Part shown: positions 1 to 42,641 of the stretch, piece by piece
How the letters are laid out: each line of letters opens with the position of its first letter
Numbering within the stretch: the first letter of the stretch is position 1
Assembly: GCA_902812405.1 (NCBI GenBank)
Contig: CADDZI010000017.1
Location: 1-42,641 of the forward strand
Length of the DNA: 42,641 nucleotides
DNA from: a bacterium
Lineage (GTDB): Bacteria; Vulcanimicrobiota; Vulcanimicrobiia; Eremiobacterales; Eremiobacteraceae
Direction: 5' to 3'
The notes under the pieces: model-generated
Databases searched by the model: none
Seen by the model: only the letters and a program-made list of their open reading frames with translations
What the model was told of the DNA's origin: nothing
Program-made: the position numbers and the translations under genes

Positions 1-416
1 GCGGCTTGGAAGGCCTTCTTCACCGTCTCAATCTCATCCGGATCGGCTTTGATGCTCGCGACCGTCCGCCCGGCTTCGACGGCCTTGGCGAAGTCCTCAA
101 CCCGGCTGCCGGGAATGAACAACTCCTCGAGCGATTCTTCCAGGGTGGTGCGCAGAGCCGGCTCTGCAGGGGAGCTGCTCGTCACCCCGGGCACACCGGT
201 GCCTCCCCACGAGGTCATAATACCGCCAATCGCACTGCCGATTTCGTCCTGCGTGGCTTCGAGAAAGCGAATGCCGGAATCCGCCAACTCGGGAGGTGCG
301 CCGTCGGGGGAGATAACGCGCAATCTGTGCAGCTCGTGGCCTGCCGACGAGAGGGAAGACGCCAGCTCCTCCAGGTGGCTGTTCTTTGGGAAAATACCGA
401 CAACCGTGGTTCCCAT
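1..416 (-). CDS. Partial unknown protein, N-terminal part only
   Basis: An open frame starts with ATG at 416 on the minus strand and runs off the left edge after about 138 codons without a stop, so only the N-terminal part is present. The protein begins MGTTVVGIFPKN, a hydrophobic beta strand followed by a helix (HLEELASSLSSAGHEL). That pattern looks like a small alpha/beta fold, but I recognise no family. A glycine-rich stretch (GSAIGGIMTSWGGTG) is followed by a helical acidic part (LEESLEELF). A purine-rich GGAGAGAGGGAA lies 9-20 nt upstream of the ATG and could serve as a ribosome-binding site. The clean start, long open frame and ordinary amino-acid make-up support a real gene. The function is unknown. 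The plus-strand open frames over the same bases look like shadows. Confidence 0.6.
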   Translation of the reverse strand, partial: MGTTVVGIFPKNSHLEELASSLSSAGHELHRLRVISPDGAPPELADSGIRFLEATQDEIGSAIGGIMTSWGGTGVPGVTSSSPAEPALRTTLEESLEELFIPGSRVEDFAKAVEAGRTVASIKADPDEIETVKKAFQA

Positions 417-623
417 AACCTACTGTTCCCTCTCTCCAACGTGACGCCTGAAGGCAATCCGACGTGTTCCGACTGCCGCGTCAGTTACCGATAACGTGCC
501 CCTCGACCTTCAAGCCCTCCCACCCGGCCAAGGTCCGATCAGGTTTCTTCTGGAGGGCCCAGAGTCTGCGCCCCGGTCCGCCGGGCAGGAGGCGACGGGG
601 GTGCATCCGGCCGGCGCGTCCTT

Positions 624-1529
624 TTACCTGGTACCTCTTATTCTCCACGGGTCGCCGCGGCGGTGCAGGAGGCCAGGCACGTTGGCGATGTTCCAGCGGG
701 CAAAGTACGCCGCGGTATCGCGGACCCTGGAACGCCCCCACTTTTCGACCTGCTCCCAGGATAGCGGCATCGACACCGGCGCCTGGTCCCGCGCGCGCAC
801 CGTGAACGGCATCACGACCGTCTTCCCGCGACCCATCTGCACCCAGTCCAGGTAGACGCGGCCGGGCGGGCGCTTGACAACCCGGCGCTCAAGCGTGACG
901 AGGTCCGGCAATGCCGTCTGCACCTGCAGGGCGACGTCGTGCGTCAAACGCTTGGCGCGCTCGTAGGTGTCGCGCCCCGCCGTCCAGACAAACACGTGCA
1001 GGCCGGATCCGCCGGTTGTCTTGACAACACCGGTCAGTCTGCGCGACCGAAGCGCGTCGCGGACTGCAAGCGCCACGGTCGACAGCGTTCCGAGCGTGCA
1101 CCCGTCGCCCGTATCCAGATCGAACAACACGAAATCCGGCCTGTCGAGCGAACCGGCACGCGACATCCAGACATGGAGGGTAATCGCAGCCAGATTCGCG
1201 AGGTAGGCGAGCGTCGCCGTATCGTTGCACAGAATGTACCGGATGCGCGCGCGCGGCCCATCGGAGGCCAACGTGATCGTCTTCACCCACCGTGGCAGCC
1301 CGGGCGGGGCATTTTTTTCAAAGAAACCCGGGCGGTCGACCCCATCCGGATAGCGCTCCAGGCTGACCGGACGATCCTTCAGGTAGGGGAGGAGAGACGG
1401 CGCAACAGCCTGGTAGTAGGCAATGAGGTCGCCTTTCGTGTAACCCTGCTCCGGCCACAACACCTTGTCCAGGTTGCTGATCGCGAGGACGCGCCCGCCG
1501 ACGCGCACCACGGACCGGTCCTTCGTCAC
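624..1529 (-). CDS. ligD: LigD-type DNA primase-polymerase domain, stand-alone
   Basis: This 301-residue protein matches the polymerase module of bacterial NHEJ ligase LigD, an archaeo-eukaryotic primase fold that adds ribo- or deoxynucleotides at double-strand breaks. The start is conserved (SNLDKVLWPEQGYTKGDL), followed by the RPVSLERYPDG and FFEKNAPP segments. Metal-binding aspartates are visible as D137 and D139 in LFDLD and D228 in YLDWVQ. K170 and H178 lie in KTTGGSGLHVF. The nuclease and ligase domains of full LigD are absent, so this is the single-domain form. It starts with GTG at 1529, and its first bases overlap the stop of the upstream membrane-protein gene (GTGA), implying translational coupling. 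No Ku or ligase gene is in the window. The family call is firm; the exact repair role is inferred. Confidence 0.93.
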   Translation of the reverse strand: MTKDRSVVRVGGRVLAISNLDKVLWPEQGYTKGDLIAYYQAVAPSLLPYLKDRPVSLERYPDGVDRPGFFEKNAPPGLPRWVKTITLASDGPRARIRYILCNDTATLAYLANLAAITLHVWMSRAGSLDRPDFVLFDLDTGDGCTLGTLSTVALAVRDALRSRRLTGVVKTTGGSGLHVFVWTAGRDTYERAKRLTHDVALQVQTALPDLVTLERRVVKRPPGRVYLDWVQMGRGKTVVMPFTVRARDQAPVSMPLSWEQVEKWGRSRVRDTAAYFARWNIANVPGLLHRRGDPWRIRGTR

Positions 1530-2308
1530 TGCGGGATCGCCTGTACCGCCCGCACGAGAGGTCTAAAATCCAGCTGAATGACACCGCCCTCCGGCGAGTT
1601 TAGTTCGAGAATGACGTAGACCAAAAGGACAACCAATAGCACGTACAGGACCGAGACGAGCCACAGACGCGACTGGCTGTGCCCAAACGTGAAGCCGATG
1701 AGAAAGGCCGCCGCCAGGGCCACGAAGGCAATCAAGCCCAGAGTCGGGCCGCGCAAACGAAACGACGCCGCCGCCTCCTGCGCCATGCCGTCGTCAAAGA
1801 GAGCATTGACGGATTGAACGAGAGCCAGCGACGCCGAGTTGGGGCTGTGCACGAGCAGCTGCGAGGCGGGTGACCACACTGCGGCGGCTTGGTTGGCACT
1901 GGCCGCTCGCGCCTTTTGCGCCAGGCCGCTGTCCGCCGCTTCGCCATACACATCCAGCCGCAGCTGCCCATAGCGGTGCAGCGCCGCGAGAAAGGCACGC
2001 CGCCGTCCGCTCGCGAGAACGTCGGCGCGCAACGACGCCGTCGACAGGTCCTGGGCTTCGGCCAAGATCAATCGCCGCCGCTCTTCAAAGCGCCCCAGCG
2101 CAAACGAAAAAGAGAAACTGAGCACCAACCCGATGATCGTGAAGCTCGCTCCCAGCGCAGTGGATAGGGCCGCACTCTGCGTGCCGGAAGCGGGGAGCCC
2201 AAGCCTGCGCCCAGCGGTGTAACCGGCGATCGCCGCGGCGAGGCCGATGATGAACCCAATCGCCAAAAAGATGTCTGGATCCAGACCGAATGCGAAACCG
2301 CCGTTCAC
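1526..2308 (-). CDS. DUF4239-like (bestrophin-like) membrane protein
   Basis: This 260-residue protein has two hydrophobic segments near the N-terminus (about residues 12-30 and 50-70). A soluble helical middle follows, including FEERRRLILAEAQDLSTA. Two more hydrophobic segments lie near the C-terminus (about 185-240). This two-plus-two arrangement, with a charged helix right after the second segment, is typical of DUF4239 proteins, called bestrophin-like in some databases. Their transport function is not established. The start is GTG at 2308. It is preceded by an unusually long and structured leader, described separately. The stop overlaps the start of the LigD-polymerase gene by four bases, so the two are probably made from one transcript. 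The family assignment comes from topology and general resemblance. Confidence 0.75.
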   Translation of the reverse strand: MNGGFAFGLDPDIFLAIGFIIGLAAAIAGYTAGRRLGLPASGTQSAALSTALGASFTIIGLVLSFSFSFALGRFEERRRLILAEAQDLSTASLRADVLASGRRRAFLAALHRYGQLRLDVYGEAADSGLAQKARAASANQAAAVWSPASQLLVHSPNSASLALVQSVNALFDDGMAQEAAASFRLRGPTLGLIAFVALAAAFLIGFTFGHSQSRLWLVSVLYVLLVVLLVYVILELNSPEGGVIQLDFRPLVRAVQAIPQ

Positions 2309-2602
2309 GGCGTCGTCCGGGTTTTTGTCATGCAGCCCCGTGGGAAGCCAGCTGGGTCAGGTTCATCAGACCCTAGACCCTCGCGAAAGGCGTCACGAGC
2401 GTTCGTCAACGGTCGCTGCCAGCGAACACCGCGGCCTATCGGCGACGGGCGCAATGAAAGAACCGAGTTCCGGATCGACCGGCGGATGGTAGGCTGTTCG
2501 TCATCCGTCGATCGGTGGAACTCGGACGGCCTCGTGCAGCCCGAGCCGCGAGCCGGCCAGAGCGGCCCTTGCGGCCCCAGGCAAGGTTGTGTCATCCGGC
2601 TT
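2309..2602 (-). other. Long structured 5' leader of the DUF4239 gene (candidate regulatory RNA)
   Basis: Between doxX and the GTG at 2308 there is no convincing gene. The minus-strand leader from the promoter at 2603-2631 is about 290 nt. It contains a strong hairpin at 2463-2525: CCGAGTTCC (2463-2471) pairs with GGAACTCGG (2517-2525), GATCGAC (2473-2479) with GTCGATC (2507-2513), and GGATG (2484-2488) with CATCC (2502-2506). A smaller hairpin pairs CCTTGC with GCAAGG (about 2567-2586). A third possible stem is GGGTC/GACCC near 2354-2373. A 12-codon open frame (ATG at 2366, stop at 2328-2330) lies just before the main start. It does not match any riboswitch class I can recognise. It could equally be an untranslated region with a separate small RNA. 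Confidence 0.4.
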
Positions 2603-2631
2603 ATTGTACAGGGTGTTGGGTGTGCGCGCAA
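2603..2631 (-). promoter_or_regulatory. Sigma70-type promoter upstream of DUF4239-ligD
   Basis: On the minus strand a -35 box TTGCGC (2626-2631) and a -10 box TACAAT (2603-2608) are separated by exactly 17 bp. The promoter sits directly downstream of the doxX stop codon and would start transcription near 2596. It would serve the DUF4239 and LigD-polymerase genes after a leader of almost 290 nt. The call rests on sequence only. Confidence 0.55.
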
Positions 2632-2638
2632 ACCTCGG

Positions 2639-3163
2639 TTAGGCGGCTTTGCCCGTCGTGGCTGCCTGTTGCGGCGCGGGACGCCGCCGGACAGCTACGT
2701 TGAGGAGGGCCAGCACGACGGCTATACCCAGTGCATACCATGCCGCGTTGGCGGGCCAGATGCCGGTCACGTTCAGAAGCTGGTCGAGCGAATAGGCCCC
2801 GGGCCCGGCGAACAGGATGACGAGCGCCGCCGCAATGTTCATGAGCGGCAGCTCAACCCCGTTCTTGGTGACGAAGAAGCCATGGCCGAGGTGTACCGTG
2901 AGGATGGCCACCAGCATGACCATGATAATGAGGGCCGGTCCGATAGGCCCACCCAGGCCCAGTGCGGTCAGAAGACCGCCGCCGAACTCACCCAGACCGG
3001 CGGCCAGGGCGAAGAAGGTACCGGGTTTAAAACCCAAGCTCTCAAAGAAATTACCGGTCCCCTTCAAGCCGTAGCCCCCGTACCAGCCGAAAAGTTTCTG
3101 GGCGCCGTGTGCAGCCAGGCCCAATCCAAGGAAGATGCGCGCCAGCAAAAGTGCGACTGCCAT
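2639..3163 (-). CDS. DoxX family membrane protein
   Basis: This 174-residue protein has the DoxX family signature: an N-terminal membrane segment with LLLARIFLGLGLAAHGAQKLFGW, then the FFESLGFKPG segment. Three further hydrophobic stretches follow, with a short basic tail ending in RRRPAPQQAATTGKAA. DoxX proteins are four-helix inner-membrane proteins linked in some bacteria to redox or thiol stress; no reaction is established for most. The ATG at 3163 has a good ribosome-binding site (AAGGA, five to six bases away). The gene is divergent from an HxlR-type regulator. That arrangement is common for DoxX genes and suggests control by that regulator through the repeats between them. Confidence 0.9.
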   Translation of the reverse strand: MAVALLLARIFLGLGLAAHGAQKLFGWYGGYGLKGTGNFFESLGFKPGTFFALAAGLGEFGGGLLTALGLGGPIGPALIIMVMLVAILTVHLGHGFFVTKNGVELPLMNIAAALVILFAGPGAYSLDQLLNVTGIWPANAAWYALGIAVVLALLNVAVRRRPAPQQAATTGKAA

Positions 3164-3209
3164 AGGTTCCTTCCCATCCTTTGACGGCGCACGTGCGACA
3201 GTGCGCCCT

Positions 3210-3265
3210 AGTAATCTTGCACTAGTTACTTATTTTTAGTAACCTTTACACGGGTATAAGGTAAC
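3210..3265. promoter_or_regulatory. Operator-like repeats and promoter between doxX and the HxlR regulator
   Basis: The 134-bp divergent region contains a perfect inverted repeat GTTACT-N7-AGTAAC (3225-3243). The same half-site occurs again as AGTAA at 3210-3214, forming AGTAA-N11-TTACT with 3226-3230, and as GTAAC at 3261-3265. This AT-rich patch stands out in a GC-rich window. A minus-strand promoter candidate TTACCT-N17-TACTAA overlaps it and would drive doxX. HxlR proteins bind as dimers to inverted repeats of this kind, so this is the likely binding region for the adjacent regulator. That is an inference from position and symmetry. Confidence 0.5.
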
Positions 3266-3297
3266 ACCATCTACCGAAGATGTCAAGGGTCACAACC

Positions 3298-3672
3298 ATG
3301 GAGAGAAAGAACCCCCGCCACGCACTCAGCGGCTTTTGTCCGCACTACCACCGCGCGGTCGAGCTCATCGGGCGGCGCTGGACGGGCGCCATCGTGCGCG
3401 CCCTCATGGCGGGACGGCATCGGTTTGCAGAGATTGCAGCCGCGGTCCCCGGGATATCGGCCCGGCTGCTCTCAGCCCGTCTGCGCGAGCTCGAGGAGGC
3501 CGGGATCGTTAGGCGGGTTGTCGCACCGGCCAGACCCGTTCGCGTCGATTACGTCTTGACCAAGGCCGGCGCGGAGCTGGACGCGACTGTCCGGGCATTG
3601 GCGGCCTGGGCAGAACGCTGGATGCCCGCTCAGAGGCCGATGACGAAGAGCTCGGAGCACACCCGGCGATAG
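3298..3672 (+). CDS. HxlR family winged-helix transcriptional regulator
   Basis: The product is about 124 residues and carries the HxlR signature: a cysteine in FCPHY near the N-terminus, the helix VELIGRRWTGAIVRALM, then FAEIAAAVPGISARLLSARLRELEEAGIVRRV and the wing region VRVDYVLTKAGAEL. The conserved N-terminal cysteine is the residue that senses thiol-reactive or oxidising compounds in characterised members. I chose the ATG at 3298, which has AAGGG eight to nine bases upstream. An in-frame ATG at 3280 would add six residues. It is divergent from doxX and probably controls both genes via the intervening repeats. The signal sensed is not visible from sequence. Confidence 0.9.
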   Translation: MERKNPRHALSGFCPHYHRAVELIGRRWTGAIVRALMAGRHRFAEIAAAVPGISARLLSARLRELEEAGIVRRVVAPARPVRVDYVLTKAGAELDATVRALAAWAERWMPAQRPMTKSSEHTRR

Positions 3673-3759
3673 CGCCGGCTTGTCGCGTTAGGGTGGATTC
3701 TGACGTCCGCGGACCGTGGGGCAGGTTACTGCTCCGCCCGCGGCATAGGAGGTACGAGT

Positions 3760-4443
3760 ATGTTCTATTATTTTGACCCCACGTACATGCTCTTCGCGCT
3801 GCCGGGCCTGCTCCTCGCTCTGTGGGCCCAGGCAGCGGTGCGCGGCAATTACGCCCGCTATGCCCGCGTTCCCACCTCCACCGGGATCACCGGGGCCCAG
3901 GCGGCTCAGGTTTTCATGGAACGGACCGGTTTGCGCTGCGGCATCAACCACATCCCGGGCATGCTCACCGACTTCTACAACCCCGCCAACAAGACCCTGA
4001 ACCTCTCGCAGAGTTCGGTTCAAGGGTCGGTTGCCTCGGTCGCCGTGGTCGCCCATGAGTTCGGTCACGCCCTGCAGGACGCCCAGGGTTACCTGCCGAT
4101 GCGCTTGCGCGGCGCGATCGTCCCCGCGGTGACTCTGGGCGCATGGGTTGGTCCTTTGCTGTTCGTGCTCGGCATGGTGCTCTCGATGTACAACCTGGCG
4201 TGGGCCGGTATCATCGCCTACGCGGCCACCGTCGTCTTTGCAATCCTCACGCTGCCGGTGGAGATCAACGCGAGCCGGCGGGGTTTGCAACTTTTGACCA
4301 GCACGGGGATTCTGGTTGACCCAAGCGAGTTGGAAGGGGCCCGCAAAGTCTTGGGGGCGGCCGCCTTGACCTACGTCGCCGCAGCAGCCCAAGCGCTGCT
4401 GCAACTGCTCTACTTTCTGAGCCTGTTCGCACGCCGCCGATAG
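3760..4443 (+). CDS. YugP-like neutral zinc metallopeptidase, membrane-bound
   Basis: This 227-residue protein begins MFYYFDPTYMLFALPGLLLALWAQ, an N-terminal membrane segment. It carries a zinc-binding HEFGH motif within VVAHEFGHALQDAQGY, then two or three more hydrophobic segments. This is the layout of the YugP-type zinc peptidase family (Pfam Zn_peptidase_2). Conserved stretches include TGITGAQAAQVFMERTGL and DFYNPANKTLNLS. Physiological substrates are unknown in most bacteria. The start is well supported by a strong Shine-Dalgarno AGGAGG upstream of the ATG. It is the first gene of a plus-strand run with the HdeD-like and NicO-like membrane proteins. Confidence 0.92.
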   Translation: MFYYFDPTYMLFALPGLLLALWAQAAVRGNYARYARVPTSTGITGAQAAQVFMERTGLRCGINHIPGMLTDFYNPANKTLNLSQSSVQGSVASVAVVAHEFGHALQDAQGYLPMRLRGAIVPAVTLGAWVGPLLFVLGMVLSMYNLAWAGIIAYAATVVFAILTLPVEINASRRGLQLLTSTGILVDPSELEGARKVLGAAALTYVAAAAQALLQLLYFLSLFARRR

Positions 4444-4498
4444 CTCCCCCGCGCGCCGAATGCGCCGGGTGGCACGCGGCACCTGGGGGAGGGGTGAC

Positions 4499-5035
4499 AT
4501 GAGCTTGGTTCTCATCGAACACTGGTGGACGTTAACCTTACGCGGTCTTTTGGCGATTCTCTTCGGTATCGTGGCCCTGCTCTGGCCGCCGGCAGCAACG
4601 TTTGCCATCGTCTTTCTCTTTGCCGCATTCGCCGTCGTCGAGGGCATTTTTGCGTTGGTCGCATCCTTCGGTTGGGGATTACCCGCGCGGGAGCGCATCC
4701 TCCTGATCGTGACCGGCATCCTCGGCCTGGCCGTCGGGGCCGGTGCCGTGCTGGTGCCGGGCCTTTTGGCGGTCGTCCTCGTCCTCATCGTTGCCTGGTG
4801 GGCGATCCTGACGGGCATCCTGCAGATCATCGTCGCGATCGAATTTCGCAAGCTTGTCCCCAACGACTGGCTGCTCGCGTTGGGGGGCGTCCTCGCGATC
4901 GTCTTCGGCGTTCTCCTCATCTGGCGGCCTTTGGCCGGTATTCTCACGCTGGGCCTGTTGTTTGGTTTCTACGCACTGCTCGCGGGCTTCATCATGACGG
5001 CACTGGGCTTGCGCATGCGGCGGCTCGCGCTCTAG
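4499..5035 (+). CDS. HdeD/DUF308 family membrane protein
   Basis: The protein has about 178 residues and six hydrophobic segments arranged as three similar pairs, typical of the HdeD/DUF308 family. Typical segments are LRGLLAILFGIVALLWP and ALGGVLAIVFGVLLIWRP. E. coli HdeD is linked to acid resistance at high cell density; the role of most homologues is unknown. I chose the ATG at 4499 because GGGGGAGGGG lies directly upstream. An in-frame ATG at 4460 would add 13 arginine-rich residues. It follows the zinc peptidase by about 55 bp and precedes the NicO-like gene by six bp, so the three are probably co-transcribed. Confidence 0.88.
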   Translation: MSLVLIEHWWTLTLRGLLAILFGIVALLWPPAATFAIVFLFAAFAVVEGIFALVASFGWGLPARERILLIVTGILGLAVGAGAVLVPGLLAVVLVLIVAWWAILTGILQIIVAIEFRKLVPNDWLLALGGVLAIVFGVLLIWRPLAGILTLGLLFGFYALLAGFIMTALGLRMRRLAL

Positions 5036-5041
5036 CCGTTC

Positions 5042-5665
5042 GTGCCGGCCCTGTGGCTGCTCATCCTCACCGTCGGGGGCGTCGGCGTTCTGCACACCAT
5101 GGTTCCGGATCACTGGGCGCCGATCGCTGTCGTCGCGCGACAGCGAGGCTGGTCGCCGCGTACGACCGCCGCGGCGGCGGCGCGCGCCGGCTTGGGCCAT
5201 GCGCTCTCCACCGTCGCCATCGGGCTTGTCGCCTGGATCGCCGGCGCGGTTGCCGCGACGCGTGCCGGACACATCGTGACGCTGATCGGCGGCTTCGGCC
5301 TTATCGGCCTGGGTCTGTGGACGATCGCCGACGGCGTTCGGAGCCTACGCACCCTGCCTGACGACCCTGAACGACCGGCTGCCGAGACATCGCGCAGAAC
5401 GGCGCTTTTGCTCGCCGTCGGCGCCTCGCCCAGTTTGGAGGTCACGCCGGCCTTCTTGGCGAGCGCGCCCTACGGTTGGATCGGGTTTGTCGCCGTTGCG
5501 GCAACGTTCTCCGTCGCGTCCGTGGCGACGTACGTCGTGACATGCGTCGTGTCTCACGCCGGTCTGCAACAGATTGCGGCACCTGCCGTCGAGCGCTACG
5601 GTGAGATTGCCAGCGGGGCGTTTGTCGCGATCGTCGGCATCCTTTTGTTGATCTGGTTCCGCTAG
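5042..5665 (+). CDS. NicO/RcnA-like membrane protein (possible metal transporter)
   Basis: This 207-residue polytopic protein starts with GTG at 5042, six bases after the preceding stop. Near the N-terminus it has GVLHTMVPDHWAPIAVVARQ, resembling the H-x4-D-H motif of nickel/cobalt transporters of the NicO, RcnA and HoxN type. About six hydrophobic segments are visible. A second conserved-looking stretch, AAARAGLGHALSTVAIGLVAW, contains a further histidine in the second helix. A pair ASPSLEVTPAFLA suits a loop between transport helices. The metal specificity cannot be read from sequence, and a sulfite-exporter or UreH-like relation is possible. It is the last gene of the plus-strand membrane-protein run. 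Confidence 0.7.
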   Translation: MPALWLLILTVGGVGVLHTMVPDHWAPIAVVARQRGWSPRTTAAAAARAGLGHALSTVAIGLVAWIAGAVAATRAGHIVTLIGGFGLIGLGLWTIADGVRSLRTLPDDPERPAAETSRRTALLLAVGASPSLEVTPAFLASAPYGWIGFVAVAATFSVASVATYVVTCVVSHAGLQQIAAPAVERYGEIASGAFVAIVGILLLIWFR

Positions 5666-5842
5666 CGCTTTCTGGCTCGTCCCCCTTTGCCGCTCACACA
5701 AACGTCTGCCGACCACCTTACCGGGTCGGAAGGCCAGAGAAGGGCTTGGCAGCCGCGGATTATCAGGCGGCAGCCGCTGCGCCGTTTGCGCCGCATACTG
5801 GCTGATAGGGCGCTGCGGCGAGGATGTCTCAAGCCTCGAACA

Positions 5843-5877
5843 ATTCGCCCTGGGCCATGATCGGGGCGAATCCCAGG
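5843..5877 (+). other. Overlapping inverted repeats (mutually exclusive hairpins)
   Basis: ATTCGCCC at 5843-5850 is complementary to GGGCGAAT at 5864-5871, and CCTGGG at 5849-5854 is complementary to CCCAGG at 5872-5877. The two stems interleave, so only one can form at a time unless a tight pseudoknot is possible. The rest of the 5666-5929 gap holds only a weak hairpin near 5709-5729 and no gene that I can support. Confidence 0.35.
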
Positions 5878-5929
5878 ATCACTCGCGAATTATCCGCTTG
5901 TCATATCACCTGCCGGATGACGTGCGGTC

Positions 5930-6245
5930 GTGTTTTCGACCATCGTCTCCCCGGCGGCAATCTTTTTCCCCCTTGGTCCTCGCGCTGCACTGCCGGCGCA
6001 CCAATCCGCGCGTGGGATTCTGGGCCATCCTGGCGGCGGCCGCGACGGGTGCCGCATCCCAGGCTTTCTGGTTCGGATACGCGCACGGGCTGCTCGGCGC
6101 TGCGCACCCGTTGCTGCTTGGCCCTGCGATCGGACTGTTCGTGATGGTGGCGGGTTCTGTCGGCGGCGCACCGGCGGCCGCTACGGCACGCGAGGAGGAT
6201 TGGTGGCACCGACGGCTTCCACGTCGCGATGCATCTGGTCGATGA
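5930..6245 (+). pseudogene. Small membrane protein gene, probably frameshifted
   Basis: Two plus-strand frames join into one plausible membrane protein if a single base is removed from the run TTTTTCCCCC at 5963-5972. Frame one gives MFSTIVSPAAIFFPL from a GTG at 5930. The next frame gives VLALHCRRTNPRVGFWAIL, then a long hydrophobic stretch including GAASQAFWFGYAHGLLG and AIGLFVMVAGSVGG, ending at 6245. The restored frame would be 104 codons plus stop. Neither half alone looks complete. The 3' end overlaps the convergent ribF end by 65 bp. I know no family for it. Alternatives are a shorter real gene from a GTG at 6012, or no gene. Confidence 0.4.
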
Positions 6246-7110
6246 GAGCCTGAGCCGACGGAAAACGCTCCTGGGCCCGCACAAACCGCCACCCTGACAG
6301 AGAGATCTGCTCGCCGTAGATGCTGCGCGAGAAATCGAGCAGGTACGTCTCGACGATGAGCTCGCTGCCGCCGAAGGTCGGCTTATCTCCGATGCTGGTC
6401 AGCGCGCGGTAGGTAACGCCGTCGTGGCGGGCTTGGGTGTCGTAGACGCCCGGCGGGGGCAGCAATTTGTCGGCAGGTAAAGCCAAGTTGGCCGTCGGGA
6501 ACCCAAGCCTCTGACCGCGCCCCTCGCCGGTCGTGACAATCCCACGCACCGTGTACGGCGATCCCAAGAGCTCATCCGCAAGCCCAAACCGGCACTCTGC
6601 GATTAGCCGCCGGATGCGGGAACTCGAGACCTTCTCGCCATCGCGCTCGACGATGGGTGCCGCTTCCACGAGGCACCCGAGCGGCCCCAGCATGCGCTCG
6701 GCAAGCGCCACGTCACCCCCGCGTCCCTTGCCGAAACGCCAACCCGCACCCACGATGAGCGCACGCGTCCGCAGACGGCGGTGAAGCACCTCTCGCAGAA
6801 AGACTGCAGCGTCAAGGTTGGCGATGCGTTCGTCGAACGGCAGCAGAAACAGGATGTCCAGGCCGCACGCCGCAAGGAGGTTGATCTTCTCGTCCACCGT
6901 CGTGATGTTCCGAGGTGCCTGGTCCGGTCGCAAGAAGGCCAACGGATGGCGTTCGAAGGTCAGTGCTCCGACGAGCGTGCCCGGCCGGCGCAGGCTGCTC
7001 AAACGTGACAGGACCGCGCGGTGACCCAGGTGCACGCCGTCAAAGACGCCGATCGTCAGAAGGAGATCGGCGTCGGCCTCATATCCGTCAAAGGACCGCA
7101 CGATACGCAT
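6181..7110 (-). CDS. ribF: Bifunctional riboflavin kinase/FAD synthetase RibF
   Basis: RibF phosphorylates riboflavin to FMN and adenylylates FMN to FAD. The 309-residue protein shows both modules. The N-terminal nucleotidyltransferase has GVFDGVHLGHRAVLSRL (nucleotide-binding HxGH-type motif), FGKGRGGDVA and SSSRIRRLI. The C-terminal riboflavin kinase has EGRGQRLGFPTANL and IGDKPTFGG..ETYLLDF. Length and domain order are normal. The ATG at 7110 has GAGG five bases upstream. It is the last gene of the minus-strand nusA-infB series, 147 bp after truB, and the truB-ribF order is common in bacteria. An imperfect inverted repeat lies in the gap before it. Confidence 0.96.
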   Translation of the reverse strand: MRIVRSFDGYEADADLLLTIGVFDGVHLGHRAVLSRLSSLRRPGTLVGALTFERHPLAFLRPDQAPRNITTVDEKINLLAACGLDILFLLPFDERIANLDAAVFLREVLHRRLRTRALIVGAGWRFGKGRGGDVALAERMLGPLGCLVEAAPIVERDGEKVSSSRIRRLIAECRFGLADELLGSPYTVRGIVTTGEGRGQRLGFPTANLALPADKLLPPPGVYDTQARHDGVTYRALTSIGDKPTFGGSELIVETYLLDFSRSIYGEQISLSGWRFVRAQERFPSAQALIDQMHRDVEAVGATNPPRVP

Positions 7111-7145
7111 CGCCGCCTCAGGTTCGCGCCCCGTCCGGCCAGGCC

Positions 7146-7167
7146 TTGCGTCTGTCTAGACACGCAA
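7146..7167. repeat. Inverted repeat between truB and ribF
   Basis: A perfect ten-base palindrome TGTCTAGACA (7153-7162) is flanked by TTGCG (7146-7150) and CGCAA (7163-7167), offset by two bases. It lies in the 147-bp gap before ribF and could be a protein-binding site or a weak hairpin. There is no U tract, so a classical terminator is unlikely. Confidence 0.3.
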
Positions 7168-7257
7168 CCGCACGCCGGGCGCAGGAGGCAGGCGGCGGAT
7201 TGGGGCGGCAGGCTGTCGGAGGGCGTCCGAACCGTCACGCGATTTCCCTGCGGAAGG

Positions 7258-8202
7258 TTAGCTGTCCGCCAAGACCCGCGTCGGCGCCAGCAGGATGACG
7301 CCTGCACGGCGGATCAGGCAACCCGTGCCAAGCAGCCGCCGGCCATCCGTCACGAGAATATCATCCCGACCCGCGTCTGGGCTGACCGGCACAGCGCTCT
7401 CCAAACGAACCTCGTTGCCCGCCGCAAAGCGGCGTTGGAGGACGGCATCAAGTGCCACGCGCGGCTGCGAGAGCACACACAGCGGGTCGATGAGGTACGC
7501 ACGCGGATCGCACGCCAACTCCGCCGGCAGGATGCTCTCCTGCAGCCGAAAAGGGCCTGCAGCTGTGCGGACGAGCATACCCATGCGCGCCGGCAACCCC
7601 AGCCTGCGGCCCACATCTTCACAGAGGCTGCGCACGTAGGTGCCGGCGGAACATGTCAGCGCCAGGCGCGCGGTGTGCGCACGCCCGGCGGGTAATTCGC
7701 GTCCCGGAGCCGCATTGTCGGGCACGTCGTCGCCGTCGATTATCCGCAGCTCGTCAATGACCACTCTGCGCCGCGGTCTATCCACCTCGCGGCCTGCACG
7801 CGCCCGCTCGTAGAGCGGGCGCCCTCCGATTTTGACCGCCGAGTAGAGCGGCGTTACCTGCTCCACGACGCCGGTGAGTGACCGGCAAACGGCGGGTAGC
7901 TCACGCCTCCAGCCATCGGGCACCGCGGCGCGCGCGATGACGCGGCCGGACGCGTCGCCGGTATCGGTTCGTTCTCCCACCACCAGCTCGAAGACGTACT
8001 GCTTGCGCCCCTCGCCCAACAACGGCAGAAGACGGGTCGCAGCTCCAATCGCTAGCGGTAAGACGCCGGCGGCTGTCGGATCGAGCGTCCCCCAGTGGCC
8101 GACACGCAGTCCCCCCAGGCTGCGGCGCACCCAACCGCCGTATGCTGCGGAGCTAGGGCCGGGAGGCTTGAACGCGTTGAGAAAGCCGAATGAAGACGTC
8201 AC
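7258..8202 (-). CDS. truB: tRNA pseudouridine(55) synthase TruB
   Basis: TruB converts U55 in the T-loop of tRNAs to pseudouridine. The protein is 314 residues from a GTG at 8202, which overlaps the nrnA stop as GTGA. The N-terminal motif FLNAFKPPGPSS and the active-site motif VGHWGTLDPTAAGVLPLAIG are clear; the catalytic aspartate is about residue 41. Further signatures are QVTPLYSAVKIGGRPLYERAR and TCSAGTYVRSLCEDVGRRLG, with a C-terminal PUA-like part. A longer reading upstream through nrnA is only an out-of-frame extension over that gene and should not be used. The GHWGTLDP and TAAG variants differ slightly from the common GHTGTLDP and ATG, but the key residues are intact. Confidence 0.96.
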   Translation of the reverse strand: MTSSFGFLNAFKPPGPSSAAYGGWVRRSLGGLRVGHWGTLDPTAAGVLPLAIGAATRLLPLLGEGRKQYVFELVVGERTDTGDASGRVIARAAVPDGWRRELPAVCRSLTGVVEQVTPLYSAVKIGGRPLYERARAGREVDRPRRRVVIDELRIIDGDDVPDNAAPGRELPAGRAHTARLALTCSAGTYVRSLCEDVGRRLGLPARMGMLVRTAAGPFRLQESILPAELACDPRAYLIDPLCVLSQPRVALDAVLQRRFAAGNEVRLESAVPVSPDAGRDDILVTDGRRLLGTGCLIRRAGVILLAPTRVLADS

Positions 8203-9200
8203 TCGGCGCCGGAACGTGCGGCCATTTCGGCTCGTACCGCGGCCAGGAAGCGTTGCAGCGCGGCATCCAGCGGCCCGGGCAGCGTCGCCCCTGCGGCCCG
8301 GAAATGTCCCCCGCCGCCCAACGCCTTGGCAACCGCCATGACGTTGACGCGGCCGCGTGACCGAAGGCTCAGCCGATACGTGCCATCCGGCGATTCCTTG
8401 AACAGAGCGGCCACCTCGGCGTGCTCGACCGCCCGCAGCGCCCCCACGATATCCTCCAAGTCCTCGTGTCCGGCGCCGTACGTCCTCAAGAGTTCTTGAC
8501 TGACCGTCGCATAACAGATACCGTCCTCGGTCAACTTGAAATCTTCCAGGACACGCCCCAAGATCTTTTGGCCGCTGTAGCTGCGCGTCTGGTAGAGTTG
8601 CTCGGTGATGCGATCCTTGTCCGCCCCCAGCGTCACGAGAGCCGCAGCCAACCGCAACGTCGCCGGCCCGGCGCTGCTGTACATGAAGCACCCTGTATCC
8701 GAGATGATGGCCGTCAGGAGGCAGGTGGCGATATCCGGCGTCAGAGAGCATCCCAGTGCGGCAATGACGTTCAGGACGAGGACACCGGTGGCGGCCTCGG
8801 TATCGACCACGTAATTCCATCCGCCGAATCGCTGATTGCCCAGATGGTGGTCGATGTTGACGATGCGTGCCGGAGCGACCGAGCGCAGCGCGTCGCCGGC
8901 GCGCGCCTGATCGCTCATGTCGAGGAAGACGTAGAGCGCGTCCGGATGGACGCCCGTCAGAGTGCGCTGCGTGCGGTCGCTATCCGGGAGGAAGCGCAGG
9001 TTGCGGGGCACCTCGTCGTCCAGGTAGTAGCGGACATCCTTGCCCAGGCTCCGCAGCGCAAGCCCCAGCGCCAAGCCGCTGCCGATCACGTCGGCATCCG
9101 GCTTCTCGTGGGCACACATGACGAAATGCTCGTGGTCGCGGAGCGCCTGCACGACGGCGCGGAGGTCGGCTGCCGTACGGACGCCGTCAGGCGAGATCAT
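8199..9200 (-). CDS. nrnA: DHH-family oligoribonuclease/pAp phosphatase NrnA
   Basis: NrnA degrades short RNA oligonucleotides and dephosphorylates pAp. The 333-residue protein has the DHH catalytic motifs: AHEKPDADVIGSGLALG near residues 30-46, LDMSD, and NIDHHLGN. The C-terminal DHHA1 domain carries the substrate-binding GGGHFRAAG. I prefer the ATG at 9200, with GAGG five bases upstream and 14 bp overlap with the rbfA end. An in-frame ATG at 9230 would add ten residues without a visible ribosome-binding site. The rbfA-nrnA-truB order is the usual one in many bacteria. Motif I reads DADVIGS rather than the more common DGDAIGS, but the aspartates are kept. Confidence 0.93.
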   Translation of the reverse strand: MISPDGVRTAADLRAVVQALRDHEHFVMCAHEKPDADVIGSGLALGLALRSLGKDVRYYLDDEVPRNLRFLPDSDRTQRTLTGVHPDALYVFLDMSDQARAGDALRSVAPARIVNIDHHLGNQRFGGWNYVVDTEAATGVLVLNVIAALGCSLTPDIATCLLTAIISDTGCFMYSSAGPATLRLAAALVTLGADKDRITEQLYQTRSYSGQKILGRVLEDFKLTEDGICYATVSQELLRTYGAGHEDLEDIVGALRAVEHAEVAALFKESPDGTYRLSLRSRGRVNVMAVAKALGGGGHFRAAGATLPGPLDAALQRFLAAVRAEMAARSGAE

Positions 9201-9573
9201 GACCCTCGTCGTCGCGGCGTCGCGCGACATCGATCATGACCGAGAGCCGGACGCCACGCTCGATCGAGCGGTCCCGGACGAAGGTCAAACTGGGCGTGTG
9301 CCGCGTGTGCAGACGCTTGCCCAGTTCGATGCTCAGGAAACCGGCGGCCGCCGCTAGACCGCGCATCGTTTGGCGCGATGCCCGCTCGTCGCCCATGGGG
9401 CTGGCGAAGATGCGCGCACTGCGCAGGTCGGGGCTGACGTCGGCGGCGACGATGGTGACGAACCCCACGCGCGGATCTTTAACGTCCTCGCGAACGATCT
9501 CGCTCAGCTCGCGAACGATCTCATGCTCGATGCGCTGGAGGCGCTGGCTCTTGGTGGCACGCGGTTCGCTCAT
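9187..9573 (-). CDS. rbfA: 30S ribosome-binding factor RbfA
   Basis: RbfA binds the 30S subunit and helps mature the 5' end of 16S rRNA. The 128-residue protein has the KH-like fold pattern of the family: an N-terminal helix RLQRIEHEIVRELSEIVREDVKDPRVGFVTIVAADVSPDLRSA (split over several strands), then ARIFASPMG, LGKRLHTRHTPSLTFVRD and SIERGVRLS. The length is normal. It lies between a TPR-protein gene and nrnA in the operon, and its 3' end overlaps the nrnA start. A gap of 73 bp without features separates it from the TPR gene. Confidence 0.95.
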   Translation of the reverse strand: MSEPRATKSQRLQRIEHEIVRELSEIVREDVKDPRVGFVTIVAADVSPDLRSARIFASPMGDERASRQTMRGLAAAAGFLSIELGKRLHTRHTPSLTFVRDRSIERGVRLSVMIDVARRRDDEGHDLA

Positions 9574-9646
9574 CTCTGGTCAGCAGCGGCATCCTATCCT
9601 CCGGGTTGGGGGCACGCGCAGCCTGGTGCGCGGTGCCGCCGGAGCG

Positions 9647-10174
9647 TTAGGACTCTTCGCCATCCTCCTCGTCGTCTTCCAGCCAGGCCCGCGCCTCGTC
9701 GTCGCGGACCTGCGCCAGTGCCCACTGCCGGATGGCGTGGGCCCGCTCGCCTTCCCCGCATTCGACGAGTGCGTCGACCAGTTGCGAGGCGGTCATGGCC
9801 CACCGTTCGTCGGGGTCGTCCGAACCCAGCACGAGCGCGGCACACAGATGCGCAATGGCCGATGACCACTTTCCCAAGTTGGCGTAGGCGGCTCCCAAGT
9901 CGGCATGCAGGCCGGCCGCGGCCGGGTACAGTTCGACGCCCGATCGCAACAGGTGCTCCTCGCGCTCGTCGTTGCCCAGTTCCAGGCATAGGGAGGCCAT
10001 GAGTTGGATACCCTCCGGGCCCAGTTCGCCCGCTGACTCGGCCGGTTCCAACAGACTCAAGGCGCGCCGCAACTCCGAACGCTGTTCCGGCGTCCACGGT
10101 TCGTCGCCGTCGCCGTGCGCCAGGATGACGTTGAAGTAGATTTCGTGCGCCTCGTCGACAACGTCGCGTTCCAC
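9647..10174 (-). CDS. TPR-repeat protein in the infB-rbfA interval
   Basis: This 175-residue soluble acidic protein consists mostly of helical pairs. One TPR-like unit is clear in GLHADLGAAYANLGKWSSAIAHLCAAL (split pattern of small and aromatic residues), with partial units before and after. The C-terminus is highly acidic (ARAWLEDDEEDGEES). It starts with GTG at 10174, supported by AGAGGA six bases upstream, and lies 18 bp after the infB stop. TPR proteins act as adaptors. Its place inside the ribosome-maturation operon suggests a role there, but this is position only. I do not recognise it as a standard member of the operon. Confidence 0.75.
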   Translation of the reverse strand: MERDVVDEAHEIYFNVILAHGDGDEPWTPEQRSELRRALSLLEPAESAGELGPEGIQLMASLCLELGNDEREEHLLRSGVELYPAAAGLHADLGAAYANLGKWSSAIAHLCAALVLGSDDPDERWAMTASQLVDALVECGEGERAHAIRQWALAQVRDDEARAWLEDDEEDGEES

Positions 10175-10192
10175 AAGCGTTCCTCTCGGTCG

Positions 10193-12805
10193 TCAGGCCA
10201 GCGCCGGGGCGACCTGCTCCTTGACGAAGGCCTCGATGACGTCGCCTTCCTTGACGTCGTTGAAGTTCTCGATGCCCAACCCGCACTCCAGGCCCTCGGA
10301 CACCTCCCGCACGTCATCCTTGAAGCGCTTGAGCGAGGCGACCTTGCCCTCGTAGATAACTGCGCTGTCGCGCACCACGCGCACGTGGGCATCCCGCGTG
10401 ATGCGGCCGTGGCGGACGTAGCAGCCGGCGATCGTACCCACCTTGCTGACCTTGAACGTCTGGCGAACTTCGGCTTCGCCGAGGACGACCTCGCGCTCGC
10501 GGGGTGCGAGCATCCCGACCATGGCCGCTTTCACCTCGTCGATTGCGGTATAGATGACGTCGTACAGGCGCACGTCGACGCCCTCGGCCTCGGCCTTGCG
10601 CGCGATCGTCGCATCCGGGCGAATGTTGAAACCGATGATGATCGCGTTGGAGGCACTGGCCAGCATGACGTCGGACTCGTTGATCCCGCCGACACCGGCG
10701 TGGATGACCCGCGCCCGGACCTCGTCGTTGGCCAGGCCGTCGAGCTGCGAGCGCAGGGCTTCGACCGCACCCTGGGCGTCGGCCTTGATGATCAGGTTGA
10801 GCTCGCGCAGACCGCCCTCTTTGGCCTGCGTGACGAAGCTCTCGAGGGTCACCGTGCGGCGTGCGCTGGCCATGCGCAGCTCGCGCTTGCGCTGGCTGCG
10901 CTTGGCGGCCAATTCCCGGGCATCCCGCTCGTCGGAGACAACCTCCAGCACGTCACCCGCCGACGGGACGTCCGAGAGTCCCATGATTTCAGCCGGGATG
11001 GACGGACCCGCGCGCTTAATGGGCTGCAGCTTGTCGTCGAACATGGCGCGGATGCGGCCCCACACCGCCCCCGCCACGACGACGTCGCCGACGCGCAGCG
11101 TACCGTTCTTCACCAAGACGGTCGCCACGGGACCACGCGTGCGGTCCAGCTGCGCCTCGATGATGATGCCCTGCGCGCGGCGGTTCTTGTTGGCCTTGAG
11201 CTCGAGCAGGTCCGCGTTGAGCAGCACCATCTCGAGGAGTTCGTCGATACCGGTCTTCTGCTTGGCCGAGACGGGGATGAACTGCGTCTGGCCGCCCCAA
11301 TCCTCGGGGGTCAGGCCCAGCTCGGACAGCTGCTGCTTGACCCGGTCCACGTTGGCGTTCGGCTTGTCGATTTTGTTGACCGCCACAACGATGGGAACGT
11401 TGGCCGCACGGGCGTGGTTGAGCGCCTCAACGGTCTGGGGCATGACGCCGTCGTCGGCGGCGACGACGAGGATCGCGACGTCGGTCACCTTGGCGCCCCG
11501 GGCGCGCATCTCGGTGAATGCCTCGTGGCCCGGCGTGTCGATAAACGTAATCTTACGGTCTCCGTACTCGACCGTGTAGGCGCCGATGCGCTGGGTGATG
11601 CCGCCGGCTTCTCCGGCCGCCACCTTGGTCGAGCGGATCGCATCCAGGAGCGACGTCTTGCCGTGGTCCACGTGACCCAGCACGGTGACGACCGGCGGAC
11701 GCGGCGTTAAAGACCCGGCCGGATCCGTGTCGACGGCGATCTCGACCGTTTCCTCGCCGGCCTCCTTGATGATTGTATTGTACCCGAAGCGGCGGGCGAC
11801 TTGGGACGCGACATCCGGTGAGATGTGCTGGTTGATGGTGGCCATCGTGCCCATCTTGATGAGCTGAGCGATCACCTGACTGGCCGGCACTTCCATCGCC
11901 GCAGCCAACTGCTGCACGGTAATCAGATCCGGAATCTCGAGATCCTTGAAAACCACCGGCTCCGCGACCGGCCCGGCCGCCGTCTTGTGGCGCGGTTGTG
12001 TTTTCTTGAGCAGCTCCTCGCGCTCGCGCTCCTTGCGTTCCCGCTCCAGTTCCTCACGCGACCGCTTGCGGACGCCGCTTGGGGCAGACGGCGCCGGCAA
12101 GGGCCCGGCAACGACGCCGGGCAGAGGTCGGCCTGCGGGCGGACGCGGCCCGAGCGGCCGTCCCGGCATTGGTCTACCGGGTGCGGCGTCACGACGCGGC
12201 ATGGGTCGTCCGGGTTGGGCTCCCGGTCCGGCCGGACGTACGCCGGGGCCCGAACGCGCCGCGGCCCCCCGGTCTTGCGGTGAGGCGGGGGACGTCTGCG
12301 TGCGCGGAGCTGCGGGAACCGGCGTCGACGGCGATGCGGAGGCTGCCGGAACGACCCTCTGCGGCTGAGCCGGGCGTGGCGGGCGAGGCGTGGAGGGAAC
12401 CGGTCTCAGGATCGGCGGCCCAGGCTGTACGGGCGTCGATGGTTGTCGTGTAGGCGCGGCCGGGGCTTCAACCGGTTGGGCAGCACGTGCGGTCCCGGCA
12501 GAATCAGCCGTCGTGGTTGCAGGCGGCGCGGCTGCCTGCCCAGAGGCGGGCGCAGCGGCCGGCGTTGCAGTACCCGCAGCCGGCGCAGCTCCATTACCTC
12601 GGGCCGGCCGTGCCCCCGGTTTATGGGTCTTGGCGGCCTGCGCGAGTTTGCCAAGCAGGACACCCTTGACGATCTCCGCCCGGTGCTTGTCAATGACGCT
12701 CATGTGGGTGGTGGCACGAATACCAACGCGGCCCAGCAGAGCGATCGTGTCCTTGCTCGACAAGTTTAATTCTTTAGCCAGTTCGTGAACTCGTACGGTT
12801 GCCAT
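10193..12805 (-). CDS. infB: Translation initiation factor IF-2
   Basis: IF-2 is the GTPase that delivers initiator tRNA to the ribosome. The 870-residue protein has an N-terminal IF2_N domain ([19 protein letters not shown], residues 1-50) and a long proline/alanine/glycine-rich linker (about 60-240). A charged helix at 247-268 and a second IF2_N domain (about 287-345) follow. The G domain has GHVDHGKT at 377-384, DTPGHE at 423-428 and NKID at 477-480. Domains II, III and the C-terminal fMet-tRNA-binding domain follow, with [15 protein letters not shown] near the end. The linker is strongly biased and probably disordered. It overlaps the ylxR end by 32 bp. Internal starts may give shorter isoforms, as in E. 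coli, but none can be demonstrated here. Confidence 0.97.
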
Positions 12806-13046
12806 TCTCTCCGTTACTTCTCACCCAGACTGCCTGGGCGACCGGCGCCAGCGTCCGATAGCGCTTGTTCTTCGCCACGTGTTGCGCACACTCCGGCGAA
12901 CACACGTAGACCCCCCGGCCGGGGGCTCGCTGTGCCGGATCCGGCAGCCATTGCCCGGCCTGCTGCACGAACCGCCTGAGCAGGTCCTTTTCCAGCCGCC
13001 GCCGGCAGGCGACACATTGCCGGAAGGGAATGTGGCCGCGCCGCAC
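12774..13046 (-). CDS. ylxR: YlxR family RNA-binding/regulatory protein (DUF448)
   Basis: This 90-residue protein has the YlxR signature: FRQCVACRRRLEKDLLRRFV near the N-terminus, GRGVYVCSPECAQHVAKNKRY in the middle, and many basic residues. YlxR homologues are small nucleic-acid-binding proteins encoded between nusA and infB; some affect RNase P or transcription. The GTG start at 13046 lies five bases after the nusA stop. The end overlaps infB by 32 bp. Position and motif agree fully with the conserved nusA-ylxR-infB order. Confidence 0.93.
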   Translation of the reverse strand: MRRGHIPFRQCVACRRRLEKDLLRRFVQQAGQWLPDPAQRAPGRGVYVCSPECAQHVAKNKRYRTLAPVAQAVWVRSNGENGNRTSSRTG

Positions 13047-13051
13047 CTTGA

Positions 13052-14428
13052 TTAGCCTCTATCGCTGCCGACGCCCTCCTGACCGCCTCCCACGTCCGCA
13101 CCGGCCGAATCGCCAGGCTCTTCTTCGCCCTGACCCGCGCCCGCCGCGTCCGGCTCCCCCGACGCGACGGCCCGTTGCAGCTCCTGGAGACGCCGAATAA
13201 GGTCTTCGTCTTCAGCCAAAAGTTCCGGGGTCAACTCGACGCCCGTCTCCTCGGCCGCAATCTCCGCCATGACCGCAACCTGCTCGTACTCCCGCTGCTC
13301 CTCGGCACGCTGGGCCGCCAGCTCGTTCCACTGCTCCTCGCTGTGAATGTCGATGCGCCACCCTGTCAGCTTGGCCGCCAGCCGGACGTTTTGCCCCTCT
13401 TTGCCGATCGCCAAGGAGAGTTGATGTTCGGGCACCACAGCCTCGGCCAAACGCTCGCGCTCGTTCAAGTGGACGGCCACAACCTTTGCCGGCTGGAGCG
13501 CGTTGGCGACGTAGGTTGCCGGATCGGGCGACCACGCAATGACGTCGATCTTTTCGCCGTGCAGCTCCTCGCTTATGTTGTTTACTCGCGAACCGCGCGG
13601 TCCCAAGCACGCTCCGACGGCATCAATGTCCTCTTCATCAGTCCACACCGAGACTTTGGAGCGCGAGCCGGCTTCGCGGGCAACGTCTTTGATCTCGACC
13701 AGGCCCTGCGCGACCTCAGGGACCTCGCTCTGGAAGAGGCAGCGCAGCAGATTGGGATGGCTGCGCGATAGGATGATCTGCGGACCCTTGCTCGTCTTGC
13801 GCACCTCCACGACGTACACGCGGATACGCGATCCGATCCGGTACGTTTCGCGAGGCACCTGTTCGGACAGGGGTAAGATGGCTTCCGCACGGTCCAGCTC
13901 GACGAACATGTTGCGCTGCTCGTAGCGCAGGACCGTTCCGTTGACCATCGTGTTGACCTTTTGATTGAACTCGTCGAACACGACGTCGCGCTCGGCCTCG
14001 CGGATGCGCTGCACGATGACCTGCTTGGCGGTTTGGGCTGCAATGCGGCCAAACTCCTTGGGCGTGATCTCGACGTCGTAGTTGTCGCCGGGTTTGTAGC
14101 CGGGGCCGGCTTCCGCCAGACTGATCTCCACGGCGGGATCGGTGACAGTCTCCACCACGGTGCGGCGGGCGTATACGCGGTAGGATCCGTCGTTGCGATC
14201 GACCAGGACCACCGGATTGCCCACTGCATCCGCCTCGCGGGTAAAATTGCGCTTGTAGGCGGACACCAGCGCCGCTTCGAGGGCTTCGATGAGGGTGCCG
14301 GCCGGCAGGTTGCGGTCGCGTTCGAGGTCTTTGATCGCAGCCAGCAGCTCGGGATTGGGTTGCGCGGGTGCCACCGCCGTCGAACCTTCGGCGGGAGCTT
14401 TCGTTTTGAGCAATTTTCGCGGCGTCAT
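13052..14428 (-). CDS. nusA: Transcription termination/antitermination factor NusA
   Basis: NusA binds RNA polymerase and controls pausing, termination and antitermination. From the ATG at 14428 the protein has about 458 residues. It shows the N-terminal polymerase-binding domain (ELLAAIKDLERDRNLPAGTLIEALEAALVSAYKRNF), an S1 domain (NTMVNGTVLRYEQRNMFVEL), KH domains (ACLGPRGSRVNNISEELHGEKIDVIAW, in pieces) and VVPEHQLSLAIGKEGQNVRLAAKLTGWRIDI. The acidic C-terminal tail is short and simple. An in-frame start at 14479 would overlap the leader hairpin and is unlikely. AGG lies a few bases before the chosen ATG. rimP is not directly upstream as is usual; a promoter and leader hairpin are seen instead. 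Confidence 0.96.
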   Translation of the reverse strand: MTPRKLLKTKAPAEGSTAVAPAQPNPELLAAIKDLERDRNLPAGTLIEALEAALVSAYKRNFTREADAVGNPVVLVDRNDGSYRVYARRTVVETVTDPAVEISLAEAGPGYKPGDNYDVEITPKEFGRIAAQTAKQVIVQRIREAERDVVFDEFNQKVNTMVNGTVLRYEQRNMFVELDRAEAILPLSEQVPRETYRIGSRIRVYVVEVRKTSKGPQIILSRSHPNLLRCLFQSEVPEVAQGLVEIKDVAREAGSRSKVSVWTDEEDIDAVGACLGPRGSRVNNISEELHGEKIDVIAWSPDPATYVANALQPAKVVAVHLNERERLAEAVVPEHQLSLAIGKEGQNVRLAAKLTGWRIDIHSEEQWNELAAQRAEEQREYEQVAVMAEIAAEETGVELTPELLAEDEDLIRRLQELQRAVASGEPDAAGAGQGEEEPGDSAGADVGGGQEGVGSDRG

Positions 14429-14459
14429 GGTAACCTGGTTCCTAGCCCCTAACATTGCA

Positions 14460-14485
14460 AAAGGAGTGGGTGGTGCCACTCCTTT
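14460..14485 (-). terminator. Hairpin in the nusA leader (attenuator-like)
   Basis: AAAGGAGTGG (14460-14469) and CCACTCCTTT (14476-14485) form a perfect ten-bp stem with a six-base loop. On the minus strand the stem is followed by TGC after a run of four U, so it looks like a weak intrinsic terminator placed between the nusA promoter and the nusA start. The nusA operon is autoregulated by termination in E. coli, so an attenuator is plausible here. The U tract is short, and an RNA-stabilising role is possible. Confidence 0.55.
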
Positions 14486-14500
14486 CGGACTTCAGCTAGC

Positions 14501-14529
14501 AGTATACCACACCGGAACGGCGTTTGCAA
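14501..14529 (-). promoter_or_regulatory. Sigma70-type promoter of the nusA-infB operon
   Basis: On the minus strand, -35 TTGCAA (14524-14529) and -10 TATACT (14501-14506) are spaced by exactly 17 bp. Transcription would begin near 14494, placing the ten-bp hairpin within the first nucleotides and nusA about 65 nt downstream. It is among the clearest promoters in the window. It explains how the operon is expressed although rimP is not adjacent. Confidence 0.65.
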
Positions 14530-14545
14530 GCACGGTATTGCGGCA

Positions 14546-14753
14546 GTAGCGGTCGCTCTTGCGCGATCGAGAGAACGCCACGCGTTGAGGCCAACATGTT
14601 ACGTTCTGTCGGCCGCGCAAGCGCGGCCGCTACAGATCCCTGACCTGCGCCGCCAACGCGGCCGCTACAGATCCCTGACCTGCGCCGCCAACGCGGCCGC
14701 TACACGTCCCTTCTACGTGCGGTAGCGGTCGCGCTTGCGCGATCGAGAGAACG
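14546..14753. repeat. Cluster of dispersed palindromic repeats with a 35-bp tandem duplication
   Basis: Three copies of an imperfect palindromic element occur here. Two are in plus orientation, starting GTAGCGGTCG at 14546 and 14722, both followed by TTGCGCGATCGAGAGAACG. One is inverted at 14601-14633. Next to the inverted copy a 35-bp unit starting TACAGATCCCTGACC is repeated twice in tandem (14631-14665 and 14666-14700). The elements lie in the non-coding gap between the nusA promoter and the secreted-protein gene. Related copies occur at 21856-22025, 28069-28152 and 40843-40965. Confidence 0.8.
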
Positions 14754-14786
14754 TGACACCTTGGGGGTGTACCGACGTGGTGCGTT

Positions 14787-16010
14787 CTAAGGCTTCCCGC
14801 GGGTGAAGAATGCCTCGGCCGCGGCTTCCGTAAAACGGCGGGCGGGAAGACGGGGCGCCCAGAGCAACCCGTCACCGGCGCACCAGGTGTCCTTTTGCCG
14901 CTCTCCGGTTGCGTCGTCCAACAAACACCAGGTGATGTTCGTGCTGACGGGGAGGACCGAGACGCCGCGCAGACCCTGCAGTGCGCTCATCAGGCGCGAG
15001 AAAGCATAACGCGAATCGTAGTGACCGGGCGGAACTTCCTGTTCGGCAATCGTTCCCGCAAAGCCATACGTACCCGTTCGGGCGACCCCGAACGCCGCCA
15101 AGCGGCGCCACTTTTGGGCGTCGTACAGCCGATCTGCTTTGTCGTCGATACCGTAGATCTCCGGAAGGGCCAGCGCGTGGCCGTTGCCCCACGACACCCA
15201 CCAGTGCCAGTACAGGGTCCACCCCGAGCCGCACGACGGGGGCCGACGGTTGAAGGAGCATTCGAGATCCCCAAAGTCCAAAAGCGGCAACCGGCGCGAC
15301 AGACGGGTTGTTATGTTGTAGCCGCGGATCCAGTTCACCGTGTCGCTAACCGAACCGAACCCGGCCTCTGCATCCAAGGCCCCGATGGCCCAGGCGGTGT
15401 GAGTCAAACCCAGCCGCTCGAGGTCCTGATCCACGGCCACCACAAGGCGCCCCCAGACCTTGCCCGCCGTTAGCATGCTGACCGGCTCGTAGTTGTTATT
15501 GTTAACGCCCAGGGCCAGCACGTAGAAGTCACCGTTCTTTGCGCACCCATGCAGGCCTCGGGCAAAGGCGGTTACGGCCCGCTCCATATCGGCGTTCACC
15601 ATCCACGGACCCAATCCGTTGGGAGGATTGTGCAGAGGAGACCATGCGTTGTGACCCCACTGGCGCGCCGGCTTGCTGTACCGGGATTCTCCGAAATCCA
15701 AGATAACGAGACCACCGCGCGCACTGCCAGCCTCCATGCATCCGACCCGCCGGTAGGCCTGGAGAAACTCCGCGTTGGTCGGGAACTCCTCGGGCGCCAT
15801 GTCAATATAGTAGGACGTGGTCAAGGCCGGGGCGGCAAGCGTGGCGAGCGGTGCATCGGAGGCTTTTGCGACGCTCCAGGCGAGCGCAGACAGCCACCAC
15901 GCAATGCAGACCGCCCCGCTCAGCCCGACGAGCCCCTTGACCTCCCTCGAACCCTCGGGAGTGTGCCGGCGCGCGCTACGGCAGATCAACAATGGCCTTA
16001 ATGATCGCAT
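14787..16010 (-). CDS. Secreted or membrane-anchored protein of unknown function
   Basis: This is a 407-residue protein with one hydrophobic N-terminal segment (about residues 27-50, GLSGAVCIAWWLSALAW) followed by a large globular part, so it is probably exported or anchored in the envelope. The globular part has several cysteines, among them GCMEAG, HGCAKN, LECSF, PSCGSG and WCLLD, which would suit disulfides outside the cytoplasm. It is rich in tryptophan and aromatic residues (YWHWWVSWGNG). The stretch VLALGVNNNNYE followed by GRLVVAVDQDL recalls glycoside-hydrolase-like barrels, but I cannot name a family. The ATG at 16010 overlaps the dacB end by 35 bp, suggesting one operon with dacB. 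Confidence 0.7.
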   Translation of the reverse strand: MRSLRPLLICRSARRHTPEGSREVKGLVGLSGAVCIAWWLSALAWSVAKASDAPLATLAAPALTTSYYIDMAPEEFPTNAEFLQAYRRVGCMEAGSARGGLVILDFGESRYSKPARQWGHNAWSPLHNPPNGLGPWMVNADMERAVTAFARGLHGCAKNGDFYVLALGVNNNNYEPVSMLTAGKVWGRLVVAVDQDLERLGLTHTAWAIGALDAEAGFGSVSDTVNWIRGYNITTRLSRRLPLLDFGDLECSFNRRPPSCGSGWTLYWHWWVSWGNGHALALPEIYGIDDKADRLYDAQKWRRLAAFGVARTGTYGFAGTIAEQEVPPGHYDSRYAFSRLMSALQGLRGVSVLPVSTNITWCLLDDATGERQKDTWCAGDGLLWAPRLPARRFTEAAAEAFFTRGKP

Positions 16011-17460
16011 CTTGTGCCCGATACACCGGACGCAGCGGCCCCAGCACGTCGTTGAACATGATCGAGAAAATCATGAGGCCGCGTCGGCGGCTCAACGCGT
16101 AACCCGAAATCGTCGAGACATGCCAAATGTACCCGTCCTTGGCGCGCACGCGGCCGGCGGCATCCGTGCCGTGCAGATGGCGGCGCACGGTTCCCTCGAT
16201 GCCGGCGCGCGCCAGCGAGGTGACGTACGCGCAGCCGCCGGCGCGCCGGGCTTCCCAGCGCAAGATCGTGACCAGGTCGCGCGGTGTGATGCGGTCCCCC
16301 TGTGAGAGGCCGGACCCGTCACCATTGTCGATACTGGCGGGATCCAGACCCAGCCAGCCGATGAAGCGCCGCTCGGCGGCGGCCCCGCCATCAAACGACC
16401 CGCGCTGGCCGAACGCGGCAACGGGCAGCATCTTGAAGAGGTGCTCAGCGATGAAGTTGTCGCTGGGCGGCATCATCCGCCGGACAAGGTCGATGAGCGG
16501 CACTGAATCGTGTGTCCATACGACCATCGCGCCCGGATAGCGCACCGCAAGGGGCGCCGGCAGGGGCCGCTGATCCTCCACGTCGCGCACGCCGTTGTCC
16601 GGCACGGGGCCGACGGCCGCACCGCCCACTGTCACCCCGGCGTCTGCAAGCATCTCGGACAACACGGCCGCCGTCTGGTCGGTTGTGCTGTCAACGGCAC
16701 AGTGCAACGTCACGGGTTGTGCATCCATGGGGAGATGGCCGACAACGTCGATGGCTGTGCTTCCCGGAGATCGGAAGCAATCGGCATCCGCCGCGCCCTT
16801 GGGAGGACTGGTCACGCCAACCGAGGTGACCGTCATCTCTCCCGGGTCGCGTTCCAAGGTTGCCCGCAACGGATCGCCGCTGCGGACGCCGGGCCTCACG
16901 GTGACCGCCACAGTCCCTTCGTCAATCGCCAGGGCTTCGATTGGCGGCTGGTAATAGTATGGCATGTCGTCCCAAGCCCAGCCGCCGCCGTAGCGCTGGT
17001 CATCCCAGATCGACGTGTCCGCCAGGACGGTGCCCGAGACTTTCGTGATGGCCGCCGAACGGACGGCCGCAACCGCTTGGGCGAGATCCGCCCGGGTCAA
17101 CACTGGGTCCCCGCCACCCACGAGAATCAGGTCTCCCTGCAGCACGCCACCATTCACAGAGCCGCGGGCCACCAGCGTCGTCCGAAAACGAAAATCGCTT
17201 CCCAGGTACGCCAACGCGGCGGCTGCATCGAGCAGCTTGAAGTTTGATGCCGGTGCAAACTCGCCATCGGCGTTGCGCTGCACGAGAATGCGGCCGGTCG
17301 CCGCATCTTCGACTACCACGCCCAGGCGGGCGCCGCGCGCTGCGCGGCTCTGCGCGACGCGCTCCACGACTGCTTGGAGAATGCGGGCGTCGCGGGCTGT
17401 GGGCCGGGGAGTGGCAGGCGCAGGACACAGAGTCAGCGCCAGACCGAGCGCCAAAAGCAT
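15976..17460 (-). CDS. dacB: D-alanyl-D-alanine carboxypeptidase/endopeptidase, PBP4 family (S13)
   Basis: DacB-type proteins trim peptidoglycan peptides in the periplasm. The 494-residue protein has a signal peptide (MLLALGLALTLCPAPATP). The catalytic S-x-x-K motif is at residues 72-75 (ASNFKLL) and the SDN motif at 333-335 (PPSDNFIAEHLFK). The third motif reads K441-D-G443 instead of the usual KTG, followed by WHVSTISGY. The extra inserted domain between motifs one and two is present, as usual in the S13 family. The ATG at 17460 is preceded by a GC-rich hairpin in the 71-bp gap to the receptor gene. The KDG change may alter activity, although lysine and glycine are kept. Confidence 0.93.
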   Translation of the reverse strand: MLLALGLALTLCPAPATPRPTARDARILQAVVERVAQSRAARGARLGVVVEDAATGRILVQRNADGEFAPASNFKLLDAAAALAYLGSDFRFRTTLVARGSVNGGVLQGDLILVGGGDPVLTRADLAQAVAAVRSAAITKVSGTVLADTSIWDDQRYGGGWAWDDMPYYYQPPIEALAIDEGTVAVTVRPGVRSGDPLRATLERDPGEMTVTSVGVTSPPKGAADADCFRSPGSTAIDVVGHLPMDAQPVTLHCAVDSTTDQTAAVLSEMLADAGVTVGGAAVGPVPDNGVRDVEDQRPLPAPLAVRYPGAMVVWTHDSVPLIDLVRRMMPPSDNFIAEHLFKMLPVAAFGQRGSFDGGAAAERRFIGWLGLDPASIDNGDGSGLSQGDRITPRDLVTILRWEARRAGGCAYVTSLARAGIEGTVRRHLHGTDAAGRVRAKDGYIWHVSTISGYALSRRRGLMIFSIMFNDVLGPLRPVYRAQDAIIKAIVDLP

Positions 17461-17477
17461 CAGGCAGGTCTATCCAG

Positions 17478-17510
17478 GTGTGGGGCCGCCAGAAACCGGC
17501 AGCCCCACAC
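17478..17510 (-). terminator. GC-rich hairpin between the TonB-receptor gene and dacB
   Basis: GTGTGGGGC (17478-17486) pairs with GCCCCACAC (17502-17510); the stem can be extended by three more pairs after a mismatch. It sits between the end of the receptor gene and the start of dacB. There is no U tract, so it may reduce read-through, stabilise the upstream mRNA, or act as a factor-dependent terminator. Confidence 0.45.
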
Positions 17511-17531
17511 GATGGCCCAGTGCCGGCTCAT

Positions 17532-20369
17532 TTAGAAGCGGCGCCCGAAGAAGAACTCGTAGAGGCGTGCGTCTTGCGAGACTTTCTGGTTTATCCACGT
17601 ACAGCTGGGAACCCCCGGCTGTCCGAGTCCGATGCAACCCGCTGGCGAGCCGGGCACATGGACTCCGGAGAGAGGGCCATTGTATGGGAAACAACCCGTT
17701 CCGGCTCCATCGACAACGCACGGCAAGGTACCCTGCAGGTTGTTGGTGAGGTTGCTACCTCGGATGCCAACAATGTAGTTCCCGTTGGGGCCGAAGCTCT
17801 TCGAGATCGTCGTGTTGAGAATGAAGTATCCTGGCCCTTTGCCTTCCGGTTGGGCGATCTGGGTCCCCTGACTATTGAGAACGGCAATGTTGTAGAAACC
17901 ATCAAACTCGTAATACAAGAGGGGAATGATGTGAAAGCCGCTGCTGTGCAGATCGGCGAGGAATGTACCACCGAAGAGGGGGACAAAGCTCTGCCGGACG
18001 TACACGCCCTCATTGACCAAATTGGACGGCAATGGGAAGTTGTAGTAACTGATATTTCCCGATGTTGCCGTGGTCCAGTAGTTGTCGTAGGAACCCGAAA
18101 TCCAAAATGCGGCCCCCGTCGGCCTTGGGTCATCATGGTTGAGGCCGAATTCGACACCGAACGCCCGTATCTTCAGGCCGTTGGTCGGCACATCTTCCTT
18201 CGAGTAGATCGGGTCTCCATTTGGGTCGTACCCGATGATGGGGTTATACTCCTCGAAGTAATTGTCGGTGTGGCGCAGCCACGGCCCGATCCGCAGGGAA
18301 GTCGTCGCATCAAACTGGTGCTCCCACATGAGGTCGGCACTGTGGTTGATCTGGGGTGCGACAGCAGCACCGGGTTGTAAAGGATTGTAGAAGGTCGGGG
18401 TTGTGTGATTGCCGCTGATGCGCCAGACAAACTCCGTCCCGATGAAACTCTGCGTGTCGCCCCATGAATAGCGGATGACGTCGTTCGGGCCGGCGCGGTA
18501 GGTTCCGGCAAATGTCGGCGCCCACGCCCCGACGGAGATGGAACCGTGGGAGCCCGTAAAACTGCCCGACGCAGGAATGGTCGGTAGGCCGTACCATTCG
18601 CGCTGGTAGCGGACCCCGGGCTCCAGGGTGAACCGTCCGGCATTGATCGAGCTCTGGACGTAGATGTAGGGGATATGTGTCGGTATATCGGTGAGGGCAC
18701 CGTAGTATGCCATACCCGGCCAGCGGCCGGTGTTCGGGTTGATGGAAGCAAGATTGAAGACCCCGCGATAATTTTGATCGTATTCCTGGCCCACCCCGGC
18801 TTTAAGCGAGAAGTGCGAGTTGGGCGTCGTCGTGTAATCAAGCCCGGCCAGGTACATGCGGGAGTTGCGGTCCTGGTAGTAATCTCCCGTGTCGTGGGTG
18901 CAGATATAACCCGAGCCGACCGGTACCGGCGTATTCGGCTGATACGGCAAAGGCGGGCAGCCCGACTGTAGCGGCGATTCCGGGAAACCCGGATTGTTCG
19001 GATCGGTCAGCACCTGATCGAACAAGTACTGGTTGAAGTTTTCCGCCAGTCGCAGCGAGAGACTGGAGTTTTGCCCCAGGATGTGGTTCCACTGTAACTT
19101 GCCCAATCCGCCGTAGTGCTTCGTATAGACGCCACCGCCGTTAGGCAGTGCAGCAAAGTACAAGCCTGCCGGGCAAGGCTGGCCGTTAGGGGCAATGCCG
19201 CCTTGACCGTAGTCACCGTTGGCATTGGTGGGATCGGGCTGGTAACCTTGACAGGGTTGCATTTCGAGCAGGGGTGAACCCGGCTGGGCGCGCCACAGCA
19301 GGTAGTCGTTGCTTTGGTCGTAGAGGCTGTTCTCCAGCATGAACTGGACATCGTTACCGGGGTTGGGTTTATAGTGGAAGTTGGTGACGACGTCTCGCGT
19401 CATGACGGGCCCGGCGTTGGTCGAACTGACACCGGATGGACCATACACCAGGTTGATGTACGTGTTTTCTCCGTAGTTGTATTCGTTTTCCGAATTGACC
19501 CCGCCGAAGCCCAGGTAGTACGAGAACCGGTTATCCGGTGTCGCGCCGCCGTATTCCAGCGTCAACTTATGGTTGAACTCGGGACTTGTCATGCCGAAGA
19601 CCGCCTGGCCGAAGGGCGGATACGTTCCCACCTTGACGACCGAGTTGATGACGCCCGTTCCGTTGGCTGCGGCACCTGCATAGAGCCCGCCGGTGTACAC
19701 CTCGAGGTTGGCGATCCCGATGTTCGAGAGGTTGGTGGTGAAGAAGCCGGTGATGCGCTCGGCGATCGGTATGCCGTCAAACTCGTAGCCGTTGTCGGTA
19801 TCCTGGCCGCCTCGAATGGAGGGCTCGGCAGGGAACCCGCCGCCAATCGGTACGAGGCCTGGAACGGTCGCCGTGTACTCGTACAGCGTCTTTTGGAGAA
19901 AATCTCCGCCCATCGCCGCGGTGAGATGTTGGCCTGTGACGTTGTAGACGTCGGCGCCTGTATGCGGTTGCACGAGGTTCGACGACGTGGCCACGACGGG
20001 TACTTTGGCCAGCGTACGGACGGCAGGCAACAGGCGCTCGTCCACCACGTTCGTCTCGTCTTGGTAGACCGTTACGCCCTGCGCGACTGCCGTCTCGTAG
20101 CCGTCCAGGGAGAAGGTCAGGATGTAGGTATCCGGAATCAGTTGCTGCAAGGAGTAAAAGCCGGCACTGTTGGTGTATGCGGTTGCCGTTCCCGACGGTG
20201 CGCTGGCGCTCACTTTCACGCCCGCCAGCGGCGCCCCCGACTGGGCGTCCCTTACGGTTCCGGTGACCGTACCGGTCGTACCGGCCTGCGCCGGCATCCC
20301 GCACCAGAGGCCTAGCCCAAAGAGAAGACCGATCGCCGCCACCACGCGGCAGACACGCAATGCACCCAT
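17532..20369 (-). CDS. TonB-dependent receptor with carboxypeptidase-regulatory-like domain
   Basis: This is a 945-residue outer-membrane receptor. It has a signal peptide cleaved probably after AQA near residue 29, then a CarboxypepD_reg-like beta-sandwich (about 32-115; GTVRDAQSGAPLAGVKV, FYSLQQLIPDTYILTFSLDGYE). A plug domain follows (about 125-245; PSIRGGQDTDNGYEFDGIP, LEVYTGGLYAG). The rest is a large beta-barrel rich in aromatic and asparagine residues, ending with the C-terminal phenylalanine of an outer-membrane barrel (YEFFFGRRF). The substrate cannot be inferred; such receptors take up siderophores, vitamins or glycans. A ribosome-binding site (AAAGGGAG) lies eight bases before the ATG. 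It is divergent from lysA. Confidence 0.92.
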   Translation of the reverse strand: MGALRVCRVVAAIGLLFGLGLWCGMPAQAGTTGTVTGTVRDAQSGAPLAGVKVSASAPSGTATAYTNSAGFYSLQQLIPDTYILTFSLDGYETAVAQGVTVYQDETNVVDERLLPAVRTLAKVPVVATSSNLVQPHTGADVYNVTGQHLTAAMGGDFLQKTLYEYTATVPGLVPIGGGFPAEPSIRGGQDTDNGYEFDGIPIAERITGFFTTNLSNIGIANLEVYTGGLYAGAAANGTGVINSVVKVGTYPPFGQAVFGMTSPEFNHKLTLEYGGATPDNRFSYYLGFGGVNSENEYNYGENTYINLVYGPSGVSSTNAGPVMTRDVVTNFHYKPNPGNDVQFMLENSLYDQSNDYLLWRAQPGSPLLEMQPCQGYQPDPTNANGDYGQGGIAPNGQPCPAGLYFAALPNGGGVYTKHYGGLGKLQWNHILGQNSSLSLRLAENFNQYLFDQVLTDPNNPGFPESPLQSGCPPLPYQPNTPVPVGSGYICTHDTGDYYQDRNSRMYLAGLDYTTTPNSHFSLKAGVGQEYDQNYRGVFNLASINPNTGRWPGMAYYGALTDIPTHIPYIYVQSSINAGRFTLEPGVRYQREWYGLPTIPASGSFTGSHGSISVGAWAPTFAGTYRAGPNDVIRYSWGDTQSFIGTEFVWRISGNHTTPTFYNPLQPGAAVAPQINHSADLMWEHQFDATTSLRIGPWLRHTDNYFEEYNPIIGYDPNGDPIYSKEDVPTNGLKIRAFGVEFGLNHDDPRPTGAAFWISGSYDNYWTTATSGNISYYNFPLPSNLVNEGVYVRQSFVPLFGGTFLADLHSSGFHIIPLLYYEFDGFYNIAVLNSQGTQIAQPEGKGPGYFILNTTISKSFGPNGNYIVGIRGSNLTNNLQGTLPCVVDGAGTGCFPYNGPLSGVHVPGSPAGCIGLGQPGVPSCTWINQKVSQDARLYEFFFGRRF

Positions 20370-20566
20370 GACACACTCCCTTTGCCCTACAAAGCGGCCC
20401 TGCGCCTACCCATTCAAGGCCCGCAGTGGCCCCGCACTTCTGCATCGCCGTGGTGGACCCTGTCGGTTGTCGGCAATCGAACCGAAGACGGCAAGACCGG
20501 CCGGCATGCTTGGGGAAGCCGGACTTGGGGACAAGACCATAATGACGCAATGCCTTCGAAACTCGG

Positions 20567-21829
20567 GTGAGCCTTTTGTCCGTCTCTGACAAGGCGCTCT
20601 CGCAGGCTGCGCGACGTTTTGGCACTCCCCTCCTAGTCCTCGACGAGCACCGTCTGCGACGGGACATGCGCGCCATGCGCCAGGCTTTTTCCACCTCGCA
20701 CTGGCAGTGTCGGGTTTTCTATGCTGCGAAAGCCTTGGCTCTGAAAACTGTCGCCCGCATTGCTCACGAGGAGGGACTGGGCTTTGACGCCTGCTCGGAG
20801 GGAGAATTGCGGACGGCGTTGGAGGGCGGAGTACCGGCCGACGCGTGCTTGCTGCATGGCTGTGCAAAAACGGCGACGGAGCTGGAACTCGCGGCGCGCG
20901 CGGGGATTGCTTACGTTGTTGTCGACAACGAGTCCGAAATCGATGCCTTGGCGCGGGCGGCGAGAAGCGCATCTGCGGGGTCGCGACGGATCCCGGTTCT
21001 GGTGCGCGTCAACCCGGCGATCCCGGCTCCAACCCAGGCTCACCTGCAGACCGCAGCGCCGGAATCCAAGTTTGGATTCCCCATCACCGACGGCTCAGCG
21101 CGGCGCGCAGTACGCCGCGTTGCCTCTGAGGCGGTCCTTGAATTTTCCGGCTTACATTGCCATATCGGATCGCAAATTGCCGACCTGGATGCCTACGTGG
21201 CGGCAACCGCCGAAGTGGCGGCGTTGGTCCGAGTCCTCGCGGACGAGGACAGACTGCAGTGCCACGCGCTAAACCTGGGAGGGGGCCTGGCCGTGTACCC
21301 GGACAGCGCCGTATCGCCGACCCCCGCGGCGTGGGCCGAGGTCTTGTTCAACGCCCTTGAGCGCCACCTTGCAGGTTACGAACCCCGGCCATGCGTTTTC
21401 GTCGAACCCGGCCGATCGGTTGTCGCACGCTCGGGCTCGACCCTGTACACGATTTGCGTTCGCAAGCAGCTTGCCGACGGCAGCCGGGCGCTGATCGTGG
21501 ACGGTGGTCTCTCCGACAATCCACGACCCGCTCTCTACGATGCCTGCTATACGGTCAGTGTGCTGGAACGCGCCGGTGAAGCACCGGATGGGAGGTATAC
21601 AGTCTTCGGCCGGCACTGCGAAACTGATCTGCTCTTTGCCGATGTTCCCCTGCCCAATCCGCGACCCGGCGACATCCTGCGCGTCCACGACACCGGAGCC
21701 TACACCTACAGCATGGCCAGCAATTACAACCGCTTTCCGCGACCCGCCGTCGTGCTCGTTGACGGCGAGGAAGCCCGGCTCATCGCCCGCCGGGAGACGG
21801 TCGAGAGGGTTTTGGAGCTGGACGTCTGA
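20567..21829 (+). CDS. lysA: Diaminopimelate decarboxylase LysA
   Basis: LysA removes CO2 from meso-diaminopimelate to make lysine, using pyridoxal phosphate. The 420-residue protein has the fold-type III motifs: the PLP lysine K55 in VFYAAKALALK, HCHIGSQI, LNLGGGLAV, EPGRSVV, and the second active-site segment GRHCETDLL and TGAYTYSMASNYN. The conserved stretch reads GRHCETD instead of the usual GPxCESxD, so a related carboxylic amino-acid decarboxylase is possible, though the length and all domains fit LysA. The start is GTG at 20567; the ribosome-binding site is weak. It is divergent from the receptor gene, with a 197-bp gap in which I see no recognisable riboswitch. Confidence 0.85.
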   Translation: MSLLSVSDKALSQAARRFGTPLLVLDEHRLRRDMRAMRQAFSTSHWQCRVFYAAKALALKTVARIAHEEGLGFDACSEGELRTALEGGVPADACLLHGCAKTATELELAARAGIAYVVVDNESEIDALARAARSASAGSRRIPVLVRVNPAIPAPTQAHLQTAAPESKFGFPITDGSARRAVRRVASEAVLEFSGLHCHIGSQIADLDAYVAATAEVAALVRVLADEDRLQCHALNLGGGLAVYPDSAVSPTPAAWAEVLFNALERHLAGYEPRPCVFVEPGRSVVARSGSTLYTICVRKQLADGSRALIVDGGLSDNPRPALYDACYTVSVLERAGEAPDGRYTVFGRHCETDLLFADVPLPNPRPGDILRVHDTGAYTYSMASNYNRFPRPAVVLVDGEEARLIARRETVERVLELDV

Positions 21830-21855
21830 GGCCGCGCACCTGGCTCGCCTTCGGC

Positions 21856-22025
21856 GGTAGCGATCGCGCGCTTGTGCGAGAAGCGTCGCTGTTCTCCAGT
21901 CGCGGTCGCGCTTGCGCAACCGCAAGTAGCGGTCGGCTTTAGCCGACCGTCGCGCTTGTGCTCCCGAAAGTAGCGGTCGGCTTTAGCCGAGCGTCGCGCT
22001 TGCGCGCCCAAGGGCGACCGCCACA
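21856..22025. repeat. Cluster of four dispersed palindromic repeats downstream of rimP
   Basis: Four related units fill the gap between the lysA and rimP ends. They start at about 21857 (GTAGCGATCGCGCGCTTG), 21898 (CGCGGTCGCGCTTGCGC), 21926 and 21970 (both GTAGCGGTCGGCTTTAGCCG). The last two are near-identical copies 44 bp apart with a GGC-TTTA-GCC core instead of the CGCGCTTGCGCG core. All are the same element type as at 14546-14753. The gap is convergent, so they could also act as bidirectional hairpins at transcript ends. Confidence 0.8.
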
Positions 22026-22026
22026 G

Positions 22027-22530
22027 TCATGGACGATGCTTGCGTTCCAAGTCCCAGCGCGGGTCGTAGTAGAGTGTCGCACGCTTGATCGCCGCATAAG
22101 GAATGGGCGTCGGGCCGGCGTACCGGTCGCGTATCACCACCGCGTTGTCGTCGCTTTCCTCGATCGCGCCGAGGAACTCCGTTCGATTCCTGATCCGCAG
22201 CGTCGTAATGACGCGAACCATGCGGTTGCGAAAGCGCCGGTAGTGCTCCGGCCTCACAAGAGGCCGTTCGACCCCCGCTGAGGAAACCTCGAGCGTAAAC
22301 AGCGGAACCGGCGGCGGCAGCGCCTCGATGCGGCGCTCGACGTAACGTGAAACCGCCTCGCAGAGATTGGCGTCCACGCCGCCTTCCCGGTCGATGACCA
22401 GGCTGATGACAAACGCGTCTCGTTCGCGGCGCACGGTGCAGCGCAACAGTTCGATATCCGCAAACGCGGGTGCGTCCGTCAGGCCGCGACAGATGGTCTC
22501 TAGCTGCCTTTGCACTGAGACCCCCGTCAT
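22027..22530 (-). CDS. rimP: Ribosome maturation factor RimP
   Basis: RimP binds the 30S subunit early in assembly. The 167-residue protein begins MTGVSVQRQLETICRGL and has the N-terminal alpha/beta domain (ELLRCTVRRERDAFVISLVIDREGGVDANLCEAVSRYVE, in pieces), the LEVSSAGVERPL motif, and the C-terminal SH3-like domain (RMVRVITTL, EFLGAIEESDDNAVVIRD). It starts with an ATG whose last bases form the stop of pxpA (ATGA). It lies 7.5 kb away from nusA, its usual neighbour. The length and motifs are normal, so there is no sign of decay. Confidence 0.93.
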   Translation of the reverse strand: MTGVSVQRQLETICRGLTDAPAFADIELLRCTVRRERDAFVISLVIDREGGVDANLCEAVSRYVERRIEALPPPVPLFTLEVSSAGVERPLVRPEHYRRFRNRMVRVITTLRIRNRTEFLGAIEESDDNAVVIRDRYAGPTPIPYAAIKRATLYYDPRWDLERKHRP

Positions 22531-23330
22531 ACAAGATTCTCCAGGTGCGTGAGGCGGACGCCTGCGGTCTCCAAGCGAGCGCGGACGGCCGCCGCAATCG
22601 CAGAGGCCTTGGGTGAGTCGCCATGGATGCAGAGCGTCTGTGCGCGCAGGGCGACGTCTGTTCCGGCGGATGTTTGCACCCGTCCCTCGAGAACGATGCG
22701 ACACGCCTGCCGGGCCGCCTCCTCGGGGTCGAGAATAAGCGCGCCCGGAAGATTGCGCGAGCGCAGGGTGCCATCCGGTTCGTACCTGCGGTCGCAGAAG
22801 GCTTCGTCGGCCGCCCGCAGGCCGTGGCGCCGCGCCGCTTCGGTCAAGCGCGAGCCCGCCAGGCCGACCAAGATGAGGGATCGGTCGAAGCCGGCAATCG
22901 TCGCCGCGATGCTATCCGCCAACGCCGCGTCACCTGCCGCATCGTTGTAGAGCGCCCCGTGAGGCTTGACGTGGGTCACGACAAGCCCACGAACGCGCGC
23001 CAGCGCCGAGAACGCGCCCAGCTGGTAGAGCAGGACATCGCGAAGCGTGCCGGGTGTAAGACGCACCGAACGCCGGCCGAAATGTTCCCGGTCGGGGTAG
23101 GAGGGGTGTGCACCCACCGCCACCCCAAACTTTTTGGCGGCGTCCATCGCGGCGGCCATCGTTGACGGAGAACCGGCATGGACGCCGCATGCAATGTTGG
23201 CTGAGGTGATGTAGCGCATCAAGATCTCGTTGCTCTGCTCAGCCTGCTCACCCTGTCCGGCCGCACCCTCCCCGAGATCGGCATTCAGGTCGATAGCCAT
23301 CTCCATCGGGAAAAGTGGGGTTGCCGTCAT
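22527..23330 (-). CDS. pxpA: 5-oxoprolinase subunit PxpA (LamB/YcsF family)
   Basis: PxpA works with PxpB and PxpC to hydrolyse 5-oxoproline (pyroglutamate) to glutamate with ATP. The 267-residue protein has the family motifs IDLNADLGEG at the N-terminus, ANIACGVHAGSP, GVAVGAHPSYPDREHFGRR, HVKPHGALYNDAAGD, EAFCDRRYEPDGTLRSR and CIHGDSPKA. It overlaps the upstream pxpBC gene (ATGA) and the downstream rimP gene (ATGA), so all three should be translated from one message. Length and motifs are complete. Confidence 0.95.
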   Translation of the reverse strand: MTATPLFPMEMAIDLNADLGEGAAGQGEQAEQSNEILMRYITSANIACGVHAGSPSTMAAAMDAAKKFGVAVGAHPSYPDREHFGRRSVRLTPGTLRDVLLYQLGAFSALARVRGLVVTHVKPHGALYNDAAGDAALADSIAATIAGFDRSLILVGLAGSRLTEAARRHGLRAADEAFCDRRYEPDGTLRSRNLPGALILDPEEAARQACRIVLEGRVQTSAGTDVALRAQTLCIHGDSPKASAIAAAVRARLETAGVRLTHLENLV

Positions 23331-25042
23331 GCCGGCACCTCGGCAAGTGGAGCATTCGCATCGCGCATGACCTCGGCCAGCGCGTGGGAAGCCTGCGCCA
23401 GCGTGACCTGCCGAAACGTCACCTCATCGCCGGTCCGCAGCTGACCGCAGCGCGGCAGGTCTGCGCTGATGACGACGAAGGGTACTGCGTAGCCGCCCGT
23501 CGTTTGGTGCTCCGCCAGCAAGATGATCGGCAAACCCTCGCTCGTCATCTGGACGCACCCGGCAGACATTCCTGTCGACAGCACGCTGAAGGCCTCGCCT
23601 CCAGGCAGCGGTTGCCCTTCCAGGCGCACTCCTTGCCGGTTTCCCACGGGCGAAACTTTGAACGTTTGCGCAGTCAGCCTGCCCATAACATCGGTGCTGG
23701 ACACACTCCCCGGCATCCAGGGCATGCCGGGAACAACCCGCAAGCCAACGCGATGCGTCCATTTCGGACGCAATGTTTCGGAAAACTGCCGAAGCACCAC
23801 GGCCTTCGGACTTGCCGGCTCCGGTCTGACCTTGCATAAGCGATCACCACGCCGCAAACTGCGGCCTTCGAAGCCCCCGAACGCACACCCCACATCGGTG
23901 CTGCAGCTACCCAGTATCGGCGGCACCGCAAACCCGCCCCGCACGGCGACATAGGATCGTGCGCCGCACTGCGCCGGCCCTATCCGAACCACGGAATCGC
24001 GCGGCGCCACATGCGACCGCCACAAGGCTTTGGGCACGCCATCCACCGTGAGGTCTGCAGCGGCCCCGGTCACGGCAACTACCAGGTCGGTGAGCGCGCG
24101 GAAGGCGCACCCGGTCAGCGTTACCTCCAAAACAGCCGTACTCTGCGGATTGCCGACGAGACGGTTGGCGACCCGGCCGCTGAACCAATCGGCCCAGCCG
24201 GCCGGGGAAACGCCCATGACTCCGACATGCCGCCTCCCGTTATCCTGGACCGTTGTGAGAATACCGGGCTCCAGCATCTCGATAGCCAGCTCCGCACTCG
24301 GGATGCTCGACTCTCTGAATCCCCGCACCCTGTGAGCCGCCCCACCAGCTTCAACTGGTTTCTCCGGCCGGGCGCCGGCCGGATGAAAGTGCACGCGCTG
24401 GCCCGGCTGCAAGAGACATGGCGGGTTGCGCAAGGGATCGAAGATCTGCGTGTTTGTCCGTCCCAGGATACGCCAGCCGCCGGGCGTGGCGCGGGGATAG
24501 ATGCCGGCCTGGCCGGCTGCAATGGCCACACTACCCGCCGGCACGCGGGCCCGCGGCGAGGGCAGGCGGGGAACAAACAAGCGCGGGGGCACGCCGATGA
24601 GATACGGAAAGCCGGCCGTGAAACCCAAGAACGCAACCGTGTACTCGCCGGAACAAAAGAGAGCGATAACCTGGTCGCGCGCCAGGCCGGTGTGTTCAGC
24701 GATCGTGTCGAGGTCGAGCCCCTTGTCGGGAGAGAAGTCAACAGCAATCTGCATCACAGGGGCTTCTGGCAGCTGAACGGGGTGCTCGTCTTCCAGGGCA
24801 CCCCGCATGGTCGCCATGACCGTAGCCAGAGGCACGGTTGCGGGATCGAAGCGCACCATAACCGAGGCGTAGGCGGGCACGATGTCCAGCACCGTATCCC
24901 CAAGAAGCTGCTGCAGGCGGGCGTGCAGCGACCAGACGCGCTTCTGCACCGACCGGCCAAAGGCGTCGCCCAGCACAGCGGTCACGGCCGCGTCGCCGAT
25001 GGGTTGAATGCGTGCAGGTGTGCGTGCAATGCGTTGAGCCAC
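23327..25042 (-). CDS. 5-oxoprolinase PxpB-PxpC fusion protein (KipI-KipA)
   Basis: This 571-residue protein fuses two subunits that are usually separate. Residues 1-235 match the PxpB/KipI half (VMVRFDP, FLGFTAGFPYL at 138-148, RLPSPRARVPAGSVAIAAGQAGIYP in pieces, TPGGWRILGRT). Residues from about 252 match PxpC/KipA (IEMLEPGILTTVQDNGR, SPAGWADWFSGRVANRLVG, AVTGA, SSTDVMGRL, SAGCVQMTSEGLPIILLAEHQTTGGYAVP, in pieces). The link between them is a short hydrophilic stretch. It starts with GTG at 25042 with GAGGAG upstream. It is the first gene of an operon ending in rimP. Such fusions are known in other bacteria. Confidence 0.93.
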   Translation of the reverse strand: MAQRIARTPARIQPIGDAAVTAVLGDAFGRSVQKRVWSLHARLQQLLGDTVLDIVPAYASVMVRFDPATVPLATVMATMRGALEDEHPVQLPEAPVMQIAVDFSPDKGLDLDTIAEHTGLARDQVIALFCSGEYTVAFLGFTAGFPYLIGVPPRLFVPRLPSPRARVPAGSVAIAAGQAGIYPRATPGGWRILGRTNTQIFDPLRNPPCLLQPGQRVHFHPAGARPEKPVEAGGAAHRVRGFRESSIPSAELAIEMLEPGILTTVQDNGRRHVGVMGVSPAGWADWFSGRVANRLVGNPQSTAVLEVTLTGCAFRALTDLVVAVTGAAADLTVDGVPKALWRSHVAPRDSVVRIGPAQCGARSYVAVRGGFAVPPILGSCSTDVGCAFGGFEGRSLRRGDRLCKVRPEPASPKAVVLRQFSETLRPKWTHRVGLRVVPGMPWMPGSVSSTDVMGRLTAQTFKVSPVGNRQGVRLEGQPLPGGEAFSVLSTGMSAGCVQMTSEGLPIILLAEHQTTGGYAVPFVVISADLPRCGQLRTGDEVTFRQVTLAQASHALAEVMRDANAPLAEVPA

Positions 25043-25292
25043 AGTAGCCGGAACTCCTCAGGTGTGGTCCGTTCGTACCCTGCCCCTCTTGTTGACACCC
25101 CCACACAGCCCGCGACGCGTCGCACAGACGCCACGCGTGCCCCGCGGTCGACCAGTCAGCCTCGACTTTTTTGGCACGACGCTCGGGCGGCTGGTCGCAG
25201 GCCGTCAGGCCGCCGGGGCGCAACCTCCTCCTCTGGATTGCTTGGGCGCCGTCCAGCTCGGCCGAGGCGCACATGCGGGGGTTCACCGATCT

Positions 25293-26153
25293 ATGGCAAC
25301 GGATATTCACGGTGTTCGGCATTTTCTGGCCTGCTCACCACGGACGGGAAATACCTGGGTCCGTCAGCTCTTAGCCGACAGCTTGTACTTGACATCCTAC
25401 CCTGTTCATCGCGCCACGGACGTGCCGTGGGACGATCTACCGCCTCATTGTATCGTCTCGCTGCACGAGCATGTCTCCGAGGACTTCTACCGGTGTCTCG
25501 CGAGTCGCGGCTTCAAAGTCTTGGTTACCGTGCGACACCCCTTGGACACCCTCATTTCGATTTTACACTATGCACAGCATGAACCCAAGACAGCGCTGTG
25601 GTTGGCCGGGGAGGGGGGGGACGAATCTAGGCTGTACGGGGTCGGCCCCATGGATCCCGCCTTCCTGACGTACGCTTGCGGTCCCAGGGGGGCGGCGCTC
25701 TTAGGCATTAGCGCGGAATGGTTGCCCTATGCCTCGGCGACCGTTCGCTACGAGGAGTTATGCCGCGATCCGATCCTGAAGCTACGCCAGCTGCTCGCGG
25801 CCCTCGGCCTTACGCCGGCACGCCCCCTTGATGCGGTCACGGCTGAGAATACGCTGACAGCGCTACGGAATAAGAATCCCCACGATGTCCACCATTTTTG
25901 GCGCGGCCAACCCGGGTTCTGGCGGCGTGTGCTCACCGCGGAGGTTGCGGAGGCAATTTGGAACCGGCACTATGTTCTCTTTCAGACGCTGGGATACAGC
26001 TGTGACCCGGACCCAGCGCTGACCGCCCAGCAAGCGCGGTACAACTGGTGGGCGGATGACGTGGGCTCCGGGAGCGGGGAGCGTGGCCGCTCCTTAGCAC
26101 GCTATGATCGGCGACCCAGCAGCCCATCATCGGCGCGGCGACTGCGATCGTGA
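25293..26153 (+). CDS. Sulfotransferase domain protein (PAPS-dependent type)
   Basis: The protein of about 286 residues carries the two PAPS-binding signatures of the Sulfotransfer_1 type: SPRTGNTWVRQLLA near residues 15-28 (5'-phosphosulfate loop) and VTVRHPLDTLIS (3'-phosphate binding). A later helix YEELCRDPILKLRQLLAALG is typical of sulfotransferases. The acceptor is unknown. The ATG at 25293 gives a natural N-terminus; upstream in-frame starts would add a proline/arginine-rich stretch that looks non-coding. The C-terminal 30 residues (GSGSGERGRSLARYDRRPSSPSSARR, split) look low-complexity. The 250-bp gap to pxpBC holds no gene that I can support, and a TTGACA at 25092 lacks a matching -10 box. 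Confidence 0.8.
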   Translation: MATDIHGVRHFLACSPRTGNTWVRQLLADSLYLTSYPVHRATDVPWDDLPPHCIVSLHEHVSEDFYRCLASRGFKVLVTVRHPLDTLISILHYAQHEPKTALWLAGEGGDESRLYGVGPMDPAFLTYACGPRGAALLGISAEWLPYASATVRYEELCRDPILKLRQLLAALGLTPARPLDAVTAENTLTALRNKNPHDVHHFWRGQPGFWRRVLTAEVAEAIWNRHYVLFQTLGYSCDPDPALTAQQARYNWWADDVGSGSGERGRSLARYDRRPSSPSSARRLRS

Positions 26154-26209
26154 AATCCCGTAATATCACCACACAGTAAAGCCGCGCCGCCGGCACGAAG
26201 AAATCGGGA

Positions 26210-28015
26210 ATGAATACTCATCGTTTTTCACCTCGGCCGAACCGGGCGGCCGAGATCCGCTGGCGCCATTGGGGCCCGGAAGCATTCGAGGAAGCCCGCA
26301 CTCAGGGCAAGCCGATTCTGCTGGCCATCTCAGCCGTATGGTGCCATTGGTGTCACGTTATGGATGAGACGACGTACTCGGACGAGCGGGTCATTGCCGC
26401 CATCAACGAACGGTACATCCCGGTGCGCGTCGACAACGACCGCCGCCCGGACGTTAACTTGCGTTACAACATGGGCGGCTGGCCGACCACCGTTTTTCTG
26501 ACGCCCGAGGGGGAGGTACTCTACGGCGGAACCTACATACCCCCGCACATCATGCTGGAAATTCTCAAGCAGGTGGCTGCGCTCTACGCCGATCCAGCCA
26601 ATCGTTTGAGCATCGCTCGCCGCGTCGCGGACCTCAAGCAGGTGCGGGCGGCGAGGTCGTACGGCGGGACAAGTGCAGGCCTCGACCCTCGTACCGCTCA
26701 CATCGTGCGCGACGCCTTGTGGGCTGCTTACGACTCCCGTCATGGAGGATTTGGGAACGAGCAAAAATTCCCGCACGTTCCAGCTCTGCATTTTCTCCTC
26801 GACGACTACAGCCGTACGCGGGACGACCGGACGAAGACCATGCTCCAACACTCGCTGCATGCCATGGCCGAGGGCGGCATGTACGACCACGTCGCGGGCG
26901 GCTTCTTCCGCTACTCGACGACGCCGGACTTCAGCGTACCGCACTACGAGAAGATGCTGGAGGATCTGGCCGGTTTGCTGCACGCGTGCGCCAGAGCCGG
27001 GGCGATGTTTTCGGATGAAGCGCTGTGCCGGGTGGCGATTGATACCAAGCGCTACATGGATGAGCACTTGTGGCAGCCGCAGCACGGCGCCTACGGCGGC
27101 TCACAGGACGCCGACGAAGAGTACTACGCACTGGATGCAGCGGGGCGGGGGGGACGGCCCGAACCCTACGTCGATCCCACAATCTACACCGCGTGGAACG
27201 CTCAGGCGGCACGTTCGCTCTTGCTGAGCGCCCCTCTGCTGGTTGGCGCGGGCAGCCTCGACACCGAGCATGGGTGGACCACTCGCGCGCTCGGCATCCT
27301 CGACACGCTGTGGACGCGCCTTGCAGCCGACGGCCTCTTCTGCAGGTACGACGATGGCGCGCCTCACGTGCGTGGCTTGCTCGCCGACCAAGCGTGGAGC
27401 ACGTGGGCGGCGCTTGCGGCTTTCTCGGTGACCGGAGACGGCGTCTGGCTGAAACGGGCCGGCGAGGTCGTGGATCACTGCGAAGCCCTGTACGACCCAA
27501 ACGCGCGGGCTTACGCCGACCGTATCCCCGATACCAGCGACGCCGGCAAGCTGGCCGAACCTGTCTTTTCTTTCGAAGAGAACTCGCTGATGGCGCAGGT
27601 CGTAACCGACTATGCCGCACTTTCGGGGCATGCACGGTACCTCGAGCGCGCACGCACTCTGCTGGAACGCTGGGCCGGGGAATATGTCTCGTTCGATATC
27701 TTTGCCGCACCCTACGGCAGCGCCGTCCTCAACCTGCTCGAGCCTCCCATCGATGCGATCGTACTCGGCAACCCGCGGGACGAGGCAGCCGGCACGTTGC
27801 GTCAAGCCGCCCTTCGCGTGCCTATGCCTGCGATACGCGTCAATTCGCTTGACCCCTTGCAGGATCCGGAGCGCGCAGCTCGCCTTGGCCACGACGGCGA
27901 GTCCGGCATGGCCCGGATCTACCTGTGCCGAGGAACAACGTGCTTTGCTCGCGCTGCGAGCGCGGATGAGTTGAAGGCGGCTGTGGAAGCTGCGGCGGCG
28001 CCACGCACCAGGTAG
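26210..28015 (+). CDS. Thioredoxin-fold DUF255 protein (YyaL/SSP411 family)
   Basis: This 601-residue protein has an N-terminal thioredoxin-like domain with the motif WCHWCH (C45, C48), then GGWPTTVFLTPEG. A large alpha/alpha-toroid part follows, like a six-hairpin glycosidase (KFPHVPALHFLLDDY, GGMYDHVAGGFFRYST, VPHYEKMLEDLAGLL, DADEEYYAL). This is the DUF255 family layout; the family is widespread and its reaction is not known. Canonical members are a little longer (about 670 residues). The start is the ATG at 26210 with a weak purine-rich site. It is downstream of the sulfotransferase gene by about 56 bp. A perfect palindrome lies just after the stop. Confidence 0.92.
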   Translation: MNTHRFSPRPNRAAEIRWRHWGPEAFEEARTQGKPILLAISAVWCHWCHVMDETTYSDERVIAAINERYIPVRVDNDRRPDVNLRYNMGGWPTTVFLTPEGEVLYGGTYIPPHIMLEILKQVAALYADPANRLSIARRVADLKQVRAARSYGGTSAGLDPRTAHIVRDALWAAYDSRHGGFGNEQKFPHVPALHFLLDDYSRTRDDRTKTMLQHSLHAMAEGGMYDHVAGGFFRYSTTPDFSVPHYEKMLEDLAGLLHACARAGAMFSDEALCRVAIDTKRYMDEHLWQPQHGAYGGSQDADEEYYALDAAGRGGRPEPYVDPTIYTAWNAQAARSLLLSAPLLVGAGSLDTEHGWTTRALGILDTLWTRLAADGLFCRYDDGAPHVRGLLADQAWSTWAALAAFSVTGDGVWLKRAGEVVDHCEALYDPNARAYADRIPDTSDAGKLAEPVFSFEENSLMAQVVTDYAALSGHARYLERARTLLERWAGEYVSFDIFAAPYGSAVLNLLEPPIDAIVLGNPRDEAAGTLRQAALRVPMPAIRVNSLDPLQDPERAARLGHDGESGMARIYLCRGTTCFARAASADELKAAVEAAAAPRTR

Positions 28016-28020
28016 GATAT

Positions 28021-28040
28021 CGGCTGCCCGCGGGCAGCCG
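28021..28040. terminator. Perfect 20-bp palindrome after the DUF255 gene
   Basis: CGGCTGCCCGCGGGCAGCCG is a perfect ten-plus-ten palindrome starting six bases after the stop codon. As RNA it would form a very stable hairpin with a minimal loop. There is no U tract, so it may act as a transcript-end hairpin or stabiliser rather than an intrinsic terminator. Confidence 0.45.
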
Positions 28041-28068
28041 GTGAACGCGTACCCAAGGCGTTACACTC

Positions 28069-28152
28069 TCTCGGTCGCGCAAGCGCGACCGCTACGGACC
28101 GCAACACGCAAAGCGCATCACGTTCCCTCGGTCGCGTAAGCGCGATCGCTAC
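28069..28152. repeat. Two inverted-orientation palindromic repeats upstream of the FAD oxidoreductase
   Basis: Two units of the dispersed element occur in the opposite orientation: CTCGGTCGCGCAAGCGCGAC around 28070-28095 (ending GCTAC) and CTCGGTCGCGTAAGCGCGAT at 28127-28152 (ending GCTAC), separated by about 32 bp. They lie in the 392-bp gap 28016-28407, which also contains the 20-bp palindrome and a nine-bp hairpin at 28358-28380, and no gene that I can support. Confidence 0.8.
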
Positions 28153-28357
28153 GCATTGTGCCGATGCACAAAAAATGTTGCGGTCGCTCACGGGCGACTG
28201 GCGGCGCCGCAAGCCGCGTTTTATTCGGCTGCCGCCTGTGTCCTGAGCGCGGGAAACGAATGCATCCTGGGTACGCTGTGCTCAAGGCAACTCACGGCGC
28301 CCACCAAGGGTATCACCGCCGCACGGCGGAATCTGTCTCCCACGTATTTTTCGATCC

Positions 28358-28380
28358 CGGCGGCCCACGAAGGGCCGCCG
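28358..28380 (+). other. Strong hairpin in the leader of the FAD oxidoreductase gene
   Basis: CGGCGGCCC (28358-28366) and GGGCCGCCG (28372-28380) form a perfect nine-bp GC stem with loop ACGAA, ending 27 bases before the ATG at 28408. It is preceded by an AT-rich stretch. It could be a leader structure or a protein-binding site; there is no U tract after it. Confidence 0.35.
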
Positions 28381-28407
28381 CTTGCTGCACAAACGTTTGC
28401 GGAGAGC

Positions 28408-30009
28408 ATGGCAAAGAGCGCTATCAAGAGCAGCACATACGATGCCATCATTGTCGGCGCCGGTCACAACGGTCTGGTGACGGCCTGTTACCTGGCAAAG
28501 GCGGGCTGGAAAGTGCTTGTGCTCGAACGGCGCTACATCGTCGGTGGCGCGTGCGTTAGCGAAGAGACCTTCCCAGGCTTCAAAGTCTCCACGGCAGCTT
28601 ACGTCAATAGCCTATTCCGTCCCGAAATCATTCGCGATCTGCGCCTGTATGACTACGGTTTTGAGCTGTTGGAGCGCAACCCATCCTCCTTCACACCGTT
28701 TTTGGATGGGCGTTACCTGATGCTGGGGCCGGATCACCAACGCAACCTCGCCGAAATCGGAAAATTCAGCCGCCGAGACGCAGAGGCCTATCCCGCCTAC
28801 CAGGCGATGCTCGAACGCGTCGCCTCGGTCATCGAGCCGACTCTCATCCAAACACCGCCCAACCTGGCGCGGCCGGGTGTCTCGGACCTCCTGAAGTTGG
28901 CGCCCCTGGGCCGCTCGCTGCAAAGACTGGGGCCGGCCGCGATGGGAGAGGCGATTGAGGTCTTAACCGGTGCTGCGCGCCCCATCCTCGATCGCTGGTT
29001 CGAATCCGAGGAACTCAAGGGCACACTAGCGACCGATGCGATCATCGGTGCGTTTGCGTCACCTTCCATGCCCGGCACAGCATACGTGCTCTTCCACCAC
29101 GTCATGGGCGAGACAAACGGTAAGCGCGGGGTGTGGGCCTACGTTCGCGGCGGCATGGGCGGCCTCACGCAGGCTTTGGCTGCTGCGGCGCGCGATCTCG
29201 GCGCCGATGTGCGCACGGATGCCGAAGTCGTCAGGATTAACGTCCGCAACGGCGCGGTGCGCGGCGTGACGCTGGCTAACGGCGACGAGTTCTTTGCCCC
29301 GCGGGTCGCAAGCAACGTGGACTGCAACGTGACCTTCACCCGCCTGCTCGACCCCGACGCCGTGCCGCCCGACTTCCTCGACGCCGTGCGGCGCATCGAT
29401 TACAGCAGCGCCTCCCTGAAAATCAACGTCGCCCTTTCCGCCTTGCCCAACTTCACCGCCTGTCCGGGCAGCGAAGCGAGCCCCCACCATCGCGGCACAA
29501 TCCATCTCGTGCCGGATCAAGATTACATCGAACGCGCGTACGACGACGCCAAGTACGGCCTTCCGTCGCAGGATCCGGTGGTTGAGATGTGTCTGCCCTC
29601 GGCCGTCGACCCCAGCGTTGCCCCCCCGGGCAAGCACCTCGCGTCATTGTTTGTTCAGTACGCACCCTACAAGCTTGCACAGGGCACCTGGGAACAACAC
29701 AAGGAGGCCTTCGCCGACCGCTGCTTCGCCATCATCGAGCAGTACGCACCGGGTTTTTGCGCTTCGGTCATTGATCGGCAAGTTCTCAGCCCGTCCGACT
29801 TGGAGAGGACCTTCAACCTGACGGGGGGCAACATTTTTCAAGGGGCGATGGCTTTGCACCAGCTGTTCATGTTTCGGCCCGTCCCGGGCTTTGCCGGTTA
29901 CCGCACCCCGGTCCGCGGTCTGTACCTGTGCGGGGCGGCTGCGCACCCCGGCGGCGGCGTCATGGGCGCCGCCGGATGGAATGCGGCCCGTGAGATGCTC
30001 CGCGGATAG
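28408..30009 (+). CDS. FAD-dependent oxidoreductase, PYROXD2/phytoene-desaturase-like
   Basis: The product of about 533 residues has an N-terminal FAD-binding Rossmann motif DAIIVGAGHNGLVTACYLA (GxGxxG near residues 17-22) and the ERR...VGGAC segment. The C-terminal FAD signature is GLYLCGAAAHPGGGVMGAAG followed by WNAA. It belongs to the phytoene-dehydrogenase-like flavoprotein group that includes PYROXD2. Substrates could be lipids or carotenoid-like compounds, but this is not visible from sequence. The ATG at 28408 has GGAG four to five bases upstream; longer readings upstream look non-coding. A clear paralogue is encoded at 41016-42566 on the opposite strand. hpnK overlaps its end. Confidence 0.88.
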   Translation: MAKSAIKSSTYDAIIVGAGHNGLVTACYLAKAGWKVLVLERRYIVGGACVSEETFPGFKVSTAAYVNSLFRPEIIRDLRLYDYGFELLERNPSSFTPFLDGRYLMLGPDHQRNLAEIGKFSRRDAEAYPAYQAMLERVASVIEPTLIQTPPNLARPGVSDLLKLAPLGRSLQRLGPAAMGEAIEVLTGAARPILDRWFESEELKGTLATDAIIGAFASPSMPGTAYVLFHHVMGETNGKRGVWAYVRGGMGGLTQALAAAARDLGADVRTDAEVVRINVRNGAVRGVTLANGDEFFAPRVASNVDCNVTFTRLLDPDAVPPDFLDAVRRIDYSSASLKINVALSALPNFTACPGSEASPHHRGTIHLVPDQDYIERAYDDAKYGLPSQDPVVEMCLPSAVDPSVAPPGKHLASLFVQYAPYKLAQGTWEQHKEAFADRCFAIIEQYAPGFCASVIDRQVLSPSDLERTFNLTGGNIFQGAMALHQLFMFRPVPGFAGYRTPVRGLYLCGAAAHPGGGVMGAAGWNAAREMLRG

Positions 30010-30862
30010 CGCCCGCCGCGTCATCTTCACCGCCGACGACTTCGGCGCGGCCCTCTCGGTCAACGAGGCGGTCGAACTGGCGCATCGCAGCGGCATTCTC
30101 TCCACGGCCAGCCTCATCGTCGGCGGCCCCGCCGCCTCGGATGCCGTCGCCCGGGCCAAGCGTATGCCCAACCTGCGGGTAGGTTTGCACGTCGTCGTCA
30201 CGGATGGGCGTCCGATCTTGGACCCTTCCGAGATCCCGGATTTGGTCGATCGCGAAGGGCGCCTCTCCGGCCGGCTTTTGCCCGCCGGTTTTTCGTATGC
30301 CGTGCGCCCGCGCGTGCAACGCCAGCTGCGCGCCGAGATCGAGGCGCAATTTGCCGCTTTTGCCGGCACGGGCCTGCGACTGGATCACGCCAACGGTCAC
30401 AATCACTTGCACGTGCATCCCGTTGTTTTGGGACTCATCCTGGAGACGGGTCGGCGGTATGGATTGCGCGCAGTACGCATTCCGTACGAGCCTTTTGGTC
30501 CGTCGTGGCGCGCCACCCGCACAGCCTGGGCTGCCCGGGTGGGCTATGGCATCGCCTTGCGCCCTATTGTCGCCGCCATGCACGCCCGCGTCCGGCGCGC
30601 CGGTCTGGCTTGCAATGATTACCTCTTTGGGATCGCGGATACCGGACGTATGACTGCCGATCTCGTCCTACGGCTGCTCGAGCATCTGCCGCCTGGCGTC
30701 AGCGAATTCCATTTCCATCCGGCCACCGGGCCCTGGCCGGCAATGCCCGCCGGAGCGCAACCCGAGGCCGAATTGAGCGCACTCACGGACGAGCACGTGG
30801 TTCAGACTTTGCAAGACCGAGGCATCCTGAGCACCACCTTCAACGAGTTGGCGGGCGTCTAA
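29981..30862 (+). CDS. hpnK: Hopanoid-associated deacetylase HpnK (YdjC-like)
   Basis: HpnK removes the acetyl group from N-acetylglucosaminyl-bacteriohopanetetrol, giving the glucosamine form. The protein of about 293 residues is a YdjC/ChbG-type carbohydrate deacetylase. It has the metal-binding TADDFG motif near residues 17-22 and the histidine motif LDHANGHNHLHVHP, then FHFHPATGPW near the C-terminus. The ATG at 29981 overlaps the end of the oxidoreductase gene by 29 bp; a GTG at 29990 is an alternative. It is followed within four bases by hpnI, and this pairing strongly supports the hopanoid assignment. Without hpnI one would only say YdjC-like deacetylase. Confidence 0.85.
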   Translation: MRPVRCSADSARRVIFTADDFGAALSVNEAVELAHRSGILSTASLIVGGPAASDAVARAKRMPNLRVGLHVVVTDGRPILDPSEIPDLVDREGRLSGRLLPAGFSYAVRPRVQRQLRAEIEAQFAAFAGTGLRLDHANGHNHLHVHPVVLGLILETGRRYGLRAVRIPYEPFGPSWRATRTAWAARVGYGIALRPIVAAMHARVRRAGLACNDYLFGIADTGRMTADLVLRLLEHLPPGVSEFHFHPATGPWPAMPAGAQPEAELSALTDEHVVQTLQDRGILSTTFNELAGV

Positions 30863-30866
30863 GCAC

Positions 30867-32063
30867 ATGACCCTCAAATCCTTGGGAGTCGCTGCCTTTG
30901 TTGCCGCTTGTGCGGGGCTCGGCTATTGGTTTGTCGCTCTGCGCGAACTCGGCCGGCTGCGCGCCAGGCGCGAGGCAGGGCTGCCGATTTGCGATGCGCT
31001 GCCCGGTTACGCCTTGCCGTCCGTCAGCATCTTAAAACCCCTGGCCGGCGTCGAGCCAAACCTGGCCGAGAATCTGGGCTCCTTTTGCCGGCAAGACTAT
31101 CCGGACTACGAAGTCATCTTCGGAGTCGCGGACGCCGACGATCCGGCCGCCGGCGTCGCCCGCAAGGCCATGCGCGAGCATCCCTCGTGCCGCACCCGCC
31201 TCATTATCGGGGAGTGGTCGGCGGCGGCCACCTGTCAAGCTGCCAACCGCAAGGTGGCCAATCTCTGTGCCATGCAACCTGAGGCGCGCGGCGATCTCAT
31301 CGTTGTCGCCGACAGCGATACGCGAGTCAGCCCACAGTATCTGCGCTGGGTGGCGGCTGGATTCTCGGCGGCGAAGGGTGGGACGAGGTTGCCCGTTGGG
31401 GCCGTCACCTGCATCTATCGTGGCGCACCCGCAACCGGGGGTTTGTGGGCAACCCTCGGCTCTCTCTTCATCAACGATCACTTCATGCCGTCGGTGCTGG
31501 TTGCCGCCCGGCTGGGCCCCTTGGACTTTTGCTTGGGAGCCACAATGGCCGTTCGCCGGCACACGCTGCACGAGATTGGCGGTTTTGCGGCTCTGGCCGA
31601 TCACTTGGCCGACGATCGCATGCTTGGCCGGCTGGTCTACGAGCGCGGCTACGGCATCGCATTGAGCCCATACGTCGTCGAACATGACGTTGCCGAAACC
31701 AGTTTTTCCGACCTTTGGCACCACGAAGTCCGTTGGCACCGGACAATCTTCAGCGCACGCCCGCTTGGGTACGCGTTCTCCTTCGTCACGTACGTCTTGC
31801 CGCTGGCCGGCATCGCGGCGGCATGTCTGCGCAACGCAGCCGGTTGGTCTCTCTTGGGCGCGGCCGTCGTGATGCGGCTCGCCCTTCACGAAAGAGCCCG
31901 CCGGGCGCTGGACGGCTCCCGCATGGATCCGCTGTGGGTTCTTCCGCTGCGCGACCTTCTCAGCGCAGGGGAATGGGCGGCCGGGTTTTTTGCCAATCGC
32001 GTGGGCTGGCGAGGCCGGCGGCTTTCCATAGACAAGTCTGGGAAAATCACCCGGGAGACATAA
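30867..32063 (+). CDS. hpnI: Hopanoid glycosyltransferase HpnI (GT21-like)
   Basis: HpnI transfers N-acetylglucosamine to bacteriohopanetetrol. The 398-residue membrane protein has an N-terminal helix, then the GT2/GT21 catalytic parts: SVSILKPLAG, FCRQDYPDYEVIFGVAD, the DxD motif at D149/D151 (VVADSD), LGATMAVRRHTL, the DD pair near residue 249-250 (ADDRMLGRLV), and a Q/RxxRW-like EVRWHRT around residue 287. Two hydrophobic segments lie near the C-terminus. This is the layout of ceramide-glucosyltransferase-like HpnI. The radical-SAM gene hpnJ, which completes the cyclitol ether, is not nearby, so the product may stop at BHT-glucosamine. Confidence 0.85.
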   Translation: MTLKSLGVAAFVAACAGLGYWFVALRELGRLRARREAGLPICDALPGYALPSVSILKPLAGVEPNLAENLGSFCRQDYPDYEVIFGVADADDPAAGVARKAMREHPSCRTRLIIGEWSAAATCQAANRKVANLCAMQPEARGDLIVVADSDTRVSPQYLRWVAAGFSAAKGGTRLPVGAVTCIYRGAPATGGLWATLGSLFINDHFMPSVLVAARLGPLDFCLGATMAVRRHTLHEIGGFAALADHLADDRMLGRLVYERGYGIALSPYVVEHDVAETSFSDLWHHEVRWHRTIFSARPLGYAFSFVTYVLPLAGIAAACLRNAAGWSLLGAAVVMRLALHERARRALDGSRMDPLWVLPLRDLLSAGEWAAGFFANRVGWRGRRLSIDKSGKITRET

Positions 32064-32200
32064 ACCGCTGGCGGGCGCACGGTGCGTAGCGAAATCTTTT
32101 GCCCAAGCGCTGCGTTCTAGAAATCGGGCGGCGGCGGGTGCCCGTGTGAAGACGAGGGTTCGGGCAGCCTGCATGCCGCCTGCGCCTTCCTGTCAGCCGG

Positions 32201-32548
32201 TCAAGCCGGCCCAGCTGCCCATACGATGGCCGCCAAGGCGCCCAGCATTGCAACGCTGGACACTCCCAGCCACAGGTCTCCAGCGGCCGCAACGGTTAAC
32301 AACCGGTCGGCGGTGACCGCGGCGGCCCCACCCAGCACGAGAGGCCGCCACGAGCGTACGCCCGCGACGGCCGAAAGAGCCGCCAGCATGAGAATCACGT
32401 TGACGGCGGCTTCCACGATGACGCCGGCATCCGTGCCTCGACCGAGGCCCGCCGCCACGGCATTCGCGAGCCCCAGTAGCGCCCACAAAATGGAAACTGC
32501 GCCTGCACCGTAGCGCGCCAGGCTCGCCAGAGGGACCCGCTTGGCCAT
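32201..32548 (-). CDS. Small four-helix membrane protein of unknown function
   Basis: This 115-residue protein has four hydrophobic segments (GAGAVSILWALLGLANAV, VIVEAAVNVILMLAALSAVAG in pieces, LVLGGAAAVTADRLL, VSSVAMLGALAAIVWAAG) and few charges. I do not recognise a family. It is on the minus strand, convergent with hpnI, 137 bp away. Its ATG at 32548 is followed upstream by the three-copy repeat at 32560-32702. A frame-shifted minus-strand reading starting at 32660 covers the same bases but looks non-coding. The hydrophobic periodicity supports a real gene. Confidence 0.6.
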   Translation of the reverse strand: MAKRVPLASLARYGAGAVSILWALLGLANAVAAGLGRGTDAGVIVEAAVNVILMLAALSAVAGVRSWRPLVLGGAAAVTADRLLTVAAAGDLWLGVSSVAMLGALAAIVWAAGPA

Positions 32549-32559
32549 CTAGGCCGGTC

Positions 32560-32702
32560 ATTTGTCCTTGCGCGCAGGGGTCCCTCGTGACGCAGCGACG
32601 TGCCCGTGCCGGTATCTGTCTTTTGTCCTTGCGCGCAGGGGGGCCTAGAGGGCAATGCACGCTGCCAGCGCGTCAGTTCCTTTTGTCCTTGCGCGCAAGG
32701 GG
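32560..32702. repeat. Three direct repeats with near-palindromic core (CRISPR-like spacing, no cas)
   Basis: The 23-bp unit CWTTTGTCCTTGCGCGCARGGGG (consensus, given here as two parts: CWTTTGTCC and TTGCGCGCARGGGG) occurs at 32560-32582, 32621-32643 and 32680-32702. The intervals are 38 and 36 bp and differ in sequence. The third copy contains the perfect palindrome CCTTGCGCGCAAGG. The spacing resembles a tiny CRISPR array, but there are no cas genes, only three copies, and the copies vary. It is better read as a short interspersed or hairpin repeat in the leader of the small membrane protein gene on the minus strand. Confidence 0.55.
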
Positions 32703-32820
32703 GCTGGCGTCTCGCGCGCACCAGGATATTTTCAGGCGGCCGTCAGAAGCCGCGGGCAGAGACCGCGACGCCCGGCTTCCCCGGAAAGGTGGGCACGTCT
32801 CGTAACGGAAAGGCAAAGCG

Positions 32821-33432
32821 GTGCTTCGGGAACTGCACTCCGAGCATGACATTCTCGCCGCACGCCAGCATATCCGCGCTCGCCTGCGCGAATTTGCCGA
32901 CGCGGCACACGACGCGCGTAGCCATAGCGAACGTGCGGACGATGCCTGGCGCCTCGTGCAAAATGTCTTGGCGGAGGAAATCGCCGAGCTCAATGCCGGC
33001 CTCGAGCCCGGAGCTCAGATTACGGAGCGCGACCGCCTGGCCTTACCCGACGGGGGTCAAGCCATCGAGGTCACCTACCGCGGCCACACTTTTGCCATCC
33101 TGCGCCCCAAGGATCGTCTCAGCATGGCGCTCGTCGATGAGTCGGTGGGGCGCCTGCCGGTGGAGAGCGTCGGCAGCAAACTCTTCATTGCCGGCGAACC
33201 AATCGGCCAAGCCATCTTGGTGGCCATTCGCCGTTTGGTCGAACGTGCCACCGCGGGCATCACGACGGCGCATGGCCGCTACATGGCCTTGGAGCTCTCC
33301 ACCACCTGTGCTACGACGGTCGAGGCGGCGCTCAACCTCGCCGATCAAAACGGTTTTCGGTTCGTCGAGTCGTATCGGACACACGACCCCGAGCGCCGGG
33401 TCTTCCTCTTTAAGCGCAAAGGTTCTCAGTAA
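32821..33432 (+). CDS. Unknown protein, 203 residues, next to the second sulfotransferase
   Basis: This soluble, mixed-charge protein starts with GTG at 32821, supported by AAAGG seven bases upstream. The N-terminal 65 residues look helical (HDILAARQHIRARLREFADAAHDARSHSERADDAWRLV in parts). The rest looks alpha/beta (VTYRGHTFAILRPKDRL, SVGSKLFIAGEPIGQAILVAIRRLVERA in parts) and ends FRFVESYRTHDPERRVFLFKRKG. I do not recognise a family. It is 51 bp upstream of the sulfotransferase gene in the same orientation and may belong to that unit. The good ribosome-binding site supports a real gene. Confidence 0.65.
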   Translation: MLRELHSEHDILAARQHIRARLREFADAAHDARSHSERADDAWRLVQNVLAEEIAELNAGLEPGAQITERDRLALPDGGQAIEVTYRGHTFAILRPKDRLSMALVDESVGRLPVESVGSKLFIAGEPIGQAILVAIRRLVERATAGITTAHGRYMALELSTTCATTVEAALNLADQNGFRFVESYRTHDPERRVFLFKRKGSQ

Positions 33433-33483
33433 ATCCTCATTCTCGCCGCAGGGCAGGGCCACCGACGTGGCGCAGCATCGCTC

Positions 33484-34329
33484 ATGGGCGCAATGGACAA
33501 ACATCGTCTCCCCATCTTTTTCATGCACGTCCCAAAGTGCGGCGGATCCTCGCTGGCGACGCTCCTGCGACGCCAGTTTCGGCCTCACGACATTTGCCCG
33601 GTTCCAGCCGACGGCGAGTGGCCGACCGCCGTGTCGGCGAACCGCAGCTACGCTCTCTACTGCGGCCACTTCAGCATGGATTTTCTCGAGCGTTGGAACG
33701 GCTGCGGCACGAAACTGCTCATGCTGCGCCAACCCCTGGCCCGCGTGGTATCTCTGTACGACTATTGGCGTTCCTACCGCTGGGAGTATATCCGCGAGAA
33801 TCTTCCCGCACACAACGGCCCGGCTTTGGCAAAGTCTCTTGCCTTTTCGGATTTTTTGCGTCATCCTCAGGTAGCACCCAACATCTACGACGCTGCCGCC
33901 GCCCAGTTGCTCGGACGCCGGGCGCACCTCATCACCGAGGACCCGTCGGCGGCAACGCGCGAGGCGATCACTGCACTGCAGCGCTTCGATTGGATCGGCA
34001 TGGCCGAGGACTTTGCGGACTCGGTGGCTCGGTTGGCGGTGCAGCTCGGCATGCCACTTCCAGACGTCATGCCCCGTGAGAACGCATCCGGCCCCGGCAC
34101 GCCGAGCTTACCCCAATTCGAGCCAGTGACGCGAACAGAGCCGACAGAGAACGATCGCCGGCGCATCCTGGAGGGGAACCGAATCGATATCGCCGTCTAT
34201 GAAGCGGCTTGCAGACTTGTCAGTCTACCCGCCACCACCCAGGCGACGGAGCACAGCCGTAGTTCCTCGCCCGCAACTCGTGCACGCCGATACTTTGAAC
34301 ACGCGGGCGGCGGCTGCGCCAACCGCTGA
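33484..34329 (+). CDS. Sulfotransferase family 2-type protein
   Basis: This 281-residue protein has the PAPS-binding start FFMHVPKCGGSSLATLLRR near residues 12-30 and the second motif LLMLRQPLARVVSLYDYWR. Both are typical of the Sulfotransfer_2 family, which includes carbohydrate O-sulfotransferases. It differs clearly from the other sulfotransferase at 25293-26153, which has the SPRTGNTW form. The C-terminal part has low-complexity serine and arginine runs. The start may be the ATG at 33484 or the one at 33493; neither has a strong ribosome-binding site. The acceptor is probably a sugar, since the next two genes encode glycosyltransferases, but this is inferred. Confidence 0.8.
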   Translation: MGAMDKHRLPIFFMHVPKCGGSSLATLLRRQFRPHDICPVPADGEWPTAVSANRSYALYCGHFSMDFLERWNGCGTKLLMLRQPLARVVSLYDYWRSYRWEYIRENLPAHNGPALAKSLAFSDFLRHPQVAPNIYDAAAAQLLGRRAHLITEDPSAATREAITALQRFDWIGMAEDFADSVARLAVQLGMPLPDVMPRENASGPGTPSLPQFEPVTRTEPTENDRRRILEGNRIDIAVYEAACRLVSLPATTQATEHSRSSSPATRARRYFEHAGGGCANR

Positions 34330-34383
34330 CGGGCGGGCAGGCGCGGCCAACACAACGGGAGGGCGCACAGGGAGACCAAAGAC

Positions 34384-35418
34384 GTGAAGGTTGCCGTCCT
34401 TACCAACCGCGTGCCGTTTATTCACGGCGGCGCCGAAGAGTTATGCGAGCATTTGGTCCGTAATCTCAACCGGGCAGGCATTGATGCGGAAGCCTTTCGC
34501 CTGCCGTTTACGTGGGAGCCCGCGGAGCGGTTGGTGGAGGAGATGTTGATTGCTCGCAGTCTTCGCTTGGAAGGAGTGGAGCGCGTTATCGCGCTGAAGT
34601 TTCCGGCCTACCTCGTGCCGCATCCCAATAAAGTCCTCTGGCTTCTCCCCCACTACCGTCAGGCCTACGATCGGTGGGATGCCAACCAGTCCAATATTCC
34701 CCGTTCGGCGCGCGGCCGGCATCTGCGGGCGTGCATCCAGCGCGCCGACGACCTGGCGTTTCGCGAGATGCGCTGGATCTTTGCCAATTCCCAAACAACG
34801 GCCCGCAGGTTGTCCGCGTACAGCGGCGTTGCCAGCCATGTCCTGCCGCCACCACTGAACGACCCAGAGCTTTTCACCGGCGGAGAGTCCCGAGGCTACA
34901 TCCTGGCCGGCGGACGCATCAACGCAGCCAAGCGGCAGGCATTGATCCTGGAAGCTCTGCGCGATGCCCCCGGAGCACAGCTCGTCATCGCCGGGCCACC
35001 CGATACGCCCGAAGATGCCCAGGCTCTCCACGCCCTCGTTGCCGCCTGGCATCTGCGGGACCGCGTTCATCTCGAGCTGCGCTTTCTCCCTCGGCACGAG
35101 CTTGCCGATCTCGTCAACCACGCGCAGGCCGTCGCATACCTGCCGCACGCCGAGGATTCCATGGGCTACGTGACGATGGAAGCCTTCGCCGCAGGCAAAC
35201 CTGTGATCACAACGACGGACAGCGGCGGCGTCTTGGAATTGGTACGTCACGGGCGGACCGGGTGGGTGTCGGGACCAAACCCGGCGGCTCTGGCAGCGGC
35301 GTTACGCGAGGCTGCGGCGGACCCGAGGCGGGCGGCGGCGATGGGCGAAAATGCGCGGCAGGCATGGCAGGCGTTGGGCTTGACGTGGCCGGCAACCATC
35401 GCTCGGCTCATGGCGTAA
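34384..35418 (+). CDS. GT4-family glycosyltransferase
   Basis: This 344-residue GT-B enzyme has the N-terminal acceptor-domain start MKVAVLTNRVPFIHGGAEELCEHLVR. Its C-terminal donor domain has YILAGGRINAAKRQALILEAL, LVIAGPPDTPEDAQAL and the E-x7-E-like stretch HAEDSMGYVTMEAFAAGKPVI followed by TTTDSGGVLELV. Donor and acceptor are unknown. The GTG at 34384 has GGGAG nine bases upstream. It is similar in N-terminal pattern to the gene at 37805-38842 (both start MKVxxL and have the HGGA/GGAR element), so these may be related transferases of one pathway. It is followed by another transferase after one base. Confidence 0.9.
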   Translation: MKVAVLTNRVPFIHGGAEELCEHLVRNLNRAGIDAEAFRLPFTWEPAERLVEEMLIARSLRLEGVERVIALKFPAYLVPHPNKVLWLLPHYRQAYDRWDANQSNIPRSARGRHLRACIQRADDLAFREMRWIFANSQTTARRLSAYSGVASHVLPPPLNDPELFTGGESRGYILAGGRINAAKRQALILEALRDAPGAQLVIAGPPDTPEDAQALHALVAAWHLRDRVHLELRFLPRHELADLVNHAQAVAYLPHAEDSMGYVTMEAFAAGKPVITTTDSGGVLELVRHGRTGWVSGPNPAALAAALREAAADPRRAAAMGENARQAWQALGLTWPATIARLMA

Positions 35419-35419
35419 C

Positions 35420-36712
35420 ATGCACCTTCTATGGGCCGGGCCCTGGAATGAGCGCTCGGCAGTCGCGCAGGTCGGCAGCCGCGTCGTCGCGGCGTTAACG
35501 GAGCGCGGGCATCAGGTCGAAGTCATCCGCACTGAAACCGGCACCAGCGCTTGGTTGCCGGCTCGGCACTCCGATGTGCCGGTTCGCTTCTGGAAAGATT
35601 CCCGCGTGCGCAGGCGCACGGCGCGGGCCGACGCCCTGATCGTCAACCTCGGCGACCACTATGGCTTCCACGGGGCGATGGTGCCGGCACTCTTCACGAT
35701 GAATGCCGTCGGCATCATCCACGATCGCGTGCTGGCGCACCTGGTGCTGGACTGGTCGCTGCGCCGTGCTCGCGGCGAGGTGAGCTTGCGCCCCCTGGTC
35801 AACGCCCTCTATGGTTCGCAGGCTTGGCCGTCCGGTCAAACCTTTGCCACCGCGTTTGCGACGCCGGGCGGCGAGCGCACGATGCTTGAAGTGTTTGCCG
35901 GCTGCCTTGCGGGAGCTGTCGTCCACGCCGAACACTATGCCGGCCCGGTGCGGTCATCGTGTCCGGGCCCAGTTGCCGTGCTTGGCCTGCCCTTGCTCTT
36001 CGACGACCTGCCTGCGCCCCGAACGATTCCCGCACGCGAGCTTGTTGTCGCGTCCATCGGGGTCGTCAACGCCAACAAACGCGTGGACCAACTCCTGCAC
36101 GCGATTGGTTCGCACCCACGTCTGCGCCAGGTCTGCCGGGTACGTGTCATCGGCCCTATCGAAGAAACGGAAAGAGACCGGCTGACCGCTCTTTCCCGGC
36201 GCCTGGGCCTATCGGCCGTGTCCTTCACCGGTTGGGTGAGCGACGCGCAGTTGTGCCGCGAACTCGAGGGCGTGGACGTCATTTCGTGTCTGCGCTATCC
36301 GGCCTTGGAAGGCGGTTCGGCATCGCTTGTCTTGGCGTTGCAGTCCGGCCGGCCTACGTTGGTCTCGCATCACGGCGTCTATGCGGAGGTGCCGGAGGAT
36401 GCCGTTTTGCCGTGCACGCCAGGCAATGAGGCGCCGGATATCGCACGCCACCTTGCGTGGGTACTCGCTGAGCCGGCTCGGGCGCACGACCTTGGCGAGC
36501 GAGCGCGGTCGTATGTCTACCGCCAACATTCGGTAGACCGTTATGCTGCGGGCCTGATTGACCTAACCGTTGCGGCAGTCGCGGCATCACCCGGCACGCA
36601 GACCGGCAGGGCCCTCGGCCGGACACTGGCAACCTTTGGCGTTGGTATAGACGACCCGGCAGTCTCACGGATTGCCGGTGCGTTGGCAGAACTGCTGGGA
36701 GACCGCTCGTGA
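35420..36712 (+). CDS. Glycosyltransferase, GT4-like, second of pair
   Basis: This 430-residue protein starts MHLLWAGPWNERSAVAQVGSRV (as parts) and has the GT-B donor-domain features VVASIGVVNANKRVDQLLHAI, RVRVIGPIEETERDRLTAL, FTGWVSDAQLCRELEGVDVISCLRYP (in parts) and a later acidic active-site region EGGSASLVLALQSGRPTLV. It looks like a glycosyltransferase family 4 member, longer than its neighbour because of an extra N-terminal and a C-terminal helical part. The ATG follows the previous stop by one base, and its stop overlaps the aminotransferase start (GTGA). No specificity can be read. Confidence 0.85.
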   Translation: MHLLWAGPWNERSAVAQVGSRVVAALTERGHQVEVIRTETGTSAWLPARHSDVPVRFWKDSRVRRRTARADALIVNLGDHYGFHGAMVPALFTMNAVGIIHDRVLAHLVLDWSLRRARGEVSLRPLVNALYGSQAWPSGQTFATAFATPGGERTMLEVFAGCLAGAVVHAEHYAGPVRSSCPGPVAVLGLPLLFDDLPAPRTIPARELVVASIGVVNANKRVDQLLHAIGSHPRLRQVCRVRVIGPIEETERDRLTALSRRLGLSAVSFTGWVSDAQLCRELEGVDVISCLRYPALEGGSASLVLALQSGRPTLVSHHGVYAEVPEDAVLPCTPGNEAPDIARHLAWVLAEPARAHDLGERARSYVYRQHSVDRYAAGLIDLTVAAVAASPGTQTGRALGRTLATFGVGIDDPAVSRIAGALAELLGDRS

Positions 36713-37263
36713 CCTCACCCGTGATCCCCGTGTACAAGCCTGACTTGGGCGGTAACGAGCGGCGTTACGTGCTCGAATGCCTGGACAGCACGTGGATCTC
36801 TTCGCTGGGTGCGTTCATCCCGAAGTTCGAGGCGGCAGTGGCGGCGGTCACCGGTGCGCGTCACGCCATCGCGGTGTGCAATGGAACCGTCGCACTGCAT
36901 CTGGCGTTGCACTGCCTGGACCTGGGCGCCGGGGATGAGGTCATCGTCCCCACCTTTACGTACATCGCTTCGGTCAACACGATCGCGCAGACGGGCGCCC
37001 GGCCCGTCTTTGCCGATGCCCGCCCATCTGACTGGAACATCGATCCTGACGATGCGGCGCGTCTCATCACGCCACGGACGAAGGCGATTCTCCTCGTGCA
37101 CCTCTATGGTGCGGCCTGCGACATGACGGCGCTGACGGCGCTGTCGGCACGTCACGGCTTGCACCTGGTCGAGGATTGCGCGGAGGCGCTCGGAACAACG
37201 CGCGAGGGGCGTCACGTCGGCACCTACGGTATCGCGGGAACGTTCAGTTTCTTCGGCAACTAG
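36709..37263 (+). pseudogene. DegT/DnrJ/EryC1 aminotransferase, N-terminal part, ends at amber codon
   Basis: This family makes amino sugars with pyridoxal phosphate. The first 184 codons are a good N-terminal half: VIPVYKPDLGGNERRYVLECLDSTWISSLG (in parts), AIAVCNGTVALHLALHCLDLGAGDEVIVPTFTYIAS (in parts), HLYGAACDMTALTALSARHGLHLVEDCAEALG (in parts) and GTFSFFGN. The next codon, number 185 at 37261-37263, is TAG. In the family this position is the catalytic lysine of the FFGNK-TxTxGEGG motif; the following codons read TVTCGEGGMVVTNDDG. The gene starts with GTG overlapping the previous stop. Together with the frameshift in the next part it is interrupted twice. It is either a pseudogene or affected by sequence errors. 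Confidence 0.85.
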
Positions 37264-37813
37264 ACCGTCACGTGCGGCGAGGGCGGCATGGTCGTCACCA
37301 ACGACGATGGGTATGCCGCGCGGGGTGCGCCAAACCAAAGGCCAGGGGCAGTCCCTCACGCGCCGTTACTGGCATGAGGTCTTGGGGTTCAATTATCGGA
37401 TGACCAACGTGGCGGCGGCCATCGGCCTGGCGCAGATGGAGCGCCTGCACGACATCGCGGCACGCAAGCAGGCCATCGCGAAGCGGTACCGCGAGCTGCT
37501 CGGCGACCTGCCGATAACCTTCCAGAGTTTCGATCCGGGCGTCGAGAGCTCGCACTGGCTGGTGAGCCTCTTGCTCCCGGCCGGCGTTGACCGCGATGTG
37601 GTCATGGCCCACATGGCCGGACTAGGCATCGAGACGCGCCCGGTATTTCATTGCGCGCATCGCATGCCGATGTATGCACGAGACGATCATTTTCCGGTCG
37701 CCGAGGATATCGCCGCACGCGGTTTGTCGCTTCCCAGCTACCCGGCCCTGACCACCGAGGAGCAGGAGGGCGTCGCGGCTGCGCTGCGCAGCGCGCTCCA
37801 GAACTTAGGCTAG
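37264..37813 (+). pseudogene. DegT/DnrJ/EryC1 aminotransferase, C-terminal part, frameshifted
   Basis: After the amber codon the frame continues TVTCGEGGMVVTNDDGYAARG and then is lost. Removing one G from the run GGGG at 37322-37325 restores YAARVRQTKGQGQSLTRRYW. The correct frame continues through HEVLGFNYRMTNVAAAIGLAQMERL (the second conserved family region) to a stop at 37811-37813, with WLVSLLLPAGVDRDVV and GIETRPVFHCAHRMP. Restored, the gene has 368 codons including the stop, normal for the family. An open frame from ATG at 37307 covers only the C-terminal two-thirds of this part. The convergent GT4 gene overlaps the end by nine bp. Confidence 0.85.
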
Positions 37814-38842
37814 GAGCGCGTCCACCACCAGGTCCCACCCGATGTCCAGCTTCTCGAGCCTGCGCTGAGCTGCGTGACCCAACTCCTGCGCCAGACGCCG
37901 ATCCGTGTAGAGGCGGTCGAATGCCTCGGCCAGTCCTTGCGGCGTCGGCGGTGTCACGAGGCCGCACTCTTCGGGGACGACAAACTCCAAGAGACCGCCC
38001 GCATCCGACACCGTCACCGTGCAACGTTGCGCGTGGGCGGCCTCCAGAGTCGAATAGCCGTAGGAATCTTCATCCAAGGGTACGTACGCCAGCGCCAACG
38101 CGCCGGCCAGACGCTGCGCCTTCTCCTCCTCACTGATCCAGCGATCTTCGAGGATGACCTTGTCGCCAAGTCCGTGCCGCGCAATTCGCCCGCGCAAGCC
38201 GGCGACGTAGCCCGGGCTCATGCTCGCCCCGCACAGCCGCAGCCGCACTCCGCTGCGGACGTAGCGCATCGCATCGAGGAGCAGGTCCTGTCGCTTGTGA
38301 GGTTCCATCCGGCTGATGCAGACAATCTCGTCGCCGTACGGACCGCTGTGGAAAATCTCGGGTCTCGCCAGCGGCGGGTAGAGCACCCGGCTTGGGATGC
38401 CGTTGTAGCGCAGCAAGCGTTCCTGGACCGTCCGCGAAATGGTATAGACGGCACGCGCCTCGGAGAGAGCCGCGGTGTCGGCGCGCATGACCGCCTCGCG
38501 CAGGGCTCGCGACGGAGCCGTGTCCGGCAGGGGATTGAACGAACTCTCCCACAGGTCGTAGTACAGCCGGATGTGGTGAATGAACCACGCGACCTTGTTG
38601 CTGTGGCGTACGACGTGCGCCGGCGGCCGAAACGTGATCACACGATCGAAATAATTCTCCAGCGAGATGAGCCGAAAGGCCGCCATTTGTTCCAGAATCG
38701 TTTGCGGGTCGTCGCTGCTGGGCAGGTAGACGACTTCCGACCGGATACCGCGCTCGGCGAGTTTTTCGTGTAGCCAGTCCACGATGTTGCGCGCACCGCC
38801 CAAAACCAGCGGCACGCAGGAGGAGATGAGCCCGACCTTCAC
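37805..38842 (-). CDS. GT4-family glycosyltransferase
   Basis: This 345-residue GT-B enzyme begins MKVGLISSCVPLVLGGARNIVDWL and has a donor domain with VCISRMEPHKRQDLLLDAMRYV, LRLCGASMSPGYVAGL and DEDSYGYSTLEAAHAQRCTVTV followed by SDAGGLLEFV. It resembles the transferase at 34384-35418 in length and N-terminal pattern. It is on the minus strand, starting with GTG at 38842; the end of the acyltransferase gene overlaps this as GTGA. So FkbM gene, acyltransferase and this gene form one tightly packed minus-strand unit, converging on the aminotransferase gene. Donor and acceptor are not visible. Confidence 0.9.
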   Translation of the reverse strand: MKVGLISSCVPLVLGGARNIVDWLHEKLAERGIRSEVVYLPSSDDPQTILEQMAAFRLISLENYFDRVITFRPPAHVVRHSNKVAWFIHHIRLYYDLWESSFNPLPDTAPSRALREAVMRADTAALSEARAVYTISRTVQERLLRYNGIPSRVLYPPLARPEIFHSGPYGDEIVCISRMEPHKRQDLLLDAMRYVRSGVRLRLCGASMSPGYVAGLRGRIARHGLGDKVILEDRWISEEEKAQRLAGALALAYVPLDEDSYGYSTLEAAHAQRCTVTVSDAGGLLEFVVPEECGLVTPPTPQGLAEAFDRLYTDRRLAQELGHAAQRRLEKLDIGWDLVVDALLA

Positions 38843-39485
38843 CGTACCGGCTCGGCGGCTCGACGCAAGGGGCGCGCGGGGACGCCGCCGACGAGGGCAC
38901 CCGGCGCGTCGTCGACGACGGCAGCGCCGGTCGCCACGACCGCATCCTCCCCGATAACAATGCGCGGCCGGACCGCCGCCCCCGCACCGACGAGAGCCCG
39001 CTCCCCGACCGTGACGCGGCCGGCCAGCGCGAAGCCGGGTACAATGTGCGCCGCAGGACCGATAATCGTCTCATGATCGAGGATGGCGCCGGTGTTGATG
39101 ATCGCCGCTTCGTGCACCCTCGCTTCGGTGCCGACGACCGCGCGCGCCATCACCACGGTGCCATCGTGGATGCGGGCGCTGGGAGAGATGCTGGCGTGGG
39201 GATGGATGATGGACGGCAACCTGAAGCCCAACTGGAACAAATGCGCGCCAGCTCCTGGCGCAGGCGGTTGTCACCGACGGCCACCACCGCGTCGCGAACA
39301 CCGCGCCCGTAGAGGGCGGCCAGCATGTCGTCACCCCCCAGCACGGGAACGCCCAGCACCTCGCGGGCGGGCGGAGCCGGGTCGGTGAGACCGATAATGT
39401 CGAAGATGCCCGTCGCGCGAACGGCTTCCACGACCACTTTCGCGTGACCGCCTGCACCGATGATGACCACGGGCCGCAGACTCAT
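38839..39485 (-). pseudogene. NeuD-type sugar O-acyltransferase with one-base frameshift
   Basis: The N-terminal part from ATG at 39485 is MSLRPVVIIGAGGHAKVVVEA, a NeuD/PglD-like nucleotide-binding start, and runs to RQELARI. The left-handed beta-helix hexapeptide part lies in another frame: LPSIIHPHASISPSARIHDGT, INTGAILDHETIIGPAAHIVPG (in parts), GAGAAVRPRIVIGEDAVVATGAAVV (in parts), ending GGVPARPLRR. The frames join if one T is added to the run TTT at about 39240-39242, giving ELARILFQLGFRLPSIIHP and a gene of 216 codons including the stop. The start overlaps the FkbM stop (ATGA). The family uses acetyl-CoA to acetylate sugars. The break may be an error or real. Confidence 0.8.
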
Positions 39486-40477
39486 ACCGGCGGAGCCCCA
39501 ACGAAGTCGGGATACATGCCTCTCACGAGGAGCAGATTCATGGAGACGACGCTCTCCAAACCCTCGCGGCGCAACGGCCGGCACACTCCCGTGAGCTCGT
39601 CGATCTCGTAGAGGTCGAAGTCGGCTTGCCGAAAGGTATCCAGCCACTCGGAAATCTCGACGTTCGCCCGGGCCAGGTGACTGGGCCCGAACTCGACAAT
39701 GAGGGCCAGGTTAGGGTTGTCGGCAATGGTTCGTTGCATGCCGCGCCAAACGGGAATTTCATATCCCTCAGCGTCGATCTTCACCAGCGCCACCTTCGTG
39801 CCCGGCGCAACAATGGCATCCACGCGGCGCAACGGTACCTCGATGACCTGCCGCACGTCGTCCAGGGGCAAGAGCGAGCTGTGTCCGAGAATCGTCCCCA
39901 CGTGCATGCGTGCCGAACCGAAAGAATCCGCCGCCGCGCACTGCTCCACGCGGACTCTGGAGGCCACACCGTTGAGCGCCAGGCTTCTGCGCAAGACATC
40001 CGCCAGGCGCGGGACGGGCTCAATCGCGATAACCATCCCCCTACCACCCACGCAGCGTGCAGCCGGGAGCGTCAGCAAACCGATGTTGGCGCCGACATCG
40101 ACAAAGGTGTCTCCCTCGCGCAGCAAGCGCGTTATGATGGATGTTGTGCCTGGCTCGAGCACACCGCCCTCGGCGACGCACGTCACCAAAGCTTCGTCTT
40201 CGGCTGGAACGATGAGTCTGCCGTACGGTGTTGCGACGAGGATCTCGTCCCGACCCAAGCGTGGCCGGCGCAACTGGCGTAGCCTGTCGAGACCGGTCGT
40301 GAAGAGCTGCGTGAGAGCATGTACGTTAGGCCTGCGGGGAGCCGCTTGCGCTGGGCTAGCCAGACCATGGTAAAGCCGGATGCCGGCCTGCACGGCTTTG
40401 GTCAGCTGCCCGGTGTCGTGCGGGCTCTGTACAGGCGGACGGTCATCAAGGAGATCTGTGGGCTGCGAACGCTCCAT
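39482..40477 (-). CDS. FkbM-family SAM-dependent methyltransferase
   Basis: This 331-residue protein has the SAM-binding motif FVDVGANIGLLTLPAA near residues 125-140, IAIEPVPRLADVLRRSLALNG, and the FkbM-type VPLRRVDAIVAP followed by VALVKIDAEGYEIPVWRGM. The N-terminal 75 residues are variable, with a basic stretch. FkbM-type enzymes mostly O-methylate sugars or polyketide-like products; here a glycan is likely because of the neighbours. The stop overlaps the acyltransferase start (ATGA). The ATG at 40477 has no strong ribosome-binding site, and the YkvA-like gene ends nine bases upstream. Confidence 0.9.
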   Translation of the reverse strand: MERSQPTDLLDDRPPVQSPHDTGQLTKAVQAGIRLYHGLASPAQAAPRRPNVHALTQLFTTGLDRLRQLRRPRLGRDEILVATPYGRLIVPAEDEALVTCVAEGGVLEPGTTSIITRLLREGDTFVDVGANIGLLTLPAARCVGGRGMVIAIEPVPRLADVLRRSLALNGVASRVRVEQCAAADSFGSARMHVGTILGHSSLLPLDDVRQVIEVPLRRVDAIVAPGTKVALVKIDAEGYEIPVWRGMQRTIADNPNLALIVEFGPSHLARANVEISEWLDTFRQADFDLYEIDELTGVCRPLRREGLESVVSMNLLLVRGMYPDFVGAPPV

Positions 40478-40486
40478 GATCGACGT

Positions 40487-40789
40487 CTATGGGGTGACGT
40501 TTTTTGGGCTGCGACGTCGCGCTTCGCCAAAATACTCGGCGCGCACCTCGGGCGGGCACAACCGTACGAAGAGCATTGCCAGAAGGCTCAGCAAGGCAAC
40601 GTCGTCCACGACCCCGACGAGCGGGATGTCGCCTATGAGATCAAACGGTGAGAGGATGGCACATGCGGCCGCCACCGTCGCCACCTTGAGACCTAGCGAC
40701 ACGCGGTTATCCAAAAACAGACGCACGAGGCGCGCGAGATAGCGGCGGGCCATCCACAGACTCTTCAGACGCACAATCAGGGCAAGCAT
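40487..40789 (-). CDS. YkvA/DUF1232 family small membrane protein
   Basis: This 100-residue protein has the DUF1232 core SPFDLIGDIPLVGVVDDVALL with two hydrophobic segments around it and a basic N-terminal stretch (RLKSLWMARRYLARLVRLF). The family's function is not known; members are small membrane proteins found in many bacteria. It starts at the ATG at 40789 and ends nine bases before the FkbM methyltransferase start, so it is likely first in that minus-strand unit. The core motif is conserved and the length is typical. Confidence 0.88.
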   Translation of the reverse strand: MLALIVRLKSLWMARRYLARLVRLFLDNRVSLGLKVATVAAACAILSPFDLIGDIPLVGVVDDVALLSLLAMLFVRLCPPEVRAEYFGEARRRSPKNVTP

Positions 40790-40842
40790 ATCGACCCCTT
40801 CTCAGGTGGTGGGACCTTCTCCCACATGCCTTCTGTTGTGTC

Positions 40843-40965
40843 GTAGCGGTCGGCCTTGGCCGACCGTCGCGCTTGCGCGACCGACGAATCCTACCCGCTC
40901 CAAGGGCCGCAACGGGACATAGCACGAAATCGTGGTAGGTAGCGGTCGCGCTTGCGCGACCGATC
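40843..40965. repeat. Dispersed palindromic repeats between YkvA-like gene and FAD oxidoreductase
   Basis: A double unit starts at 40843 with GTAGCGGTCGGCCTTGGCCG and continues with a CGCGCTTGCGCG core to about 40885. A single unit GTAGCGGTCGCGCTTGCGCG starts at 40939. They lie in the 226-bp gap 40790-41015, which has no gene that I can support. The first unit carries a GGCC-TT-GGCC core, the second the CGCGC-TT-GCGCG core; both core forms also occur at 21856-22025. Confidence 0.8.
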
Positions 40966-41015
40966 GGACCATACCGCCTGAGGGCTTGCGCGCATCGCAG
41001 GTCCGCCTAGCGAGG

Positions 41016-42566
41016 TCACCGGCGGGGCAGTAGCGCCCAATCTTTGAGCACGGCGTGAGCTCCTCGCCAGCCCGGGCATCCCGAAACGCAGCCCCCGGGG
41101 TGCGTCCCCGACCCGCACAGGTATAAACCGGGCACGGGTGTTCGCACCGAAAAGCGATCTTCGAAGATCTGACCCGGCAAGAGCTCGCCGTGAAAGATAT
41201 GGCCACGGGGCAACCCAAAGCGGCTCTCGAGGTCGACCGGTGTGAAGATCTGCACTGCTTCCACCGCGTTTGGAACATTGGGTGCATACCTGCCGATGGT
41301 AGCCAGGATGGCGTCCGCAGCGGCCTGCCGTGCTGCCGCCGTCCATTCCCCATCCTTGCGAGCATACGGGTAGTACTGGGCGAAAACCGACAGCAGGTGT
41401 TTACCCGGCGGAGCAAGACTCGGATCGCTCGGCGTCTGCAAAAACATTTCGAGCATCGGTTCCGATGACGGGAGCCCCGCCGCTGCTTCAGTGTACGCAC
41501 GCTGGATATAGTCGATGCTATCAGCGATGTGGATCGTCGCATTGTAGTGGCCGGCGTCGGGGCCGTAGGGCCGGCAGCTGAAACGAGGCAGCTCTCCCAG
41601 TGCGAGGTTGACCTTCATCACCGGGCTCTCGCAACGCCATGCGGCGACGCGTTCCCGAAAACCGGGTTCCAGAGCCTGTGGCGGCAGCAACCGGGTGAAG
41701 GTCGTCACCGGGTCCGCGTTGGAGAGCACGACGCCTGCGTCGATCTCTTCCCCATCCTGCAGCACGACGCCGCAGGCGCGACCTTCTGCGTTGATCGTGA
41801 TTGCGGTAACTTCAGCGGCGGTCCGCAGCACGGCGCCATGCGTACGCGCGACGCTGGCTAGGGCGGCGGAGATCGAACCCATGCCGCCGCGCACGTAGCC
41901 CCACGCGCCCTGCGGCCCCAGTGCCCGACCGGCATAGTGATGCGCGAGTACGTACCCGGTCCCGGCATCCCGCGGCCCCAGGAAGGTACCTACGATCCCA
42001 TCCGTGGCCACGGCGGCCGCCAGAATCGGCGTTTCAACGTAGCGCTCGACGAAGTCGGCGGCCGAGCCTAAGAACACGCGTTGCGCCTCCGTCGAGAGCC
42101 GGTCGAAGCGCGGCTCCTCATCCAAAAGAGAGTCCGAGATCTCACCCGCCAGGCGGCACAGCGTCGCCTCGAGTTCCGCATAACCGCGCACGTCGGCCGC
42201 GGAGAAGGCCGCGATCTCGCGTTCGGTCGCCTCCCGATCGCGAGACAGCAAAAGTGACGGCCCGTCCAGCGTCGCGGTGAACGAGCTGGGATTCTTCAGG
42301 TACGCATGGTAGCCGTGTGCGGGCAGATCGAGGTCGGCGATGATCGTGGGATGCAACAGGCTGACAACGTAGGACGCAGCGGAGACACGCCAACCCGGCC
42401 AGGGCTGTTCGCTGACCGCGGCTCCCCCTACCACCTCACTGCGTTCGACAACGCAGACCGAGAGGCCGGCGCGCGCCAGATAGGCAGCGGCGACCAAGCC
42501 GTTGTGGCCGCCGCCGATAATCAGGGCGTCAAAGGGTTGTCTCATACCAGCCGTTTGGTGACGCAC
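41016..42566 (-). CDS. FAD-dependent oxidoreductase, PYROXD2/phytoene-desaturase-like (paralogue)
   Basis: The protein of about 516 residues is a paralogue of the flavoprotein at 28408-30009. It has FDALIIGGGHNGLVAAAYLA with the FAD motif GGGHNG, ERS...VVGGAAVSE, and near the end GLYLCGSGTHPGGCVSGCPG followed by W, matching the C-terminal signature of the other copy. Shared internal parts are YVRGGMGSISAAL, RLLPPQAL and SIDYIQRAYTEAAAGLPS. The start may be the GTG at 42566 (AGGG nine bases upstream) or the ATG at 42545, which gives an N-terminus closer to the paralogue. It is the last gene in the window. The remaining bases to 42641 show nothing. Confidence 0.88.
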   Translation of the reverse strand: MRHQTAGMRQPFDALIIGGGHNGLVAAAYLARAGLSVCVVERSEVVGGAAVSEQPWPGWRVSAASYVVSLLHPTIIADLDLPAHGYHAYLKNPSSFTATLDGPSLLLSRDREATEREIAAFSAADVRGYAELEATLCRLAGEISDSLLDEEPRFDRLSTEAQRVFLGSAADFVERYVETPILAAAVATDGIVGTFLGPRDAGTGYVLAHHYAGRALGPQGAWGYVRGGMGSISAALASVARTHGAVLRTAAEVTAITINAEGRACGVVLQDGEEIDAGVVLSNADPVTTFTRLLPPQALEPGFRERVAAWRCESPVMKVNLALGELPRFSCRPYGPDAGHYNATIHIADSIDYIQRAYTEAAAGLPSSEPMLEMFLQTPSDPSLAPPGKHLLSVFAQYYPYARKDGEWTAAARQAAADAILATIGRYAPNVPNAVEAVQIFTPVDLESRFGLPRGHIFHGELLPGQIFEDRFSVRTPVPGLYLCGSGTHPGGCVSGCPGWRGAHAVLKDWALLPRR

Positions 42567-42641
42567 AGCACGCAGCCCTACCTCGCCCCGCCACTTTGCG
42601 CCTCATCCGGCGCCGTAGGCCCGACCGCCTGTGGGCGTGCG

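Follow-up and report, generated by a model that had tools for sequence, protein, structure and literature searches.

Why does a nusA gene that lies kilobases away from rimP carry a promoter and a hairpin of its own, and which is older, the separation of the two genes or the element? The question is raised by a 42.6-kb stretch of Candidatus Eremiobacterota DNA (the window) from a family of uncultured bacteria, in which rimP lies on the same strand as nusA, about 7.5 kb upstream of the nusA promoter. Four named records with a close NusA are all metagenome-assembled genomes from this phylum. A sequence-only reading of the window had proposed that nusA lost its rimP link and gained a new, near-ideal promoter in compensation, with a hairpin that could allow NusA autoregulation. 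Downstream of nusA follow ylxR, infB and rbfA (Pfam YlxR, IF-2 and RBFA). The features at the head of nusA are:

13052-14428, minus strand: nusA (Pfam NusA_N, S1 and KH_5), with its ATG at 14428-14426
14451-14462, minus strand: UUUU followed by GCAAUGUU, a predicted weak, interrupted terminator tail, by analogy with longer-tailed relatives
14460-14485, minus strand: promoter-proximal hairpin AAAGGAGTGG-CACCAC-CCACTCCTTT (6-nt loop), a putative relocated attenuator of the rimP-leader type
14492-14494, minus strand: predicted transcription start region (T14494, G14493, A14492), 7-9 nt past the -10 element
14501-14509, minus strand: extended -10 element TGG-TATACT, with little or no change in TGnTA...T across the 14 family genomes
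14524-14529, minus strand: -35 element TTGCAA of the nusA promoter, with TTG unchanged in all 14 family genomes
14530-14790, no strand assigned: GC-rich palindromic repeats bordering the promoter on its upstream side, at the near edge of the DNA inserted between rimP and nusA

That nusA has its own promoter was borne out. The hexamers TTGCAA and TATACT (14506-14501) are separated by 17 bp, within the 16-18 nt of sigma-70-type promoters, a TG stands one base before the -10 element, and the promoter is conserved in all 14 genomes of the family. Between 13000 and 17000 it is the only site of such quality, shuffled sequences yielding 0.5 +/- 0.7. The match to the consensus is 9/12, for which near-ideal is too strong a word. 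A looser consensus promoter scan gave no site for G004, G005, G007 and G009. The minus-strand base at 14494 is T, followed by the purines G14493 and A14492.

The perfect ten-bp, attenuator-like hairpin at the start of the nusA leader is present as described, at 14485-14460, and is one of two in the 42.6 kb with at least 10 Watson-Crick pairs and a loop of 3-8 nt. A covariance model built from 29 hairpins, the window sequence itself among them, scores it at 35.4 bits (E 9.7e-7 for the genome). The GGG/CCC core is complete in 12 of the 14 family genomes; the third G is lost in the window and in G001 (GG/CC only), and the window copy reads GGC, not GGG. The tail after the hairpin, TTTTGCAATGTT in the window, is U-richer in G004 (TTTCGTTTCT) and G082 (CTTTTTT). 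The window's U-run is short, its first three U also belong to the stem, and a terminator scan did not flag the window hairpin and tail. By its appearance the window leader looks like a weaker form, and basal read-through may be high because this copy lost a core G and has four U before GCAAUGUU.

The local fold of the window leader was unexceptional against shuffled sequences (z -1.19, 26 of 200 equally good) and uninformative. Rfam 15 placed nothing in the window at gathering score and, with E values up to 10 admitted, nothing relevant between 14300 and 14640. Its four matches there were to microRNA and snoRNA models far under their gathering scores; the palindromic repeats account for three of them and the hairpin region for one. 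A second regular-expression match in the window, at 26055-26099, was discarded since it is not near nusA. Elsewhere in the window's genome (G000), the leader model has one more match, a weaker one, on contig C38 at 4658-4700 (E 2.8e-4).

Upstream of the promoter and its repeats, the window continues with:

14787-21829, mixed strands: the rimP-nusA insert, four open reading frames
14787-16010, minus strand: open reading frame of 407 aa, no family assigned (in the insert)
15976-17460, minus strand: S13 peptidase (in the insert)
17532-20369, minus strand: CarboxypepD_reg protein (in the insert)
20567-21829, plus strand, opposite to rimP and nusA: Orn/Arg/DAP decarboxylase-like protein (in the insert)
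22027-22530, minus strand: rimP (RimP_N and DUF150_C), last gene of pxpBC-pxpA-rimP
22527-23330, minus strand: pxpA-like gene (LamB_YcsF)
23327-25042, minus strand: pxpBC-like gene (CT_C_D and CT_A_B)

The lost rimP link stands as a separation by 7.5 kb; loss of rimP itself is ruled out, both RimP domains being intact at 22027-22530. The start codon of rimP overlaps the stop of the pxpA-like gene in an ATGA. We take the LamB_YcsF gene to be pxpA and the CT_C_D/CT_A_B gene to be pxpBC, of 5-oxoprolinase. The remaining 13 family genomes have homologues of the two genes upstream of rimP as well. In all 14 genomes rimP, which encodes a 30S maturation factor, thus follows genes with which it would not be expected to be associated. 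Near rimP the covariance model found no match in any of these 14 genomes. Replacement of rimP by a distant copy is unsupported: in the RimP tree the family's RimP groups with that of the sister families f2 and f3 against the rest (99/96), f2/f3 falling inside the family and not beside it, with long branches flagged and an unsure inner order. Judged from this grouping, the family's RimP is most likely native.

Eight relatives were compared for open reading frames (110 aa or longer) upstream of nusA, and none of these was homologous to the insert's reading frames at 1e-5. The repeats at 14530-14790 contain 35-nt direct repeats and 43-nt inverted arms and have 125 matches in their own genome, a dispersed REP/MITE-like repeat family that adjoins the nusA promoter.

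NusA and RimP_N matches were used to compare gene order across 61 genomes, 14 of which make up the window's family. In five of these (G001, G005, G006, G008, G011) rimP and nusA are adjacent, and the window's nearest relative by NusA identity is one of the five. The gap is 0.6-1.1 kb in G004 and G013 and about 7-8.4 kb in G000 (the window), G003, G009, G010 and G012; in G002 and G007 the two genes are on separate contigs. Directly before nusA, the promoter and a GGAGUGG...CCACUCC hairpin are found in 14 of 14 family genomes, and the hairpin motif AGGAGTGG...CCC.CTCCT is invariant or nearly so among them. Where the pair is adjacent, the hairpin starts 55-80 nt past the rimP stop. This comparison, suggested in the sequence-only reading as a way to date the split, overturned the idea of a promoter that arose to compensate for it: the element predates the split, because five relatives with an intact pair share both promoter and hairpin.

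The separation itself occurred more than once. On a NusA tree that covers the family except for G002 (13 genomes) together with seven others, the split label needs to change five times, and strong branch support makes at least four of these changes unavoidable. Upstream of nusA there are at least five kinds of DNA without a common open reading frame (at least 110 aa, 1e-5), namely those of G000, of G003 and G010, of G002, G009 and G012, of G004 and G013, and of G007; in G002 and G007 it runs to the contig end. With at least five unrelated kinds of upstream DNA, the rimP-nusA pair must have opened repeatedly. The older event is the altered placement of leader and rimP in the family ancestor, and the window's split is later. 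The hairpin is not new but, as its form and distribution indicate, an old attenuator of the rimP-leader type that stood before nusA ahead of the split.

In the sister families f2 and f3 a related hairpin AGCGTGGG...CCC[AG]CGCT with a U-rich tail stands before rimP, with promoter-like sequence upstream of it as judged by eye. By the covariance model, the order is leader-rimP-nusA in 42 of the 45 f2/f3 genomes in which nusA was found (that is, without G048 and G049); the leader is thus 5' of rimP there, and before nusA in all 14 genomes of the window's family. The count takes one best match per genome (for G023 the one near nusA out of two equal ones, for G056 one of two copies) and leaves out opposite-strand matches of the same palindrome. 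The exceptions are G025, which has no detectable rimP, and G037 and G059, which have a variant hairpin before rimP. In these last two (L053:12105-12146 and L024:1825-1867, respectively) a GCGCC/GGCGC core replaces GUGGG/CCCAC with pairing kept. G056 has two nusA copies, on contigs C21 and C32, each with upstream rimP and leader, which reflects either a duplication or a mixed bin.

Outside the class the hairpin precedes rimP in 13 of 17 assessable rimP-bearing genomes, 12 by hairpin scan and G079 by the model; G085 (too little upstream sequence), G076 (rimP on another contig) and G077 (no nusA) are not in this count. The four exceptions are G078, with a weak match before rimP (E 0.025), G073 (E 0.22), and G070 and G072, with none there. 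A model match at E <= 0.01 anywhere in the genome was found in 58 of the 61 relatives and in 120 of 148 genomes of the phylum, a figure that includes 55 further genomes of the class (G093-G147) covered by the RNA-model search only.

The stem also shows covariation. In 45 leaders (44 distinct) 93.8% of stem cells pair, a value that is partly by construction because rows were chosen by patterns, hairpin scan or eye. Seven of the 11 stem pairs show two-sided changes, and double-changed cells number 50 against 22.5 in shuffles. What is counted here is sequences and not independent changes; the two-sided ones may go back to a small number of events common to whole families. Leaders of f2 and f3 contribute 15 sequences to alignment A1 and 17 to A3. 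Among the 44 distinct sequences the innermost pair is G-C in 40, C-G in 2 and unpaired in 2 (the window and G001).

Naville and Gautheret (2010, PMC2965389) describe the rimP-leader as a terminator stem GGGc...gCCC that most species have ahead of rimP-nusA-infB. According to that account, rimP was the gene most often found behind a predicted attenuator in a broad survey, and NusA was favoured as the regulator, with RimP feedback as the alternative. The element studied here resembles the form described there in being a short hairpin with a G-rich 5' arm, a C-rich 3' arm, a GGG/CCC core in 12 of the 14 family copies and a T-stretch that is clearest in relatives with longer tails, in lacking a visible antiterminator, and in heading an operon that contains nusA and infB. 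It differs in standing past rimP, directly before nusA, and in the window's GGC for GGG and short U-run (PMC2965389).

Several better-studied systems offer a parallel. The transcript of the rimP-nusA operon of S. agalactiae is reported to stop at a predicted terminator, 31 nt from where it begins, and feedback by NusA was proposed (PMC4448216). That terminator and the putative one here are promoter-proximal, with an end 31 nt after the start there and a predicted one at about +35 to +42 here; in the S. agalactiae operon, however, rimP is named first, and the terminator has RNA-seq support, whereas ours was read from the DNA (PMC4448216). NusA of B. subtilis is autoregulated by NusA-stimulated intrinsic termination in its own leader (Mondal et al. 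2016, cited in PMC12288461). The window leader may be likened to it as a leader of NusA's own operon in which NusA would stimulate termination (PMC12288461), although the B. subtilis leader is about 180 nt long and precedes rimP (ylxS; PMC2965389). The metY-rimP-nusA-infB operon of E. coli is repressed by NusA (literature cited in PMC2965389). The E. coli leader has a comparable GGGC-UUUA-GGCCC followed by U7 shortly before rimP, but its stem is short and weak (-7.4 kcal/mol) and model R1 gave no match. NusA-dependent terminators are described as having distal U-tract interruptions (PMC8060035), and the window tail is interrupted in a like manner. Our literature search returned nothing combining Eremiobacterota with nusA and, among the papers listed, nothing on a leader located with nusA in place of rimP.

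We consider it reasonably probable that the element is a promoter plus a promoter-proximal, NusA-responsive attenuator of nusA-ylxR-infB-rbfA, in the form of a relocated rimP-leader. NusA autoregulation through the hairpin, as proposed in the sequence-only reading, is the explanation we infer to be best, by analogy with B. subtilis, S. agalactiae and E. coli. Transcription would start near 14493, and RNA polymerase would first make the hairpin, which spans about +9 to +34, and next the short, interrupted U-run. Polymerase-bound NusA would stabilise the hairpin or the pause, and a fraction of transcripts would end at about +35 to +42. Through such NusA-aided pausing and release, high NusA would lower expression of nusA-ylxR-infB-rbfA, a negative feedback. 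In the family ancestor the element would have come to lie between rimP and nusA, with rimP joining the end of a 5-oxoprolinase-type operon; rimP now lacks this leader, and nusA has kept promoter and hairpin. As nusA would no longer need rimP upstream, other DNA could settle between the two several times, amounting to 7.5 kb here. The comparison shows that the element is present and conserved, that its stem pairs covary, and where it and the genes lie; the start site, termination, the part played by NusA and the manner of the relocation are inferred.

A different role for the hairpin would be that of a 5'-terminal stabiliser or RNase-processing structure that protects nusA mRNA, for which its position is suitable: some 10 nt separate it from the predicted 5' end, and in the 14 family members it follows the -10 element at a similarly short interval. 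The stem sequence bears on this explanation. Among the 44 distinct sequences the second-innermost pair is G-C in 42, and three further pairs are G-C in all 44. A stabiliser needs no specific stem sequence, yet these G-C pairs are kept, and U-rich tails follow many of the leader hairpins. We regard this role as unlikely.

Quite unlikely, too, is that the hairpin mainly terminates the upstream pxp-rimP transcript and so separates nusA from it. In favour of it are the place of the hairpin 55-80 nt behind rimP in the five adjacent-pair relatives and the fold of nine Eremiobacterota leaders in isolation, at -14.7 to -20.8 kcal/mol; termination of this kind could be a second job of the element. The same hairpin, however, precedes rimP in f2/f3 and outside the class, and the nearest upstream gene end in the window, that of the 407-aa reading frame at 14787, is some 300 nt away.

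The attenuator might instead answer to RimP or another ribosome-assembly signal and not to NusA, as the element precedes rimP in most species and RimP feedback is named as possible in the published account (PMC2965389). Against this, all 14 family genomes have the element at nusA and none has it at rimP, although RimP could still act in trans there. Genomes that lack rimP provide a further comparison: among eight assessable genomes without a match to either RimP domain (G088 and G089, at a contig edge, left out), the leader precedes nusA in three (G025, G062, G071) and is missing there in five (G074, G083, G086 and G092, of one genus, and G091). We consider a response to RimP or a similar signal very unlikely; on balance, the placement of the leader in the family and in the rimP-less genomes favours nusA as the gene that it serves. 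Scarcely credible is the remaining explanation, that the pair split in the window genome and a new promoter and hairpin then arose to drive nusA, which would account for the 7.5 kb with an opposite-strand gene between rimP and nusA and for the latter's own promoter, but not for the alignable promoter and hairpin in five adjacent-pair relatives, nor for the branching of G000 with adjacent-pair G001, G008 and G006 in the NusA tree (96/98).

A leader directly before nusA suggests that this widespread switch serves NusA and was in place before rimP and nusA separated. The wider proposition that the rimP-leader is a NusA feedback device that travels with nusA, rimP passing to other control when the two part, has in our view about an even chance of being right. 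If it is, the family amounts to a gene swap performed by nature, from which the target of one of the commonest bacterial attenuators can be read. As the account in PMC2965389 left the choice between RimP and NusA open, a lineage with the leader beside nusA provides comparative evidence for NusA. To the known rimP-leader attenuator it adds a variant directly before nusA. It also gives an order for the break-up of an operon: first an internal promoter together with its regulator, after which the gene pair can come apart repeatedly.

In the rimP-less genus g60 another strong, conserved hairpin, GATGCGAAAG...CTTTCGCATC, lies just upstream of nusA, at loci L090 (G074), L091 (G092), L092 (G086) and L095 (G083), and is perhaps a replacement attenuator.
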